Source: Paenirhizobium naphthalenivorans (GTDB taxonomy: Bacteria > Pseudomonadota > Alphaproteobacteria > Rhizobiales > Rhizobiaceae). Taken from it: a stretch of 64,000 nt of DNA. Made by a program: the position numbers and the translations under genes. The notes under the pieces were generated by a model that was not told where the DNA came from, searched no databases, and was given only the letters and a program-made list of their open reading frames with translations. The stretch covers positions 124,001-188,000 of the forward strand of contig NZ_BJZP01000003.1 of assembly GCF_007992095.1 (NCBI RefSeq), in the 5' to 3' direction. Positions 1-64,000 of the stretch are shown piece after piece (position 1 is the stretch's first letter; the number at the start of each line of letters is the position of its first letter).

Positions 1-962
1 ACGCCATTGAAGTCGATGTCGACGCGCTGTGCGACGGCGAGAACGTCTTCGTCTCCGGCATCATGGAGCATATCGAGGAGGCCGGCATCCATTCGGGCGA
101 TAGCGCCTGCTCGCTGCCGTCGCGATCGCTTAGCCCCGAGTTGCTCGATGAGCTGGAACGCCAGACCAAGGCCATGGCCAAGGCGCTCAATGTCGGCGGC
201 CTGATGAACGTCCAGTACGCCATCAAGGACGGTGTGATCTACGTGCTTGAAGTCAACCCGCGTGCCTCGCGCACGGTGCCCTTCGTCGCAAAGACCATCG
301 GAGCGCCGATCGCCAAGATCGCCGCCCGCATCATGACCGGCGAAAAGCTCGATGCGGCGATCGCCGCCTATGGCAAGAAGCCCGACCCGCGTAACCTGAC
401 CCATATCGCCGTCAAGGAGGCCGTCTTCCCCTTCGCCCGCTTCCCCGGCGTCGACACGCTGCTTGGGCCTGAGATGCGCTCGACCGGCGAGGTCATCGGC
501 CTCGACACCGACTTCGCTTTGGCTTTCGCCAAGAGCCAGCTGGGCGCCGGCGTCGAACTGCCGCGCGAAGGCACCGTTTTCGTCTCGGTCCGCGACGAGG
601 ACAAGGAACGTGTGATGCCGGCCGTGCGCCTGCTTGCCGAGATTGGCTTCAAGGTCATGGCGACCGGTGGCACCCAGCGCTTCCTCGCCGAAAAGGGCAT
701 CGAGGCGATCAAGATCAACAAGGTTCTGGAAGGCCGTCCGCATGTCGAGGACGCTATTCGCAACCGTCAGGTTCAGCTGGTGATCAACACTACCGATGGC
801 AACAAGGCGATTTCGGATTCGAAATCGCTGCGTCGTGCCGCTCTGATGCAGAAGGTGCCCTATTACACGACGATGGCCGGTGCGCTTGCCGCCGCCGAAG
901 CCATCCGCGCCTTGAAAAAGGGCCAGCTTGAGGTCCGTCCGCTGCAGAGCTATTTCGCCTGA
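1..962 (+). CDS. carB: Carbamoyl-phosphate synthase large subunit, C-terminal part (partial)
   Basis: The large subunit makes carbamoyl phosphate from bicarbonate, ATP and ammonia delivered by the small subunit, feeding arginine and pyrimidine synthesis in the cytoplasm. The gene enters the window already in frame (first whole codon at base 3), and about 319 C-terminal residues of the roughly 1,160-residue family length are present. The second ATP-grasp half is visible ([23 protein letters not shown]), followed by the MGS-like allosteric domain over about the last 140 residues ([31 protein letters not shown]). The 5' end lies outside the window. A hairpin with a T-rich tail follows the stop, so the gene is probably the end of its transcript. 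Identification is near certain. Confidence 0.97.
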
Positions 963-977
963 TCGGACACGCGATCA

Positions 978-1014
978 AAGCTCCGCGGCACAAGACCGCG
1001 GGGCTTGTCTTTTG
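978..1014 (+). terminator. Rho-independent terminator after carB
   Basis: An 11-bp stem, AAGCTCCGCGG (978-988) with CCGCGGGGCTT (996-1006), has one G-T wobble and a 7-base loop. It is followed by GTCTTTTG and lies 16 bases past the carB stop. Confidence 0.8.
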
Positions 1015-1105
1015 AGCGACAAGGGGCTGCATCAATCGCTTGCGCGGATCGATCCAAACGCTAACCAAGCGGAAATGCCCATTGCAGAGCGCCAAGGAAA
1101 CACCC

Positions 1106-1561
1106 GTGGCTGTCACCGATCACGTCGAAATCCTGAGTTCCCGCCTGTTCGGCGTCGCTCCTTCGATGCTGTTCGAAGCCTTTGCCGATCCGGTCAAGCT
1201 CGCGCAGTGGTGGGGTCCCGATGGCTTCACCAACGAAATCCATGAGTTCGACCTGCGCCCCGGTGGCCGCTGGGTCATCCTGATGAAGACTGAAGAGGGA
1301 GCGGAATTCCTCAACCACTCAACCTTCCAGGAGGTCTTGGCACCTGAGCGAATCGTCTTCCTGCATCACGACCCGATCCACGTGTTCACGCTGGAAATGG
1401 ATTTTCGGCCGGAGGACGGCGGCACTCGACTCTCATGGCGCATGCTGATGGAACCGAACGAGGAAAACACCAAGTTCAAGGCATTCATCGCCTACGCCAA
1501 CGAGCAGAACTTCGATCGGCTGGAGCGAGTTTTGGGGTTGACGAACGCCTTAACCGCCTGA
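1106..1561 (+). CDS. SRPBCC (AHSA1-like) family protein
   Basis: This protein of about 151 residues has the START/Bet v1-like fold of the AHSA1 (Aha1 C-terminal-like) group, a helix-grip barrel that binds hydrophobic ligands. Supporting motifs are the N-terminal FEAFADPVKLAQWWGPDGF, the central LRPGGRW and the C-terminal GLTNAL tail after an amphipathic helix. I chose the GTG at 1106 because AAGGAAA sits just upstream and the family signature begins soon after; an ATG at 1040 in the same frame would add 22 unlikely residues. The biological ligand is unknown. It stands alone between the carB terminator and a convergent nuclease-like gene. No partner ArsR regulator, frequent for this family, is adjacent. 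Confidence 0.85.
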   Translation: MAVTDHVEILSSRLFGVAPSMLFEAFADPVKLAQWWGPDGFTNEIHEFDLRPGGRWVILMKTEEGAEFLNHSTFQEVLAPERIVFLHHDPIHVFTLEMDFRPEDGGTRLSWRMLMEPNEENTKFKAFIAYANEQNFDRLERVLGLTNALTA

Positions 1562-1589
1562 TCGCGTCCGTCAATCCGCACCCCTCCCC

Positions 1590-2633
1590 TCAAACGGTGG
1601 CGGCGCTGGCGATGGTCGCAACAACCGGCGCATGATCCGAGGCGATGCCGCGCGGCGGCCCGTCGCGGAAATGGTCATCAAAAACCTCGATCTTGCTGAC
1701 TGTGCCATGGCGCCGCGGATTCTTCGGATTGAGGCCGTTCGACAGGATCACGTAATCAAGAACAGAGCCGTGGCCGAAGCTGCTGTGCGTCACCGGACGG
1801 CTATTCTGCTGCGTCGGCACGAGATGCCAAGCGTCGTAGAGCTTGAAGACGTGCTTGAGATAGGCGAACGCCTCCGGGATCGCATCGCCGGCGACGCTGC
1901 CCCACGAGAAAACCCGCTCGCCCTGGGTCAGAATGCCGAGCGTATGGGATTCGGGATCCTCGTTCATGTCACCGAGCAGGATGACCGCGGCCTCCGGGTC
2001 GACATCGAGCGTGCGTCGGAAAGTGCGGTAGAGTGCGCCCGCCTCGGCCGCTCGCTTGGCCACCTGGTCGACACCGGCCATGGCCCGAAGCGCATAGTAG
2101 CGTTTGACTTTTTCCGCCCACTCGCTCACCACGTCGATCTCGTCTGGATCGACGAAGGCGCCCTGCGACTTCAGATGGCAAACATAGATCCTGATCTCGC
2201 CAACCCCTGGTGCCGCCACCACAGCCTCAACCGGCACGCGCGAGAAGCTGAAGCCTGCGTCGATGACCGTATCCTCCGGAACGCCGGCAACGCCTGCGAG
2301 ATCGTTCACCGCCGTGAAGGGTAGACGCGAGGCAATCGCCACGGTGGCATTCACATAGACCGCGGCGTCGTCCGGATCGAAAATAGCGCGCGCCGCATTG
2401 TAGAAGTAGGGATAACCCGCCGCCTGGGTAAGCGTCCGCAGCGCCTCGTCGGAGACCACTTCCTGGAAGCCGATCACGTCGGCGTCCATCTTCGCCAGCA
2501 CGCCGGAGATCCAGGCGAGCTTGGCCGCCCATTGTTCCGGCGTATAGGTCGCGCTCGCCTTGCGCTCGTGCCAGAAGATGCCCGGTTCGGCAAAGTGATA
2601 GAGATTGAAGGTGGCGACTTTCAAATCAGGCAT
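1590..2633 (-). CDS. Endonuclease/exonuclease/phosphatase (EEP) family protein
   Basis: A 347-residue member of the EEP (DNase I-like) superfamily of metal-dependent phosphodiesterases. The motifs are in the usual order: TFNLYHF near residue 8 (metal-binding Asn), GFQEVV at 55-60 (metal-binding Glu58), HLKSQG at 153-158, LLGDMNEDP at 219-227 and ASDHAPV at 331-337 (catalytic Asp-His). The start is the ATG at 2633, preceded by a strong AAGGGAGG site. No signal peptide is evident, so it is probably cytoplasmic. The substrate could be DNA, a phosphoinositide-like lipid or a small phosphodiester; the sequence does not decide. It is divergent from the DUF2235 gene, with 121 bases between the two starts, suggesting shared regulation. 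Confidence 0.88.
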   Translation of the reverse strand: MPDLKVATFNLYHFAEPGIFWHERKASATYTPEQWAAKLAWISGVLAKMDADVIGFQEVVSDEALRTLTQAAGYPYFYNAARAIFDPDDAAVYVNATVAIASRLPFTAVNDLAGVAGVPEDTVIDAGFSFSRVPVEAVVAAPGVGEIRIYVCHLKSQGAFVDPDEIDVVSEWAEKVKRYYALRAMAGVDQVAKRAAEAGALYRTFRRTLDVDPEAAVILLGDMNEDPESHTLGILTQGERVFSWGSVAGDAIPEAFAYLKHVFKLYDAWHLVPTQQNSRPVTHSSFGHGSVLDYVILSNGLNPKNPRRHGTVSKIEVFDDHFRDGPPRGIASDHAPVVATIASAATV

Positions 2634-2754
2634 GTTCGTCCTCCCTTGCTCGACGAGCTCCTTGCACATATCGACATGCTGGAACATCCACTTAAAATTG
2701 TAAACATGACAGGCACGTGATAGTCTCGCGGCCATCGCGCTGATGGGGGTAGAC

Positions 2755-4044
2755 ATGGGCAAGAACATCGTTCTCCTGTTCGATGGAACGTCGAACGAGA
2801 TCGCGGCGGACCGTACCAATGTCCTGCGCCTGTTCGGCACCCTCCGGCGAACAGACAACCAGATCGTCTACTACGACCCCGGCGTCGGCACCTTTGGCGC
2901 CGACAACGCCTGGTCGCGCGTTTGGCGCAAGACGGTGGAAGTCTGGGGACTGGCAACCGGCTGGGGTATCGACGCCAATGTCAAACAGGCCTATCGCTTC
3001 ATCGTCGAGAATTATCAGGCCGCTGCGCGCGATAAGGACGGCAAGAAGATCGGCGAAGACGACCGCATCTATCTCTTCGGCTTCAGCCGCGGTGCCTATA
3101 CGGCGCGGATCCTTGCCGGCTTCATCCACAGCCTTGGGCTAATCCGGCCACAGCAGCTCAATCTTCTCGACTACGCCTATCGGACCTACAAGGGCATCTC
3201 CGATCACAAACCCGCCGCAGACAGTTCAGACGGTGGCGACGACGACGGTGGATCCGCCTTTGCCGACATGCGGATCTACGAGCGTACGCTGAAAGGCTAT
3301 CGCCCGGCGATCGAACTTCTCGGCCTGTTCGACACCGTCGCCTCGGTGATCGAATCCGGCAAGGTCGGCCTCAAGCTCAAGACGCATGCTTTCACCCACC
3401 GCAACCCGAGTGTTCGGGCGGTCCGTCATGCCGTTGCGATCGACGAGCGCCGCACCATGTACAGGGCCGAGGTCTGGACGCCGGACCAGTCCTTCTGGGG
3501 CAGCCCCTTCCCGCCGTCGAAAGACCGGCCGGTTGTGCCGCAGGACAGCAAGGAAGTCTGGTTCACCGGCGTCCATGGCGATGTCGGCGGCGGATCACCC
3601 GAAAGCGAGAGCGCCCTGATCAAGGTGCCGCTCGCCTGGATGATCGAGGAGACGAAGGCCATGGGCCTCGACTACTCGACACGCACGGTCAACGAGATCG
3701 TGCTCGGCAAGAATGCGAAGAAGTCCTACGTCAAACCCGACGCGATGGCGCGCGCGCATGATTCGATGAACCTTGCCTGGCGCGTGGTCGAACTCCTGCC
3801 GCGCCGCGTGCCGTCCTCATCCTGGCGCCACGGCGGCAAGAGCGGCGGCATCTACCTGCCGCTCTCCGACCCACGTTACATCCCGCCGGGTGCCCTGATC
3901 CATCAGTCAGTGGTCGACCGACTGCACGGCACGCCGGCCGATGGCCCCTATCGCCCAACCAATCTGCCGGAAAGCTACCGGATAGAGCCGTGGGGATCCC
4001 TCGCCGGAACTTCGGCCGCCCTCTCCGCCAACGGCGAAAATTAA
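2755..4044 (+). CDS. DUF2235 alpha/beta-hydrolase (T6SS Tle-like phospholipase family)
   Basis: A 429-residue protein of the DUF2235 family, which includes the catalytic domain of some type VI secretion phospholipase effectors. The start motif KNIVLLFDGTSNE is typical. The nucleophile elbow GFSRG is at 109-113 (Ser111), a candidate acid lies in LFDTVAS (Asp193) and a candidate His in VHGDVGGG (His274). There is no signal peptide or membrane segment. The ATG at 2755 has GGGGGT upstream; an in-frame ATG at 2743 lacks a comparable site. No VgrG, PAAR, Hcp or immunity-type gene is nearby, so a secreted toxin role is not supported. A housekeeping esterase or lipase activity is as likely. It is divergently paired with the EEP gene. 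Confidence 0.85.
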   Translation: MGKNIVLLFDGTSNEIAADRTNVLRLFGTLRRTDNQIVYYDPGVGTFGADNAWSRVWRKTVEVWGLATGWGIDANVKQAYRFIVENYQAAARDKDGKKIGEDDRIYLFGFSRGAYTARILAGFIHSLGLIRPQQLNLLDYAYRTYKGISDHKPAADSSDGGDDDGGSAFADMRIYERTLKGYRPAIELLGLFDTVASVIESGKVGLKLKTHAFTHRNPSVRAVRHAVAIDERRTMYRAEVWTPDQSFWGSPFPPSKDRPVVPQDSKEVWFTGVHGDVGGGSPESESALIKVPLAWMIEETKAMGLDYSTRTVNEIVLGKNAKKSYVKPDAMARAHDSMNLAWRVVELLPRRVPSSSWRHGGKSGGIYLPLSDPRYIPPGALIHQSVVDRLHGTPADGPYRPTNLPESYRIEPWGSLAGTSAALSANGEN

Positions 4045-4179
4045 ATCTCTGGAAATTGCGCGATCCAATCTGCTATAGTTTGCACATCGTTGATTTGAAC
4101 TGGTTCCGTGGCTTCGCTTCGGGACCTGTTTTCTTTTATGTCCAGCGTCATGCGGGCATGAAATGCGAAGGAAAATGAC

Positions 4180-4656
4180 ATGGTTGAAAAGGTACCTATG
4201 ACGCAGTCCGGCTTTGCGAAGCTGAACGAGGAGCTGCGTTGGCGCCAGCAGGAAGAACGGCCGCGCATCATCGAGGCGATCGCCGAAGCGCGCGCCCATG
4301 GCGACCTTTCCGAAAACGCCGAGTATCACGCGGCCAAGGAAGCCCAGAGCCATAACGAAGGCCGTATCGGCGAGCTGGAAGACCTGATCGCCCGTGCCGA
4401 AGTCATCGACCTTTCGAAAATGTCGGGCTCCACGATCAAGTTCGGTGCGACCGTCAAGCTGGTCGACGAAGACACAGAGGAACACAAGACCTATCAGATC
4501 GTCGGCGACCAGGAAGCCGATGTGAAGGCTGGTCGCATCTCGATCTCCTCGCCGATCGCCCGCGCCCTGATCGGCAAGGAAGTCGGCGACAATATCGAAG
4601 TCGTCGCCCCCGGCGGTTCCAAGGCCTACGAGATCCTCTCGATCCACTGGGGCTGA
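4180..4656 (+). CDS. greA: Transcription elongation factor GreA
   Basis: GreA rescues backtracked RNA polymerase by stimulating transcript cleavage through its secondary channel. The protein is 158 residues, the normal length. The N-terminal coiled coil has the acidic tip region [14 protein letters not shown], and the C-terminal FKBP-like domain ends in [10 protein letters not shown] and YEILSIHW. The start MVEKVPMT matches the rhizobial form and is preceded by AAGGAAAA. It sits 22 bases ahead of the LPS core glycosyltransferase gene, the greA-lpsB arrangement known from Sinorhizobium meliloti. A TATAGT element at 4074-4079 could be its -10 box, but no good -35 is seen. Confidence 0.97.
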
Positions 4657-4678
4657 TTTCCGCCCGAAAGGCTAGCCT

Positions 4679-5731
4679 TTGCGTCCCCTCGACGACATCA
4701 CCGTGATCGCGCCGCATTTCAAGCGGCGCCTTTCCGGCGTGACCTCGACCGTCGTGCAGCTCATACCCGAGCAACGCCGGATCGGGCGCGGTATCGTCAC
4801 GCTCGGCCCCGGCCTGCCGGATGACCTGCCGAAGATGGCCTGGAACCAATTGCCGGCCCTCTGGCGCAGACCGAAATCAGCCAAGAACCGCGTCTGGCAC
4901 GCCCGCCGTAACAACGAGATGCTGCTCGGGATCATCCTGCGCGACGTTCTGCGCATGCCGCTGAAACTGCTGTTCACCTCTGCAGCCCAGCGACATCACA
5001 CCGGCTATACCCGCTGGCTGATCTCGAAGATGGATGCCGTGGTGGCGACGAGCGCCCGCTCCGGTTCCTTCCTCAAGGTACCGCACGAGGTGATCCGCCA
5101 CGGCGTCGACATTAACCGCTTCCGTCCGGGAGACGGCACAACCGACACGGTTGAGGCCACCGGCCTGCCGGGACAATACCTCGTCGGCTGCTTCGGGAGG
5201 GTGCGCCACCAAAAGGGCACGGATCTTTTTGTGCGCGCCATGATCGAACTCCTGCCGCGCTATCCAGAGTGGACAGCGGTCGTCAGCGGCCGCGTCACGG
5301 GGGAAAACCAGGGCTTCGCCGACCAGCTCCAGGCCGACATCGCAGCCGCCGGACTTGCATCGCGCATCGTCTTCCTCGGCGAGGTGGACGACATCAAGCC
5401 TTGGTACCGGCGGCTCACACTCTACATCGCCCCCTCGCGCAACGAGGGCTTTGGCCTCACCCCGCTCGAAGCCATGGCCTCCGCGACCGCCTCCGTCGCC
5501 AGCGATGCCGGCGCCTATGCCGAACTGATCGCCGAAGGTGAAACGGGCAAGGTCGTTCCAGCTAACGACTTTGAGCGCCTCCGCGATGCGATCGCCGTCT
5601 ATCTCGCCGATCCGGCCGAAGCCATCAAGGCGGGCCAACGTGGGCGGGCCCATGTGGTCGAGAATTTCGCGCTGGAGCGGGAGGCCCGCGCGCTTGAGAT
5701 GGTCTATAACCAGCTTCTCGACGCGGACTGA
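4679..5731 (+). CDS. lpsB: LPS core glycosyltransferase (LpsB/LpcC type, GT4)
   Basis: A 350-residue GT-B enzyme of the GT4 family, orthologous in position and sequence style to S. meliloti LpsB and Rhizobium leguminosarum LpcC, which add mannose to the inner LPS core. Visible landmarks are HFKRRLSGVTSTVVQLIP near residue 13, GCFGRVRHQKGTDLF at 170-184 and the nucleotide-sugar E-x7-E motif EGFGLTPLE at 256-264. There is no membrane segment; it acts on the cytoplasmic face of the inner membrane. The start is a TTG at 4679 after GAAAGG, because no ATG is available in frame near the conserved N-terminus. It is followed after 11 bases by the KpsS-like gene, so the two are probably co-transcribed. 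Confidence 0.88.
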   Translation: MRPLDDITVIAPHFKRRLSGVTSTVVQLIPEQRRIGRGIVTLGPGLPDDLPKMAWNQLPALWRRPKSAKNRVWHARRNNEMLLGIILRDVLRMPLKLLFTSAAQRHHTGYTRWLISKMDAVVATSARSGSFLKVPHEVIRHGVDINRFRPGDGTTDTVEATGLPGQYLVGCFGRVRHQKGTDLFVRAMIELLPRYPEWTAVVSGRVTGENQGFADQLQADIAAAGLASRIVFLGEVDDIKPWYRRLTLYIAPSRNEGFGLTPLEAMASATASVASDAGAYAELIAEGETGKVVPANDFERLRDAIAVYLADPAEAIKAGQRGRAHVVENFALEREARALEMVYNQLLDAD

Positions 5732-5742
5732 CAGGCAAGGCG

Positions 5743-6936
5743 ATGGGCGACAAGGATTTCATCATTTGCCGGACCAGCCACCTACGAGGCTTCATCTCAC
5801 GCTTTGGGGATCGTGTGGCCGCCCTACCCTCAGACCTGAAGAGCACGACCATGGGCGTTGCGGGCAGCCAGGGGGTGGCGGGCCTCCTGCGTGCCATCTT
5901 CGTCAATGATGACCCAGTGCTCGATGCGCTGACCGAGCGCAACCTGAAACGCCGGCAGATCCGCTTTCGCGCCGTGTTTTCGAACCCACTGGTCGCCTGG
6001 GCCTATCGCAAAGCGACACAGGTCCAGTGCCGGCTGACCGCTCGCGCCTTCGAGACATGGCTTGAGCAGAACCCGCGGGCCAGCGTCGTGGTCTTCAACG
6101 GCTACCTCATGCCGGATTCCATCCTTGCGGCGATTGCGGCCAAACATAAGCGTTCAATGGTCTTCCTGGAAAAGGGCTTCTTTCCCGGCACCCTGCAATG
6201 CGACCCGGCTGGCATCAACTACCAGAGCTCGCTGCCACGCGATCCGGCGTTCTACCGCGCTTTAGATCCAGCCGATCTCGGCGACAAACCGACCGCGCTG
6301 GTCAAGCGCCAGTCCAAGCTCAAGGACGAAGGCCCCACGTCTTTACCCGCCCGCTACGTCTTTGTCCCCTTCCAGGTGCCGAGTGATATGCAGATCCTGG
6401 CACTGTCACCCTGGATTCGCGACATGCGGCATCTCTACGAGGAGATATTCAAGCTGGCCGAGGCGGAGAGGCAAAGCCATTTCGTCATCAAGGAACACCC
6501 GAGCTTTCCACTGTCTGTCCGAGGCGAAGTCACCCCCCATCCGCGCATCCACTTCGCCAACCATCATGATACTCAGACCCTGATCGAAGGCGCCGATGCC
6601 GTGATCACGGTCAATTCCACCGTGGGTCTTGAATCGGTGCTACTGGAAAAAAAGGTCATCACACTAGGCCTCGCCCCCTATGACATCGAAGGGCTGGCGC
6701 TGAAGGCAGGCGATGCTGCGGCATTGCTCGCGGTATTCCGCTCGCTCGTCCGGTGGCAGCCAGATCCGGAGCTGCGCGAACGGGTCATCCGCTACATACA
6801 GAACATTTTCCTGCTGCAAGGCGAGCTGAGAAATCCCGACCAGCAGCTTCCTGACATGATCGCTACCCGCCTTGCCGGCACTGATCGACACCGTCAGGCG
6901 TTGACGGCCTTTGCCAAAGCGAAGCGCGAATCATAG
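5743..6936 (+). CDS. Capsule-synthesis (KpsS/KpsC-like) family protein, putative Kdo transferase
   Basis: A 397-residue protein resembling the Capsule_synth family (KpsC/KpsS, LipB), whose characterised members are beta-Kdo transferases. Supporting motifs are FLEKGFFPGTLQCDPAGINY at 141-160, FVIKEHPSF at 248-256 and NSTVGLESVLLEKKVITLG at 291-309, the late sugar-nucleotide-binding region. No membrane segment is predicted by eye, so it is probably cytoplasmic or peripheral. It follows lpsB by 11 bases on the same strand, which argues for a role in decorating the LPS core or a linked surface glycan rather than a separate capsule. Its 3' end overlaps the convergent next gene by 43 bases. Family placement is good; the donor sugar is inferred. 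Confidence 0.75.
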   Translation: MGDKDFIICRTSHLRGFISRFGDRVAALPSDLKSTTMGVAGSQGVAGLLRAIFVNDDPVLDALTERNLKRRQIRFRAVFSNPLVAWAYRKATQVQCRLTARAFETWLEQNPRASVVVFNGYLMPDSILAAIAAKHKRSMVFLEKGFFPGTLQCDPAGINYQSSLPRDPAFYRALDPADLGDKPTALVKRQSKLKDEGPTSLPARYVFVPFQVPSDMQILALSPWIRDMRHLYEEIFKLAEAERQSHFVIKEHPSFPLSVRGEVTPHPRIHFANHHDTQTLIEGADAVITVNSTVGLESVLLEKKVITLGLAPYDIEGLALKAGDAAALLAVFRSLVRWQPDPELRERVIRYIQNIFLLQGELRNPDQQLPDMIATRLAGTDRHRQALTAFAKAKRES

Positions 6937-7838
6937 GGGAAACCAGCGCCGATCAGCGCGGAGACCGGCGAGAAATTCCGGATTTCAATATTGCGCTCGG
7001 CGCAGAGCTGACGCGCAAGCAAGAAATGCGCGACAATGCGTCCCGCCGCACCGGCAATGCCCGATCCTGCCGTATCGCCCACCTTCTCGTAGAAGCGCGG
7101 ATCGCCCGCATTCGAGATATCGATACCAAACAGGCCGATGCTGCGTGGCTGGCAAAAGACGGCAAATTGCAGCGCCGACACGGCAACCGAGCCGCCCTGA
7201 AAAACACCACGCGCCGGGTCACGGGAAAAACCTGCTCCCCCATCATCGAGCACGGCGAAGTCCAGTGCCCTTATTTCCTCATCGGAGCGCCGCCTGGTCC
7301 GATAGGGCTTACGGAGATCGTCGATCAAGATCACCCTTTTATTGGCAAGCCAGCCCCGATCGTTTTCGCAGATCGCCCGGATGACACCGACCGATAACAA
7401 GCAGATGGCTCCGGAAACGATCTTTTCCCGCATCAGCGCGAAATGTCGCCAGACGAAGCGCTCATCCTCAATGGCGATCGCCAACGGTTCGGCGATCCGG
7501 CTCCCGATCAGGTTGATCGCGCCGTTGAGAAGGATCGCTTCTCCAGGTCCGACCTTGGAAAAGTCGACTCCGGCGATAGATGGCCCGGAACCGACGATAT
7601 GAACCGTGCCACGCGCGGCGCGGCGCAGCAGGTCCGCATGGTAGAGCCGGCCAACCGGCTCTCCCCTGAAACGGATCGTCCCCTCCCCCTCCAGGGCCTC
7701 CGGCAACCGCAAGTCCAGCCCCGGAATCCAGTTCTGCGCATGCGCCCAGGCCTTACCAAAGAAAACGGTCGTAGCGAGTTTGACGATCGAACGCTTGAAT
7801 GGCCGCTCAGATTTCAGTTTCAACGCCGCTCTCTCCAT
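6894..7838 (-). CDS. GT42/DUF115-like putative glycosyltransferase
   Basis: About 314 residues, not recognised as a named protein. The segment GTVHIVGSGPSIAGVDFSKV (77-96), followed by AILLNGAINLIG, resembles the nucleotide-binding start of GT42 sialyltransferases and of the DUF115 motility-glycosylation proteins. A later hydrophobic strand, SIGLFGIDIS, fits the same Rossmann-like fold. I chose the ATG at 7838; a TTG at 7856 would add six residues and neither site has an ideal ribosome binding site. It lies in the LPS core locus, convergent with the KpsS-like gene (overlapping it) and divergent from the pyruvyl-transferase gene. A role in adding an acidic sugar to LPS is an inference from context. 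Confidence 0.6.
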   Translation of the reverse strand: MERAALKLKSERPFKRSIVKLATTVFFGKAWAHAQNWIPGLDLRLPEALEGEGTIRFRGEPVGRLYHADLLRRAARGTVHIVGSGPSIAGVDFSKVGPGEAILLNGAINLIGSRIAEPLAIAIEDERFVWRHFALMREKIVSGAICLLSVGVIRAICENDRGWLANKRVILIDDLRKPYRTRRRSDEEIRALDFAVLDDGGAGFSRDPARGVFQGGSVAVSALQFAVFCQPRSIGLFGIDISNAGDPRFYEKVGDTAGSGIAGAAGRIVAHFLLARQLCAERNIEIRNFSPVSALIGAGFPYDSRFALAKAVNA

Positions 7839-7980
7839 TCCTGGGACTTGTCCCAAAGCCCCGCAACCGTGCCGCCGGCAAGAGACTTGATTGTACCGCG
7901 CCTCTGCGCCTAAATGCTGGCCAATTCAAGCATGGCCCGGCCGGAGGCAGCCGTTCCGGCATACGCGAAAGATCAATCCC

Positions 7981-9003
7981 TTGCCAATCAAAGCCGTCAT
8001 TTTGAACGACACCCGCGGCGACAACCACTTCGGCTGTTTCCGGGTCATGCGGCTCATCGAGGAAAACCTCGCAAACCGGGGCATTCACGTACTGGCCCGT
8101 AGCGGCGTGCGCAACGACTGGGAAAACGACCGGCCGTTCCTCAGTGCAATGGCCAAGAGCGACATCATCGTCATCAACGGCGAAGGGACACTCCATCACG
8201 GCGCCAAGGCAGGAGCCCGCCTTCTGCGCGTCACCGATCATCCGGCCCGCAGCGGCAAACCGGTCGCGCTGATCAATGCGATATACCAGGAAAACCCATC
8301 GGAATGGTCCCGCTATCTCCAAAAGATGACCATCATCTCTACGCGCGATTCCTGGAGCGCCGAAGAGGCCAGCCGCCATGCCGCCCGGCCCGTTGGCTTT
8401 GTCCCGGATCTTTCCCTTTCCGGCGGCTTCACTGAAGCCCCCCCCAATGTGACGCGCGATCTGCTGCTACTCGGTGACTCCGTTTCGCGCGACATCTCAC
8501 GCCAGCTCCTCGCCCTTGCCGATTCACGTGCAGACGCCCGCCTGCTTCCGATCCTGAAGACGATCAAGGCAAGCAAGCCGCACTTTTCGGCGCCAACCAG
8601 GCTATTGCGGGAGGGTTATATCCGGCTTCATGCCAGGGCTTTCGGCTGGAGGCACGGCAATGTCCTGTTCAACAAGGACGAAGCCGGATTCATCAACACC
8701 CTCCAGCACGGTTACCTTCATGTAACCGGTCGCTTCCACGCAGTCTGCTTCTGCCTCTTCACAAAGACGCCGTTCCTTGCGATCGAGTCCAATTCCTGGA
8801 AGATCGAGGCGCTGATGAACGATCTCGGTCTCGGTACGAGACGACTGGTCCGGATCGAGGAGCTGCCCGGCCAACTCACGATGCCTGACGTGCTCGCCTT
8901 TTCCACAGAGGAGATGCGGGCGATCGAGAACGGAATCGCTATGTGCCAAACACGCGCGGCCAAGCTCTTCGACGACATCGCCGATGCGGCGCAGCGCACA
9001 TAG
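7981..9003 (+). CDS. Polysaccharide pyruvyl transferase family protein
   Basis: About 340 residues with the pattern of the polysaccharide pyruvyl transferase family (ExoV, CsaB, WcaK), which moves pyruvate from phosphoenolpyruvate to a sugar to form a ketal. Seen are the N-terminal VILNDTRGDNHFGCF, INGEGTLHHG at 65-74, and the late TGRFHAVCFCLFTKTPFLAI with a downstream SNSWKIEALMNDLGL, the usual HxV/SK region. The start is uncertain: I use the TTG at 7981, where family similarity begins after GAAAGA. An upstream TTG at 7891 would add 30 residues of atypical composition. Adding a negative charge to the LPS core or O-chain is the likely outcome, inferred from the neighbours. Confidence 0.75.
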   Translation: MPIKAVILNDTRGDNHFGCFRVMRLIEENLANRGIHVLARSGVRNDWENDRPFLSAMAKSDIIVINGEGTLHHGAKAGARLLRVTDHPARSGKPVALINAIYQENPSEWSRYLQKMTIISTRDSWSAEEASRHAARPVGFVPDLSLSGGFTEAPPNVTRDLLLLGDSVSRDISRQLLALADSRADARLLPILKTIKASKPHFSAPTRLLREGYIRLHARAFGWRHGNVLFNKDEAGFINTLQHGYLHVTGRFHAVCFCLFTKTPFLAIESNSWKIEALMNDLGLGTRRLVRIEELPGQLTMPDVLAFSTEEMRAIENGIAMCQTRAAKLFDDIADAAQRT

Positions 9004-9012
9004 AATTCCCGT

Positions 9013-9663
9013 TTAGGAATCCATTCCAGATCGCCGATGCGAGAAGCGAGCATCCGAGCCCACGAGGCGCAAGACGAAGTCTTCCTCGGTATCGTAGTCG
9101 TGCGGGGTCGTTTCTTTGGTCTGCCCTCCCGAGAAGGAACCGCTTTGATAGAAATCGAAACCGTAGAGATCCATCGATTTGCATGGCGAACGGCTGAGCA
9201 AGTCAATCATCATTAGTCCGCTTGTCGGCCGAGGGTTGCCGACCTGGGCACATAGGGCCTGATGGCGCTCGCGCGGATAAAGGAAAAAGGATGGTGATCG
9301 CAGGATCCAGCGCGGCAAGGCATGGCGCGGGGGCGACATCCAGAAGATATAGCTCGCTCCTCGCTCGATCATCAGCGACGGGTCCACCTCGAAGCTCGTT
9401 GCAATCACGTCCGTGCGGCTACCGTGGGAGACCGTGGACGGGATTGGTGAGAATTTGAAGCGAATGATCAGATCGTGGTCATCAATCTCCGCTCCGAAGG
9501 CTGAGTCGGCAAGCGATCTGGCGTTCCCCACAACAGCAACCCGCTTTTGCCGAACCAAATCGAAAACATCCTGTTCGGTCAGTGGTGAGCTGTATTGCAA
9601 GCCGAGGAACCGACGCCAAGCACCAATGAAGCGAAGGCGCTTCTTTTCATACTTCTTCTTCAA
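9013..9663 (-). CDS. GT29-like sialyltransferase-family protein
   Basis: A 216-residue protein that shows the motif layout of glycosyltransferase family 29, best known from animal sialyltransferases but also found in some bacteria. The L-motif-like stretch is RVAVVGNARSLADSAFG followed by EIDDHDLIIRFKFSP (41-73). The S-motif-like stretch is PTSGLMMIDLLSRSP with LYGFDFY (146-172), and a VS-like His-x4-Glu follows in HDYDTEED (188-195). GSRTDV at 81-86 also fits the family. The N-terminus is basic, without a clear membrane anchor. The start is a TTG at 9663 with no convincing ribosome binding site, so the true start may lie elsewhere. Base composition is less GC-rich than the flanking housekeeping genes. 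The real donor (Kdo, Kdn, nonulosonate or other) is unknown. Confidence 0.65.
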   Translation of the reverse strand: MKKKYEKKRLRFIGAWRRFLGLQYSSPLTEQDVFDLVRQKRVAVVGNARSLADSAFGAEIDDHDLIIRFKFSPIPSTVSHGSRTDVIATSFEVDPSLMIERGASYIFWMSPPRHALPRWILRSPSFFLYPRERHQALCAQVGNPRPTSGLMMIDLLSRSPCKSMDLYGFDFYQSGSFSGGQTKETTPHDYDTEEDFVLRLVGSDARFSHRRSGMDS

Positions 9664-9719
9664 GATCGACCAAATAGACAGTGTCTTACCCCTGATTCTA
9701 GAGCGTTTTTCCGCTCTCG

Positions 9720-10565
9720 TCAGCGAAGGGCCGACGCATCGGTAACCATAGCGTAGACCAAACGCGCCAGCAACATTCCCTTGGTTCGCAAATAGCGCCG
9801 AAAATAGGGGATATCGTGCAGGTCGCGCCGGTCCATTTCCTCCTGTTCACGGTCCGTCATTTCATGAAATTCGTAGGCGCCTCGCCTGAGTGGAAGCAGT
9901 GACCTCTTGCGTCTTCCGGACCGATAGGTCTTCGGAAATGGCACATGCATTACGACCGGAGAGAATGGAAAAAGCCGGACATATCCTAGTTGGGCAAGAT
10001 CCTTCTTGTTTGCCGATTCGCTCTCCCGGAAAACCCAGCCGAGTCCCTTCAGCGTCGACAGGCGAAGAATGCCAACATCAGCATATGAGCGACGGTTGTC
10101 ACCGTCCGGAAACCGATAGGCTCTGACCTTTTCAAGGATCTCGTAGGGGTACCCTTTTCGCAAAAAGCGAGGATCAACCTGTAGAACCTTATCATCCGAC
10201 GCGAAAAGCTGACCGTACTGTTTCTGCATGGGCTCATCGAACGGCCTGACGAACTGCATGTCGTCCTGGATAAGGAATATGAATTCATATCCTTCATCCT
10301 GTGCATAGCCACACATCCTCTGGATATTCCTGTAGAGGTTGCCATGACGTCGACCTTCCTTATCCTCCGTCGATGCCACGCACAGCTTCAGCCGCGGACG
10401 GTATTTTTCGATAATCGCCCGCGTGACGGGATCCTCACTCTGGTCGTCGATCACTGCGACGTCGAATCCCGGACACATCTTGAAGGTCGACTGGATGCAA
10501 CGCTCCAAGGCTGTCCCCATATTGTAGGAGAAAATGCACAGCAGCACGTTTTTCGATGTCAGCAT
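9720..10565 (-). CDS. Family 2 glycosyltransferase
   Basis: A 281-residue GT-A fold enzyme of family GT2. The N-terminus VLLCIFSYNMGTALERCI, the first acidic pair in VIDDQSEDP (38-46) and the metal-binding DxD-like IQDDMQF (99-105) are all present. No membrane helices are evident, so it is a soluble or peripheral transferase using a nucleotide sugar on the cytoplasmic side. It lies 19 bases downstream of lrp on the same strand and ahead of the GT29-like gene, so the three may share a transcript. Codon use includes more A/T-rich codons than the neighbours, which fits a variable LPS locus. The sugar and linkage cannot be told. Confidence 0.8.
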   Translation of the reverse strand: MLTSKNVLLCIFSYNMGTALERCIQSTFKMCPGFDVAVIDDQSEDPVTRAIIEKYRPRLKLCVASTEDKEGRRHGNLYRNIQRMCGYAQDEGYEFIFLIQDDMQFVRPFDEPMQKQYGQLFASDDKVLQVDPRFLRKGYPYEILEKVRAYRFPDGDNRRSYADVGILRLSTLKGLGWVFRESESANKKDLAQLGYVRLFPFSPVVMHVPFPKTYRSGRRKRSLLPLRRGAYEFHEMTDREQEEMDRRDLHDIPYFRRYLRTKGMLLARLVYAMVTDASALR

Positions 10566-10584
10566 TGCAACGGATGTCCTTGAA

Positions 10585-11067
10585 TCAAATCTCCACCAGG
10601 CCGACCTTCTTGACCTGGCGGATCGTCAGCATGGTGCGCACAGTGTGGACGTGTTCGTTCGCCGTCAAAACCTCGATGACGAAATCCTGAAACTTCGTCA
10701 GGTTCTCGGCCACGCAATGCAGCAGGAAATCGCTGTCGCCGGAGACCATCCAGGCCTGACGGACCATCGCCCAGCCGTCGGTCGCGGCGGCGAAGGCCTT
10801 GAGATTACTCTCTGACTGATGCTTGAGGCCGATCATGCAGAAGGCAACCAGATCAAGACCGAGCTTCGGCGCGTTCAACATGGCATGATAGCCCTCGATA
10901 ATCCCCGCCTCTTCCAGCTTGCGCACCCGCCGAAGACAGGGTGGCGCCGAGATCCCGACCCGCTCCGAGAGCTCGACATTCGTCATTCTCCCGTCACATT
11001 GCAGTTCACGCAGGATTTTCAGATCAATAGCGTCCAGCTCGGCTCTCAACACGGATCGGCCTTTCAT
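10585..11067 (-). CDS. lrp: Lrp/AsnC family transcriptional regulator
   Basis: A 160-residue Lrp-type regulator. The N-terminal winged helix-turn-helix is seen as LDAIDLKILRELQCDGRMTN, then VGISAPPCLRRVRKLEEAGII. The C-terminal RAM ligand domain starts at MLNAPKLGLDLVAF and carries the DFLLHCVAENL strand. Such proteins form octamers and respond to amino acids such as leucine. The gene lies between the LPS locus and trxB, the same place as lrp in the S. meliloti lps cluster, and is divergent from trxB with 208 bases between the starts. The ATG at 11067 is the only sensible start, though its ribosome binding site is weak. Confidence 0.92.
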   Translation of the reverse strand: MKGRSVLRAELDAIDLKILRELQCDGRMTNVELSERVGISAPPCLRRVRKLEEAGIIEGYHAMLNAPKLGLDLVAFCMIGLKHQSESNLKAFAAATDGWAMVRQAWMVSGDSDFLLHCVAENLTKFQDFVIEVLTANEHVHTVRTMLTIRQVKKVGLVEI

Positions 11068-11275
11068 GGGATGGTCATCTGTTATCTAGCTGAACTGCAC
11101 GAATAGGCAAGAATCTGTCGGAATTGAGCACAAAAATTACCGCGCAACGGAATGCCTTGTTGGTATTGCAATGCTGACCTTGAATAAATGCATGGACCAA
11201 TCATAAATGAGCCTACAAGGAAGCGGCGCGCGAGCTTATATCGCCTTTCCCTCCGCCGCTTTGAAAGGAATTGCC

Positions 11276-12250
11276 ATGACCTCCCGCCATACCAAGGTGC
11301 TGATCATCGGTTCTGGCCCTGCCGGATATACCGCAGCGATCTATGCCGCCCGCGCCATGCTGAAGCCGGTCCTGATCGCCGGCATGGAACAGGGCGGCCA
11401 ATTGATGATCACCACGGATGTTGAAAACTACCCGGGCTTCGCCGATCCGATTCAGGGCCCCTGGCTCATGGAGCAGATGCTCCACCAGGCAACCCATGTC
11501 GGCGCCGAGATCGTCAACGACCTGGTCACCGAGGTCGACCTGTCGCACCGCCCCTTCACCGCCCGGACCGATTCCGGCACCGTCTGGACCGCCGATACGC
11601 TGATCGTCGCCACCGGCGCCAAGGCCAAATGGCTCGGCATCGAGAGCGAACAGCATTTCCAGGGCTTTGGCGTTTCCGCCTGCGCCACTTGCGATGGCTT
11701 CTTTTATCGCAACAAGGATGTCATCGTCGTCGGTGGCGGAAATTCGGCCGTCGAAGAGGCGCTGTATCTCTCACATATCACCAAGTCGGTCACCGTCGTG
11801 CACCGCCGTGATTCGTTCCGCTCGGAGAAGATCCTGCAGGAGCGGTTGTTCGCCAAGGACAACATCCGCGTGATGTGGAACACCGAAGTGGCCGAGATCA
11901 CCGGTACGCCGGCCAAGCCACCGATGCCGCCGTCAGTCTCGGGCGTCAAGCTGCGCGACACCCAGAACGGCGCGATCACCGAAATGCCGATCGACGGCGT
12001 CTTCGTCGCCATCGGCCATGCGCCGGCCGTCGAGCTGTTCAAGGGCAAGCTGAAGCTCAAGCCCAACGGCTATCTCTGGACGGTACCCGACTCGACCGCC
12101 ACCGACGTCGACGGTGTATTCGCCGCTGGCGACGTAACGGATGATATCTACCGCCAGGCCATTACTGCCGCCGGAATGGGTTGCATGGCGGCCCTTGAGG
12201 CCGAGCGCTTCCTGTCGGCCGCCCCGGTCCGCGCCAAAGCGGCGGAGTAA
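11276..12250 (+). CDS. trxB: Thioredoxin reductase
   Basis: TrxB uses NADPH and FAD to reduce thioredoxin in the cytoplasm. The protein is 324 residues, the normal bacterial length. The FAD-binding IIGSGPAGYTAAIYAARA is at 10-27, the redox-active pair is in CATCDG (Cys136 and Cys139), the NADPH-binding VVGGGNSAVEEAL follows at 151-163, and the C-terminal FAD contact GDVTDDIYRQ is present. The ATG at 11276 is preceded by AAAGGAATT; upstream in-frame starts add residues with no family match. LsrB, which follows 19 bases later, controls redox and LPS functions in S. meliloti, so the pairing makes functional sense. Confidence 0.97.
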   Translation: MTSRHTKVLIIGSGPAGYTAAIYAARAMLKPVLIAGMEQGGQLMITTDVENYPGFADPIQGPWLMEQMLHQATHVGAEIVNDLVTEVDLSHRPFTARTDSGTVWTADTLIVATGAKAKWLGIESEQHFQGFGVSACATCDGFFYRNKDVIVVGGGNSAVEEALYLSHITKSVTVVHRRDSFRSEKILQERLFAKDNIRVMWNTEVAEITGTPAKPPMPPSVSGVKLRDTQNGAITEMPIDGVFVAIGHAPAVELFKGKLKLKPNGYLWTVPDSTATDVDGVFAAGDVTDDIYRQAITAAGMGCMAALEAERFLSAAPVRAKAAE

Positions 12251-12269
12251 GAACATGAGAGGGGGCGGC

Positions 12270-13166
12270 ATGCCGTTGGATTGGGACAAGTTGCGCATTT
12301 TTCATGCGGCCGCCGAAGCTGGGTCTTTCACCCATGCGGCCGACAAGCTGCACCTTTCCCAGTCGGCCATCAGCCGCCAGGTCAGCGCGCTGGAACAGGA
12401 TATCGGCGTCAAGCTGTTCCACCGCCACGCGCGCGGCCTTATCCTGACCGAACAAGGCGAATTGCTCTACCGCACCGCCCATGACGTTCTGCTAAAGCTC
12501 GAAACGGTCAAGATGCAATTGACCGAGACGACCGAAAAGCCGAGCGGGAAGCTGCGCGTCACGACGACCGTCGGCCTCGGCCAGGGTTGGCTCACCGACA
12601 AGGTGCAAGAGTTCTTGCAACTATATCCGGACATGTCGATCCAGTTGATTCTCGACAACGAGGAACTCGACGTCAACATGCGCCATGCCGACTGCGCCAT
12701 CCGGCTTCGCCAGCCGCAGCAGTCGGACCTCATCCAGCGCAAACTGTTCACCGTGCACATGCATGTCTATGCGGCTCCCTCCTATATCAACCGCTACGGC
12801 GAGCCGCAGTCGATCGAGGAACTGGACAACCACCGCATCATTACATTCGGCGAACCCGCCCCCGGTTATCTGCTTGACGTCAACTGGCTGGAGGTCGCCG
12901 GCCGCACCTCAGACAATCCGCGTCAACCGCATCTGCAGATCAACAGCCTGACCTCGATCAAGCGCGCTGCCCTGCTCGGAATCGGCATCGCCATGCTGCC
13001 GGACTACATCGTTGGCCGCGATCCGGGATTGCTACAACTTGTGACCAGCGCCGACGTGCCGTCGTTCGACACCTATTTCTGCTATCCGGACGAAATGAAA
13101 AACGCGGCGAAGCTCAAGGCCTTTCGCGATTTCATTGTCACCAAAGCCCGCAATTGGAACTTTTAG
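12270..13166 (+). CDS. lsrB: LysR family regulator LsrB/VtlR
   Basis: A 298-residue LysR-type regulator. The N-terminal helix-turn-helix is FTHAADKLHLSQSAISRQVS (20-39), and a two-lobed ligand domain follows (KLRVTTTVGLGQGWL onward). By position directly after trxB and next to an AbcR-type small RNA it corresponds to LsrB of S. meliloti and VtlR of Brucella and Agrobacterium, which affects LPS, oxidative stress and symbiosis or virulence and activates abcR small RNAs. Cysteines are present in HADCAIRL and YFCYPDEM, of interest because LsrB is described as redox-responsive. I chose the ATG at 12270 with GAGGGGG upstream; an ATG at 12255 is also possible. It probably runs from a trxB transcript. 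Confidence 0.88.
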   Translation: MPLDWDKLRIFHAAAEAGSFTHAADKLHLSQSAISRQVSALEQDIGVKLFHRHARGLILTEQGELLYRTAHDVLLKLETVKMQLTETTEKPSGKLRVTTTVGLGQGWLTDKVQEFLQLYPDMSIQLILDNEELDVNMRHADCAIRLRQPQQSDLIQRKLFTVHMHVYAAPSYINRYGEPQSIEELDNHRIITFGEPAPGYLLDVNWLEVAGRTSDNPRQPHLQINSLTSIKRAALLGIGIAMLPDYIVGRDPGLLQLVTSADVPSFDTYFCYPDEMKNAAKLKAFRDFIVTKARNWNF

Positions 13167-13217
13167 GCCACACATAGCAAAGCGAAAGCCAAGACCTGCG
13201 ACTACCGCATGCCTGAC

Positions 13218-13261
13218 ATGCATAAAAAAGCATTGTTCACTGCACAAAAAACCATCATATC
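13218..13261 (+). promoter_or_regulatory. Promoter and LysR-type box for the AbcR-type RNA
   Basis: A sigma-70-like pair is seen: TTGTTC at 13233-13238 and CATATC at 13256-13261 with a 17-base spacer. Overlapping its -35 side is the inverted repeat ATGC-N8-GCAT (13218-13233) in an A-rich stretch, the kind of site a LysR-type activator such as the adjacent LsrB would use. The site assignment is an inference. Confidence 0.5.
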
Positions 13262-13267
13262 GCACAC

Positions 13268-13386
13268 AGCTGATGCACATGGTGGCTTTTTCCTCCCAGT
13301 TCCACCGCAGCAGCTGTTCCCCTCTGGAGGTTTATTGACCTTCACACTTCAAGGGCCCTGGAGAAATCCGGTGGCCCTTTTTTTTT
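13268..13386 (+). ncRNA. abcR: AbcR (alpha-r15) family trans-acting small RNA
   Basis: AbcR RNAs are Hfq-dependent repressors of ABC-transporter and other mRNAs in Rhizobiales. They pair with ribosome binding sites through exposed CUCCCA-type motifs. Here a stretch of about 119 bases has TCCTCCCAGTTCC at 13291-13303, a second pyrimidine-rich GTTCCCCTCTGGAGG region, and a strong intrinsic terminator: AAGGGCC (13351-13357) pairs with GGCCCTT (13373-13379) and nine T follow. Length, motif, terminator and location between lsrB and an ArsR gene all match the known abcR locus of S. meliloti and Agrobacterium. Those species carry two tandem copies; only one is seen here. The 5' end is inferred from the promoter. 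Confidence 0.82.
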
Positions 13387-13448
13387 GAGCGTGCGGACAG
13401 CTCGGACAACAGGCGCAAGATCGGCTGAATGTTCGCATCCAAAAGTGT

Positions 13449-13471
13449 ATCAAAATTGGACACCTTTTGAT
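13449..13471. promoter_or_regulatory. Palindromic operator candidate upstream of the ArsR gene
   Basis: ATCAAAA (13449-13455) and TTTTGAT (13465-13471) form a perfect 7-bp inverted repeat around 9 bases. It lies about 80 bases ahead of the ArsR start and just upstream of a possible promoter (TTGACC at 13492-13497, TATGTC 16 bases on). It may be the autoregulatory site of the ArsR protein; this is inference. Confidence 0.35.
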
Positions 13472-13552
13472 GTTTTTTCACGTAGGCGTGAGTTGACCTT
13501 GGCAATTCCTACCATATGTCAGACGGCACAAAGCCAGACGGACCCATTGCTG

Positions 13553-13846
13553 ATGAATATCGACGAAACGCTCAAAGCGCTCGCGCACCCCGCTCGGATC
13601 GAAATCCTGACCTGGCTCAAGGACCCGGAGCGCCATTTTGCCGCCCAACAGCAACCATTGGCTCTGGGCGTGAGCGCTGGCCAGTTCGAGCGCTGCGGCC
13701 TATCGCAATCGACGGTGTCCGCCCATCTCGCAACCCTGCAACGTGCCGGCCTGATCTCCTCCACCCGCGTCGGCCAGTGGGTTCTCTACCGCCGCAACGA
13801 AGATGTCATCGGCGCCTTCCTCCGTGCCTTGAACGCCGTGCTGTGA
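13553..13846 (+). CDS. ArsR family winged-helix regulator
   Basis: A 97-residue ArsR/SmtB-type repressor. The pattern MNIDETLKALAHPARIEIL opens the winged helix, the recognition helix region is CGLSQSTVSAHLATLQRAGL, and the wing is STRVGQWVLYRRNE. No CxC metal motif of classical arsenic or cadmium sensors is visible; a single Cys (ERCGLSQ) precedes the recognition helix, as in redox- or electrophile-sensing members. It lies 60 bases ahead of an old yellow enzyme gene on the same strand, a pairing common in proteobacteria, so it most likely represses that gene and responds to reactive electrophiles. The ATG at 13553 is used although its ribosome binding site is weak. Confidence 0.88.
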   Translation: MNIDETLKALAHPARIEILTWLKDPERHFAAQQQPLALGVSAGQFERCGLSQSTVSAHLATLQRAGLISSTRVGQWVLYRRNEDVIGAFLRALNAVL

Positions 13847-13906
13847 AGCCCCAGATGGTATTGGCTGGCGTAGCCGTCGCATTCGCCAGCCAATCTGGAG
13901 ATATTC

Positions 13907-15007
13907 ATGACCAGTCTTTTTGATCCGATCAAACTCGGACACGTAGAACTTTCAAACCGCATCGCCATGGCGCCGCTGACCCGAAACCGTTCCCCTGGCG
14001 CCGTTCCCAATGACCTCAACGTCACCTACTATGAGCAGCGCGCGTCTGCCGGCCTCTTGATCTCGGAAGGCACACCGATCAGCCAGCAAGGCCAGGGATA
14101 TGCGCAGGTTCCGGGCCTTTACCTGCCTGAATCGATCGAGGGCTGGAAGCGCGTGACGGCCGCCGTACACGGGGCCGGCGGGCGGATTGCCGCCCAACTC
14201 TGGCACGTCGGCCGGATTTCACACAACTCGCTTCAACCGAATGGGGACCAGCCAGTCGCACCTTCGGCGATCCGGGCGAAGTCCAAGACCTTCATTATCA
14301 ACGATGATGGAACCGGCGGCTTCGTCGACACTTCTGAGCCGCGGGCGCTTGCTCTCGACGAAATCCCCTCCATTCTCGAAGACTACCGTCGCGCCGCCCG
14401 CGCGGCGATCGACGCCGGCTTCGATGCCGTCGAGATCCATGGCGCCAATGGCTACCTTATCGACCAGTTCCTGCGGTCTAGCTCCAACTCCCGCAGCGAC
14501 GCCTATGGCGGATCGATCGAGAACCGGACGCGTTTTGCCATCGAGGCTGTCGATACGATCGTCAAGGAAATCGGCGCCGAGCGCACCGGCATCCGCATTT
14601 CTCCGGTCACACCGGCCAATGACGTCTCCGACCCGGATCCGCAACCGCTATTCAACCTTCTGGTGGAAAAGCTGGCGGTTTATGATCTCGCCTTCATCCA
14701 CGTGATCGAAGGCGCGACCGGCGGTGACCGCGACAACCTGCCGTTCGACTGGGCGGCGATGAAGGCTGCCTACCGGGCCAAGGGTGGCAAGGCGGTGTGG
14801 ATGGTCAACAACGGCTATGACCGCGCTACGGCAATGGATGCTGTCGCTTCGGGCCGGGCCGACATGGTCTCTTTCGGGCGGCTGTTCATTGCCAATCCCG
14901 ATCTGGTTGCACGTTTGAAGGCCGATGCGCCGCTCAATGCACCGAATCGAGCCACCTTCTATGGCGGCGGCGCCGAAGGTTATACCGACTATCCGAAACT
15001 CGCCTGA
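13907..15007 (+). CDS. Old yellow enzyme family alkene/N-ethylmaleimide reductase
   Basis: A 366-residue FMN-dependent TIM-barrel ene-reductase (NemA/XenB group) that reduces activated C=C bonds and nitro compounds with NAD(P)H. The start SLFDPIKLGHVELSNRIAMA is typical. Further landmarks are LWHVGRISH at 98-106, the substrate-binding EIHGANGYLIDQFLR, RSDAYGGSIENRTRF, and the FMN-phosphate-binding MVSFGRLFIANPDLV. It is cytoplasmic. It probably forms an operon with the ArsR gene upstream and is closed by a strong terminator 28 bases past its stop. It is likely a detoxification enzyme induced by electrophiles. The exact substrate is not predictable. Confidence 0.93.
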   Translation: MTSLFDPIKLGHVELSNRIAMAPLTRNRSPGAVPNDLNVTYYEQRASAGLLISEGTPISQQGQGYAQVPGLYLPESIEGWKRVTAAVHGAGGRIAAQLWHVGRISHNSLQPNGDQPVAPSAIRAKSKTFIINDDGTGGFVDTSEPRALALDEIPSILEDYRRAARAAIDAGFDAVEIHGANGYLIDQFLRSSSNSRSDAYGGSIENRTRFAIEAVDTIVKEIGAERTGIRISPVTPANDVSDPDPQPLFNLLVEKLAVYDLAFIHVIEGATGGDRDNLPFDWAAMKAAYRAKGGKAVWMVNNGYDRATAMDAVASGRADMVSFGRLFIANPDLVARLKADAPLNAPNRATFYGGGAEGYTDYPKLA

Positions 15008-15035
15008 GCCGGCGCGAACGCACGTCACAAAGACG

Positions 15036-15066
15036 AAAGCCCCGCTGGCGACAGCGGGGCTTTCTC
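15036..15066 (+). terminator. Rho-independent terminator after the ene-reductase gene
   Basis: A perfect 11-bp stem, AAAGCCCCGCT (15036-15046) with AGCGGGGCTTT (15053-15063), closes a 6-base loop and is followed by CTCGTTT. Confidence 0.88.
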
Positions 15067-15139
15067 GTTTGGCGGATCGGAGATCAGACGAGACCGCAAT
15101 GCGCAGGTCCAATCATGGCCATCCTTTCGAACTCGCTTG

Positions 15140-16186
15140 TCAGGACGCGCTTTCGTGCATTGCGGCGCGGCGCGCCAGGCGCCCGCTGTCCGCATGCGGG
15201 TCTATAGTGGCCTCCAGGCATCCCAGGCTTGCGAGCGTTGCCCGCATGGCCTCATCGATTGGCGTATGCGGTTCCGCGCCAAGGAAGCTCACGAGCCGCC
15301 GATTGGTCATCCTCAGCGGCAAATTCCACAGATAGCGCATCTCCAGAAGCTCGCGGAAAATCGGCACAAAGGGCGAGGCAAGGCTCGCCAGCCACCAGGG
15401 GAAGGCCTTGGTCTTCAGGTCCGGCTTGCCGCTCACCCGCCGGATGACCTCGGCCATCTGCCTGCCATCAGGATCATAAAAGCCATCCATGTGAAAGCGC
15501 GCAAACCGTGGAATGCGATCAGGCTGCTCGATCAGTTGGACCATGGTCTCGGCCACGTCCGGCAGGTAAGCCCATTGGTGGCCGACGCCCCTTATACCTG
15601 GATTGGTAATGGAGGAGAGAGGCTTGCCGGGCTTGACGATCCCTTGCGCGAACCAGGTATTGCCGGCGCCAGGGCCGAAGAAATCGCCTGCCCTGACGAT
15701 CAGAACCGGCACCCCCTCGCCACTGGCTGCCTCCAGGCGCTCTTCCAATTGGACACGGATTTTACCCTTGCGCGTCACCGGGTTCTGCGGGCTGCTCTCT
15801 TCGAGGACAGGAAAGGCATCCGGGCCGAAATTGTAGACGGTGCCGGGCATGACGATCCGCGCGCCGGATGCCTTGGCGGCCGCAATGGTGTTGTCGATCA
15901 TCGGCAGCACCAGTTCGCCCCAGTTCCGGTAACCGGGCGGGTTGACCGCATGGGCGATCAGTTCGACGCCTTCTGCTGCGGCGACCACGTCGGCACGGTT
16001 CATCGCGTCGCCCTGTACCCAATCGTATTGCGGCACTTTGCCCTGCATCTCGGCGGCACTTCGGTGGAGGGCACGAACCTCATAGCCGCGCTCCACCAGC
16101 TTGGCCGCCAGCGCACCGCCTATTCCGCCGGTCGCGCCGAGCACCAATGCTATTGGCCGCTGCCTGCTATCGTCTGTCTGTGTCAT
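15140..16186 (-). CDS. NAD(P)-dependent epimerase/SDR family protein
   Basis: A 348-residue extended short-chain dehydrogenase. The nucleotide-binding loop LVLGATGGIGGALAAKL is near residue 15, and WVQGDAMNRADVV and MPGTVYNFGPDAF follow the family pattern; the Tyr of the catalytic region is in GTVYNFG. Most similar in style to NAD-dependent epimerase/NmrA-type proteins of unknown substrate. I chose the ATG at 16186, six bases from GGAAGAG; an ATG two codons upstream overlaps that site. It is divergent from a LysR gene with only 94 bases between the starts, and that regulator most likely controls it. A long open frame on the opposite strand is a shadow of this gene. Confidence 0.85.
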   Translation of the reverse strand: MTQTDDSRQRPIALVLGATGGIGGALAAKLVERGYEVRALHRSAAEMQGKVPQYDWVQGDAMNRADVVAAAEGVELIAHAVNPPGYRNWGELVLPMIDNTIAAAKASGARIVMPGTVYNFGPDAFPVLEESSPQNPVTRKGKIRVQLEERLEAASGEGVPVLIVRAGDFFGPGAGNTWFAQGIVKPGKPLSSITNPGIRGVGHQWAYLPDVAETMVQLIEQPDRIPRFARFHMDGFYDPDGRQMAEVIRRVSGKPDLKTKAFPWWLASLASPFVPIFRELLEMRYLWNLPLRMTNRRLVSFLGAEPHTPIDEAMRATLASLGCLEATIDPHADSGRLARRAAMHESAS

Positions 16187-16245
16187 GATCATCTCTTCCG
16201 GGGTTTTGATGGTCGGATGATCGTCCAGACTGCCACTATACGGAA

Positions 16246-16281
16246 TTGCCAGAATTTCTTTGGCTGCTATACATATTTTGA
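16246..16281 (+). promoter_or_regulatory. LysR-gene promoter with overlapping operator, possible leaderless start
   Basis: TTGCCA (16246-16251), a 16-base spacer and TATACA (16268-16273) place the transcription start at or just before the ATG at 16281. The inverted repeat GCCA-N9-TGGC (16248-16264) covers the -35 box and spacer, as expected for LysR autorepression. Confidence 0.5.
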
Positions 16282-17171
16282 TGAAGCGCGATCTGAACTG
16301 GGATTACTATCGGAGCTTTCTCGCAGTGATCAGCGAGGGTTCTCTGTCTGGAGCGGCCCGCGCACTCGGCCTCACCCAGCCAACCGTCGGCCGGCATATC
16401 GATGCGCTTGAGGCGGCGAGCGGCGAACCTCTGTTCCTGCGCACGCCAAAGGGGCTCCTGCCGACGCAGACCGCCCTCCAGATGCTGCCACACGCCGAAA
16501 CGATGGCCGCCACCGTCGCAGCGCTCAACCGCGCAGCCTCGGGGAATTCCGATCGCGTTTCGGGAACCGTGCGCATCAGCGCCAGCGAAGTGATCGCCAT
16601 AGAGGTCCTGCCGCCTATTCTGGCAAGACTTCAAGACCAGTATCCCGAGCTCACGATCGAGCTCTCGCCGTCGGATGAGGTTGAGGACCTTCTGAATCAG
16701 GCGGCAGACATCGCCATTCGCATGCTCGAGCCCAACCAGGATGCTTTGATCTCGCAGCGAATTGGAGGGATTCCCCTCGGCTTCTATGCCCACCGGGATT
16801 ATCTGGAAAGACATGGAACACCGGAAAGCCTGGCGGACCTTTCCCGACATCGCCTCATCGGCTTTGACCGTCCCCTCGCCTATGTGCGCAGCTTTCTCGC
16901 AGCCAAGCCCGATCTTGCCGAAACCCGCTTCGCCTTCCGCTCGGACAGCAACCTTACGCAATTTGCCGCGATCCGGGCCGCAGGCGGAATCGGCATATGT
17001 CAGGAGGGCCTGGCGCGGCGGTTTCCCGATCTCGTCTCCATTCTGCCCGGCGTGCTGGCACTGTCTCTCGACACATACGTGGTGATGCACGAAAACCTGA
17101 AAACCGCACCGCGCTGCCGTGTCACCTTCAATGCACTGGTGGCCGGCCTGCGCGATTACATTTCTCGATGA
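16281..17171 (+). CDS. LysR family transcriptional regulator
   Basis: A 296-residue LysR-type regulator. The N-terminal helix-turn-helix reads GSLSGAARALGLTQPTVGRHIDALE, truncated here to its recognisable parts GSLSGAARALGLTQ and PTVGRHIDALE. The effector domain begins near GTVRISASEVIAIEVLPPI and ends with LSLDTYVVMHENLKTAPRCR, as in the YafC/CrgA group. There is no ribosome binding site ahead of the ATG at 16281, and the predicted transcript begins at the start codon, so translation may be leaderless. It is divergent from the SDR gene, its likely target, and its stop codon overlaps an ATG just ahead of the VOC gene, so the two are co-transcribed. Confidence 0.9.
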   Translation: MKRDLNWDYYRSFLAVISEGSLSGAARALGLTQPTVGRHIDALEAASGEPLFLRTPKGLLPTQTALQMLPHAETMAATVAALNRAASGNSDRVSGTVRISASEVIAIEVLPPILARLQDQYPELTIELSPSDEVEDLLNQAADIAIRMLEPNQDALISQRIGGIPLGFYAHRDYLERHGTPESLADLSRHRLIGFDRPLAYVRSFLAAKPDLAETRFAFRSDSNLTQFAAIRAAGGIGICQEGLARRFPDLVSILPGVLALSLDTYVVMHENLKTAPRCRVTFNALVAGLRDYISR

Positions 17172-17182
17172 GGATCAAGCCT

Positions 17183-17659
17183 ATGACCGAACTTTCTCGC
17201 GCCGAGCGCAACAACTCTGCCGGCACCGGTGATGGCCCGACCGGCGGGTTTGCCGCCCTCGTGCCAGAACTTGACGTGACAGACCTGGCGGCAAGCCTCG
17301 CCTTCTGGTGCGACTGCCTCGGCTTTCGGGTCGCTTACGACCGACCGCAGGCGAAGTTCGCCTATCTGGAACGACAGGGCGCGCAGATCATGCTCTGCGA
17401 GATCAACGGGAACTGGAAAACGGGAAAGCTGGAACGCCCCTTTGGCCGCGGCGTCAATTTCCAGATCGAAACCGACAACCTGGAATCGATCCTCGATGCG
17501 CTGCGGGCGGCCTCTTGGCCGCTTTTCGAGGACGTGAGCGAAAACTGGTATCGTACTGGCGCGACTCGCGAAACCGGCAGCAGGGAATTCCTCGTTCAGG
17601 ATCCTGATGGATATCTCATCCGCTTTTCCCAGTCGCTGGGCGGACGGCCAACAGCTTAG
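17183..17659 (+). CDS. Bleomycin-resistance-like VOC family protein
   Basis: A 158-residue protein of the vicinal oxygen chelate superfamily, with the BLMA-type pattern: VPELDVTDLAASLAFWCDCL, then GFRVAYDRPQAKFAYLERQG and EFLVQDPDGYLIRFSQSLG at the end. BLMA-type proteins bind and sequester bleomycin-like glycopeptides as dimers, but many chromosomal members have other ligands. I chose the ATG at 17183 with GAGG nine bases upstream; an ATG at 17168 overlaps the LysR stop codon. It shares the LysR transcript. Its stop overlaps that of the convergent DUF2188 gene by a few bases. Resistance is not demonstrated by sequence alone. Confidence 0.85.
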   Translation: MTELSRAERNNSAGTGDGPTGGFAALVPELDVTDLAASLAFWCDCLGFRVAYDRPQAKFAYLERQGAQIMLCEINGNWKTGKLERPFGRGVNFQIETDNLESILDALRAASWPLFEDVSENWYRTGATRETGSREFLVQDPDGYLIRFSQSLGGRPTA

Positions 17660-17922
17660 TCCGGGCGCTCCCCTGGCTGATAGAGATCAACGATCTCCAC
17701 TTCCGGCCGGTCGCCGCCATCGCTGTATTCGTAGTGCCACTTGCCCTTCTCGTCCTGATAGCTGATCTTGACTGGCTCGTCGCCGACCTGCTGCTCCAGC
17801 ATCACGATCCGTGCAGCCTCCAGAGCCTGCTCATGGCTGGCAAAACTCTCGGAGAAGACGTCGTCGAGCTTGTAGGCCCACCCCCCGTCATGGGGAACGA
17901 TTTCGTAGGCAACCTTGGTCAT
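17656..17922 (-). CDS. Small DUF2188-type protein
   Basis: An 88-residue acidic protein with the DUF2188 pattern: YEIVPHDGGWAYKLDDVFSE, then SHEQALEAARIVMLEQQV and a final KWHYEYSDGGDRPEVEIVD. Function is unknown. There is no signal peptide or membrane helix. The ATG at 17922 has a very strong AAAGGAGG ribosome binding site, so it is well translated. It stands alone, convergent with the VOC gene and divergent from the ChaA-like gene. Confidence 0.8.
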   Translation of the reverse strand: MTKVAYEIVPHDGGWAYKLDDVFSESFASHEQALEAARIVMLEQQVGDEPVKISYQDEKGKWHYEYSDGGDRPEVEIVDLYQPGERPD

Positions 17923-18068
17923 GATGTCCTCCTTTCGCAACCATGGTAACAGTATCGCATCAAGCACTGCAAACCGCAAACCGATGGATCTAGGATCCCT
18001 TTCCCGACCTCATCCATTTCGAGCGGAATATTGTCTCTGACACTGATTGAAAAGGCGCCGGACCGTCC

Positions 18069-19154
18069 ATGCTGAAACAGGAGAAAACCCTTCTCTTTCC
18101 AATCGTTCTCGCCGTTCTCGGATTCACTTTCGAACACGAGATCCTCGCCCTGGGAACCGCCGTCTCGCTCGCGGCAGCGGCCATGCTGATCGGCGCCATC
18201 GTCGTCGCCTCGCTGCGGGTGGCACACCATGCCGAAGTGCTCGCCGTCAAGGTCGGCGACCCTTACGGCACGATGATCCTCACACTCTCGGCCGTGGCCG
18301 TCGAAGTGCTGATCCTCGCCATCATGATGAACAACGACGGTTCCCCCACGCTCGTGCGCGACACGATCTATTCGGCGGTGATGCTCGACATCAATGGCAT
18401 CCTCGGCCTTGCCGCGCTGCTCGGCGGCCTGAAGCACGGCGAACAACCCTATAACGACGATTCCGGCAAGACCTATGGCGTGATGATCCTGACGGCCATG
18501 GGCATTTCGATGGTCGTTCCGGAGTTCGTTCCCTCCGACAAATGGCGGTATTTCTCCGTCTTCACCATATTTGCCATGGTCGCGCTCTACGGCCTCTTCC
18601 TGCGCATGCAGGTTGGATCGCACAGCTATTTCTTCAGCTACAGCTACTCCCACGGCAAGATAAATGGCGCGGATGAACATAGCACCGCGGAAACGGATGA
18701 ACCGACCACCCGTTCGATCGGCGTGATCCTGTTCGGCGTGGTGCTGATCGGCGTGCTGGCCGAATTCATGTCGGCCTTCATGGCCACAGGTCTCAGGGAG
18801 ATCGGCGCCCCGATCGCCCTCACCGCCATTCTCGTCGCCGGCATTTCCGCCGGTCCAGAGATCCTGACGGCGCTGAGAGCCGCGCTTTCCGACCGCATGC
18901 AGGCGACGGTCAACATCGCCATGGGCGCTTCGCTATCCACCGTCATTCTGACCGTGCCGGTGATGGAGGCGATCGCTCTCTACACCGGCCAGCCCTTCGT
19001 CATGGCCATGACGCCGGTGCAGACAGTGATGGTGGCGATCACCCTCGTTGCAGCAGCGATCAACCTCAACGACGGCGAGACCAACGCGATCGAGGGCATG
19101 ACCCATTTCATCCTCTTCGCCACCTTCATCATGCTGTCCTTTCTCGGCCTCTGA
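18069..19154 (+). CDS. Ca2+/H+ antiporter, ChaA type
   Basis: A 361-residue inner-membrane protein of the cation/Ca2+ exchanger superfamily, ChaA group, exporting Ca2+ and, in some species, Na+ or K+ against protons. About eleven hydrophobic segments form two repeats. The alpha-repeat acidic motif is visible twice, as GTMILTLSAVAVEVLILAIM (first repeat) and ALTAILVAGISAGPEILTAL (second repeat). A central charged loop (GKINGADEHSTAETDE) separates the halves. It stands alone; no regulator or riboswitch was seen in the 145 bases upstream. Ion preference is inferred from the family. Confidence 0.9.
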   Translation: MLKQEKTLLFPIVLAVLGFTFEHEILALGTAVSLAAAAMLIGAIVVASLRVAHHAEVLAVKVGDPYGTMILTLSAVAVEVLILAIMMNNDGSPTLVRDTIYSAVMLDINGILGLAALLGGLKHGEQPYNDDSGKTYGVMILTAMGISMVVPEFVPSDKWRYFSVFTIFAMVALYGLFLRMQVGSHSYFFSYSYSHGKINGADEHSTAETDEPTTRSIGVILFGVVLIGVLAEFMSAFMATGLREIGAPIALTAILVAGISAGPEILTALRAALSDRMQATVNIAMGASLSTVILTVPVMEAIALYTGQPFVMAMTPVQTVMVAITLVAAAINLNDGETNAIEGMTHFILFATFIMLSFLGL

Positions 19155-19333
19155 CGGTACGGCGCGACAAGGGACCTCGCACTTTTCCCGGAACCTTCGG
19201 CACCCTTCCCGCTTTGCTATGACACGATCCTCAGTTCCAGACACGATCCCCAGCTTGGTAAAGGTTCGCCCCATTCTCACCACGTTGACGGAGAAGAACA
19301 CGGATCGCAGGGGGGCAAATCAGGAGCCGAAGC

Positions 19334-20554
19334 TTGAAAAGACTCGACGTTATCGACGGCATGCGCGGCTATTTTCTGCTCTTCATGCTAATCAACCACC
19401 TGGTCTTCACCGGCGGCCTCTGGCTCGTCCAGATCAATCATCGCAACCTGGCATTTGTCGAGGATGCGCAAGGCTTTGTCTTCCTGTCCGGCCTGCTGAC
19501 GGGGATGGTCTATGCGCGCAAGATGATGAAGGACGGCCATGCGGCCGGCCGCAATCGGATATGGTCGCGCGTCTTCGAACTCTATCGCTATGCGATCGGC
19601 ATCGTGCTGGTGATTCTCAGCCTCCAGATCCTCCTTCCGGACGCGGCTGCGATTTGGGCCAACTGGCTCGGGAACACACGTCTTGATGATCTGCTACGCC
19701 TGGCTGCCATCGCCAGCTTCCTGTTCCAGCCGACCTTCATGGACATCCTGCCGCAATATGTCGTCTACATGTTCTTCGCCCCGGCCATCATCTGGCTCTG
19801 CATTCAAGGGCGCTGGAAGACGGTGGCGATCATATCGGTGCTTGTCTGGATGGCGGCCCAACTCGGCCTGCAACGCCTGTTCACCTATCCGCTCAGCAAT
19901 TGGCTGGCCGGGGGCGAAAACAAGGAAGGCATCCGCGCTTCCTTCAATCTTTTCGGCTGGCAGATCGTCTTCTTCGCCGGCCTGATCGCCGGCACACTGA
20001 CCTCGCTGAAGAAGGTTGACTGGCAGAGCGTCTTCGACCCGCAAAAGGATTCCCTCGCCAAGGCGGCACTTGCCGTCTGCGCCTTCTTCCTGCCGCTACG
20101 CATCCTCACGGCCCACGGCATGATGCCGGGCGTCGTGTTGGAAAAATTCGGCCCGATGGAAGTGCGTGCCGACTTCGGTCCGGTCTATCTGTTGAATTTC
20201 GCGGCTGTCACCTATGGCCTGTGCTGGCTGTTGATTGCCGGCCCGCGGCATGACAATGCCGCAATCCGCAAGATCGCGGCGGGTCTCAACGGCCTCTTCT
20301 CGCTGAGCTATCTCCAGCTGCTCGGTCGCCACTCGTTGCAGATCTATGTCTGGCACGTGCTGATCGTCTACGGCGTCGTCTATATCGACGGCCGTTTCGG
20401 TGCTTTCTCGGACCTGACCAAGACCGCGATCACCTTCGGATCCTTGGCGCTTCTAAGCCTCCCGGCCCTTTGGCGTGAACGCAACCGCCAGGCCCCGCCC
20501 GCCAAGACAACACAGGCAAAGGCTGCGGCGGCAATGGAAACGACCGCGAGCTGA
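19334..20554 (+). CDS. opgC: OpgC-family membrane acyltransferase
   Basis: A 406-residue integral membrane protein of the OpgC family, which transfers succinyl or other acyl groups to osmoregulated periplasmic glucans. The N-terminal RLDVIDGMRGYFLLFMLINH is diagnostic, followed by ten or so transmembrane segments and the conserved GRHSLQIYVWHVLIVY near residue 335. In rhizobia the products are modified cyclic beta-glucans. The start is a TTG at 19334 with AGGAG eight bases upstream; no ATG precedes the conserved N-terminus. No glucan synthase (ndvA/ndvB) is in the window. The family is clear; the specific acceptor is inferred. Confidence 0.85.
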   Translation: MKRLDVIDGMRGYFLLFMLINHLVFTGGLWLVQINHRNLAFVEDAQGFVFLSGLLTGMVYARKMMKDGHAAGRNRIWSRVFELYRYAIGIVLVILSLQILLPDAAAIWANWLGNTRLDDLLRLAAIASFLFQPTFMDILPQYVVYMFFAPAIIWLCIQGRWKTVAIISVLVWMAAQLGLQRLFTYPLSNWLAGGENKEGIRASFNLFGWQIVFFAGLIAGTLTSLKKVDWQSVFDPQKDSLAKAALAVCAFFLPLRILTAHGMMPGVVLEKFGPMEVRADFGPVYLLNFAAVTYGLCWLLIAGPRHDNAAIRKIAAGLNGLFSLSYLQLLGRHSLQIYVWHVLIVYGVVYIDGRFGAFSDLTKTAITFGSLALLSLPALWRERNRQAPPAKTTQAKAAAAMETTAS

Positions 20555-20577
20555 GTCCTGGAGGCAGTCCAATCAAA

Positions 20578-20605
20578 AAAGGGCGGACCATCAGGCCCGC
20601 CCTTT
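20578..20605 (-). terminator. Rho-independent terminator after aspartate aminotransferase
   Basis: AAAGGGCGG (20578-20586) pairs with CCGCCCTTT (20597-20605). Read on the minus strand the stem is followed by a run of T, 25 bases past the aminotransferase stop. It may also serve opgC from the other side. Confidence 0.8.
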
Positions 20606-20629
20606 CGATAAACTTGGCAATCCGTCCGC

Positions 20630-21895
<1,266 letters not shown>

Positions 21896-22048
21896 CTATG
21901 GCGAAATCGGCCCTTCGTTTCAAGTGGAAAGCGGCGATCCGTCAGCATTCGACAATGTTTTCATTTTTAAGGCTTTGTTAATTTGCAAGTAAGCCTTCGC
22001 TGGTAGATTACGTGCGGAACACCTTCAAGGCAATCAAGACGCGAAGCC

Positions 22049-22972
22049 ATGAGCACGACCAGCATCTATGCCCAGCTCGTCAATGCCGGAGGCGCATGGT
22101 CGACAGCCTATGGCCCATTCGTTCTGCGCTCCGCCCTTCAGCCGATCTTCCATCGGGTGGCCGACAGTGTTTTCGACATTCACTCTTTTCAGGGTTTGGT
22201 GCGCGCCGAGCGCAATGGCGAGACCTATCCGCCCTCGCAATTCTTCCCGCTGGTCGATCCGAAGGATCTGTCGGCAGTCGACAGCCTGCTGCGCAGCATT
22301 CACATTCTCAACGCCGGGCTTCTGCACCGTGAGCGCGCGGGGGTTCTGGTCAGCTTCCAACCGCTGCTCTTTACAGAGGCCGTGGAACTCCGTCACGAGC
22401 TTGATCGAATCCGTCTGATTGCCCACGAGGCCAATCTGACGCCGGAGCGCATCATCTGCGACATCTCGGCCGGTTCCGGCAACGGCCAATTGATGGCGGG
22501 CACCGTTGATCAGCTGCGCCACGCCGGCCTGCGCGTCTCTATGTCGAATTACGAGGCAAGCGAGCACGACATCCAGGACGTTCTGGCACTCCGTCCGGAA
22601 TTCGTCCGCTTCGACGGAGACTGGGTACGCGATTACCTCCACGACTCCGCGGGCTTCGCCCTGCTCCGGGTTATCGTTCGGCAATTGCAGGACGAAGGAA
22701 TCGAGCCGATCTTCGAGCGGATCGAGGATACCTGGCAAGTGGACCTCTGCCTCGAACTCGGCGTCACACTGCTTCAGGGCTACGCCTTCGCCCGCCCGCA
22801 GCTCACCCCCACCTCGTTCAACATGGACTATCCGGAGATGCTTCTGCCACCAGGCGGCCCCATCCTCGCACCGCCCGAAGGATCAGGGTCTCCGACACGC
22901 CCGAGCAAGGCTTCAGGCGCACATCACGATACGATGCAGCGACAAGGTCGCGTATTCGGCAAGAAACTGTAG
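22049..22972 (+). CDS. Degenerate EAL-domain protein
   Basis: A 307-residue protein with the fold pattern of EAL cyclic-di-GMP phosphodiesterases but without the catalytic residues. It has LRSALQPIFHRVADSVFDIH, then FQGLVRAERNGE where an EAL motif would be, VSMSNYEASEHDIQDVLAL where the DDFGTG loop is expected, EFVRFDGDWVRD, and LLQGYAFARPQ at the end. The metal-binding Glu and Asp residues are missing, so hydrolysis is unlikely. It could bind c-di-GMP or a protein partner. The C-terminal 50 residues are Pro/Ser/Gly rich and look disordered. No membrane segment is seen. Similar stand-alone EAL proteins occur across rhizobia. Confidence 0.82.
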   Translation: MSTTSIYAQLVNAGGAWSTAYGPFVLRSALQPIFHRVADSVFDIHSFQGLVRAERNGETYPPSQFFPLVDPKDLSAVDSLLRSIHILNAGLLHRERAGVLVSFQPLLFTEAVELRHELDRIRLIAHEANLTPERIICDISAGSGNGQLMAGTVDQLRHAGLRVSMSNYEASEHDIQDVLALRPEFVRFDGDWVRDYLHDSAGFALLRVIVRQLQDEGIEPIFERIEDTWQVDLCLELGVTLLQGYAFARPQLTPTSFNMDYPEMLLPPGGPILAPPEGSGSPTRPSKASGAHHDTMQRQGRVFGKKL

Positions 22973-23134
22973 ATGGCTGCGCAACAGGCAGAGTGCCCGC
23001 CAGAAAGGCGATTGCCGGCCCTGCCTTTATATCGCCACAACATTTGCCGGGAGAAGCCACAATTCGGTCCCTGTGAAGCCCTCAAACAGGTCTTTCCTCA
23101 AGCTACTAAAATCAGTCAATGCGAGGAATGACGA

Positions 23135-23596
23135 ATGTTTCTGGATGACGAGAGTTCCGAAGCGCGTCCTTGGTTCCAACGGATGGTTCAACGTGGCCGC
23201 ATCGCCTTCGTCGGCATGTTCGCCTGTACCGCCATACTGATCAGCCTCGCCGCGAATGCCCATGCGGGGGCCACTCCACCGTCGGACGCTCCGGCCGCAG
23301 TGGCGGCCCCCATCCAGACGGAGCCAAGCGGTGGCGGCTTTGTCCCGACCTCGCACCCTTCAGACGAACTCGCGGTCGATCCCATGGCTACCGCCTCGAC
23401 CCCGATCTCCGCGCCGCTGCTGCTCAGCTCATCCTCTCCCCTCTCGCAGCCGGGAAAACCGATGCTCTCCGACCGTTACATCCTTCTCGGACTTTTGATG
23501 CTGTGTTTCGCCGCCATGGCTGCCGGCAGCCTCGCGCTGTGGAGGCGCAGCCTGAAGGAGATCCTGCGCGCCGAAGACAAACGCCACCATGCCTGA
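23135..23596 (+). CDS. Hypothetical two-helix membrane protein
   Basis: A 153-residue protein I do not recognise. One hydrophobic segment is at about 22-42 (IAFVGMFACTAILISLAANA), ending in AHAG, which could be a signal-peptide cleavage site. A Pro/Ala/Ser-rich, low-complexity stretch follows (about 45-105), then a second helix ILLGLLMLCFAAMAAGSLAL and a basic tail WRRSLKEILRAEDKRHH. The middle would lie in the periplasm. GAGGAAT upstream of the ATG supports translation. The next small membrane-protein gene overlaps its 3' end by 8 bases, so they are translationally coupled. Confidence 0.65.
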   Translation: MFLDDESSEARPWFQRMVQRGRIAFVGMFACTAILISLAANAHAGATPPSDAPAAVAAPIQTEPSGGGFVPTSHPSDELAVDPMATASTPISAPLLLSSSSPLSQPGKPMLSDRYILLGLLMLCFAAMAAGSLALWRRSLKEILRAEDKRHHA

Positions 23597-23801
23597 GCGG
23601 CCGCCATCCGACCACCCCTCGCTCTGGCGCCGCCTCGGCCCGATGGAGCGCACCGTGGCCGCCGCTCTCATGGCTATGGCTATCGGGGGGATACTGCTGG
23701 TCGTCGATGGCATCTACATGAAAGTGAAGGCGGAGCCTCTCGCCGTCACGTTCGTGCCGCCCCCTTGCCACGGGAGGATGGGGGACCAAATAGATCCTTG
23801 A
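23589..23801 (+). CDS. Small hypothetical single-helix membrane protein
   Basis: A 70-residue protein with one transmembrane helix (VAAALMAMAIGGILLVVDGIYM, about 23-44) between a basic N-terminal half and a short tail. No family is recognised. The ATG overlaps the end of the preceding gene, and 19 bases separate it from the sugar dehydrogenase gene, so all three form one unit. A role in anchoring or electron transfer for the dehydrogenase is possible but unsupported by any motif. Confidence 0.5.
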   Translation: MPERPPSDHPSLWRRLGPMERTVAAALMAMAIGGILLVVDGIYMKVKAEPLAVTFVPPPCHGRMGDQIDP

Positions 23802-23820
23802 AGCATAGGGAGAGGATCAC

Positions 23821-24987
23821 ATGGCAGAAGACACATCACGAAAGCGAATGGCCCATACGGCCCGGTCCGGCCTTCTCGCCTCCCTTGCAGTTCTGATTGC
23901 CGCGGCGCCGGTCTTCGCGGCTGATCGCTTTGCCTCGCAAATGGTGGAACTGGAGGTGAGCCGGATCACCGCTGGCCTTGACCATCCCTGGTCTGTGGAA
24001 GTGATGCCCGACGACGCCTATATCGTCAGCGAACGCCCCGGTCGCCTGCGCATCATCCGCGGTGGAAAATCAGGGGGACCCATCAAAGGCCTGCCGGAAC
24101 TGTTCGTCGACGGCCAAGGCGGCTTGCTCGACATAGCGCTCTCCAACGACTTTCCCTCCAGCCGAAAGCTCTACTTCACCGCTTCCGTTCCGGGCGAAGG
24201 CGGTCAGGGTACGGCCCTCTTCGAAGCCAGACTGTCGGCTGACGAAAAGAGGCTGCAGGAGGTCCGCCGGCTTTTCATCATGAACCGGTTGACCGGTACG
24301 ACCCAGCATTTCGGCTCGCGCATCGCCGTCGCCGAAGACGGCAGCCTGTTCTTCGGCATTGGCGATCGCGGCGAGATGGATCGCGCCCAGGACCCCAAGG
24401 ATCACGCGGGATCGATCCTGCACCTCGACCAGGACGGCAAGCCGGCGGCGGGGAACCCCTTCGCCGACGGCGCGAAAGGACTGCCAGAGATCTGGTCGAT
24501 CGGTCACCGCAACCCGCAAGGCATCGTGATCGATCCCGCTGACGGGACACTTTATACCGTTGAACATGGTGCACGCGGCGGTGACGAGATCAATGCCCCG
24601 AAGGCCGGGGGCAATTACGGCTGGCCGGTGATTTCCTATGGCAAACACTACTCCGGCGCGGAAATCGGGATAGGCCAGTCGGCCAAGGGATATGAGCAGC
24701 CGATTCACTACTGGGATCCGTCGATCGCACCAGGTGCCATCGCGATCTATCGCGGCCCGATGTTTCCGGAGTGGGAGGGAAACTTCCTCGTCGCGGCCCT
24801 CAAGTATCAGTTGCTGGCCCGCATGGAGCGGGATGAAAGCAACATGATCACCAAAGAGGAACGGCTGCTTTCCGGCGAGTATGGCCGGATCCGCGACGTC
24901 AAGGTAGCGCCGGACGGTTCAATCCTGCTGCTGACGGACGAGGAGGACGGAGCACTTCTGCGCGTGAGCCGCGCCGCCGCTAACTGA
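23821..24987 (+). CDS. PQQ-dependent aldose sugar dehydrogenase-like periplasmic protein
   Basis: A 388-residue soluble beta-propeller of the GSDH/YliI family, periplasmic quinoproteins that oxidise aldose sugars using PQQ. A signal peptide is clear (basic MAEDTSRKRMAHTARSG, hydrophobic SLAVLIAAAPVFA, cleavage before ADRF). Family motifs are GLDHPWSVEVMPDD, ERPGRLRII, GGLLDIALSNDF, FGSRIAVAEDGSLFFGIGDRG, WSIGHRNPQGI (PQQ-binding region) and EHGARGGDEIN. The ATG has GGAGAGGATCAC upstream. No pqq synthesis genes are nearby, so the holoenzyme depends on PQQ made elsewhere or acquired. Two small membrane-protein genes precede it. Confidence 0.9.
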   Translation: MAEDTSRKRMAHTARSGLLASLAVLIAAAPVFAADRFASQMVELEVSRITAGLDHPWSVEVMPDDAYIVSERPGRLRIIRGGKSGGPIKGLPELFVDGQGGLLDIALSNDFPSSRKLYFTASVPGEGGQGTALFEARLSADEKRLQEVRRLFIMNRLTGTTQHFGSRIAVAEDGSLFFGIGDRGEMDRAQDPKDHAGSILHLDQDGKPAAGNPFADGAKGLPEIWSIGHRNPQGIVIDPADGTLYTVEHGARGGDEINAPKAGGNYGWPVISYGKHYSGAEIGIGQSAKGYEQPIHYWDPSIAPGAIAIYRGPMFPEWEGNFLVAALKYQLLARMERDESNMITKEERLLSGEYGRIRDVKVAPDGSILLLTDEEDGALLRVSRAAAN

Positions 24988-25089
24988 TCAGCGGGAGCGT
25001 ACCGTGGCCGCCGCTGCCGGCTTGCCGCGTGCACGGCGACCTGATAGCGCTCACCTCTTCGAGCCCCTCCAAGAAGTGCAGTCACCGCC

Positions 25090-25980
25090 ATGTCTCGCAT
25101 CCAGGCCAATCTCGTCCTGCTTCTCGCCGCCGCGATCTGGGGCGGCGGCTTCGTCGCCCAGTCAGAGGCGATGGAATGGCTTGGCCCGAACTGGTTCAAC
25201 GCGCTCCGTTTCGCGCTCGCGACCATCGCCGTACTTCCTTTCGCGCTACGCGAAGGAACGCGCGCCGGACGGCCCCTCGCCCTCCGGGATTATGGCTGGT
25301 TCCTGCTGGTCGGCCTTTCCTTGCTGTTCGCCCAGACCCTTCAACAGATCGGCATCCAGTCGACCAGCGTCACCAATGCGAGTTTCCTGACCGGCCTTTA
25401 TGTCATTCTCGTTCCGCTGATCGCCGTTCTGTTTCTCCGCCGCAGGCCGCACTGGATCATCTGGCCAACAGCGCTGGTGACAGTCATCGGCATCCTTCTG
25501 CTCAACGGCGGCTCGCTGTCTGCCCTCGGCGACGGCGATCTCCTCATCATCCTCTGCGCCGCATTTCTGGCCGTCCAGATCACACTGACCCCCATCGCCG
25601 TCGGTATCAGCGGGCGGCCACTGGCGCTCGCCGCCGTGCAGTTTGCCGTCTGCGCTTTCGGTGCGGGCCTCGGCGCTGTCACACTGGAGCCGATCAGTAC
25701 CAGTGCCGTAATGTCGGCACTGCCCGAAATCCTGTACGGCGGTATCCTCTCGTCTGGTCTCGCCTTCGTTCTCCAGATTATCGGCCAGCGCTATACGACG
25801 GCGCCGCAGGCGGCGATCTTCCTGTCATCAGAGGCTCTTTTCGGCGCCCTGTTCGGCGCGCTCCTGCTCGCCGAGACTCTGCCGGTGATCGGCTATGTCG
25901 GATGCGCCCTGATCTTTGCCGCCATGCTGCTCGTCGAACTCGTGCCGGAATTGACCCGGCGACGGGCCGCGCCAGCCTGA
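25090..25980 (+). CDS. EamA-domain (DMT superfamily) transporter
   Basis: A 296-residue inner-membrane protein with ten predicted helices in two EamA repeats, the drug/metabolite transporter architecture. The start NLVLLLAAAIWGGGFVAQ is typical, and the second repeat shows FVLQIIGQRYTTAPQAAIFLSSEALFG in the form QIIGQRYTTAP and AAIFLSSEALFGALFG. The substrate is unknown; such proteins export amino acids, nucleotides or other metabolites. It lies 102 bases after the sugar dehydrogenase on the same strand. A 458-base gap follows before the cold-shock gene. Confidence 0.9.
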   Translation: MSRIQANLVLLLAAAIWGGGFVAQSEAMEWLGPNWFNALRFALATIAVLPFALREGTRAGRPLALRDYGWFLLVGLSLLFAQTLQQIGIQSTSVTNASFLTGLYVILVPLIAVLFLRRRPHWIIWPTALVTVIGILLLNGGSLSALGDGDLLIILCAAFLAVQITLTPIAVGISGRPLALAAVQFAVCAFGAGLGAVTLEPISTSAVMSALPEILYGGILSSGLAFVLQIIGQRYTTAPQAAIFLSSEALFGALFGALLLAETLPVIGYVGCALIFAAMLLVELVPELTRRRAAPA

Positions 25981-26003
25981 CAGGTATTTTAAAAAGTCCA
26001 AAA

Positions 26004-26180
26004 ATGCGCCAACTTTTCCTAATGAGGGAAGGTTTTCGGCCAATAATTAAATCGCAGACGATGCAATTGACGTCGACAAGAAAAAAAATGTCAACAACGC
26101 GCAAAAATCGCCCATCTGCTGCAAAGGCGGGGAGCCAACCGCAGCAAGGGGTTAGAAAACTTTCGCTTGCCAATTTTTAA
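26004..26180 (+). other. Possible small basic protein in the csp upstream region
   Basis: The gap 25981-26438 contains an open frame of up to 58 codons with nested ATGs at 26004, 26022, 26061 and 26088. The shared C-terminal part is strongly basic (MSTTRKNRPSAAKAG). No clear ribosome binding site or family match is seen, and the A-rich sequence may instead be leader or promoter DNA. Recorded as doubtful. Confidence 0.2.
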
Positions 26181-26284
26181 TAAACCAAGCAATCTTTGCG
26201 CGTTCGGGCAATTTTGCGAGCACGGGAAGACCTTATAAATACATGCGCACCGGAGGCGCCAAGCGCTTCGGGCAGGACATCGTA

Positions 26285-26312
26285 TATATCAGAAAGTGTA
26301 CTTACTGATATA
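26285..26312. promoter_or_regulatory. 28-base near-perfect palindrome in the csp leader
   Basis: TATATCAG (26285-26292) and CTGATATA (26305-26312) are exact inverted repeats, and the 12 bases between continue the symmetry (AAGT/ACTT), giving 12 of 14 positions paired. It starts 154 bases ahead of the csp ATG. A TATAAA at 26234-26239 could be the -10 box, which would put the palindrome in the 5' UTR as an RNA hairpin. Otherwise it is a protein operator. Confidence 0.55.
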
Positions 26313-26438
26313 GTGATGACTTGCGACAACAGGGCACCTTTCCTCAAATATCGAGAAATGCCTGTCTAGCGCCCGGTTACGGGTAACATTGCAATGCTGC
26401 CCCGCCGACACTGGGCAGAGAGAATAAGGACCTGACGC

Positions 26439-26654
26439 ATGGCCGAGACTGGCACCGTAAAATTCTTCAATACCGACAAGGGCTTTGGCTTCATCAAGCC
26501 CGACAATGGCGGCGCAGACATCTTCGTACACATTTCCGCCGTTCAGGCATCCGGACTGCAGGGGCTTTCTGAAAACCAGAAGGTTAGCTTCGACACGGAG
26601 CCGGATCGTCGCGGCAAAGGCCCGAAGGCTGTCAACCTGCAGATCGCCGGCTGA
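26439..26654 (+). CDS. CspA-family cold-shock protein
   Basis: A 71-residue single cold-shock domain, an OB-fold that binds single-stranded RNA and DNA and melts RNA structure. The RNP1 motif KGFGFIKPD (about 15-23) and RNP2 DIFVHIS (about 32-38) are intact, and TGTVKFFNTD opens the fold. Length equals the family norm. The upstream gap is 458 bases and probably includes a long structured leader, as is usual for regulated csp genes. A strong terminator follows 27 bases past the stop, so this is a single-gene unit. Several csp paralogues are normal in rhizobia and I cannot say which one this is. Confidence 0.96.
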   Translation: MAETGTVKFFNTDKGFGFIKPDNGGADIFVHISAVQASGLQGLSENQKVSFDTEPDRRGKGPKAVNLQIAG

Positions 26655-26681
26655 TCTTTCCAATTTGCATTTGCATTGCGG

Positions 26682-26706
26682 CCCGGCAGATTTGCCGGGT
26701 TTTTTT
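26682..26706 (+). terminator. Rho-independent terminator after csp
   Basis: CCCGGCA (26682-26688) pairs with TGCCGGG (26693-26699) around a 4-base loop, followed by seven T. Confidence 0.9.
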
Positions 26707-26799
26707 CGTTCAGACTGCATTCAGCCTAGAATGCCTATCCTGCCCTCATTGCTGGTTCAAAACGGCAATTCCAATTGCTGGCCACAGGAAGGCAAACCC

Positions 26800-27228
26800 A
26801 TGATGAACTTCGCGAAATATACCCTGCTGGCGGCAGTGATCGCCGCCGCACCGCTTGGCGCATCGACCCAGGCCGTGGCAGGCGACTACTACCACCGCCG
26901 CCACCACAATGATGCATTCGCTGCCGGCGCGCTCGGCCTCGCTGCCGGCCTGGTCACAGGCGCAGTGATCGCCAGCCAGCCTCGCACCGTTTACGTCGAG
27001 CCCGAGCCGGTCTACGTCGAACGGGCACCGCGCCGCGTCTATGTCGAGCCGGAACCGGCCTATGTCAACGACTATCCGCCGGCTCCGCGCCCGGTCTATC
27101 GCGCCGCTGTTGAGCCGTGGTCGCCGGATTGGTACGACTATTGCTCGGCCCGTTACCGCAGCTTCAATCCCCGCTCCGGCACCTATGTCGGCTATGATGG
27201 TCGGGCGCATTTCTGCACCGCCGGCTGA
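26800..27228 (+). CDS. BA14K-like family secreted protein
   Basis: A 142-residue exported protein. A signal peptide is evident (MMNFAKYTLLAAVIAAAPLG, cleavage near AVAG). The mature part starts with a His/Arg-rich DYYHRRHHND, then a Gly/Ala-rich hydrophobic segment (FAAGALGLAAGLVTGAVIA), then a repeated YVEPEP/YVER stretch, and ends with the BA14K signature YCSARYRSFNPRSGTYVGYD and a final Cys. The family is named for an immunoreactive Brucella protein; function is unknown, possibly lectin-like or envelope-related. Start chosen by AGGAAGG upstream. It is followed by a hairpin terminator. Confidence 0.88.
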   Translation: MMNFAKYTLLAAVIAAAPLGASTQAVAGDYYHRRHHNDAFAAGALGLAAGLVTGAVIASQPRTVYVEPEPVYVERAPRRVYVEPEPAYVNDYPPAPRPVYRAAVEPWSPDWYDYCSARYRSFNPRSGTYVGYDGRAHFCTAG

Positions 27229-27252
27229 TCCGACATAGGATAGGCAAATGCG

Positions 27253-27283
27253 AAAATGCGCCGCGTCATCGGCGCATTTTTTC
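27253..27283. terminator. Bidirectional hairpin terminator between BA14K and MBL genes
   Basis: AAAATGCGCCG (27253-27263) pairs with CGGCGCATTTT (27270-27280) around six bases. T-runs lie on both sides, so it can serve the plus-strand BA14K gene and the convergent MBL gene. Confidence 0.85.
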
Positions 27284-27305
27284 ATTCATCCCTTAGCTAT
27301 CGCTC

Positions 27306-27953
27306 TCAGATCCCGCGCAGAAAGGGGTTCGTGCGGCGCTCCTCGCCGATCCGGCCGCCCGGCCCGTGGCCGCAGATGAAGCCCACGTCGTCGCCAAGCG
27401 GCAGCACCTTGTCACGGATCGAGTCGAGAAGCGTCTGATGATCACCGCCGGGCAGGTCCGTCCGGCCGATCGAGCCGGAAAACAGCACATCGCCGACATG
27501 AGCGAAGTTCTGCGCGCGGTTGAAGAAAATGACATGGCCCGGCGCATGCCCCGGACAATGGAAAACCTCGAACTCATGCTCGCCGAAGGAGACCTTGTCA
27601 CCCTCCTCCAGCCAGCGGTCCGGCACGGTATTGCGCACCTTCATCGGCACGTTGAACATCTTCGCCTGCTGCTCGAGGTTCTGCAGCAATGACAGGTCAC
27701 CCTTGTGCGGCCCGACGATCCGGAGGCCGAGAGCTTCCTTCAGCTCTTCCGCCCCACCCGCATGGTCGATGTGGCCATGGGTCAGCCAGATCTCCTTCGG
27801 CGTAATGTCATTCTCCTTGAGTGTCTGAAGAATGACGTCAACATCACCGCCCGGATCAACGATAACCCCTTCACGTGTCTCGTCGTCAAAGAGGATCGTG
27901 CAATTCTGCTGGAAAGGGGTCACCGGGATGATCCCGGCCTGCATTTGGCCCAT
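27306..27953 (-). CDS. MBL-fold metallo-hydrolase (glyoxalase II-like)
   Basis: A 215-residue metallo-beta-lactamase-fold hydrolase. The metal-binding motif THGHIDHAGG is present, with further ligands in CPGHAPGHV, HVGDVLFSGSIGR (bridging Asp) and FICGHGPGGRIGEE. Length and pattern match the YcbL-type group of short hydroxyacylglutathione-hydrolase relatives, which act on thioesters or related substrates in the cytoplasm. The ATG at 27953 is chosen because AAGGAGG lies six bases upstream; an ATG three codons later is also present. It shares a bidirectional terminator with the BA14K gene and is divergent from the MarR gene. Confidence 0.9.
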   Translation of the reverse strand: MGQMQAGIIPVTPFQQNCTILFDDETREGVIVDPGGDVDVILQTLKENDITPKEIWLTHGHIDHAGGAEELKEALGLRIVGPHKGDLSLLQNLEQQAKMFNVPMKVRNTVPDRWLEEGDKVSFGEHEFEVFHCPGHAPGHVIFFNRAQNFAHVGDVLFSGSIGRTDLPGGDHQTLLDSIRDKVLPLGDDVGFICGHGPGGRIGEERRTNPFLRGI

Positions 27954-28207
27954 GAGGCGCCTCCTTGTTTTCATAAGCCTTGCGCATAACACGCCTGCGG
28001 CCGAACTCAAATCCGCACGATCCTGCCGGTAAACTGTGCGATCCCGGTAATTTCGTTGGAGTTTTTCCGCGTCTGCGCTTAGTTTTGCGACAAAACCGCG
28101 GCCAGGCTCAGCGCCTCGCGCCCGCATCAGGAATGACCGGCAGCCACTGCCGCGGCAGGTTCGCGCGACCGCCGCGGCCGGCCAAGCCAGAACAAGGAAT
28201 TAGCATC

Positions 28208-28723
28208 GTGGCTCGACAGTCTGCGGGCAAGACTGCCAGTAAAGAAATGCCGGAAATGCCGGTCGTCGACGACAAGACCATCGATTTCGAGACGATCGAG
28301 CTTCTGTTCTTCGCCTACCGCGATTTTGTCTCGGATCCCGACGCGATTCTCGCCAAGATAGGCTATGGCCGTGCCCATCACCGTGTGGTTTATTTCGTCA
28401 GCCGCAGGCCCGGCATGACCGTTGCGGATCTGCTCGCGATCCTGCAGATCACCAAGCAGAGTCTTGCCCGCGTTCTGAAAGAACTGATCGATTCGGGTTA
28501 TATACGCCAGATGGCCGGCCCGGCGGACCGCCGCCAGCGCCGGCTTTACCCCACGCTGGCTGGGCGCGAACTTGCGCTTGCGCTTTCCGAGCCGCAATCG
28601 CGGCGCCTCGAGGGCGCATTGGAAGGGTTCACCCCGGAGATGAGACAAACCGTGCGCCGGTTCCTCGAAGGCATGAGCAAACCCTGCGATACCTTGACGA
28701 CATCCACTGCCGGAGCCGAATGA
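28208..28723 (+). CDS. MarR-family regulator, PetP-like
   Basis: A 171-residue MarR-type winged-helix protein starting at a GTG with AAGGAATT upstream. Helices FDTIELLFFAYRDFV-like (seen as ETIELLFFAYRDFVSDPDAI) open the dimer interface. The DNA-binding region is VADLLAILQITKQSLARVLK, then the wing GPADRRQRRLYPT. It lies one base ahead of the response regulator gene, the arrangement of petP-petR in Rhodobacter capsulatus, where the pair was described next to the cytochrome bc1 genes. Here petABC is 32 kb away. Orthology to PetP is inferred from order and family. Confidence 0.85.
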   Translation: MARQSAGKTASKEMPEMPVVDDKTIDFETIELLFFAYRDFVSDPDAILAKIGYGRAHHRVVYFVSRRPGMTVADLLAILQITKQSLARVLKELIDSGYIRQMAGPADRRQRRLYPTLAGRELALALSEPQSRRLEGALEGFTPEMRQTVRRFLEGMSKPCDTLTTSTAGAE

Positions 28724-28724
28724 C

Positions 28725-29426
28725 ATGGCGCGCAAGGTCTTCATAGCCGACGATGCCCCCCATCTTCTCGTGGTCGATGACGACACCCGCATCCGCGACC
28801 TTTTGCAGCGCTTTCTCACCGAACAGGGCTTCCGGGTAACCGTCGCCGCCGATGCCGGAGAAGCAAGGCGTAAACTCGAAGGCCTGCACTTCGACCTGCT
28901 GGTGCTCGACGTAATGATGCCGGGCGAATCCGGCCTGTCACTGACTCGCAGCATCGCAGCCGAGAAACATATCCCAGTCATCCTTTTGACCGCCCGCTCG
29001 GAAGCGGAATCACGCATCGCCGGCCTCGAGGCCGGTGCGGACGACTACCTTGCCAAGCCGTTCGACCCGCGCGAACTTGTGCTGCGTATCAACAACATCT
29101 TGAAGCGCAATCTGGCGTCGGACGTGCCGAAGATCGAGCAGGTCATGTTCGGGCCATACACGTTCTCTATTCTGCGCAAGGAATTGAAGCGTGGGGCGGA
29201 AGTGATCAGGCTCACCGATCGCGAACAGGAGATCATGCTGCTCTTCGTAACGCGCGCCGGTGAGACCATTCCACGCCACGAACTGATAGGCAGCGACACT
29301 GAAGTCGGCGAGCGAACGATCGACGTGCAGATCAACCGGCTGCGCCGCAAGATCGAGGATGATCCGGCCAATCCGGTCTGGCTGCAGACCGTGCGCGGCA
29401 TCGGTTACCGGCTGAGCATGGACTAG
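28725..29426 (+). CDS. OmpR-family response regulator, PetR/CenR-like
   Basis: A 233-residue two-domain response regulator. The receiver has the acidic pocket LVVDDDTRIRDLL, phospho-acceptor Asp62 in LLVLDVMMPG, LLTARSE and the conserved Lys in YLAKPFDPREL. The winged-helix output domain ends with VQINRLRRKIEDD and VRGIGYRLS. It begins one base after the MarR gene stop and precedes a histidine kinase gene by 31 bases. In Rhodobacter this regulator was named PetR and its relatives are called CenR, an envelope and cell-division regulator often essential in alphaproteobacteria. That assignment is by order and family rather than by alignment. Confidence 0.9.
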   Translation: MARKVFIADDAPHLLVVDDDTRIRDLLQRFLTEQGFRVTVAADAGEARRKLEGLHFDLLVLDVMMPGESGLSLTRSIAAEKHIPVILLTARSEAESRIAGLEAGADDYLAKPFDPRELVLRINNILKRNLASDVPKIEQVMFGPYTFSILRKELKRGAEVIRLTDREQEIMLLFVTRAGETIPRHELIGSDTEVGERTIDVQINRLRRKIEDDPANPVWLQTVRGIGYRLSMD

Positions 29427-29457
29427 CGCCACGGCGTGCCAATGGAAGCGAAGCGAT

Positions 29458-30837
29458 ATGACGCTGTTCGACAGCATCCGCAGGGACAATGACCGTTCCC
29501 CCGGCGGCCTCAAGGGCCTGTCGCGCTGGCTGAGGCATCAGCTGCCGACGGGGCTTTACGCCCGTTCGTTGCTGATCATCATCCTGCCCATGCTGATTCT
29601 TCAGACAGTGCTCGCCGCCGTCTTTATGGAGCGCCACTGGCAGATGGTCACCGAACGCATGTCCGGTGCTGTCACGCACGATATTTCCGCCATTATTGCG
29701 CTGATCGAAGCTTATCCCACCGAGAGTGATTTCAGGAACATCGTGCGGATCGCTCGGGACAAGCTGAACATGACGATTTCGATGGAGGCCGGCGGGGATC
29801 TGCCTGCCCCGCGCCCCAGGCCGTTCTTCTCCATCCTCGACCAGATCCTCTCCGACCAGATCAAAAGCCAGATCGCCAAGCCATTCTGGATCGACACGGT
29901 GGGCGATTCCCGTCTCATCGAGATCCGTATCGCGCTCGAACGGGGCGTGCTGCGCATCTTTGCTCGCCGCAACTCGGCCTACGCGTCCAACACGCATATC
30001 TTCCTCTTGTGGATGGTCGGTACGTCGCTGGTGCTGATCGCCATATCCACCCTCTTCCTGCGCGGCCAGATCCGCCCCATCCTGTCGCTCGCCAAGGCCG
30101 CCGAGAGTTTTGGCAAGGGCCAAAAGCCACCGGAGGACTTCAGTCCACGCGGCGCCGATGAAGTGCGCCGCGCCGGCTTGGCGTTCATCCTGATGCGCGA
30201 GCGCATCGAACGGCAAATGGAACAGCGCACCGCTATGCTGACCGGCGTCAGCCACGATCTGCGCACCATTCTCACCCGCTTCAAGCTGCAACTGGCGCTT
30301 GCCGGCGACGATCCCGACCTCCAAGGCCTCAATCAGGACGTCGAGGACATGCAGACCATGCTCGAGGGCTACATGGCATTCGCCCGGGGTGAGGCGGAGG
30401 AGGATGTCGGGAAACTCAAGCTCGCGGGACTATTCGACAAGCTGAAGGCGGATTTCGAGTTGCACGGTAAGGTACTGACCTACCGCATCGAGGGCAAAGA
30501 GGAAGTCACGGTTCGGCCGAACGCTTTCACCCGGCTCGTCACCAATCTCGCCTCAAACAGCCTCCGCTACGCCAACCGCTTGGAGATCGAGGCGACCCAC
30601 GGCGCAAAATGGCTGACAATCACCCTCGACGACGACGGCCCCGGCATTCCATCCGACTATCGCGACGATGTGTTCAAGCCCTTTTTCCGCCTCGACGAGG
30701 CCCGCAATCTCGACGCCTCCGGCACCGGCCTCGGCCTTGCCATCGCCCGTGACATCGCCCGCAGCCACGGCGGCAATGTCACCTTGAGCGACAGCCCTCT
30801 CGGCGGTCTGCGCGCAACGATCCGCGTACCCGCCTGA
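29458..30837 (+). CDS. Sensor histidine kinase, EnvZ/CenK-like
   Basis: A 459-residue inner-membrane sensor kinase. One helix is at about 36-56 (SLLIIILPMLILQTVLAAVF), a periplasmic part of about 125 residues follows, and a second helix is at 180-201 (HIFLLWMVGTSLVLIAISTLF). Then come a HAMP region, the phospho-acceptor His266 in LTGVSHDLRTILTRFKLQLA, and the ATPase with NLASNSLRYA (N box), DDDGPGIP (G1) and GTGLGLAIARD (G2). It presumably phosphorylates the adjacent response regulator. The set matches the CenK-CenR pair known from Rhizobiales in layout. Confidence 0.92.
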   Translation: MTLFDSIRRDNDRSPGGLKGLSRWLRHQLPTGLYARSLLIIILPMLILQTVLAAVFMERHWQMVTERMSGAVTHDISAIIALIEAYPTESDFRNIVRIARDKLNMTISMEAGGDLPAPRPRPFFSILDQILSDQIKSQIAKPFWIDTVGDSRLIEIRIALERGVLRIFARRNSAYASNTHIFLLWMVGTSLVLIAISTLFLRGQIRPILSLAKAAESFGKGQKPPEDFSPRGADEVRRAGLAFILMRERIERQMEQRTAMLTGVSHDLRTILTRFKLQLALAGDDPDLQGLNQDVEDMQTMLEGYMAFARGEAEEDVGKLKLAGLFDKLKADFELHGKVLTYRIEGKEEVTVRPNAFTRLVTNLASNSLRYANRLEIEATHGAKWLTITLDDDGPGIPSDYRDDVFKPFFRLDEARNLDASGTGLGLAIARDIARSHGGNVTLSDSPLGGLRATIRVPA

Positions 30838-30930
30838 AAACTGCAGCCTGCGGGCTTCTATGCGGTTTCCCATCATTTTCAGGTGGCTTATCTGCTTAAC
30901 TGCGACATCCACAGATGCCGCAGGCAGACC

Positions 30931-31290
30931 TTACATCATCTTCATGCCGTTCGGCACAGGCTGCTCGACCGCCGCGAGCACGATCGCACCCTTATCGTCG
31001 GCAAAGCCGAGCGTCAGCACTTCGGAACGGAACGGGCCGATCTGGCGCGGCGGAAAATTGACCACCCCCAGCACTTGGCGGCCAATCAACTTCTCAGGCG
31101 TGTAGTGTACGGTAATCTGCGCCGAGGACTTTTTCACCCCGATCTCGGGTCCGAAGTCGATTCTAATCTTGATCGCCGGTTTGCGGGCCTCGGGAAAGGA
31201 CTCAGCCTCGATGATCGTACCGACCCGAATATCCACCTTCTCGAAATCAGCGTAGCTGATTTCGGGCTGAACCTTGGCCGCCTCGCTCAT
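30931..31290 (-). CDS. csaA: CsaA-type tRNA-binding domain protein
   Basis: A 119-residue stand-alone tRNA-binding (OB-fold) domain of the CsaA type, related to the C-terminal part of methionyl-tRNA synthetase and described as an export-linked chaperone in Bacillus. The motifs are [40 protein letters not shown], and [18 protein letters not shown]. It is cytoplasmic. Its ATG overlaps the proC stop region by four bases, so it is the last gene of a ybjN-proC-csaA operon. Family and length fit well; whether it acts mainly on proteins or tRNA is not known. Confidence 0.93.
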
Positions 31291-32105
31291 CCGGCCAGCT
31301 CCTCGGCCCGTTTGCGTGCCGCCTCGATCGCGGCATCGAACAGCGGCTGCATCCCTTCGTCCGCCATGAGCACGGAAAGGGCCGCAGCCGTGGTGCCACC
31401 AGGCGAGGTTACGTTCTGCCGCAGTTTTGCGGCGGCGTCGGGGGACTGGTGAAGCAGTTCACCAGCCCCCGCGACCGTCTCCCGTGCGAGACGCATGGCC
31501 AGGTCCGCCTGCAGGCCGGCTTTGCGGCCCGCCTCAGCCATGCATTCGACGAGATAAAACACATAGGCCGGGCCGCTGCCCGACACGGCTGTCACCGCAT
31601 TGATCTGCTCTTCATTGTCCAGCCATTCGACCGGTCCGGACACCTTGAGAAGCCGATGGACCGCGTCGCGCTGTTGCGCGCTGACAGTGGCGTTGGCAAA
31701 AGCGCCGGTAACACCCCGTCCGACCATCGCCGGCGTGTTCGGCATGGCACGGACCATAGCCGCGGCGCCGAGATGCTGCTCCATGAAGGCGAGCGTCTTA
31801 CCGGCTGCCACCGAGACCACGACGGTCTGCGAACCGACAAGCAACTTCAGCGGCGGCAGGACCGCCTCCATCACCTGCGGCTTCAGAGCGAGGAACAGAA
31901 TGTCGGCCTTGAGACCGGCAGGTACGTCCTTGGTATACGTCGCCCCTGCATCGGAGATTTGCTTGAGCATGGCCTCCGACGGGCCCGGATCGATCACCGT
32001 TACCGAAGAACCCGGCACTCCGTTTTTAAGCCAGCCCGACAACATGGCACCGCCCATATTGCCGGCACCGACGAGCACAACCGACCCCATCGACGAATAA
32101 CTCAT
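31287..32105 (-). CDS. proC: Pyrroline-5-carboxylate reductase
   Basis: ProC makes proline from pyrroline-5-carboxylate with NAD(P)H. The protein is about 272 residues, the normal length. The nucleotide-binding [18 protein letters not shown] opens the protein, [17 protein letters not shown] is in the middle, and the family signature [19 protein letters not shown] with TVAGAGELL and [13 protein letters not shown] closes it. I chose the ATG at 32105; a TTG two codons upstream is possible. It starts a few bases past the ybjN stop and overlaps csaA by four bases, so the three are one operon. Confidence 0.96.
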
Positions 32106-32107
32106 GT

Positions 32108-32608
32108 TCAAGCTTCTCCGGCCGTTTCAAAAAGAACCGCTTCCATGGCGCTCTTGGCGTCCATGCCTGACCAGACTACAAACTGGAATGCCTGAAAATA
32201 GGATTCGCACGCATCGACCGCACTCGAAAGCAGGACCTCCACTTGGCGGTTGGTGGGCTCGGCACCACCGGCAAGCAACAGCGACTGGCGGAAGATCACC
32301 ACATCCTCATGACGCCACAGGTCGAAATGCCCCATTAGCACCTGGCCATTGACGTACGACAGGAGCTTGATCACCTCGTTGAGGCGGGCTTCCGGAATCT
32401 TGAGATCGAATGCAGCGGCGAGATGCAAAGCCTCGAATTCCTCCATCCAGGAAAAGGACACATTGTAATCGGCCCAATGACCCGCGACCGTCATGGCAAG
32501 CTCGTCCTCGCCCGAGCGCTCGAACGACCAATCGTTGTTGGAAGCGACGAATTCGATCATGTCGACCGGGTTGGACTGTCGTTCGAAGTCAAATTCCATG
32601 AGGCTCAT
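32108..32608 (-). CDS. YbjN domain-containing protein
   Basis: A 166-residue protein of the YbjN family, which shares a fold with type III secretion chaperones and is linked to stress responses, with unknown biochemistry. Typical features are NPVDMIEFVASNNDWSFERS near the start, the strand ELAMTVAGHW, and an Ile/Leu-rich RLNEVIKLLSYVNGQVLMGH helix followed by EDVVIFRQSLLLAGG. It is cytoplasmic. The ATG at 32608 has AAAGGTG upstream. It is the first gene of the ybjN-proC-csaA operon, which is common in rhizobia. Confidence 0.9.
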   Translation of the reverse strand: MSLMEFDFERQSNPVDMIEFVASNNDWSFERSGEDELAMTVAGHWADYNVSFSWMEEFEALHLAAAFDLKIPEARLNEVIKLLSYVNGQVLMGHFDLWRHEDVVIFRQSLLLAGGAEPTNRQVEVLLSSAVDACESYFQAFQFVVWSGMDAKSAMEAVLFETAGEA

Positions 32609-32780
32609 GCGGCACCTTTTTGACCGGGATGAATGCGATATTCGAGTGGCAACACCGAAGGACACAGACAATTTCACCGGAAACAACACTAGGAATGATT
32701 CCCTTAGGACCCCAGGATACGATACCCACCCTGTCCGAAACTTACGCAGGCCTGCTTAGAATCATCATTTAAAATCAGTG

Positions 32781-32930
32781 TATAATGGCCAAGATCAAGA
32801 ACCAGCCCCCGACGAGCGTTTTGCCGCACGGGTCTGTGGACAGCGCTTGCGGCAGAACCTGTGCACAAGCGCTTAAACGACTCTGGTTATTGGCTTTTTT
32901 CGGATGGCGGGGATGTGGAAAAATAACCTG
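32781..32930 (+). other. Candidate structured transcript in the ybjN-ubiK gap
   Basis: The gap 32609-33077 has no convincing gene. A perfect TATAAT (32781-32786) could start a plus-strand transcript. Downstream, TGCCGCA (32822-32828) can pair with TGCGGCA (32848-32854), while AGCGCTTG (32842-32849) can pair with CAAGCGCT (32866-32873). The two stems are mutually exclusive. No matching terminator or clear -35 box is seen, so this is a low-confidence RNA candidate. Confidence 0.25.
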
Positions 32931-32978
32931 TATGAAACGCCGGCCGCACGCCGCCCCAACCATTCGTGAAAATGAAAA

Positions 32979-33010
32979 ATGACCCGTTGCGGGACACCGC
33001 AGCGGGTCAT
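32979..33010 (-). terminator. Rho-independent terminator after ubiK
   Basis: A 14-bp stem (32979-32992 with 32997-33010, one G-T wobble) closes a GACA loop. On the minus strand it is followed by TTTTTCATTTTC, 68 bases past the ubiK stop. Confidence 0.88.
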
Positions 33011-33077
33011 CGAAAATAATGGAGATATTTGTTCCATGCTTTCCGCACGGTGACTCAAATCACCGGGAAGGCGCCAC

Positions 33078-33338
33078 TCAGGCGCCCTTTTCGGCCAGCT
33101 TGGCTTCCAGCGCCTCGATACGCCTCAGCAAGGCGTCGTTCTCGTCACGCGCCTTGATGGCCATTTCGCGAACGGCTTCGAACTCTTCGCGCTTCACCAG
33201 ATCCATGCTGTTGAGCCAACGCTCTGCCTGGGAATGAAAGGCGGTCTCCATCTCCTTGCGCACCCCCTGGGCGGCGCCGGCCGCATCGGTCATCAGCTTG
33301 GCGAATTCGTCCATAATACGGTTCGGGCCCGTCGACAT
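33078..33338 (-). CDS. ubiK: UbiK-type accessory factor (BMFP domain)
   Basis: An 86-residue protein of the UbiK/YqiC family, an accessory factor for ubiquinone synthesis with membrane-fusogenic activity. The N-terminal amphipathic part NRIMDEFAKLMTDAAGAAQG is followed by VRKEMETAFHSQAERWLNSM and the C-terminal coiled coil VKREEFEAVREMAIKARDEN in its family form, ending ALLRRIEALEAKL. The ATG at 33338 is preceded by AGGAG. It is divergent from lgt. A terminator follows on the minus strand. Confidence 0.9.
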   Translation of the reverse strand: MSTGPNRIMDEFAKLMTDAAGAAQGVRKEMETAFHSQAERWLNSMDLVKREEFEAVREMAIKARDENDALLRRIEALEAKLAEKGA

Positions 33339-33529
33339 GGCATTGACTCCTCTTGCGTTCGATCCCTGGACGATGTCCTCGGTAGCAAGAAGTGAGGTAG
33401 GCATTCAACCTTGCCGTTGCAAGCGATTTTCGCCACTTGCGCGCCCTCCTGTCTCGACGCGGCAAGATTTCATCTTGACCGTGCCATGCCTGAACGCCAT
33501 TTTCCGGCGAGATTAGAGAAAGGTCACCC

Positions 33530-34375
33530 TTGCCGCCAGCTGTCGAACTCCTGTCCATTCTGACCTTTCCGGCAATCGATCCGGTAGCCTTCTCGGTAGG
33601 TCCGCTCGCTGTCCATTGGTATGGCCTTGCCTATGTCGCCGGTATCATGCTCGGCTGGGTCGTCGCCCGCGGGATGCTGCGCAATCCGAAGCTCTGGCCG
33701 AACGATACGCCACCCTGCACCGCGACCCATCTTGACGACTTCCTCGTATGGGTCGCCCTTGGCATCGTTCTCGGCGGGCGCATCGGTTACATTCTGTTCT
33801 ACGACCTTGGCGCCATCCTCGCCGACCCGATCCGCGCGATCGAAATCTGGAACGGCGGCATGTCGTTCCATGGCGGCTTCGTCGGCGCGACGCTGGCTAT
33901 GGTTATTTTCGCCCGGCGCAACTCCATTCGGCTGTGGAGCCTGTTTGACATCGTCGCGAGCGTTGCGCCGCTTGGCATCCTGTTTGGCCGCCTCGCCAAC
34001 TTCATCAACGGCGAACTCTGGGGACGGCCTTCCGACATGCCCTGGGCCATGGTCTTTCCCACCGGCGGCCCCTTCCCGCGCCACCCAAGCCAACTCTACG
34101 AGGGTTTGCTCGAAGGCCTCCTCACCTTCATCGTGCTGCAAGTCGTCGGTCGCCTGTTCGGAGGCTTTCGCGCTCCCGGCCTGGTCACGGGCTGTTTCGT
34201 TATTCTTTACGCCTTGTCCCGTATCACCGTCGAATTCTTCCGCGAACCGGACGCGCAGCTCGGTTTTCTCGTCGGCGGCTGGCTGACCATGGGCATGCTC
34301 TTGTCCTTGCCGATGCTTGCGGTCGGCGTCTGGGCACTCCTGAGGGCCTGGCGCGCCGCCGGCTCGCGGTCGTGA
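33530..34375 (+). CDS. lgt: Prolipoprotein diacylglyceryl transferase
   Basis: Lgt is the inner-membrane enzyme that moves diacylglycerol from phosphatidylglycerol to the lipobox Cys of prolipoproteins, the first and essential step of lipoprotein maturation. The protein is 281 residues with about seven helices. The signature GRLANFINGELWGR is present, with WNGGMSFHGGFVGA carrying the essential His and YALSRITVEFFREPD near the end. The start is a TTG at 33530 with AAAGG upstream; no ATG fits the family start. It is 21 bases ahead of the methyltransferase gene, and a lipoprotein gene lies 3 kb downstream. Confidence 0.95.
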   Translation: MPPAVELLSILTFPAIDPVAFSVGPLAVHWYGLAYVAGIMLGWVVARGMLRNPKLWPNDTPPCTATHLDDFLVWVALGIVLGGRIGYILFYDLGAILADPIRAIEIWNGGMSFHGGFVGATLAMVIFARRNSIRLWSLFDIVASVAPLGILFGRLANFINGELWGRPSDMPWAMVFPTGGPFPRHPSQLYEGLLEGLLTFIVLQVVGRLFGGFRAPGLVTGCFVILYALSRITVEFFREPDAQLGFLVGGWLTMGMLLSLPMLAVGVWALLRAWRAAGSRS

Positions 34376-34396
34376 AGCGAATATGAGGCGCCCCGA

Positions 34397-35497
34397 ATGA
34401 CCACTGCCCTCGCCCAGAAGATCAAGTCCCTGATACGGGCCAACGGCCCAATCAGCGTCACGGATTACTTCGCGCTCTGCCTCGCGGATCCTGAGCATGG
34501 CTATTACAAGACCCGCAACCCGTTCGGCCGGGCTGGCGACTTCGTCACCGCCCCGGAAATCAGCCAGTTGTTTGGCGAAATGATCGGTGTTTTCCTCGTG
34601 GTCGCCTGGCAGCGCCACGGCGAGCCCGGCGATGCCCGGATCGTCGAAATCGGCCCCGGACGCGGCACCATGATGAACGACATGCTGCGGGTCATCGCCC
34701 GTCTCGCGCCGCGCCTTTATGAGACGGCGAGTATCCACCTCGTGGAGACGAGCCCGGCCCTCCAGGACGTGCAGCGCCAAACGCTTTCCGCCCACGGCGA
34801 CAAGATCGCCTGGCACACGAGCTTCGACGAGGTGCCGGAAGGCTTCACCCTGATCGCGGCGAACGAACTGTTCGACGCCATTCCAATCCGCCAGTTCATC
34901 AAGACGCCGACCGGCTTTCGCGAGCGTGTGATCGCGCTCGACGCCGAGGATGAGCTCTGCTTCGCGGCAGGCGTTGCAACCCTTGACCCGGCCCTTCTCC
35001 CGCCCCAGCGGATTGCCCCTCCGGACGGAGAGATCTTCGAGATCGCGCCCGCTCGACAGGCGGTGATGACCACGCTCTGCGAGCGCCTTCTCAAGTGCCA
35101 CGGCACGGCCCTGGTGATCGACTACGGTCATATGGCCACCGGCTTTGGCGACACGTTGCAGGCGGTTCTCGCGCACGAATACGATCCGCCGCTCGCCCAT
35201 CCCGGCATGGCGGACCTGACCAGCCACGTCGACTTCGAGAACCTGGCCCGCACCGCGCTGGCGTCCGGCGTTCAGGTCAATGGCTGCATGTATCAGGGTG
35301 ACTTCCTGGTCGGCCTCGGCATTGAGGACCGCGCCGCCTCTCTCGGTCGCGATAAGGACACCAAGACGCAGGCGGAGATCGTCAAGGCGGTCGAGCGACT
35401 GGCCGGCGCCGGCGAGGGCCGCATGGGTGAGCTTTTCAAGGCCATGGCGATCTCAAGCCCGGCCTTGGCGCTGCCGCCCTTTAAGGGCGGCAATTGA
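34397..35497 (+). CDS. MidA/NDUFAF7-type SAM-dependent methyltransferase
   Basis: A 366-residue class I methyltransferase of the COG1565 family. In eukaryotes the relative NDUFAF7 dimethylates an arginine of a complex I subunit during assembly, so a similar role on the NADH dehydrogenase is possible. Motifs are ISVTDYFALCLADPEHGYY, then GDFVTAPEISQLFGEM, the SAM-binding IVEIGPGRGTMMNDMLR, and GFTLIAANELFDAIPI. It is cytoplasmic. It follows lgt by 21 bases and is followed, after 124 bases, by the PgeF-type gene, the same run found in many rhizobia. Confidence 0.9.
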   Translation: MTTALAQKIKSLIRANGPISVTDYFALCLADPEHGYYKTRNPFGRAGDFVTAPEISQLFGEMIGVFLVVAWQRHGEPGDARIVEIGPGRGTMMNDMLRVIARLAPRLYETASIHLVETSPALQDVQRQTLSAHGDKIAWHTSFDEVPEGFTLIAANELFDAIPIRQFIKTPTGFRERVIALDAEDELCFAAGVATLDPALLPPQRIAPPDGEIFEIAPARQAVMTTLCERLLKCHGTALVIDYGHMATGFGDTLQAVLAHEYDPPLAHPGMADLTSHVDFENLARTALASGVQVNGCMYQGDFLVGLGIEDRAASLGRDKDTKTQAEIVKAVERLAGAGEGRMGELFKAMAISSPALALPPFKGGN

Positions 35498-35621
35498 CAG
35501 CGGCGGCGCCGATGCGCCAACATTACGCCGTCTGAAACCACGGCGCGAGCCCTGTTTCCCTAGTGTTTTCAGGAACGAGTCGGCCGAATCGATCGCCCGC
35601 CCCCTTGCCTCGGAGGCAGCC

Positions 35622-36416
35622 ATGCAGGAGCACCCATTGCCCGAGCCGATCACCAGCGCCCTCTTTGCCGATGCCGAGAGTAAAGGCATCCGCCACGGTT
35701 TTTTCACCCGCAACGGCGGCGTTTCTGAAGGGATCTATCGCGGCCTCAATGTCGGCCTCGGATCCAATGACGAAAAGCAGAAGGTGCAGGAAAACCGCCG
35801 CCGCGTCAGCGCTTGGTTCGGCCTTGCCCCCGAGAAGCTGGCGACCGTGAATCAGGTCCACTCGGCAGACGTCGTCGTGGTCGAGCGAGATCATGATGGC
35901 GCACGACCTGCGGCGGACGCCCTTGTGACCGCCTCCCCCGGCATCATTCTGGGGGTGCTTTCCGCAGACTGCGGTCCGGTCCTCTTCGCCGATGCCGAAG
36001 CGGGCATCATCGGCGCGGCCCATGCCGGCTGGAAGGGCGCGCTCGGCGGCGTTCTGGAGAACACCATCCTCGCCATGCTCTCACTCGGCGCAAGGCGAGA
36101 AGCAATCACCGCCTGCCTCGGCCCGTCGATCTGCGGCGTGAACTACGAGGTCGGACCGGAATTCGTCGACCGCTTCATCGCTGAAAACCCCAGCTTCGAA
36201 GCATTCTTCACGCCCTCGACCAGGCCGGGGCACGCCATGTTCGACTTGCAGGGACTGACGGTGAAGCGATTGACCGATGCCGGTGTCCGGGCCGAAAGCC
36301 TGGGGATCTGCACCTATGCCGATCCCGACAACTTCTATTCCTATCGCCGCACCACCCATGCCGGCGAGCCGGACTATGGACGCCAGATTTCCGCGATCGC
36401 CATCAGGGAGGACTGA
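35622..36416 (+). CDS. pgeF: Laccase-domain protein, PgeF/YfiH family
   Basis: A 264-residue Zn/Cu-binding protein of the YfiH family, described as a purine nucleoside phosphorylase/laccase-like enzyme and as a peptidoglycan editing factor that prevents wrong amino acids in muropeptides. The metal-site residues are seen in VNQVHSADVVV (His), VLSADCGPVLFAD (Cys) and AAHAGWKGALGGV (His). FFSYRR-type ending is present as NFYSYRRTTHAGEPDYGRQ. The ATG at 35622 has CGGAGGCAGCC upstream. It is followed after one base by the M24 gene, so they are co-translated. Confidence 0.9.
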   Translation: MQEHPLPEPITSALFADAESKGIRHGFFTRNGGVSEGIYRGLNVGLGSNDEKQKVQENRRRVSAWFGLAPEKLATVNQVHSADVVVVERDHDGARPAADALVTASPGIILGVLSADCGPVLFADAEAGIIGAAHAGWKGALGGVLENTILAMLSLGARREAITACLGPSICGVNYEVGPEFVDRFIAENPSFEAFFTPSTRPGHAMFDLQGLTVKRLTDAGVRAESLGICTYADPDNFYSYRRTTHAGEPDYGRQISAIAIRED

Positions 36417-36417
36417 G

Positions 36418-37569
36418 ATGCCCCAGCACTTCGACCGGAGCGAATACGCCGCCCGCATGGAACGACTGACCGCCCGCATGGCGGAACAGAAGCTTGATGC
36501 AATGTTGCTGTTTGCCCAGGAGAGCATGTACTGGCTGACTGGCTACGATACTTTCGGCTACTGCTTTTTCCAGACGTTGATTGTCAAGGCCGACGGGACG
36601 ATGACACTTCTGACACGCTCGGCCGACCTGCGTCAGGCCAAACGGACCTCCAACATCGACAACATCGTCATATGGGTCGACCGGATGAAAGCCGATCCGA
36701 CCGTGGACCTGCGCAACCTGTTGAGCGAGATGGACCTGCTCGGCGCCAGGATCGGCATCGAATACGATACCCATGGCATGACCGGCCGCATCGCCCGTCT
36801 GCTCGACAACCAACTGACCAATTTCTGCGAGACCAGCGACGCTTCCTATCTCGTCAGCGAACTGCGGCTGACCAAAAGCCCGGCGGAAATCGCCCATGTC
36901 GAGCGGGCCGCCGCGCTTGCCGATGATGCCCTCGATGCCGCCCTGCCCCTGATCAGAGCCGGCGGCGACGAGGCGGCCATCCTGGCCGCCATGCAAGGCG
37001 CGGTTCTGTCCGGCGGTGGCGACTATCCGGCCAACGAATTCATCATCGGCTCAGGCCCGGATGCGCTTTTGTGCCGCTACAAGGCGGGGCGCCGGACGCT
37101 CGCAGACAAGGACCAGTTGACCCTCGAATGGGCCGGCGTGAAGGCGCATTACCATGCGGCCATGATGCGGACCATCGTCATCGGCGAGCCGAGCACCCGC
37201 CATCGTGAACTCTATGCCGCCTGCCATGACGCCATCAAGGCGATCGAAGAAGTCCTGCGGCCTGGCCAAACCTTCGGTGACGTATTCGATACCCATGCGC
37301 GCATCATGGACGAGCGCGGGCTGGCCCGGCACCGCCTCAATGCCTGCGGCTATTCACTCGGCGCCCGTTTCTCGCCCTCCTGGATGGAGCACCAGATGTT
37401 CCACACCGGCAATGCCCAGCCGATCCTGCCAGACATGTCGCTCTTCGTGCACATGATCATCATGGATAGCGAGCGTGAGACGGCTATGACGCTTGGCCAT
37501 ACCTACCTGACAACGGCGGAAGCACCGCGGGCGCTGTCTCGCCACCCGCTCGCGCTGGTTCAGCGCTAG
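36418..37569 (+). CDS. M24-family (creatinase/prolidase-like) protein lacking metal ligands
   Basis: A 383-residue pita-bread-fold protein with an N-terminal creatinase domain (YAARMERLTARMAEQKLDAM, TGYDTFGY) and a C-terminal M24 domain. In true dinuclear aminopeptidases five ligands (Asp, Asp, His, Glu, Glu) are conserved. Here the expected first site reads LTLEWAGVKAHYHAAMMRT, with Glu for the first Asp and Ala/Met around the second, and the last Glu regions read MSLFVHMIIMDS and ETAMTLGHTYL. Metal-dependent peptidase activity is therefore unlikely; a creatinase or ectoine-hydrolase-like, metal-free hydrolase is more plausible. It begins one base after pgeF. Confidence 0.82.
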   Translation: MPQHFDRSEYAARMERLTARMAEQKLDAMLLFAQESMYWLTGYDTFGYCFFQTLIVKADGTMTLLTRSADLRQAKRTSNIDNIVIWVDRMKADPTVDLRNLLSEMDLLGARIGIEYDTHGMTGRIARLLDNQLTNFCETSDASYLVSELRLTKSPAEIAHVERAAALADDALDAALPLIRAGGDEAAILAAMQGAVLSGGGDYPANEFIIGSGPDALLCRYKAGRRTLADKDQLTLEWAGVKAHYHAAMMRTIVIGEPSTRHRELYAACHDAIKAIEEVLRPGQTFGDVFDTHARIMDERGLARHRLNACGYSLGARFSPSWMEHQMFHTGNAQPILPDMSLFVHMIIMDSERETAMTLGHTYLTTAEAPRALSRHPLALVQR

Positions 37570-37688
37570 GCGCTCGGCCCCCTCTCATTGCGACTGGCCG
37601 GTCCCGTGCCCGCCGCTCTAAGGAATTGATAGGATTTTAAGGTTATCCTCATCAAATCCGATGGAGGTGCACGAGGACGGTAGCGACG

Positions 37689-38522
37689 ATGAAACTCTCC
37701 CGAACGGCGACGGTCGCCCTTATTGCGGCGGCGGGACTGACAGCCTGCAACACACCCGACGCTATGGTGCCGCCGATGGAGATCGGCGACGGCGGCCAGC
37801 CGGTGAGCGAGAGCGACATGGCGCTGTCCCAGGGACAGACAAGCGCTTATGCCGAACCCTCCCATCAGAGCGCGCCGCTCTCCGAGCAGGGTTATGTTCG
37901 GCAGCCCCAGAATTCGCTGGAAGCCCAGGCGACGGCCCTTGCCGCAGGGCAGAACAACCCGGCTGCATCCACCCCGCTTTATCAAAGCCAGACCGGCTAT
38001 CCGGAGGCATCGGCCGCAAGCGAACAAACGCTTGGAGCGCCTCCGGCCCAGTTGCAGCCGCCTCAACAGACCGCAGACCTTACCCAGCAGACGCAGCAAG
38101 CCCAACCTGCATCGCCCTCGACACAAGCCGTTACCGCGCTCGCTCCGGCGGGCGCCGCGGGAACCATCCGCTTCTTGCCGATCATCGGCGCGCCGGTCCA
38201 GGCCGTGACCCCGCTGTCGCGTCAGCTCGGCGCTGAGGCTCACGGCAAAGGCCTGACGATCAAGAGCGCCAGCGACCCGGCAAGCGAGCACATTCTCAAG
38301 GGCTATTTCTCCGCCTTCGGCGACAATGGCACAGTGACCGTCGTCTATGTCTGGGACGTCCTCGACAGCAGCGGCAACCGCCTGCACCGCATTCAGGGCC
38401 AAGAGAAAGTAGCCTCGTCGGCAACGGACCCATGGGAAGGTGTGCCGGCCTCGCTGATGCAGCAGATCGGAACGAAAACCATCGCCGAATACAACTCCTG
38501 GCGGCAGGCGCGCAGCGGCTGA
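37689..38522 (+). CDS. Putative outer-envelope lipoprotein
   Basis: A 277-residue exported lipoprotein. The signal peptide [20 protein letters not shown] ends in a lipobox with Cys20, so Lgt (encoded 3 kb upstream) would be the modifying enzyme. The next 130 residues are Gln/Pro/Ser/Ala rich and probably disordered. The C-terminal 120 residues look folded ([20 protein letters not shown], then [40 protein letters not shown]). I recognise no enzyme motif. It resembles rhizobial lipoproteins of unknown function next to prs. Confidence 0.8.
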
Positions 38523-38638
38523 CAGAACGCTGTTACAAAGTTTTCACGAAAAAGAACCCCATTTCCGCCAAAGCACTTGCATTCGAGGGGAAGAGCGCTA
38601 AAAAGCGCCCAACTCAGCATGACAACAGGCGGACCAAA

Positions 38639-39571
<933 letters not shown>

Positions 39572-39574
39572 GCC

Positions 39575-39604
39575 AATTGCGGCGCCAAGACCGGCGCCGC
39601 AATT
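39575..39604 (+). terminator. Hairpin after prs
   Basis: AATTGCGGCGCC (39575-39586) pairs perfectly with GGCGCCGCAATT (39593-39604) around six bases, four bases past the prs stop. No T-run follows, so it may act as a 3' stabiliser or a weak terminator. Confidence 0.55.
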
Positions 39605-39690
39605 GCCAGATCATCTACTGCGGGTTTAACCCGACCGTAAGCAATTTTCGTGACACTTTCCGCGGGCTGTTTGCCCGTGGGAGGTAATTT

Positions 39691-41970
39691 ATGTCACGAA
39701 ACAATTTGGGGGCCCCAAAAGCCGGAGCCCTGTCATCTGTAAAAGCCAAGTTCGCCAGTCTCGTCGTAGGTGCGACGCTCGTATCCTGCTTCGCCGTCGG
39801 CATTCTAAGCTATGAGGTCGGCAAAAGCGGCCTGATCGAAGCCAGCAAGTTGAGGCTCGAATCCGTAGCCAAGACCCAGTCCAAAGATCTCGGTGCCTAT
39901 ACCCGGCGCATCGAGCAGTCGCTTTTCGACCTCGCCCAGAATACGGCGATCGGCGAAGCGACAGACATGATGGTCAATATCATTCCTCTCGAAGCCAAGG
40001 ACATCCGGCTTGTCTTCCAGCCCACCGGCTCGACGGCCGAGGAGCGTTCCGCCATCGATGGCTCCAAGCAGAAGCTACTCTACGGCGTGCGTCACGCCGG
40101 TTTCCACGGAACGGTCGCCAGTGCCTGGAAGAACATCAATGCCAGTGACATCATCATCGTCGACAATGCCGGAACGGTTGTCTACACCGTCACCAAGGGC
40201 AAGGAATTCCTCTCCACCGTTGCCGATCCAGAAAACGTAGCGATCAAGGAAATCTACGATCGTACCAATGCCGGCAAACTGGAAGACACGCAGGTCTCCG
40301 GCTTCACCGACTACCCTCAGGGTGACGACGGCCCCTCGGCGTTCATCGCCAGACCGCTCGCCATTTCGGTCTGGGGTGAGACGGTGAAGAAGGGCGTGGT
40401 GATCATTCGTATTTCGGCCGCCAAGCTCTCCGCCATGGTAGCGCCCGATGGGCTCGGAACCACGATCGACGACGCCTTCCTGCTCAACGCGGACGGAACC
40501 GTGCGCGGCGGCACGGTAAGCGGCGGCACGGATACCGCGATCGCCCCCGAACTTACCAAGGCGGCTGCGGCCGGCGAAACAGGTTCGACATTCGCCGCTT
40601 CCGGCGACCATTCATCCTTCTATTCCTATCTGCCCGTCACTTTGTTCGGTCAGAAGCATCTGCTGGTCGTGGGTCAGGACGAGGCCAAGGTTCTCGCCTC
40701 CGCCAACGACCTCGCCTGGTGGGCGCTGCTGGCGACAGTCGCGGTCCTCGTTTGCATGGGCGGCGTCGGCATCATGGTCTCTTCGAGCCTCACCCGGCCC
40801 CTCACCGACCTCGCTGGCCTGATGAATCGCTTGAACCAGGGCGACAAGAACATCGACATCACTGCGGCTGGCCGCGCCGATGAGATCGGCGTAATGGCAC
40901 GGGCGCTCGAATCCTTCCGCCAGAACGCCCTCGAAAAGGAGCGCATGGAGGCAGAGGCCGTCGAACGCGGCACGCAGATCGATGATGAGCGCCGCCAGCG
41001 CGAGGCCGAGAAGGCTCGCAGTGCCCAGGAGCTTGAGGATGCCGTATCTGCCCTTGCCAGCGGCCTCCAGAACCTGTCGAGCGGCCGCCTCAACCTGCGC
41101 ATCGAGCGTCCGTTCGTGCCGTCGCTCGATCATCTCCGCATCGACTTCAACAATTCTGTCGAACGCCTGGAGGAAACGATCCGCACCATCGCCGAAAGCG
41201 CCGATACGATCCGTGCCGGTTCCTCGGACCTGAAGGGCGCATCGGAAAACCTTGCCCACCGCACCGAGCGTCAGGCCGCCTCGCTGGAGGAAGCAGCCGC
41301 AGCTCTCGGCGAGATGACCGGCTCGGTCAACGACGCCCTTCGCCGCTGCGAGACAACCGTGAAGGTGACCGCCGACACGCTCTTCGATGCGAAGACCTCT
41401 TCGACCGTCGTCAACGAGGCGATCGTCGCCATGGAGCGGATCGAAAGCTCGTCAGCCAAGATCCGCCAGATCATCGACGTGATCGACCAGATCGCCTTCC
41501 AGACCAACCTTCTGGCACTGAACGCCGGGGTTGAGGCGGCCCGGGCCGGTGATGCCGGCAAGGGCTTTGCCGTCGTCGCCCAGGAAGTACGTGAACTCGC
41601 GCAGCGCTCCTCGGCTGCGGCCCGTGACATCAGCCAGTTGATCAACACCTCGACCACCGACGTCGCCGACGGCGTGGCGCTGGTGCTGAAGACCGGCGAG
41701 AGCCTGCACAAGATCGAGGGCAATATCGATACGATCAACGACCATATCGGCTCGATCGCCAACGCATCCCGCGAACAGTCGCAGCGTCTCGGCGAGATCA
41801 ACGCCTCGGTCAACGATCTCGATCAGGTGACCCAGCAGAACGCCGCTATGGTCGAGGAGACAACGGCCGCCGCCTTTGCGCTGGCAAGCGAAGCGGACGG
41901 CCTGACCGAACAGGTCAGCAGCTTCTCCATCGGGCAACGCCCGGCTGTCACGGCACGCCGTGCCGCCTGA
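39691..41970 (+). CDS. Methyl-accepting chemotaxis protein
   Basis: A 759-residue chemoreceptor. A first membrane helix lies at about 27-46 (FASLVVGATLVSCFAVGILS), a large periplasmic sensor of dCache-like size follows, and a second helix (WWALLATVAVLVCMGGVGIM) leads into a HAMP domain near 365-420. A coiled region with EKERMEAEAVERG follows. The signalling tip is intact in IDQIAFQTNLLALNAGVEAA and FAVVAQEVRELAQRSS. Methylation-site helices flank it. GGGAGGTAATTT precedes the ATG and a strong terminator follows, so it is a single-gene unit. The attractant is unknown. No CheW-binding pentapeptide is evident at the C-terminus. Confidence 0.96.
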   Translation: MSRNNLGAPKAGALSSVKAKFASLVVGATLVSCFAVGILSYEVGKSGLIEASKLRLESVAKTQSKDLGAYTRRIEQSLFDLAQNTAIGEATDMMVNIIPLEAKDIRLVFQPTGSTAEERSAIDGSKQKLLYGVRHAGFHGTVASAWKNINASDIIIVDNAGTVVYTVTKGKEFLSTVADPENVAIKEIYDRTNAGKLEDTQVSGFTDYPQGDDGPSAFIARPLAISVWGETVKKGVVIIRISAAKLSAMVAPDGLGTTIDDAFLLNADGTVRGGTVSGGTDTAIAPELTKAAAAGETGSTFAASGDHSSFYSYLPVTLFGQKHLLVVGQDEAKVLASANDLAWWALLATVAVLVCMGGVGIMVSSSLTRPLTDLAGLMNRLNQGDKNIDITAAGRADEIGVMARALESFRQNALEKERMEAEAVERGTQIDDERRQREAEKARSAQELEDAVSALASGLQNLSSGRLNLRIERPFVPSLDHLRIDFNNSVERLEETIRTIAESADTIRAGSSDLKGASENLAHRTERQAASLEEAAAALGEMTGSVNDALRRCETTVKVTADTLFDAKTSSTVVNEAIVAMERIESSSAKIRQIIDVIDQIAFQTNLLALNAGVEAARAGDAGKGFAVVAQEVRELAQRSSAAARDISQLINTSTTDVADGVALVLKTGESLHKIEGNIDTINDHIGSIANASREQSQRLGEINASVNDLDQVTQQNAAMVEETTAAAFALASEADGLTEQVSSFSIGQRPAVTARRAA

Positions 41971-41994
41971 AACCATCCGGCCTCCCTTGAAAAG

Positions 41995-42030
41995 AACCCG
42001 CGAAGCTCGCGCTTCGCGGGTTTTGTTTTG
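41995..42030 (+). terminator. Rho-independent terminator after the chemoreceptor gene
   Basis: AACCCGCGAAGC (41995-42006) pairs with GCTTCGCGGGTT (42011-42022) around TCGC, followed by TTGTTTTG. Confidence 0.9.
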
Positions 42031-42035
42031 CCAGC

Positions 42036-42434
42036 CTATTGCGCCACGGGCACCGTGACGGCGGGAACTGGACACGCCTCGCCACCGGCAAGCAATCGCG
42101 ACCGCGTCAGAAAGCGACGTTCGCGGCCGTTGTCGAGGGAGAACATGCCCCCTCGCCCCGGCACCACATCGATGATCAACTGGGTATGCTTCCACACCGC
42201 GAACTGCGAGCCACTGATATAGACCGGCACGCCACCGATTTCGCCGAGCTTCACATCGGTCTCGCCGACCCGGTAATCGCTCGTCGGATAGCACATCGGC
42301 GACGAGCCATCGCAACAGCCGCCGGACTGATGGAACAGGATATCTGGATGATCCCCCTGGATCTCCCGGAGGAAATCCAGGGCAGCTTGCGTGGCGACCA
42401 CCCGCGGCTGCGCCGGATCGCTCTCATCGATCAT
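42036..42434 (-). CDS. DUF779 protein, aldehyde dehydrogenase partner
   Basis: A 132-residue DUF779 protein. The family is almost always encoded beside an aldehyde dehydrogenase, and this one follows one by 105 bases on the same strand. It has the conserved FHQSGGCCDGSSPMCYP (Cys pair and nearby Cys, possible metal or redox site), RVGETDVKLGEIGGVPVYI and QFAVWKHTQLIIDVVPGRGG. Its role is unknown; an accessory or stabilising function for the dehydrogenase is inferred. The ATG is preceded by AGAGGAGG. Confidence 0.9.
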   Translation of the reverse strand: MIDESDPAQPRVVATQAALDFLREIQGDHPDILFHQSGGCCDGSSPMCYPTSDYRVGETDVKLGEIGGVPVYISGSQFAVWKHTQLIIDVVPGRGGMFSLDNGRERRFLTRSRLLAGGEACPVPAVTVPVAQ

Positions 42435-42458
42435 GCATGCCTCCTCTGAAGAAAAGCT

Positions 42459-42520
42459 CCCTCACCCTGCAAGAGCAGGATGAGGGACGGAAGGAACCCC
42501 AGGCGGGGGCAAAGGGTTCC
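42459..42520 (-). other. Structured intercistronic element between ALDH and DUF779
   Basis: Two consecutive hairpins fill the gap: CCCTCACCCTGC (42459-42470) with GCAGGATGAGGG (42475-42486), one mismatch, and GGAACCC (42493-42499) with GGGTTCC (42514-42520). Neither has a T-run, so they more likely set differential mRNA stability of the two cistrons than end transcription. Confidence 0.45.
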
Positions 42521-42539
42521 TCCCGGAGGGAGGGCTTGC

Positions 42540-44054
42540 TCAGAAGAAACCGAGCGCCTTCGGGCTGTAGGAGACCAGCATGTTCTTGGTCTGCTGGTAG
42601 TGATCGAGCATCATCTTGTGGGTTTCGCGACCAATACCCGACTGCTTGTAACCACCGAAGGCAGCATGGGCCGGATAGGCGTGGTAGCAATTGGTCCAAA
42701 CACGACCGGCCTGGATGTTGCGGCCGAAATGGTAGCAGGTGTTGGCATCGCGGCTCCACACGCCGGCGCCGAGGCCATAGAGCGTGTCATTGGCGATTTC
42801 CAACGCCTCGGCTTCGTCCTTGAAGGTCGTGACTGAAACGACCGGCCCAAAGATCTCTTCCTGGAAGACACGCATCTTGTTGTGCCCCTTGAAGACGGTC
42901 GGCTTGACGTAGAAGCCGCCGGCCAGGTCGCCCGACAATTCGTTGCGATATCCACCAGTCAGGATCTCCGCACCTTCCTCCTTGCCGATGTCGATATAGG
43001 CCAGGATCTTCTCCAACTGCTCGTTCGAGGCCTGCGCGCCGATCATCGTCGACATCTGCAGGGGATCACCCTGAATCACCGCCTCGACGCGCTTGAGTGC
43101 CTTTTCCATAAAGCGGTCGTAGATCTTCTCGTGGACGAGCGCGCGGCTCGGGCAGGTGCAGACCTCGCCCTGGTTGAGCGCGAACATGGCAAACCCCTCG
43201 AGCGCCTTGTCGAGATAGTCGTCGTCCTCGCGCATCACGTCTTCGAAGAAGATATTGGGTGACTTGCCGCCGAGTTCCAGCGTCACGGGAATGAGGTTCT
43301 GTGAGGCATACTGCATGATCAGCCGCCCGGTCGAGGTTTCGCCGGTAAAGGCGATCTTGGCGATGCGCGGGCTGGTGGCGAGCGGCTTGCCGGCCTCGAG
43401 TCCGAAACCGTTGACGATGTTGAGGACACCCGCCGGCAGGAGGTCACCGATCAGGTCGGCGAGAACGAGGATCGAGGCCGGTGTCTGCTCGGCCGGTTTC
43501 AACACGACGCAATTGCCGGCGGCGAGTGCCGGTGCGACCTTCCAGGCCGCCATCAAGATGGGGAAGTTCCACGGGATGATCTGCCCGACAACACCAAGCG
43601 GTTCATGAAAGTGATAAGCGATCGTCTCGTGATCGACCTCGCCGATCGTACCCTCCTGCGAACGCACGCAGGCGGCGAAATAGCGGAAATGGTCGACCGC
43701 CAGCGGAATGTCGGCGGCCATGGTCTCGCGCAACGGCTTGCCATTGTCCCAGGTCTCGGCGCGCGCCAAAAGCTCGAGGTTGGCCTCCATGCGATCTGCG
43801 ATCTTATTGAGGATATTGGCGCGTTCGGTCGATGACGTACGCCCCCATTTGTCCTTGGCGGCATGGGCCGCATCGAGGGCGAGGTTGATGTCATGCTCGT
43901 CGGAACGGGCGACCTCGCAGAGCTTGCCACCGGTAACCGGCGTGGTGTTATCGAAATAGCGGCCATTGACCGGTTCGCGCCACTCGCCGCCAATGAAATT
44001 GCCGTAGCGGAGCTTGAACGGGGTCTGGCTCGTCGTCTGCACCTGGATATTCAT
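42540..44054 (-). CDS. Aldehyde dehydrogenase (acetaldehyde/ExaC type)
   Basis: A 504-residue NAD-dependent aldehyde dehydrogenase. Motifs are in order: [20 protein letters not shown] near 159, the cofactor-binding [11 protein letters not shown] near 236, catalytic Glu260 in [16 protein letters not shown], and nucleophile Cys299 in [15 protein letters not shown]. Length and the DUF779 neighbour point to the acetaldehyde or chloroacetaldehyde dehydrogenase group (AcoD/ExaC/AldB), used in alcohol and acetoin catabolism. The ATG has GGGAGG upstream. A GAF-Fis activator gene lies immediately upstream on the same strand, with a palindromic site between them at 44161-44178. Confidence 0.93.
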
Positions 44055-44160
44055 GCTGTCATCCTCCCTGGATAAGGTCCCTCCAACGGACCCGGTGTGA
44101 GGATGATTGCGGGGAAAGGCGGCGGGCGATAGAGAGGCAAACTCATACCGCAGCGCACAC

Positions 44161-44178
44161 TGTTTCAGTTATGCGACA
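44161..44178. promoter_or_regulatory. Activator site upstream of ALDH
   Basis: TGTTTCA-GTTA-TGCGACA, about 107 bases before the ALDH start, matches the perfect palindrome TGTCGCA-CATA-TGCGACA upstream of the regulator gene in 12 of 14 arm bases with the same spacing. Likely bound by the GAF-Fis regulator. Confidence 0.55.
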
Positions 44179-44194
44179 TATGCCAGACGCCGCG

Positions 44195-45154
44195 CTATTG
44201 TAGCGAGAAACGCTTGATCTTGCGGTGAAGGGTCGCCCGGCTGATGCCGAGGATCTGCGCCGCCTGCGAGACATTGCCGTTGGCGCGCGTGAGGGCCCGC
44301 CGCAAGGCCGCACGCTCCGCGTCACTAAGATCGGACCCCACCTCGCCCCGGCTTTCGCGTAAGGCATCGGCGGCGGGAACCCCTTGGGCGATGCGTGTGT
44401 CGTCAAGCTTCAATGCCGCCCGTGCAGCTTTCGTCGCACCAAGGATGAGATCGTCGTAGTCGACCGCGATCAGTGCGGCGGTCGCGACTTGGGCCGTTGG
44501 CACCATAACGATACGCGCGCCGGGAAAAGCCTGGCGAAACAGCGTCGCCTCGACGCGCGTTGCGACATCGCGCACCGCCTGCGAGAGAATGGCCAGCGTC
44601 ATGTCGGTGACATCCGTGCGGCACGTGGAAATATCAAGCGCTGCGGTAACCCGTCCCATATGATCGCGGATCGGCGCAGTGGCGCAACTCAACTCGATGT
44701 TGGAGCTGAGGAAATGCTGGTCCCGATGGATGATCACGGAACGCTCATCAGCGAGCGCCGTGCCGATGCCATTCGTGCCGACGCTCGCCTCGCTCCAGAC
44801 ATTCTGCGGCCTTAGGCCCAGCCCGTGAAAATCCGCCTCGTCACCGGCGGCAGCCCGCCTATCGAGCAGTATCCCATCGCGATCGGACAGCACGATACAA
44901 CAGCCGGAACGGCCAACGGTCTGATAGAGACGATCCACCTCGTCGCTGCATGCCAGGATAAGCTGCTCCATGCGCTCGCGTGCCATGCGAAACACGGTAT
45001 CGTCGACCTGAAACGGTTTACGCCCCTCCTCGGGCGCCAATTGGTGGAGATTGATGCAACGCCGCCATGATGCAGCGATCGGCGAGCTTGCCGCAGCCGA
45101 GTTCTGCAACGCGGTTGTATAGACCAAGTCCGAATGGCTGTTTTGCTGGCGCAT
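44195..45154 (-). CDS. GAF-Fis transcriptional activator (AcoR-like, no AAA+ domain)
   Basis: A 319-residue regulator resembling AcoR but lacking its central sigma-54-interacting ATPase. The N-terminal part has the AcoR-type ASWRRCINLH and a GAF-like sensor (GCCIVLSDRDGILLDRR, ASVGTNGIGTALADERSVII, AALDISTCRTDVTDM). The C-terminus is a Fis-type helix-turn-helix, RANGNVSQAAQILGISRATL. Because GAFTGA, Walker A and Walker B motifs are absent it should act with sigma-70 or through another protein. It lies directly upstream of the aldehyde dehydrogenase on the same strand and presumably controls it in response to an aldehyde or alcohol. GGGAGGAG precedes the ATG. Confidence 0.85.
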   Translation of the reverse strand: MRQQNSHSDLVYTTALQNSAAASSPIAASWRRCINLHQLAPEEGRKPFQVDDTVFRMARERMEQLILACSDEVDRLYQTVGRSGCCIVLSDRDGILLDRRAAAGDEADFHGLGLRPQNVWSEASVGTNGIGTALADERSVIIHRDQHFLSSNIELSCATAPIRDHMGRVTAALDISTCRTDVTDMTLAILSQAVRDVATRVEATLFRQAFPGARIVMVPTAQVATAALIAVDYDDLILGATKAARAALKLDDTRIAQGVPAADALRESRGEVGSDLSDAERAALRRALTRANGNVSQAAQILGISRATLHRKIKRFSLQ

Positions 45155-45236
45155 CGGCTCCTCCCAAAGCGATCATGCATGCGAAGGAGGAATCTTTCAA
45201 CCACAACCACCCAAGGCAAGCGGTCCGCGATATTTG

Positions 45237-45274
45237 TGTGAGGATCTGTCGCACATATGCGACAGATCCTCACA
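45237..45274. promoter_or_regulatory. 17-bp perfect palindrome upstream of the GAF-Fis gene
   Basis: The arms 45237-45253 and 45258-45274 are exact inverted repeats around CATA; the core is TGTCGCA-CATA-TGCGACA (45247-45264). It lies about 93 bases before the regulator start. It may be an autoregulatory operator and, as RNA, a hairpin after the convergent-side c-di-GMP gene, though no T-run is present on either strand. Confidence 0.6.
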
Positions 45275-45289
45275 AAGCAAGCCTTGCGC

Positions 45290-47383
45290 CTATGCCGCCT
45301 CCTTCTTGGCCGGCCCACAGCTGCCGTCCTCACCCGGTCGCGCCTCGAAAGCCGGCGGCAAAGGCAAACCAATGCAGGCATCCAGCTGCGCTCTGGACAA
45401 CGGTTTGCCGTAGTAGAAGCCTTGAACGCGCTCGCAGCCGGCACCGATCAGGAATTCGATCTGCTCGGCGCTTTCCACGCCTTCCGCGAGCACCGGAATA
45501 TCAAGACTCGCCGCGAGAATGAGTGTCGAATGCACGATCGCCGCGGACTGGCGGTTGGTCGCCACCTGATCGATGAAAGCACGATCGATCTTGATCTTGT
45601 CGAACGGAAAGAGCTGTAGCGTCGAGAGCGACGAATATCCTGTGCCGTAGTCGTCCATGGCAACCTTGACGCCCAGCGCCTTCAGTTGCCTGATGATCTG
45701 AAGCGCATTCTGTTGGTCGGCGATAATACCGGACTCGGTGATCTCAAGCTCAAGCCGCTGCGGCGCCAGACCGCTGTCTGCGAGAACTTCCTCGACCAGC
45801 CGTGGCAGATTGCCCTTGGCGAGTTGCTGAGGCGCCACATTGACAGCAAGCCGAAGCGGTCGCCGCCAGGTCGAAGCCTCACGGCAGGCCTCGCGCAATA
45901 CCCACTCGCCAAGTTTCATGATGAAACCATTCTTCTCGGCGATCGGAATGAAATCACACGGCGGCACCCGCCCGCGACTGGGATGGTTCCAACGCAAGAG
46001 GGCCTCGAAGCCGATGACCTCACCGCTCTTGGCATTGTTCTGCTGCTGGTAGACCAGTTCGAACTCGCCACGCTCCAACCCCTCGCGCATCTCCATGGCC
46101 AGCGCATTTCTCTCGCGGGCTTGCCTGTCCATCGATATGTCGTAGAAGCAGATCTCATTCGTCCCGCTCGCCTTGGCGCGATACATGGCGACGTCCGCCT
46201 GCGCGAGAAGATCGTCCAATGTCTCGCCATTGTCCGGATAAACCGAAATACCAAAACTCGATCCCACATTCACCGTGACCCCATTGCGTACGATCGGCCG
46301 GCTGATTTCACGGATAAGGCGCTGGGCCAATTGGGTGGCGTCACCGCGGTTGAAATAGCGGGAGGAGACCGCGACGAATTCATCGCCGCCGATGCGTGCC
46401 AGAAACTCACCATCCCGCAATTTGGCCGAAAGACGCTCCGAGACAACCCGCAACACGTCATCACCCATGGCATGGCCGTGGACGTCATTGATCTCCTTGA
46501 ACCGATCAAGATCAAAGGACAGGATCGCAAGCCTGACGGCATTACCGTTCGGTCCGGCAAGCAAGCGGCTGGTGTGTTCAAGAAAACCCATGCGATTGGA
46601 AAGGCCGGTCAGTGCGTCGTGAAGCGACAGGTGGCGGTATCGCGCCAGGCTTGCCTGCGTTGCCTGGATATCGATGACATAAGTCATCGCTCCGAGTATT
46701 AGGATCATCACCGTAATAGCGACCACAACAACCGTCAGGATGCCTTCATTGAGGGAATTGGCGGGTAGCGCCGCAGTGGAGTCAGCAATGACGCTGACTG
46801 CCGTCATACCGGTAAAATGGGTAGAGGCGATCGCCAGGATCAGACTCAAGGCGCCCCCATAGCGGCATAAATGCGTCACGGGCCGCGCCACACGATTGGT
46901 CGCGAGGGCTCCGAAAAAAGCGGCGAGAACCAGCGAAAGCACCACATAGGTGGAATCCCAAACCAGATGTCCCTGCACCTGGTAGGCTGACATGCCAAGA
47001 TAATGCATAAGCGCAATGCCAAGGCCGACGATCACTCCACCCGCCTCGATCAACGGACTGCGGGCGGGAAGTCCCGCAACAGCGAACCCGAGCCCCGTCA
47101 CGAGCACGGCGCAGGCCAGAGACAACAGCGTGACAAGCGGCTCGTAGCCCACGGCCAACCCGGTTTCATAACCCATCATCGCGACGAAATGGGTGGTCCA
47201 GATAGAGCAGCCGCCAATAACGCTGGTCAACGCGAGCCAGCTTATGCGCGCAACACCGCGATTGCTGCGCACTCTCCCGAAAAGGCGCATCGTCAGCAGC
47301 GATCCGAAGACGCAGATTGCCACTGAGAAGCCAAGGAAAACCGGATCATGATCGATCGCAATACAAGTGAGGATATTCAGCAT
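45290..47383 (-). CDS. MHYT-GGDEF-EAL cyclic-di-GMP protein
   Basis: A 697-residue inner-membrane signalling protein. Seven helices form the MHYT sensor, with the paired His/Met motifs [10 protein letters not shown] (64-73), [10 protein letters not shown] (126-135) and [10 protein letters not shown] (188-197), proposed to bind copper and sense O2, CO or NO. The GGDEF domain has an intact signature [10 protein letters not shown] (329-338) and the EAL domain an intact [11 protein letters not shown] (458-468) plus [10 protein letters not shown]. Both synthesis and breakdown of c-di-GMP are therefore possible. It ends 15 bases from the long palindrome ahead of the GAF-Fis gene, and is divergent from rplY. 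Confidence 0.95.
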
Positions 47384-47557
47384 TCGTTCCGGCCGTTGTT
47401 TGCTTTAACGTCTTCGGAAATAACAACCATCAATTTCAAAAGGCTTGCGGCAAATGGTTAACGCTTTCTATGTTCCGATCAGCCGACGCACCGGAGCCTG
47501 CCGAAAAGCTGGCAAAACAAACAGGCACTCGTCATTTTCGATTATTCCCGGCAAAGC

Positions 47558-47586
47558 TTGCCTTTCCGACGCTTCTGGTCTATAGC
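47558..47586 (+). promoter_or_regulatory. rplY promoter
   Basis: TTGCCT (47558-47563), a 17-base spacer and TATAGC (47581-47586) predict a start near 47592 and a leader of about 118 bases. The leader contains the hairpin GAGGCC/GGCCTC (47626-47643). The rest of the 326-base gap holds nothing else I can support. Confidence 0.6.
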
Positions 47587-47709
47587 GCGCCGGTCCGTGT
47601 AGACACCCTTGGAGGCAACGCGGATGAGGCCGTTCGCGGCCTCCAGTCTCTGTCGTCGACACAACGCTACGCCGGCGAGACTCTCCAAACAACCTCGAAA
47701 GGAAAAGCC

Positions 47710-48309
47710 ATGAGCCACGCTGCTTACGAGCTGAAGGCCGAGGCGCGCGAACGGGTAGGTAAGGGGTCCTCCCGTGAACTTCGCCGCAACGGTTTGATTC
47801 CCGCTGTCATCTATGGTGACAAGCAGGCCCCCATTGCCATCTCGCTGAATGCCAACGAAGTGACGAAGCGTATCCACGCCGGCGGTTTCATGACCACCGT
47901 CGCTGTGATCGACGTCAACGGCGAGAAGGTCAACGTACTGCCGAAGGACTACCAGCTGGATCCGGTGCGTGATTTCACGATGCACATCGACTTCCTGCGC
48001 GTCTCCGCCGACAGCAAGGTCACCGTCGAAGTTCCGGTTCACTTCATCAACGAAGAAAAGTCGGCCATCAAGATTGGTGGCGTTCTGAACGTTGTTCGTC
48101 ACACAGTCGAACTGCATTGCCCGGCCAACAGCATCCCGGAATTCATCACCGTCGATCTCGCCGACCACAAGATCGGTGACAGCCTGCACATTTCGCATGT
48201 CAAGCTTCCGGCTGGCGTCACTCCGGTTATCACCGACCGCGACTTCACGATCGCCACGATTGTTGCTCCGGCAGCTGGCGTGTCTGAGGCAGAGACCGAA
48301 GAAGCCTGA
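47710..48309 (+). CDS. rplY: 50S ribosomal protein L25 (general stress Ctc type)
   Basis: A 199-residue long-form L25/Ctc protein that binds 5S rRNA in the large subunit. The N-terminal L25 domain shows [20 protein letters not shown] and [19 protein letters not shown]. The C-terminal beta domain ([20 protein letters not shown], then [20 protein letters not shown]) is the TL5/Ctc extension. The ATG at 47710 has AAAGGAAAA upstream; an in-frame upstream ATG at 47470 would lie before the predicted promoter. A strong terminator follows. In related genomes rplY is normally next to pth; here two signalling genes lie between them. Confidence 0.96.
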
Positions 48310-48340
48310 TCGAATTCGGCAGGAATTATTGCCGCATGAT

Positions 48341-48375
48341 AATCCCGCCTTCCACCCCGGAGGCGGGATTTTTTT
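48341..48375 (+). terminator. Rho-independent terminator after rplY
   Basis: AATCCCGCCT (48341-48350) pairs with AGGCGGGATT (48361-48370), followed by a run of T. Confidence 0.9.
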
Positions 48376-48545
48376 ATGCTGAGCTCCTAACGGCAATTAC
48401 AACCTGCGCGAAATCTATGAGCCATCGCTTTAACGAGATTTAATAAATTTGTGACAGTTTGCACCCTTGTTTGTGGGGACATCGGGGAGCGTATCGTCTT
48501 GGCAAGGATCCAAAGTCCTCATGGATTCGATGGGGTTGCCGCAGC

Positions 48546-50921
48546 ATGACACGGTCGATCGAAAGCCGTTTCCTGGCCATTGTCGCGATCACCGTCTTCA
48601 TTCTGGTGGTGCCGCTCTTTGCGCTTTTCCTGGCACTCTCTTCGGATCGCGCGGCCAAGGAACTGCAGGACCATGTGGAAATCCTGCTCGCGACCAACTC
48701 CCAGGCGCTGGCCAAGCCGATGTGGGACTTCGATCGGGAGGGCGTCGAGCAGATCACCGCGACCATCATCTCGGCCAACGCCGTCAGCAAGGTTCAGGTA
48801 CGGGATCTCTCCGGTGGCATCAACGTCTCCATGCCGCCCTTGCCGATATGGCCGAAGAGTGGCGTGCAATCCAAGTCGCGCGAGATCTTTTACGATGGGA
48901 TCGATGGCCGCAAGCAGGTGGGGACGATCACCATCTACTATGGCCGGTTCGACGCATTGGCCTCCATCCACGACGCCGAAGCCATCTTGATCGGTATTTT
49001 CATCGTTGCCGTCCTTGGCGTCGTCCTTGCCGCAATCTTCGGCAACCGTCTGATGATCATCCAGCCGCTGATGAAGCTTACGGCGGCGATCGAGGCGACG
49101 CGTCAGCTCGGGTCGCGCCATCACGTCGACTGGCACTCCAACGATGAAATCGGCCGCATGGCGCAGAGCTTCAACGCCATGCAGATCAAGCTCGAGCAGG
49201 AAGAGCGCGAGCTGAAGATCGCCCATCGGCGCGCCACCGACATCTATAACCTGACGCCCGCCATGCTGTTCTCCCTCGATGAACAGGACCGTATTACCGG
49301 AGTGAGCGATTATTGGTTGCTCGCCACAGGCTACGAACGCTCCGAGGTGCTCGGCAAGCGCTTCGGCGACCTCGTGCACGAGGATGCCCGTGTGGCCTAC
49401 CTCAAGCGCAAGCGCCAGAAAAACCTCAAGGACGCGGTGGTCGAGAGCACGACCAAATTCGTTTGCGCCGACGGCAATCTCATGGACGTGCTGATTGCCG
49501 AGGCGAGCAAGGAGGGCAAGGCCAGCGAAAGCGGCCTTTCCCTCAGCGTCATGACCGACGTAACCGCATTGAAGCAATCGGAGGCGCGCAACCACCGCCA
49601 GGCGATCACCGACCATTTGACCGGTCTGATGAACAGGCAGGGCTTTGAAAGCGCGCTCGATGCGGAGATCCGCGAAACAGATGCAATGGGGGGCGAACTC
49701 GCCTGCATCTTCATCGACCTCGACCGTTTCAAGTGGATCAACGACAATCTGGGTCACCAAGCCGGCGATACAGTGCTGCGCATGCTGGTTGATCTGATGC
49801 GCCCTCTCCTGCCCGCCGGCGCGATCGCCGCCCGCCTCGGCGGCGACGAATTCGCCATTCTGCTGCGCTCGGCCAAGGTTGAGCACGACGCGCTGGACAT
49901 CAGCCATCGGCTCTGCGCCCTCTACGACAACCCCATGCCGGTGCACGGCGCCACCGTCCGTCTGAGCGCCAGCGTGGGCGTGGCACTCTATCCACGCCAC
50001 GCCGGCAATGCCGCCGAACTGCTGCAGAAGTCTGACATGGCCATGTACAGCAAGAAGCGCGACGGCAAGAATGGCGCACTTCTCTACCACCCAATGATGC
50101 AGGACCACACGCGGCAACGCGCCGCGATCGAGCGCGACATCGAAAGCGCCCTTGAGGAAGACTGGTTCGAAGCCTATTTCCAGCCGATCGTCGATCTCGA
50201 AGGTGGCCGTGTGGCCGGCTATGAGGCACTCTTGCGGCTGGAGCATCCGACGAAGGGCACGCTTGCGCCCAGCGACATCATCAAAATCGCCGAAGAGACC
50301 GGCGCCATCATCCGCGTCGGCAATCGTGTACTGGAAAAGGCACTCGCCAACCTGGTGGAGCTTTCAGAAGCGACAGGCGACAAGGATGCCTATATCGCCA
50401 TAAACTTCTCGCCGCTGCAGTTTGAGCATACCCTGCCGATCAGGCTCGCCGCATTGACCTCCCGCTACGGGATCGCGCCGCATCGGCTGGTCGTCGAAAT
50501 CACCGAAGCGACCCTGCTGCACGACAATCCGCAGATCAGAACCATCCTCGACGAATTCCACCGCTTCGGGTGCCGCATCGCCCTTGACGATTTCGGCACA
50601 GGCTATTCGTCGCTCAGCTACCTCAATCGTTTCCCGGTCGACATCGTCAAGATCGATCAGTCCTTCATCCGCTCGCTTTCCGCCGAAGAGCCGGAGCTGC
50701 GACACAAGAGCCGTATGCTGGTCGAAGGTATCACCGCCATCTCCCACAAGATGGAATGCTCCGTTGTCGCCGAAGGCGTTGAGACCGAAGAGCAGCGCGA
50801 CATCCTGCGCCAGTTCGGCGTCGATCGCGGTCAGGGCTATCTGTTCGCCCGCCCGCAGCCTATCCGCCAATTGATGAAAACACTTGAGAAGTCGCACCAG
50901 CCCGGAAGCTCAGTCGCCTGA
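48546..50921 (+). CDS. HAMP-PAS-GGDEF-EAL cyclic-di-GMP protein
   Basis: A 791-residue membrane protein. Helices at about 9-31 and 146-168 enclose a periplasmic domain of about 115 residues. A HAMP region follows, then a PAS-like domain near 232-345 (YNLTPAMLFSLDEQDRITGV), a GGDEF domain with intact RLGGDEFAI (430-438) and an EAL domain with intact GYEALLRLEHP (558-568) and DDFGTGYSSL. It can in principle make and degrade c-di-GMP. Ten bases separate it from a periplasmic binding protein gene, suggesting the binding protein presents a ligand to its periplasmic domain. I chose the ATG at 48546; upstream frame has no family match. Confidence 0.94.
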   Translation: MTRSIESRFLAIVAITVFILVVPLFALFLALSSDRAAKELQDHVEILLATNSQALAKPMWDFDREGVEQITATIISANAVSKVQVRDLSGGINVSMPPLPIWPKSGVQSKSREIFYDGIDGRKQVGTITIYYGRFDALASIHDAEAILIGIFIVAVLGVVLAAIFGNRLMIIQPLMKLTAAIEATRQLGSRHHVDWHSNDEIGRMAQSFNAMQIKLEQEERELKIAHRRATDIYNLTPAMLFSLDEQDRITGVSDYWLLATGYERSEVLGKRFGDLVHEDARVAYLKRKRQKNLKDAVVESTTKFVCADGNLMDVLIAEASKEGKASESGLSLSVMTDVTALKQSEARNHRQAITDHLTGLMNRQGFESALDAEIRETDAMGGELACIFIDLDRFKWINDNLGHQAGDTVLRMLVDLMRPLLPAGAIAARLGGDEFAILLRSAKVEHDALDISHRLCALYDNPMPVHGATVRLSASVGVALYPRHAGNAAELLQKSDMAMYSKKRDGKNGALLYHPMMQDHTRQRAAIERDIESALEEDWFEAYFQPIVDLEGGRVAGYEALLRLEHPTKGTLAPSDIIKIAEETGAIIRVGNRVLEKALANLVELSEATGDKDAYIAINFSPLQFEHTLPIRLAALTSRYGIAPHRLVVEITEATLLHDNPQIRTILDEFHRFGCRIALDDFGTGYSSLSYLNRFPVDIVKIDQSFIRSLSAEEPELRHKSRMLVEGITAISHKMECSVVAEGVETEEQRDILRQFGVDRGQGYLFARPQPIRQLMKTLEKSHQPGSSVA

Positions 50922-50931
50922 GCAAGCCTGA

Positions 50932-51666
50932 ATGAGAAAGAAAATGCCTATGAGAATTGTCGCATTTCTTCTGTCCATGGGTTTGGCAAACGCCGCTGGC
51001 GCCGAAACCATCCACTTCGCCACCGAGGACTATCCGCCCTACAACTTCCGCGAGGAAGGTCAGTACCGTGGCGTCGGCTACGAACAGGCGATCGGCCTGA
51101 TGCAATACGTAAAGGCAGACCATACGATCGAGATGATGCCATGGGCGCGCGCGCTTTCACTCGCCGAAACCGACAAGATGTATTGCGTCTTCACCACCGC
51201 CCATATTGCCGAACGCGACAAACGGTTCAAATGGGTCGAGCCTCTCGCCATCGACCGCAACGTGATGATTGCCAACAAGGCGTCGGGCATTGAGCCGCGT
51301 TCGATCGAGGAGGCGCGCCAATATATCGTCGGCACCCAGCGCAACGACTACACCCAGGACCTGCTCGAGCGGAACGGGTTCCCCAAGATCGACCTCGCGA
51401 CCGACCTCAAGCTCACCTTCAAGAAGCTGATGAGCGGCCGGATCGATCTCATGCCGATCTCGGAAAAATACTTCGAGGACCTCAAGGCCGAGGGCAACGC
51501 GATCGAAGCCCTGTTCGTGCTTTCCGAACAGAAATTCTCCATCGCTTGCAACCTAGACTTCCCCGATGCGCTGTTGAGTCAGATGCAGGCGGGGCTCGAC
51601 AAGCTAATCGCCGACGGTACACAGAGGGCGATCTTTCAGAAATACAAGATGCCGATCAGCAATTGA
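50932..51666 (+). CDS. Periplasmic substrate-binding protein (family 3)
   Basis: A 244-residue exported protein of the SBP_bac_3 type. A signal peptide is present (RIVAFLLSMGLANAAGA, cleavage before ETIHF). The mature start TIHFATEDYPPYNFREEGQY is the hallmark of amino-acid and related ligand binders, and MMPWARALSLAETDKMYCVF is typical of the subgroup found outside ABC operons. No permease or ATPase gene is adjacent. Instead it is encoded 10 bases after a GGDEF-EAL membrane protein, so it probably works as a ligand sensor rather than in import. The ATG at 50932 is used; later in-frame ATGs are possible. Confidence 0.88.
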   Translation: MRKKMPMRIVAFLLSMGLANAAGAETIHFATEDYPPYNFREEGQYRGVGYEQAIGLMQYVKADHTIEMMPWARALSLAETDKMYCVFTTAHIAERDKRFKWVEPLAIDRNVMIANKASGIEPRSIEEARQYIVGTQRNDYTQDLLERNGFPKIDLATDLKLTFKKLMSGRIDLMPISEKYFEDLKAEGNAIEALFVLSEQKFSIACNLDFPDALLSQMQAGLDKLIADGTQRAIFQKYKMPISN

Positions 51667-51759
51667 TCGCCTCTTACCGGCATCAGAGAGCCAACCGACT
51701 TGACAACGCCGCCTTTTCGCGGTGCTGAAGGGCACGTTCACCATTGACGGACACGGCTT

Positions 51760-52479
51760 ATGATCATCCTAGCGGGGCTCGGCAATCCCGGCGCGCAATA
51801 TCAGGCGAACCGCCACAATATCGGCTTCATGGCGATCGACGCCATTCACCGTCGCCATTCCTTCTCGCCTTGGTCGAAGAAGTTCAAGGCTGAGATCTCC
51901 GAAGGCGAGATTGCCGGGGAAAAGGTGCTGCTGATGAAGCCGCAAACCTTCATGAACCTGTCCGGCGAAGCGGTCGGCGAAGCCATGCGCTTCTACAAGC
52001 TCGCCCCCGCCGACATTGTCGCCATACATGACGAACTCGACCTGCTGCCCGGCAAGGTGCGGATCAAGGTTGGCGGCGGCCATGGCGGCCACAACGGATT
52101 AAAATCGCTCGATGCCCACTGCGGCAAGGACTACCGGCGCCTGCGTCTCGGCATCGGCCACCCCGGCGACAAAGACCGCGTCCATGGCCATGTGCTCGGC
52201 GATTTCGCCAAGGTCGACCGGATCTGGCTGGAACCCTTGCTCGACGCCATCGCCGACAACGCCGACCTGCTGGTCAACGGCGAGGATGGCAAGCTGATGA
52301 ACAAGCTCGCCCTGGCCACCGGGACCAAGGAGGATTCCCCCTCACCCGCGAAGGCAACGAAGCCGGGCGGGCAGTCGCATATTCGTCAGGCGCGCAATTT
52401 CAATCAACCGAAGAAACTGCCGGAGACCGGGCCGATGGCAGAAATGCTGAAGCGGATGTTCGGCAAGAAGGACGATTGA
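51760..52479 (+). CDS. pth: Peptidyl-tRNA hydrolase
   Basis: Releases tRNA from stalled peptidyl-tRNA in the cytoplasm; normally essential. The protein is 239 residues, longer than the E. coli enzyme by a basic, Pro/Lys-rich C-terminal extension that is usual in rhizobia. Catalytic His19 lies in [18 protein letters not shown], and [28 protein letters not shown] and [13 protein letters not shown] follow. Its TGA overlaps the ATG of the GNAT gene. The neighbourhood (rplY upstream, ychF downstream) is the standard rhizobial order. Confidence 0.96.
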
Positions 52480-52931
52480 TGCCCCGGGCCTCCATCATCA
52501 TCAGAGCGGCAGACACGGCGGACCTTCCACATCTTCTGGCGCTCTACCGGGAGCTCAACAGCGATGATGACTTGCCGCAAACCAACAGCATTGGCGCCAC
52601 CTACGATACGATTCTGGCCCATCCAGGCCTGACAATCTTCGTGGCACTCGACAGTGAAACACCGGTGGCCACAGCGTCTCTCGTCGTCATCCCCAATCTG
52701 ACCCGCGGCGGCAGGCCCTATGCCCTGGTCGAGAATGTTGTCAGCGCCCGCAGTCATCGCGGTGAAGGCTATGGCCGGGCGGTGGTTTGCCATGCGATTG
52801 AAGCGGCTTGGACCGCCGGTTGTTACAAAGCCATGCTGCTCACAGGGCGCACCGATCCCGCCGTTCACAAGTTCTATGAGGGCTGCGGCTTTGTGCAGAA
52901 CAAGACCGGCTTCCAGGTCCGCAGGAACTGA
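52479..52931 (+). CDS. GNAT-family N-acetyltransferase
   Basis: A 150-residue acetyltransferase of the GNAT fold. The acetyl-CoA-binding loop is VVSARSHRGEGYGRAVVCHA (about 87-106), and the final strand-helix KFYEGCGFVQNKTGFQV is typical. Substrate unknown. Its ATG overlaps the pth stop codon (TGATG), so it is translationally coupled to pth. It is convergent with clpS, six bases away. Confidence 0.88.
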   Translation: MPRASIIIRAADTADLPHLLALYRELNSDDDLPQTNSIGATYDTILAHPGLTIFVALDSETPVATASLVVIPNLTRGGRPYALVENVVSARSHRGEGYGRAVVCHAIEAAWTAGCYKAMLLTGRTDPAVHKFYEGCGFVQNKTGFQVRRN

Positions 52932-52937
52932 GAACCA

Positions 52938-53249
52938 TTACTCCTCCGGCTCGGTGGTGAACATCAGCGGAAAGCCCGCGTCCTTCGCAAGGTCGATCGC
53001 CTCCTTCGCCTTTGTCTCGGCAATGTCCCGAGTGCAGACAACCACAACCGCCGTGCCGAACTTGTGAGCGGTCATCATGACCCGGCGACCGGTCTCCTCG
53101 CTCATGCGGAACACGGCCTTGAGCACCAGGGTGACGAATTCGCGCGGCGTATAGTCGTCGTTGAGCAATAGAACCTTGTAGAGCCGAGGCTTCTCTGGCT
53201 TCGGCTTGGTCACGGTTTTAGGCTTGAGGGCGACATTGCTGTCCGTCAT
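52938..53249 (-). CDS. clpS2: ClpS-family protease adaptor, second paralogue type
   Basis: A 103-residue adaptor that delivers N-degron proteins to ClpAP. The core YKVLLLNDDYTPREFVTLVL carries the NDDYTP signature, and RVMMTAHKFGTAVVVVCTRD and ETKAKEAIDLAKDAGFPLMF complete the fold. The FGTAV variant, in place of HNHGVG of the clpA-linked form, fits the ClpS2 paralogue of alphaproteobacteria. No clpA is nearby. The N-terminal 22 residues are Lys/Pro rich. I chose the ATG at 53249 because the upstream in-frame ATG adds no family match. Confidence 0.88.
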   Translation of the reverse strand: MTDSNVALKPKTVTKPKPEKPRLYKVLLLNDDYTPREFVTLVLKAVFRMSEETGRRVMMTAHKFGTAVVVVCTRDIAETKAKEAIDLAKDAGFPLMFTTEPEE

Positions 53250-53437
53250 CGGAACCTCATGCGTCGATGACCTGTCACGGGTCATCTGTTGTGCCGACCA
53301 AGGTCATCATATGCTTTCAGCGGCCAGACGTCGACCACTCCATAGGGGCTTTGCCAGCGCCGAAGACTTGACCGCATGGCTCCTTTATCCCATACGCGTG
53401 AGCAACGAAAATTCCAAGTTAAGCAGGTACTCTGGCC

Positions 53438-54541
53438 ATGGGCTTCAAATGCGGTATCGTCGGCTTGCCCAATGTCGGCAAGTCCACTCTCTTCAACGCG
53501 CTGACCAAGACGGCGGCGGCCCAGGCGGCCAACTATCCGTTCTGCACGATCGAGCCGAACACCGGCGAAGTCGCCGTACCCGATCCGCGCATGCAGAAAC
53601 TCGCCGCCGTCGCCGGCTCCAAGGAGATCATCCCGACCCGCATCTCCTTCGTCGACATCGCCGGCCTGGTGCGTGGCGCCTCGAAGGGTGAAGGCCTCGG
53701 CAACAAGTTCCTCGCCAACATTCGCGAAGTCGATGCGGTGGTGCACGTATTGCGCTGCTTCGAGGATGACGACATCACCCATGTCGAAGGCAAGATCAAT
53801 CCGGTCGGCGACGCCGACACCATCGAGACCGAGCTGATGCTCGCCGACCTCGACAGCCTGGAGCGCCGTGTCGAGCAGACCCGCAAGCGCGCCGCCTCCA
53901 AGGACAAGGATTCGCTGGCTCAGCTTCCGGTCATGGAAGCCGTCATCAAGCTCCTGCATGACGGCAAGCCGGCCCGTATCCTGCTGAAGACGCTGGCCGA
54001 CGACGACATCGAAATCCTCAAGGGTTTGAACCTCCTCACGTCGCATCCGGTTCTCTACGTCTGCAACGTCGCCGAAGCCGATGCGGTGAATGGCAACGCC
54101 CACACCCAGGCCGTTGCCAAGATGGCCGCCGAACAGGGTGCGGAATGCGTGATCATCTCGGCGGCGATCGAATCCGAAGTCGCCCAGCTGCCCGAGGAAG
54201 AAGCCAAGGAATTCCTCTCGGCCCTCGGCCTGGAAGAAGCTGGCCTCGACCGCCTCATTCGCGCCGGCTACCACCTGCTTGATCTGATCACCTATTTCAC
54301 CGTCGGCCCGAAGGAATGCCGTGCCTGGACGATCGTCCGCGGCACCAAGGCGCCGGCCGCCGCCGGCGTCATCCATACCGATTTCGAACGCGGCTTCATC
54401 CGCGCATTCACGATCTCCTATGACGACTACATCGCCTACAAGGGCGAAGTCGGCGCCAAGGAAGCCGGCAAGGGCCGCGACGAAGGCAAGGAATATGTCG
54501 TCCAGGACGGCGACGTGATCCATTTCCGCTTCAACACCTGA
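53438..54541 (+). CDS. ychF: YchF/OLA1-type ATPase
   Basis: A 367-residue Obg-related P-loop ATPase of the YchF family, ribosome-associated and involved in stress and translation control. The P-loop [15 protein letters not shown] is at about 8-22, switch motifs [20 protein letters not shown] and a central coiled-coil follow, and the C-terminal TGS-like domain ends [14 protein letters not shown]. The NxxE substitution typical of its ATP preference is in the [10 protein letters not shown] region. It is a conserved downstream neighbour of pth in rhizobia. A long frame on the opposite strand is a shadow. Confidence 0.97.
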
Positions 54542-54586
54542 GCCGGCTCGAACCGAGCTTCAAGATCGATGTTGCGCTGCCGTCCC

Positions 54587-55675
54587 TTACCCAAGGGGCG
54601 GCAGTTTCGTTTGCAGCGACGCTGGAAGCCTCCCGACCACCATGCGGCGGAACCGAGGCCAGCCGATGCCGATGGTGAGCACCACCAAGCCGACGATCAG
54701 CAGCGTGACGAAGACATAAAGATCCAGCGCCAGCTCGGCCTTCTGGAACAGCTGGTAGATGGCGAAGCCAAGCGACAGGAGCCCCGAGGTGACGAAGGCT
54801 CGCCGGTCGATCACCAGTCCGATGCCCATGAACAGCATGACGATCACGACCACGAGAAAGGCTTCCAGACTACCGGTGCTTTGGGAAAAAAAGGCGAAAC
54901 CGTCAGCGCCGCCGACGAAGACGAAAGACAGCATGGCGTAGAGCAAGGCCGGCGCCGCCGCCAGATGCAGCCAGAACGCCACATCGGAATTGCGTGTCGT
55001 CCGTGGCGGATCCTTGAGATCGAAACCGAGGGCGAGCATGAAGAGCGCCAGCGCCGCGAAAAGCAGGATGAGTGACGTCGCCGAGCGGTGGTTCAGGATG
55101 AAATCCGCGTCCCCCGTTACCGTCATAATCACGTAAAAGACCGCCGCCAGCCCAAGCGCACAGGCTGACATGAACAGCAGCGCCAGAGACAACGGCACCC
55201 GATAGCGCCAGTAGAAGGGGGCGAGCAAGACCGGGAACGGCAAGACATACAAGAGTGACGACATGGCCAGGCCGATTCTCTCAGCTTCCGTGTCGATCAT
55301 AAGAGCGGCAATGACCGCGATCCACTGTACGAAGGCAATGGTCAGCGCGACCGCCGGCAGGGCTAGGCGCTGGCGGCGCACCAGCACCTCGGCGAGAATC
55401 ACGATGGCGGGCAGCACCGCATAGAATGATCCGACGCCCCATATGCCGGCGAGTACGATGACAATGCCGATCGTGATCAGCACGTCATGGAAACCACGCA
55501 CGAAACGCGGCGTCTCGGTGTCACCGATCGGACTTGCGTCGATCCCGCTCGGGTCGGAAAAGACCGCAGCCGGGCTCCTGAGCGCTATGTAGGCCTGCAA
55601 CTGCTCCGCCTGGCAGTCGCTGATGATTCCGTCTTGGGCCGCATCGGCGAGGATCGCCGTCAGGTTGGAAGCCAC
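54587..55675 (-). CDS. DUF2157 multi-helix membrane protein
   Basis: About 362 residues. A short soluble N-terminal part (ILADAAQDGIISDCQAEQLQ) matches the DUF2157 start, and about eleven hydrophobic segments follow, ending VVGRLPASLQTKLPPLG. No catalytic residues are recognised; function unknown. The GTG at 55675 is favoured because AAGGGA lies six bases upstream; ATG codons at 55693 and further up are alternatives with weaker sites. It is convergent with ychF (45 bases apart). Confidence 0.78.
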   Translation of the reverse strand: MASNLTAILADAAQDGIISDCQAEQLQAYIALRSPAAVFSDPSGIDASPIGDTETPRFVRGFHDVLITIGIVIVLAGIWGVGSFYAVLPAIVILAEVLVRRQRLALPAVALTIAFVQWIAVIAALMIDTEAERIGLAMSSLLYVLPFPVLLAPFYWRYRVPLSLALLFMSACALGLAAVFYVIMTVTGDADFILNHRSATSLILLFAALALFMLALGFDLKDPPRTTRNSDVAFWLHLAAAPALLYAMLSFVFVGGADGFAFFSQSTGSLEAFLVVVIVMLFMGIGLVIDRRAFVTSGLLSLGFAIYQLFQKAELALDLYVFVTLLIVGLVVLTIGIGWPRFRRMVVGRLPASLQTKLPPLG

Positions 55676-55810
55676 AGACCATCCCTTCGTCATGTTCACT
55701 GGCGAACTTGATACAGGCCCAGCCATCTCCCGACCAGAGTCGCACATTCAATTTTCACAAATGGTCCCGCCGCCCTGCCCAACCGTTGGTATCTCGTGTC
55801 CCAACAAGAA

Positions 55811-55839
55811 GGGCCCGCCGACAGGAAGTCGGCGAGCCC
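55811..55839 (-). terminator. Hairpin downstream of the DUF2892 gene
   Basis: GGGCCCGCCGAC (55811-55822) pairs with GTCGGCGAGCCC (55828-55839) with one mismatch around AGGAA, and outer bases CAAG/CTTG extend the stem. On the minus strand CTTCTTG follows. Probably ends the Crp-DUF2892 unit. Confidence 0.6.
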
Positions 55840-55870
55840 ACTTGTTGCTTGTTCTGCTGGCCCTTCGGTC

Positions 55871-56077
55871 TCAGACCTTCTTCATCGGGCAGGTCGAAAT
55901 GCCAAAGATGGAATAGAGCGGGCATGTCGACAGGAGCCCGGTCAACAGGGGAACAATGCCGATCAGGGTGAAATAGCGCCAGGATGCATCCGGATAGATG
56001 AAAAACAGCGACAGCACGACAAGACCGACGACGATGCGCAGGATACGATCGACCGATCCGACATTCTTGGCGAACAT
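55871..56077 (-). CDS. DUF2892 small membrane protein
   Basis: A 68-residue protein with two helices (ILRIVVGLVVLSLFFIYP and YFTLIGIVPLLTGLLSTCPL). The family signature GSVDRILRIVVG opens it, and CPLYSIFGISTCPMK closes it with two Cys as in other DUF2892 proteins. These are often found with rhodanese or sulphide-related genes, though none is here. It lies 78 bases downstream of the Crp/Fnr gene on the same strand, and AAAGGAAT precedes the ATG, so the two probably form an operon. Confidence 0.9.
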   Translation of the reverse strand: MFAKNVGSVDRILRIVVGLVVLSLFFIYPDASWRYFTLIGIVPLLTGLLSTCPLYSIFGISTCPMKKV

Positions 56078-56155
56078 GGCAAATTCCTTTCGGGGCTGGG
56101 CAGGTTGCACAGTAAGCTTACCATAGCGAGCGACGACGACATGTCAGTGACTTAG

Positions 56156-56818
56156 TCACGCTTTCGGCGATTTGGCCATGCGCGCCAGTTCGGCGGCATC
56201 AAGCAGGCGGATCACACCGCGCTCGTTGGCGACGATCCCTTTCGATGCGAGCGCCTCCAGCCGCCTGGAGACCACCTCCCGAGCCGTGCCGATCACCGCC
56301 GCCAGTTCCTGATGGGTGGCCTCGATCAGGTCGCCTCCCGCTGCCCGTTCGATGAGGGCGTGGGCGAGCCGCTTCTCCACCTTGACGAAGGCGACCTGTT
56401 CGAGCACGAACATCAGGTCGCTGAGGCGCGCGGCAAAGGCGCGGAAGACGAACGTGCGGAAGGGCGCGGAGTTCGCCATCAAGTCCTCGAACAGGCTCCG
56501 GGGCACCATCACCGCGACGAGATCACCCTCGGCGATCGCCTCGCCGGTATAGGCGGCACCGCCAAGCACGCCGAGCGTGGTCTGGACACAGGTCTCGCCC
56601 GGCGTCACCGCATAGAGCAGGAGTTCGCGACCGCCGCGCCCGGTCAGGTAGACTCCGATCCGACCGGACAGAAGAATGACGAAAACCTCCGCCTGGTCTC
56701 CGGGGCGAAACAGTGTCGTGCGATCTGGGATGTGCTGAGGCCGCAGACCGTCAAGATGAGCGCGCGCCTCACGATTCAATTCCGCCAGAAACGGCGCCTG
56801 CTCAATCCACACAGCCAT
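56156..56818 (-). CDS. Crp/Fnr-family transcriptional regulator
   Basis: A 220-residue regulator. The cNMP-binding beta barrel covers about 10-120 (LFRPGDQAEVFVILLSGRIG, then LLLYAVTPGETC). The C-terminal winged helix shows THQELAAVIGTAREVVSRRLEAL-type recognition in LAAVIGTAREVVSRRLEALA. No N-terminal four-Cys FNR iron-sulphur motif is seen, so it is not a classical oxygen sensor. A single Cys is in GETCVQTT. The ATG at 56818 has AAGGAAT upstream. It heads the likely operon with the DUF2892 gene and is divergent from the MaoC pair, with 67 bases between the starts. Confidence 0.9.
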   Translation of the reverse strand: MAVWIEQAPFLAELNREARAHLDGLRPQHIPDRTTLFRPGDQAEVFVILLSGRIGVYLTGRGGRELLLYAVTPGETCVQTTLGVLGGAAYTGEAIAEGDLVAVMVPRSLFEDLMANSAPFRTFVFRAFAARLSDLMFVLEQVAFVKVEKRLAHALIERAAGGDLIEATHQELAAVIGTAREVVSRRLEALASKGIVANERGVIRLLDAAELARMAKSPKA

Positions 56819-56885
56819 CGCAATTCCTTGTAATTGTGCCTCCAGCCAGCCATTCTGCACAGAAACGCCCACAAGGAAACGACGC

Positions 56886-57353
56886 ATGCCATCCCCGATA
56901 CTGCACTTCGAAGACCTCCCCGTCGGCAGGGTGTTCGAACTCGCCGCAAAAACCGTCGACGCCTCTGAAATCATTGAATTCGCGCGGGAATTCGATCCAC
57001 AGCCGATGCATCTGTCGGAGGAGGCCGGAAAAGCCAGCATCCTTGGTGGGCTTTCCGCGTCCGGCTGGCACACCAGCAGCATGTTCATGCGGATGATGAT
57101 CGATTCCTACCTGCTTGCTTCGGCCTCCGAAGGAGCACCCGGCATCGACGTAATGGAGTGGAGAAAGCCTGTGTTGGCCGGCGACACCCTGAAGGGGCGC
57201 TCGATCGTCGAGGCGGCCCGGCCGATGCGCTCGCGCCCACATATCGGTATCGTGACCTTCAGCCACGAGCTGGAAAACCAGCGCGGCGAAACAGTCCTGC
57301 GCTCGCGCAATTCGATCATGTTCCGCCGGCGTGACGCGGAGGTTTCAGCATGA
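56886..57353 (+). CDS. MaoC-family hydratase 1
   Basis: A 155-residue hot-dog-fold protein of the MaoC dehydratase family. The catalytic region is IIEFAREFDPQPMHLSEEAG (about 29-48), and LGGLSASGWHTSSMFMRMM follows. Family members hydrate enoyl-CoA or beta-methylmalyl-type substrates. It overlaps the next MaoC gene by four bases (ATGA), so the pair is translationally coupled and may form a heterodimer. AAGGAAACG precedes the ATG. The pair near ychF is conserved in rhizobia. Confidence 0.9.
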   Translation: MPSPILHFEDLPVGRVFELAAKTVDASEIIEFAREFDPQPMHLSEEAGKASILGGLSASGWHTSSMFMRMMIDSYLLASASEGAPGIDVMEWRKPVLAGDTLKGRSIVEAARPMRSRPHIGIVTFSHELENQRGETVLRSRNSIMFRRRDAEVSA

Positions 57354-57817
57354 AGATGCTTGAACTCTATCCGGCCGGCCACAAGGTCGAGACCGGCACG
57401 AAAGTCTTTTCCGCCGAAGACATCATCCGCTTCGCCGAAAAATTCGATCCCCAGCCGTTCCATACCGACTCCGAGGCGGCCAAGGACTTCGTGTTCGGCG
57501 CGCTTTGCGCATCAGGGTGGCACACCTGCGCCGGATGGATGCGCTGCTTCATCGACTTCTGGGGCACCGAGACAAAGCGTCTCAAGGCCGAAGGCATTGC
57601 GCCCCCGAAGCTTGGCCCCTCCCCAGGCTTCGAACAGCTGCAATGGCTGAAACCGGTCTATGCCGACGACGCGATCACCTATAGTCTGACCAGCTTGGAA
57701 AGCCGGCCGCTGGCGTCGCGTCCCGGCCTGATCCTGAACATCGGCCTCGGCGAAGGCGTGAACCAGAACGGTGAGACCGTCCTTCGCTTCCAGACCAAGA
57801 TCCTCGAATTCGAATAG
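57350..57817 (+). CDS. MaoC-family hydratase 2
   Basis: A 155-residue MaoC-family protein similar to its neighbour. The catalytic region is IIRFAEKFDPQPFHTDSEAA, with FGALCASGWHTCAGWMRCFI and PSPGFEQLQWLKPVYADDAI following. Duplication from the adjacent gene is evident from the shared PQP motif and GWHT segment. It is co-translated with MaoC 1 and is followed 11 bases later by the glutathione peroxidase gene. The acyl-CoA substrate is unknown. Confidence 0.9.
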   Translation: MKMLELYPAGHKVETGTKVFSAEDIIRFAEKFDPQPFHTDSEAAKDFVFGALCASGWHTCAGWMRCFIDFWGTETKRLKAEGIAPPKLGPSPGFEQLQWLKPVYADDAITYSLTSLESRPLASRPGLILNIGLGEGVNQNGETVLRFQTKILEFE

Positions 57818-57828
57818 GAGTGCCGTCT

Positions 57829-58308
57829 GTGAACCTCTATGATTTCCATGCGCTCGATATCGACGGCAAGAACCGCGACCTCGCGGAGTTCGCCGGCAAG
57901 GTCGTGCTTGTCGTCAACACGGCAAGCGCCTGCGGCTACACCCCGCAGTACACGGGCCTGCAACATCTGCAGGAGACCTTTGCCGGAGATCTCGTCGTTC
58001 TCGGCTTTCCCTGCAACCAGTTCGGCGGTCAGGAGCCCGGCACAGAGGACCAGATCAAGGCCTTTTGCGACCTCAACTTCAAGGTTGGCTTTCCGCTCTT
58101 CTCCAAGGTCGAGGTCAACGGCGCCGGTGCCCATCCCCTGTTCAAGTACTTGACGCATGAGGTCCCCGGCATCCTCGGTACGGAAGCGATCAAGTGGAAC
58201 TTCACCAAGTTTCTGATCGGCCGCGACGGTGAGCCGATCGCCCGTTATGCTCCGGGCACCAAGCCTGAGGACATAGCCGGCGACATCCGCAAGGCGATCG
58301 GCGGCTGA
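57829..58308 (+). CDS. Glutathione peroxidase (Cys form)
   Basis: A 159-residue thioredoxin-fold peroxidase reducing hydrogen and lipid peroxides. The peroxidatic residue is Cys35 in VVNTASACGYTPQY, encoded by TGC, not selenocysteine. The Gln of the tetrad is in GFPCNQFGGQEPG and the Trp and Asn in IKWNFTKFLIG. I start at the GTG at 57829, seven bases after AGGAG; a GTG three codons earlier would sit on the Shine-Dalgarno itself. It follows the MaoC pair on the same strand and precedes a broken AraC gene. Confidence 0.94.
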   Translation: MNLYDFHALDIDGKNRDLAEFAGKVVLVVNTASACGYTPQYTGLQHLQETFAGDLVVLGFPCNQFGGQEPGTEDQIKAFCDLNFKVGFPLFSKVEVNGAGAHPLFKYLTHEVPGILGTEAIKWNFTKFLIGRDGEPIARYAPGTKPEDIAGDIRKAIGG

Positions 58309-58312
58309 GCGG

Positions 58313-59118
58313 ATGCGGCGGCGCGCAAGCGAGTTTCGGCTGGCAGGGACCGGGCACCCGGGCCTTGCCGCCGTCATAGCCCGCTCAGCCCACAGCTTCC
58401 CTCGCCACACGCATGAGGATTACGGCATTGGCTGATCTCCCGGGGCGGCCAGATGTCAGCCTCCGGTCGCGGACAGGTGACCGCCGGTGCCGGCGACATC
58501 ATCACCGTCAATCCTGGCGAGGTGCACGACGGGGAGCCGCTGCGCGGTGAAGTCCGAGAATGGCGCATGCTCTACCTCTCGACTGAACACATGCGCGAGG
58601 TCTCGCTTGGCTTCGACCGCTTGGGAGAATTCGAGTTCACCGCCCCCGTCTTCCACAAGAGCGAAATGGCGGGCTCCTTCGCCTCCGCCTTCACCCGTTT
58701 GACGGAGGCTGACCTTGCGCAGCCCGAACTCGCCACCAACGAAGCCCTGATCGACCTTTTCGCCTCGCTGGTCCGCAGGAGAGACGACCACCCCCCGGAT
58801 TGCTCTCATGGCGGTCTGCGACGCGCGCGAGCGTTTCTCGACGACGACCCGACACGCAACCACTCACTCTCGGCACTTGCGGCCGAGGCCGGCCTCAGCC
58901 CATTCCAGACGCTCCGCGCCTTCGTGTCCTGGACAGGTCTGACGCCGCACGCCTATCTGATGCAGAAGCGGGCAAACCTCGCCAGACGGCTGATCATCAT
59001 GGGACATGGTCTCGCAAGCGCGGCGCTGGAATCCGGATACGCGGATCAAAGCCACATGACCCGTGATTTCCGCCGCCGCTACGGACTGACGCCAGCCGCC
59101 TTTGCCACAACTCGATAA
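58313..59118 (+). pseudogene. AraC-family regulator, one-base frameshift
   Basis: The N-terminal part reads from the ATG at 58313 (EFRLAGTGHPGLAAVIARSA, then HSFPRHTHEDYGIG) and stops at a TGA at 58433-58435. The frame shifted by one continues LISRGGQMSASGRGQ and runs to 59118. Adding a single C at about 58432 (GGC-CTG for GGC-TGA) restores AraC-type cupin sequence without a gap. The C-terminal part keeps two helix-turn-helices (LSALAAEAGLSPFQTLRAFV, LASAALESGYADQSHMTRDF, RRRYGLTPAAF). A product from the ATG at 58453 would lack the first third of the sensor domain. It is probably the regulator of the next gene. A sequencing error remains possible. Confidence 0.85.
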
Positions 59119-59196
59119 GGCGCTGCAATTCTGTTCAAGACCGCTCTCCACCATGGGCCTAGGCTAACCCCGAACGCGATCTGAACGGAACAAACC

Positions 59197-59807
59197 ATGC
59201 TGCTGGAATTCACCCTGACCTCCCTCATCGTCATCGCCACACCGGGTACCGGCGCGCTTTACACGATCGCGATGGGGCTCTCGCACGGCCGCGCAACCGC
59301 CCTCGTCGCGGCTCTCGGCTGCTCGCTCGGGATCGTACGCATATGGCGGCGGCCATGCTGGGTCTGGCCGCTGTGCTGTCGACCAATGATGCTGCCTTCA
59401 ACCTGTTGAAGTTTGCCGGTGCGCTCTACTTGATCTACATGGCGATCAGCGTGTGGCGCGACACAAGCCTGCTGACACCGGCCACCGACGAAAGACCACG
59501 GTCCGGGCGCGAGATCATCCGCCACGCCGTGCTGATCAATCTACTCAATCCGAAACTCTCGATCTTCTTCCTCGCGCTTCTGCCGCAGTTCGTTCACTCC
59601 GACGAGCCGAACGCACTGCTGGCGATGACCTGCTACAGCATAGCCTTCATGCTGTTGACCCTAGTGGTGTTTGCGCTCTACGGCTGGTTCGCCGCCCTCA
59701 CCCGAGACCGCGTGCTGCGGAGCCGAGTACTCACCAACGGCATCCGCCGCACGTTCGCGGCGGGCTTCCTGTTTCTCGGCATGCGGCTCGCGCTCGCCGA
59801 GCGCTAA
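59197..59807 (+). pseudogene. LysE-family amino-acid exporter, one-base frameshift
   Basis: The N-terminal frame (MLLEFTLTSLIVIATPGTGA, then LYTIAMGLSHG, AALGCSLGIV) loses the LysE pattern at about 59338, where GTA-CGC-ATA replaces the expected GTA-CCG-CAT. The frame shifted by one goes on with MAAAMLGLAAVLSTNDAAF, then LLKFAGALYLIYMAISVWRD and NLLNPKLSIFFLALLPQF, to 59807. One missing C is enough to explain it. The full-length protein would have about 203 residues and six helices, normal for LysE/RhtB exporters. An AraC gene with the same kind of lesion is directly upstream. Confidence 0.88.
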
Positions 59808-59817
59808 CCGCTTCGGC

Positions 59818-60360
59818 TCAGTGGCCGGAGAATTCCACCAGCGTGCGGACCTCCACGCCAAGCGCCTCGAGCTTCTGGCGGCCGCCGAGGTCCGGAAGGT
59901 CGATGACGAAACAGGCCGAGACGACGTCCGCGCCGATCTTGCGCAACAATTGCACCGCACCAACCGCTGTGCCACCGGTGGCGATCAGATCGTCCACCAG
60001 AATGACCTTCTGACCCGGTTCGACCGCGTCGACATGCATCTCCATCTCGTCGAAGCCATATTCCAGACTGTAGGAGATGCTGACCGTCTCATACGGCAGC
60101 TTGCCCTTCTTGCGGATCGGCACGAAGCCCGCCGAGAGCTGATGCGCAACCGCTCCGCCTAGAATGAAGCCACGTGCTTCCATCCCGGCGATCTTGTCGA
60201 TCTTCAACCCCGCATAGGGCTGCACCAGTTCGTCGACAGAGCGGCGGAAGGCGCGCGGATTGCCGAGCAATGTGGTGATGTCGCGAAAGATGATGCCGGG
60301 TTTCGGATAGTCGGGAATGGAACGGATCGAGGAGGCAAGCTCCAGCGCAAAGTTACTCAT
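59818..60360 (-). CDS. apt: Adenine phosphoribosyltransferase
   Basis: A 180-residue salvage enzyme that makes AMP from adenine and PRPP. The family start [20 protein letters not shown] is present, [17 protein letters not shown] follows, and the PRPP-binding loop is [18 protein letters not shown]. The ATG at 60360 is the standard start. It lies downstream of petABC on the same strand, 127 bases past petC, with a terminator between them; this petABC-apt order is usual in rhizobia. It is convergent with the broken LysE gene. Confidence 0.96.
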
Positions 60361-60433
60361 GTTCAGTCCACAATCGATTGGTGAGGGAGAATTACGCAAA
60401 ACACTATCAAGTCCAGCAAAACCAGACCAACAA

Positions 60434-60459
60434 AAAAGGCGACCCAAGGGCCGCCTTTT
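60434..60459 (-). terminator. Rho-independent terminator after petC
   Basis: AAAAGGCG (60434-60441) pairs with CGCCTTTT (60452-60459). On the minus strand the stem is followed by a T-run (TTGTTGG region), 29 bases past the petC stop. Confidence 0.82.
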
Positions 60460-60487
60460 CCGTTCGAACTTTCTATCCCGAAGGGGA

Positions 60488-61366
60488 TCAATGTTCCTTG
60501 TTGGCGTAAACCGACTTCTTGGTCAGATAGATCAGAGCGGTGAAGATCGCCAGGAACACCATGACCATAAAGCCCGTGCGCTTGCGCTCTTCGAGATGCG
60601 GTTCCGCAGCCCACATAAGGAAGGCAGCGACGTCCTTGGCATACTGGTCAAGCGTCTGCGGCGTACCATCGTCATAAGTGACCTGATCGTCGGCGATCGG
60701 CGGCGCCATCTTCAACGCGGCAGCCCCGGCGAAGTAGGGATTGAAGTTCGTACCCTCCGCCACTTCGACGCCTTCCGGAGCCTCGGTGTATCCAGTCAGC
60801 AGCGAGTAGATATAGTCCGGACCACCTTCCTGATACTGCGTGAAGATATCGAAGATGAAGGTCGGGAACCCGCGCTCGATGCCGCGTGCCTTGGCGAGCA
60901 GCGACATGTCCGGCGGAGCCGCGCCGCCGTTGGCGGCAGCCGCTGCTGCCGTGTTCGGGAACGGCGACGGGAAATGATCCGACGGAACGGCCTTGCGGGT
61001 GAACATTTCACCGTCAGCGTTCGGACCATCTTCCACTTCGTACTCGGCGGCGAAAGCCTTGATCTGATCCTCCGAGTACCCGAGATCCCCCAACGTGCGG
61101 AAGGATACCAGATTCATCGAATGGCAGGCCGAGCAGACTTCCTTGTAGACCTTCAGGCCGCGCTGCAGCTGGCCCTTGTCGTACTTGCCGAACGGACCGG
61201 CGAACGACCATTCGAGGTTGTGCGGCTTGAGGATCGGGTAGTGGCCGGCGGCAGCGGCATGCTCGGCAGCGGCGGCCAGGTCATGCGCGTCCTCGGCAGC
61301 CGATGCACCGGTCGAGAAACCGGCCATGGCAGCGATCAGAGCGATGCTTGTAACAAGCTTTTTCAT
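60488..61366 (-). CDS. petC: Cytochrome c1 of the bc1 complex
   Basis: The membrane-anchored cytochrome c1 passes electrons from the Rieske protein to soluble cytochrome c. The protein is 292 residues. A signal peptide ([20 protein letters not shown], cleavage near ASAA) leads to the haem-binding CSACH. The distal Met ligand is in [11 protein letters not shown], and the C-terminal anchor is [17 protein letters not shown] before KKSVYANKE. Here petC encodes only c1, not the b/c1 fusion (FbcH) found in Bradyrhizobium. GAGGGAAAAC precedes the ATG. It follows petB by 25 bases and ends the petABC operon. Confidence 0.96.
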
Positions 61367-61391
61367 CTTTGTTTTCCCTCTATCGCAGCGA

Positions 61392-62660
61392 TCAGGCGGT
61401 TGCGTCGGCGGACTTGCCGCTCTTTGCGAGAACCGCCTCGGTGATCGAGTTCGGAACACGACGCGGCTTCTCGACGAGGCCGAGGATCGGCATGATCACC
61501 ATGAAGAAGCCGAAGTAGTAGAGCGTTCCGAGCTGCGCCATCAGCGTATACAGGTCCGAGGGCTGACGAGAGCCAAGCCAACCGAGCAGAACGCAGTCGA
61601 CAACAAAGATCCAGAAGAACAGCTTGTACCACGGACGGTAGACAGCGGAGCGAACCTTCGAGGTATCCAGCCAGGGCAGGAAGAACAGGATGATGATCGA
61701 GCCGAACATCACCAGAACGCCACCGAGCTTGGAGTCGATCGGGCCAACATTGAAGGTGATGGCGCGCAGCATCGCGTAGAACGGCAGGTAATACCACTCT
61801 GGAACAATGTGGGCCGGGGTCTTCAGCGGATCGGCCATCGTGTAGTTGTCGGGGTGACCGAGGTAGTTCGGCATGTAGAAGATGAACCAGGCGAATGCGA
61901 TCAGGAAGACCGATACACCAAAGGCATCCTTGAGGGTCGCGTAAGGCGTGAACGGAACGGTATCCGTCTTCGACTTCACTTCGACGCCGGTCGGGTTGGT
62001 CTGGCCGGTGACATGCAGTGCCCAGACGTGGAGAATGACGACGCCGGCGATCATGAAGGGCAGCAGGTAGTGCAGCGCGAAGAAGCGGTTCAGCGTCGGG
62101 TTGTCAACGGCGAAGCCGCCGAGCAGGAACTGCTGGATCCATTCGCCGACCATCGGAAAGGCGGTGAAGAAGCCGGTGATGACGGTCGCGCCCCAGAAGG
62201 ACATCTGACCCCAGGGCAGAACATAGCCCATGAAGCCGGTCGCCATCATCAGCAGGTAGATGACCACGCCGAGGATCCAGAGGATTTCGCGCGGCGCCTT
62301 GTACGAGCCGTAGTAGAGGCCGCGGGCGATATGCAGGTAGACGGCGATGAAGAAGAACGACGCGCCGTTGGCATGCATGTAACGCAGCAGCCAACCGTGG
62401 TTGACGTCACGCATGATCTTCTCGACCGAGACGAAGGCGACGCCGGTTTCGGCCGCATAGTGCATGGCGAGAACCACGCCGGTCACGATCTGCACGATCA
62501 GCATGACGGACAGCATGGCGCCGAACGTGTAGGCATAGTTCAGGTTGCGAGGAACCGGATAGGCGACAAAGCTGTCGTAGATCATGCGCGGCAGCGGCAG
62601 CCGCGCGTCGATCCACTTCTCGAAGCCGCTCGACGGCTGGTAACTGGAATGACCACTCAT
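61392..62660 (-). CDS. petB: Cytochrome b of the bc1 complex
   Basis: The core quinol-oxidising subunit, with haems bL and bH and both quinone sites. It has 422 residues and eight helices. The haem-ligand segments are in [20 protein letters not shown] and [20 protein letters not shown]. The Qo-site signature PEWY is in [16 protein letters not shown], and [17 protein letters not shown] precedes it. It is encoded 13 bases after petA and 25 bases before petC on the minus strand. A long plus-strand frame over this gene is a shadow. Confidence 0.97.
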
Positions 62661-62673
62661 ATTAAGTATCCCC

Positions 62674-63252
62674 TCAACCGATCTTGATCACAGAATCGGA
62701 AACGAATCCAAATGTCGGAATGTGCAGGTTTTCCGGCGCCGGACCTTTGCGGATACGGCCCGCGGTATCGTAGTGCGAGCCGTGGCAGGGACAGAACCAG
62801 CCACCGAAATCACCGGACTGACCGAGCGGCACGCAGCCCAGATGGGTGCAGACGCCGAGCATGACCAGCCAGTTTTCCTTGCCTTCGCCGGCAGAGCGGG
62901 CGAGGTCCGTAGCCGGGGTGGCAGGATCGTCGTTGGCGTTGCGCGCAATCGGATCCTTGAGGTCGGTGAGCGCGACGGCCTTGCCTTCTTCGACTTCCTT
63001 GTCGGTCCGGTTGCGAATGAAGACCGGCTTGCCGCGCCACTTGACGATCAGCGACATGCCCGGCTCCAGTGCCGAGACGTCGACTTCGATCGAGCCGAGT
63101 GCCAGCGTAGAGGCATCCGGACGCATCTGGTCGATAAAGGGCCAGGCGAAGGCAGCGACACCGACGGCACCGGCCACACCCGTAGTCAGGTAAAGGAAAT
63201 CGCGGCGAGTTGGCTCGCCCAAGGTTTCGCTATTCATCTCGTGCTCGCTCAC
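62674..63252 (-). CDS. petA: Rieske iron-sulphur protein of the bc1 complex
   Basis: The 2Fe-2S subunit that takes the first electron from quinol. The protein is about 192 residues. The N-terminus has a twin-arginine motif [11 protein letters not shown] followed by the single anchor helix ([13 protein letters not shown]). The cluster motifs are CTHLGC and CPCHGSHYD, with the disulphide Cys residues in the same two boxes. I start at the GTG at 63252 because rhizobial PetA begins MSEH; an ATG five codons later is possible. It is the first gene of petABC. A 13-base palindrome lies about 100 bases upstream. Confidence 0.96.
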
Positions 63253-63347
63253 GGTCAAACCATCCTCTTCGCAAAATCTATGCGACTCACCGCATTGCCA
63301 GGCGACAGCGAATCTCACACGCAATCACGATTACGCCACAGATTCCC

Positions 63348-63360
63348 CGCCAATTTGGCG
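63348..63360. promoter_or_regulatory. Palindrome upstream of petABC
   Basis: CGCCAATTTGGCG is a perfect 13-base palindrome 96-108 bases before the petA start. It may be a regulator site for the operon; the protein is unknown. Confidence 0.3.
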
Positions 63361-63541
63361 CGTTCTAAGCTTGATATCGGATTATGTCCAGTCTTCACAG
63401 GGGGATGCGGGCACAATGTCGCGGAATTATTCGCGCCTCCTGGCGGCTTTTCCACCAGCCTTTCGACCTTGTTGCGTCGCGGTGATAATTGCGGCATGTT
63501 CGCCGCCTTCCCACACAGCAGCGGCCCACGGATTTGCACCC

Positions 63542-64000
63542 TTGATCAGAGAACGGATTTCATCGGCCCTGGACGTCCTGATCTCCGTCGGCCTGCTGGT
63601 CGTCAGCCTTCGCTATGTCACTGGTTTCTGGCTACTGTCCTTCTTCTTCAGCCTACAGCCTCAGCTCGGCGTCATAGCCGCGCTCGGCGCCCTTGCGTCC
63701 TTGGTCCTGCACCGCAGCCGTTACGGCTACGCCCTCCTCGCGGCATCCTTGCTGTTGTGTGGTCACGCTTTCTGGATGCAGCGCGAATTCCTGCCCAACA
63801 GCGATGCGGCCCCACCCGCCAACGCGATGCGCGCGCGTCTGCTTTCGTTCAATATGCTGGGCGACAACTTCGCCAATGTCGGCCGGATCATCACCATGAT
63901 CAATGCCTCAGGCGCCGACGTCGCCTATGTGTTCGAGGCTGGCCCTTTGCTGCACCATCTCGACGCCCTGAAAACCGCCTACCCCTACCGGATCGGCTGC
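63542..64000 (+). CDS. Membrane-anchored EEP-superfamily protein (partial)
   Basis: The gene runs out of the window, with 153 codons visible from a TTG at 63542. Three hydrophobic helices open it (LDVLISVGLLVVSLRYVTG; VIAALGALASLVL; ALLAASLLLCGHAFWM). They are followed by RARLLSFNMLGDNFANVGR and INASGADVAYVFEAGPLL, the first two motifs of the endonuclease/exonuclease/phosphatase fold (Asn, and Glu in the VFEAG box). Proteins of this layout occur widely in rhizobia, with unknown phosphodiesterase substrates. The ribosome binding site is poor, so the start is uncertain. Confidence 0.75.
   Translation, partial: MIRERISSALDVLISVGLLVVSLRYVTGFWLLSFFFSLQPQLGVIAALGALASLVLHRSRYGYALLAASLLLCGHAFWMQREFLPNSDAAPPANAMRARLLSFNMLGDNFANVGRIITMINASGADVAYVFEAGPLLHHLDALKTAYPYRIGC

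Follow-up and report, generated by a model that had tools for sequence, protein, structure and literature searches.

The Gene Island between lpsB and lrp

The window analysed here, a stretch of 64,000 nucleotides from a Paenirhizobium naphthalenivorans contig, has the gene order greA-lpsB-[island]-lrp-trxB, and a gene for a GT29 (sialyltransferase-family) glycosyltransferase is located within the variable island (Table 1). By this gene order, the locus is recognized as an LPS-core locus, which bears out the placement in an LPS locus that had been given in a first-pass annotation of this DNA. The name lpsB is used here on the basis of position (the greA-lpsB order is described in PMC3788101) and of GT4 family membership; trxB was confirmed by NCBIfam. 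A gene similar to that of Tle1, a T6SS phospholipase effector-type protein (PF09994, 251 bits), adjoins greA at positions 2743-4044 and is present at the same place in 11 of 20 congeneric relatives.

Table 1. Features of the lpsB-lrp region (positions are those of the window).
Feature	Position	Strand	Basis
greA	4180..4656	+	NCBIfam NF001261, 259.7 bits
GT4 glycosyltransferase, lpsB position	4679..5731	+	Pfam PF13692, PF00534
KpsS-like Capsule_synth protein	5743..6936	+	Pfam PF05159, 81.9 bits; NCBIfam KpsS, 42.1 bits (cut-off 600)
Distant WaaZ (KdoIII transferase)-like protein	6894..7856	-	NCBIfam TIGR04437, 30.7 bits, E 1.9e-7
pyrT (PS_pyruv_trans family), convergent with GT29	7891..9003	+	Pfam PF04230, 43.1 bits
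GT29 (sialyltransferase-family) glycosyltransferase	9013..9663	-	216 aa, TTG start; Pfam PF00777 and AlphaFold2 model
VS-like sialylmotif, H188-x4-E193, with the putative base of catalysis and its Glu partner	9085..9102	-	counterpart of HDGDFE in the ST3Gal-I alignment
Sialylmotif S-like, residues 146-171 (PTSG...DLYGFDF)	9151..9228	-	aligned to PSTG...DLYGFG of 2wml
Sialylmotif L-like, residues 42-70	9454..9540	-	alignments to ST3Gal-I, column counts
GT2-family glycosyltransferase	9720..10565	-	Pfam PF00535, 24.9 bits
Lrp/AsnC regulator, bordering the island on the right	10585..11067	-	Pfam PF13412, PF01037
Module that was probably exchanged (most of pyrT, GT29, GT2)	8050..10620		protein identities and 200-base identity profile; ends approximate

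The GT2 gene is on the same strand, upstream of GT29 and 56 bp from its start; the two genes probably form one transcription unit. A GT2 gene also adjoins GT29 in the related loci L175 and L176; none was found in loci L142, L143, L144 and L174.

A GT29 Protein Is Predicted in the Island

The first-pass annotation had placed a GT29 homologue here without giving a strand, and had proposed a profile search against Pfam Glyco_transf_29 (PF00777) and a structural comparison with a mammalian enzyme as checks. The ORF is on the minus strand, from a TTG codon at 9663 to a stop codon ending at 9013; in the congeneric orthologue of L175 (72% identity), an ATG lies one residue off this position. The profile search returned a significant match (50.2 bits, E 3.1e-13, with a cut-off of 23 bits), while no other Pfam family was retrieved up to E 10 and no NCBIfam family up to E 1. 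When PDB sequences were searched with phmmer, ST3Gal-I was retrieved at 1.3e-6, followed by ST6Gal-I and ST8SiaIII; with a profile built from 19 homologues, the values were 8.8e-14 for ST3Gal-I and 0.008 for the GT42 enzyme CstII. At the level of sequence, the GT29 match is thus far beyond chance.

Comparison with the orthologue in L007 (L007 and L176 are one locus of a single genome) gave dN of 0.21 and dS of 1.43, i.e., dN/dS of ca. 0.15, a value that indicates purifying selection. The G+C content of the gene is 56%, lower than the 61% of the window.

Predicted Structure and Sialylmotifs

An AlphaFold2 model computed from the window protein, L007 and 35 further homologues had pLDDT of 91.2 and pTM of 0.88. 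Foldseek comparison with the PDB at E ≤ 0.001 returned 41 matches, all of them sialyltransferase entries, and the first 30 were GT29 chains. VIA-align superimposed the model on porcine ST3Gal-I (2wml) with Z of 15.8 and rmsd of 3.3 Å over 191 aligned residues, so the unrelated fold that would have spoken against the assignment did not arise. The predicted model has the GT-A variant 2 fold of sialyltransferases. Judged by profile and predicted fold, the ORF is a real GT29 protein.

Conservation was followed in two alignments. A1 was composed of homologues with clear phmmer scores and omitted the distant types L008, L009, L019, L027 and L032, a short subfamily of ca. 205 aa, gene duplicates and L003 (E 1.31); A2 combined 35 of 49 distinct frames from viral-labelled contigs (65 loci) with L007 and the window GT29. 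Residues G46, N47, R68, G81, G149, G168, D170, H188 and E193 are invariant across both, H188 and E193 being kept in all 18 other sequences of A1 and all 36 of A2. The motif strings claimed in the first-pass annotation are present in the claimed order, at residues 42-70 (L), 146-171 (S) and 188-193 (HDYDTE, VS), and both the S motif and the H-x4-E of the VS motif are recognized.

The L and S motifs and H-x4-E align with those of ST3Gal-I, including its CMP-site motifs, with one donor-contact Asn as the exception. The L motif is clear and N47 is present, while the second donor-contact Asn position is occupied by Lys (K70, codon AAA, 9454-9456); Asn occupies this position in each of the 18 further members of A1 and in 35 of the 36 of A2. 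In our own mapping, made by sequence alignment on the basis of the N-S pair and a spacing of 23 residues, N47 and position 70 appear to correspond to Asn147 and Asn170 of human ST3GAL1. Asn147, Ser148 and Asn170 are among the residues whose change is reported to alter activity of that enzyme, and His319 is given as the catalytic base of porcine ST3GAL1 (PMC8433944).

No string recognizable as sialylmotif III occurs in the protein. C161 aligns with the Cys of the S motif, but the Cys of the L motif is replaced by Q39, and an L-S disulfide is therefore not expected. Both hallmarks of eukaryotic-type GT29 enzymes, motif III and the cysteine pair of the L-S disulfide, are thus missing. Bacterial GT29s are described as typically devoid of the L-S cysteines, but motif III was retrieved in them (PMC5811610).

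Genes Accompanying GT29 within the Genus

Core loci were compared in 20 of the 31 congeneric relatives that had an lpsB match, and three more loci were added after genus-wide searches. The interval between lpsB and lrp is variable: the WaaZ-like gene, pyrT and GT29 occur together in 3 of the 20 relatives, and none of them was detected at E 1e-6 in the other 17, one of which (L141) carries a different PS_pyruv_trans gene. Among 63 congeneric genomes, GT29 and the WaaZ-like gene were found in the same seven (E ≤ 1e-6; Fisher p 1.8e-9, uncorrected for kinship). All seven GT29 core loci, which by gene identities form at least two groups, contain the complete triad, with pyrT adjoining GT29 in each. 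The partners of GT29 are the WaaZ-like gene, with which it is one-to-one in the genus, and the PS_pyruv_trans gene.

The WaaZ-like protein scores far under the 200-bit cut-off of TIGR04437 and is treated here as a distant relative, not as WaaZ itself. Two relatives of this protein gave nothing in NCBIfam at 1e-10, a threshold that the window protein, at 1.9e-7, would also fail. A PDB profile search with the WaaZ-like alignment (A4) yielded nothing beyond 5mu5 at E 1.1, an AlphaFold2 model from two sequences had pLDDT of 44.8, and hhalign detected no relation between the GT29 (A1) and WaaZ-like (A4) profiles (probability 0.4%).

The first-pass annotation had described GT29 as standing beside a KpsS-like gene and had drawn its suggestion about the transferred sugar from this. 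The KpsS-like gene in fact ends ca. 2 kb from GT29 with two genes between them, and no linkage was observed: it is present in 9 of the 20 congeneric relatives, six of these without GT29, and was not found in L175 and L176, both of which retain GT29. Because of this distance and distribution, KpsS adjacency was rejected as evidence for Kdo.

Identity Profiles across the Island

The genes of the island differ in their closest relatives. Compared with L142, L143, L144 and L174, protein identity is 85-88% for lpsB, 74-80% for waaZ and 93-95% for trxB, but 56-60% for pyrT and 45-49% for GT29. Compared with L175 and L176, the values are 54-55%, 58-59% and 86-88% for lpsB, waaZ and trxB, and 83%, 70-71% and 82-83% for pyrT, GT29 and GT2. 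The module is closer to L175 and L176 and its flanks are closer to L174 and L143; in the DNA profile the crossovers fall at about 8.05 kb, within pyrT, and at about 10.6 kb, on the boundary with lrp. The strand arrangement also differs from that in L142, L143, L144 and L174. From the identity profiles, the pyrT-GT29-GT2 module looks to have been replaced via homologous recombination.

Donor Sugar

The genome was searched for NeuB and for CMP-ulosonate synthetases. No NeuB was detected at E ≤ 1 in the window genome (99.55% complete), while the same search produced matches in 10 of 14 control genomes. The CTP_transf_3 search gave one strong match, which is KdsB (NCBIfam, 420 bits), and three weaker ones; a single one of these also passes the cut-off, and by eye it reads as GlmU. 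With no NeuB detected and with KdsB as the sole CMP-ulosonate synthetase found, CMP-Kdo is the likeliest donor of the window GT29. Of the Kdo- or nonulosonate-like sugar that had been suggested from the sequence, the Kdo type therefore stands as the best inference, while a nonulosonate is an unlikely donor here, if not in all of the relatives.

The distribution of NeuB was followed in related genomes. In the bacterial family, with the GT29 and NeuB sets taken as the same 297 genomes, 6 of the 42 genomes with a GT29 (E ≤ 0.01) carry NeuB, as do 53 of the 255 without one; there is thus no enrichment (Fisher p 0.41). Where the GT29 passes the Pfam cut-off, the count is 4 of 22, and in a search of 52 GT29 genomes it is 8. 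Within the genus there is a weak positive trend, with NeuB in 4 of 7 genomes with GT29 versus 12 of 56 without (63 genomes, Fisher p 0.06). One of those four is the genome of L007, the close relative that was identified earliest; in all four, NeuB is on contigs other than that of GT29. Two GT29 genomes, G689 (99% complete, 2 contigs) and G704 (only 88% complete), show no NeuB and keep the cassette, so NeuB is not needed for cassette retention.

In another genome, G234, a GT29 of distant type (L019) lies ca. 4.5 kb from NeuB; the wider GT29 family may therefore use more than one donor. The name of the plant protein GALT29A denotes a galactosyltransferase. Since this protein is grouped in GT29 (PMC11288761), membership of the family alone does not fix the donor. 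Loss of another plant GT29, RCKT1, is reported to remove Kdo from RG-II (PMC11288761, PMC12168206), and LpcB of Rhizobium leguminosarum has been termed a CMP KDO transferase (PMC11103875).

Occurrence of GT29 Genes beyond the Genus

GT29s of the window type are patchily distributed: among 397 genomes from the order, 11 carry one (E ≤ 1e-6), that of the window included. The window genome contains a second GT29, C10 (G000; L117:7694-9802), of 399 aa and 39% identity; its N-terminal extension has no Pfam match, and the gene adjoins another PS_pyruv_trans gene and a GSCFA gene. Homologues of pyrT or PS_pyruv_trans genes are located near GT29 in 7 of 17 examined loci of the window subtype (six by phmmer, one by Pfam), and in L008:250-2496 a single 749-aa frame combines GT29 and PS_pyruv_trans domains. 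A methyltransferase-GT29 fusion is seen by Pfam in L118 (the same gene as L014), with L010, L012, L042 and L043 similar by eye only. The short (ca. 205 aa) GT29-like subfamily, with a motif of the CGF[ST]W[EQ]GWKRH type, recurs in the bacterial family (L017, L018, L020, L029, L030, L033 and L036), and in L134 a short gene of this kind is followed by one that resembles GT25 by eye.

GT29-like ORFs are frequent on viral-labelled IMG/VR metagenome contigs (L052-L116; 65 loci, 49 distinct frames). All six that were scanned pass the Pfam cut-off, and that of L052 is fused to GT8. One 201-kb viral-labelled contig carries two tandem GT29 genes (L103:2480-3546) with a GDP-mannose dehydratase gene nearby, as well as a gene that matches cytidyltransferase PHROGs; INPHARED phages gave no match to the L103 GT29. 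No PHROGs match was obtained for seven GT29 proteins, that of the window and six from viral-labelled contigs. The term "glycosyltransferase family 29" occurs in a review of coccolithoviruses (PMC5371807). Plasmid-borne spread of GT29 was also considered and set aside, as the plasmid collection gave no match.

Proposed Role and Alternatives

We consider it probable, though well short of certain, that the window protein is an inverting GT29 that adds Kdo from CMP-beta-Kdo to the LPS core and thereby carries out one step of a variable cassette for core decoration. We infer its activity, donor, acceptor, linkage and order of steps as follows. KdsB of the genome would make CMP-beta-Kdo; the L and S motifs would hold CMP, with H188 as the catalytic base; and the enzyme would place Kdo in alpha linkage onto the growing core, where the WaaZ-like protein, the PS_pyruv_trans protein and the GT2 enzyme would be its partners in decoration. 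The protein would be cytoplasmic, as no membrane segment is apparent by eye. Counting against transfer of Kdo are K70, the lack of motif III, the NeuB trend in the genus, the position of L019 near NeuB, GALT29A and the remoteness of the WaaZ assignment.

Several of these points bear on other explanations. Should the protein have the GT29 fold and use another donor, such as a UDP-sugar or a Kdo derivative in amino or oxidised form, Lys at a CMP-contact position and the existence of GALT29A would be accounted for, but retention of the remaining checked CMP-site residues and the WaaZ-like partner in all seven congeneric GT29 genomes make this unlikely. Transfer of a CMP-activated nine-carbon nonulosonic acid (of sialic, legionaminic or pseudaminic type) would parallel that of sialic acid by the GT29 enzymes of animals, and it would agree with the NeuB counts in the genus and with the gene pair of G234; we nevertheless regard it as quite improbable here, given that searches of the window genome yielded neither NeuB (E ≤ 1) nor a second strong CMP-ulosonate synthetase, that G689 and the less complete G704 keep the cassette and show no NeuB, and that no association is seen in the family set. 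An intact ORF, the kept catalytic His and Glu, the low dN/dS against L007 and the well-ordered model likewise speak against a decaying or catalytically dead copy remaining after module exchange, for which K70, the missing motif III, a strand arrangement that differs from L142, L143, L144 and L174, and the lower G+C content could be cited; we give this explanation little credence. Kdo transfer to the LPS core is the reading that we retain.

Relation to Known Systems

Bacterial GT29s are already known, and the view in the first-pass annotation that they are little studied underrates them: Petit et al. (2018, PMC5811610) analysed 23, from alpha-, gamma- and epsilon-proteobacteria. As described there, these proteins share with the window GT29 the L, S and VS motifs and the lack of an L-S disulfide and of a membrane anchor (for the window protein, as judged by eye), but differ from it in motif III, which was retrieved in that set. 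For the window GT29, gene cassette and donor supply are also worked out. An E. coli K6 ORF with GT29 and GT107 parts has been linked to an apparent Kdo homopolymer (2026, PMC13171606); according to the same source, both families transfer ulosonic acids. This is also a bacterial GT29 in a Kdo-polysaccharide context, yet it belongs to a capsule and is fused to GT107, whereas the window GT29 is a stand-alone protein of an LPS-core locus. The Arabidopsis GT29 RCKT1/MGP2 is assigned to CMP-Kdo transfer, as we propose here, but it is a plant protein acting on pectin RG-II, and its activity in vitro is described as still to be shown (PMC11288761).

Porcine ST3Gal-I (2wml, 2wnb) has the fold, the L and S motifs and H-x4-E in common with the window GT29, which is shorter, shows 19% identity over the structural alignment, has K70 in place of the donor-contact Asn and is devoid of the L-motif Cys and motif III. 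The GT42 enzymes Cst-I and Cst-II of Campylobacter jejuni have a fold similar to the model (Z ca. 10 to 12) and are weaker by sequence than the GT29 entries (E ca. 0.01). No characterised GT29 in an LPS-core locus was found in the literature searched, most subscription papers lying outside the search. The gene context of the window GT29 is thus new and testable.

A proposal made in 2018 derives the GT29 sialyltransferases of eukaryotes from genes of alphaproteobacteria (PMC5811610). One may speculate further, and only tentatively, that the LPS-core enzyme is a CMP-Kdo GT29 in obligate pair with the WaaZ-like protein in an exchangeable cassette, and that alphaproteobacterial GT29s were ancestrally Kdo transferases and the source of both plant Kdo transferases and animal sialyltransferases. 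Expression of the plant Kdo-type GT29 in E. coli did not succeed for its finders (PMC11288761). A small bacterial GT29, from a genome with CMP-Kdo and no sialic acid route seen, offers a tractable way to test whether Kdo transfer is among the old functions of the family. Its one-to-one pairing with the WaaZ-like gene predicts which LPS-core structure to seek, and the module that looks to have been exchanged would represent one route by which LPS cores diversify.
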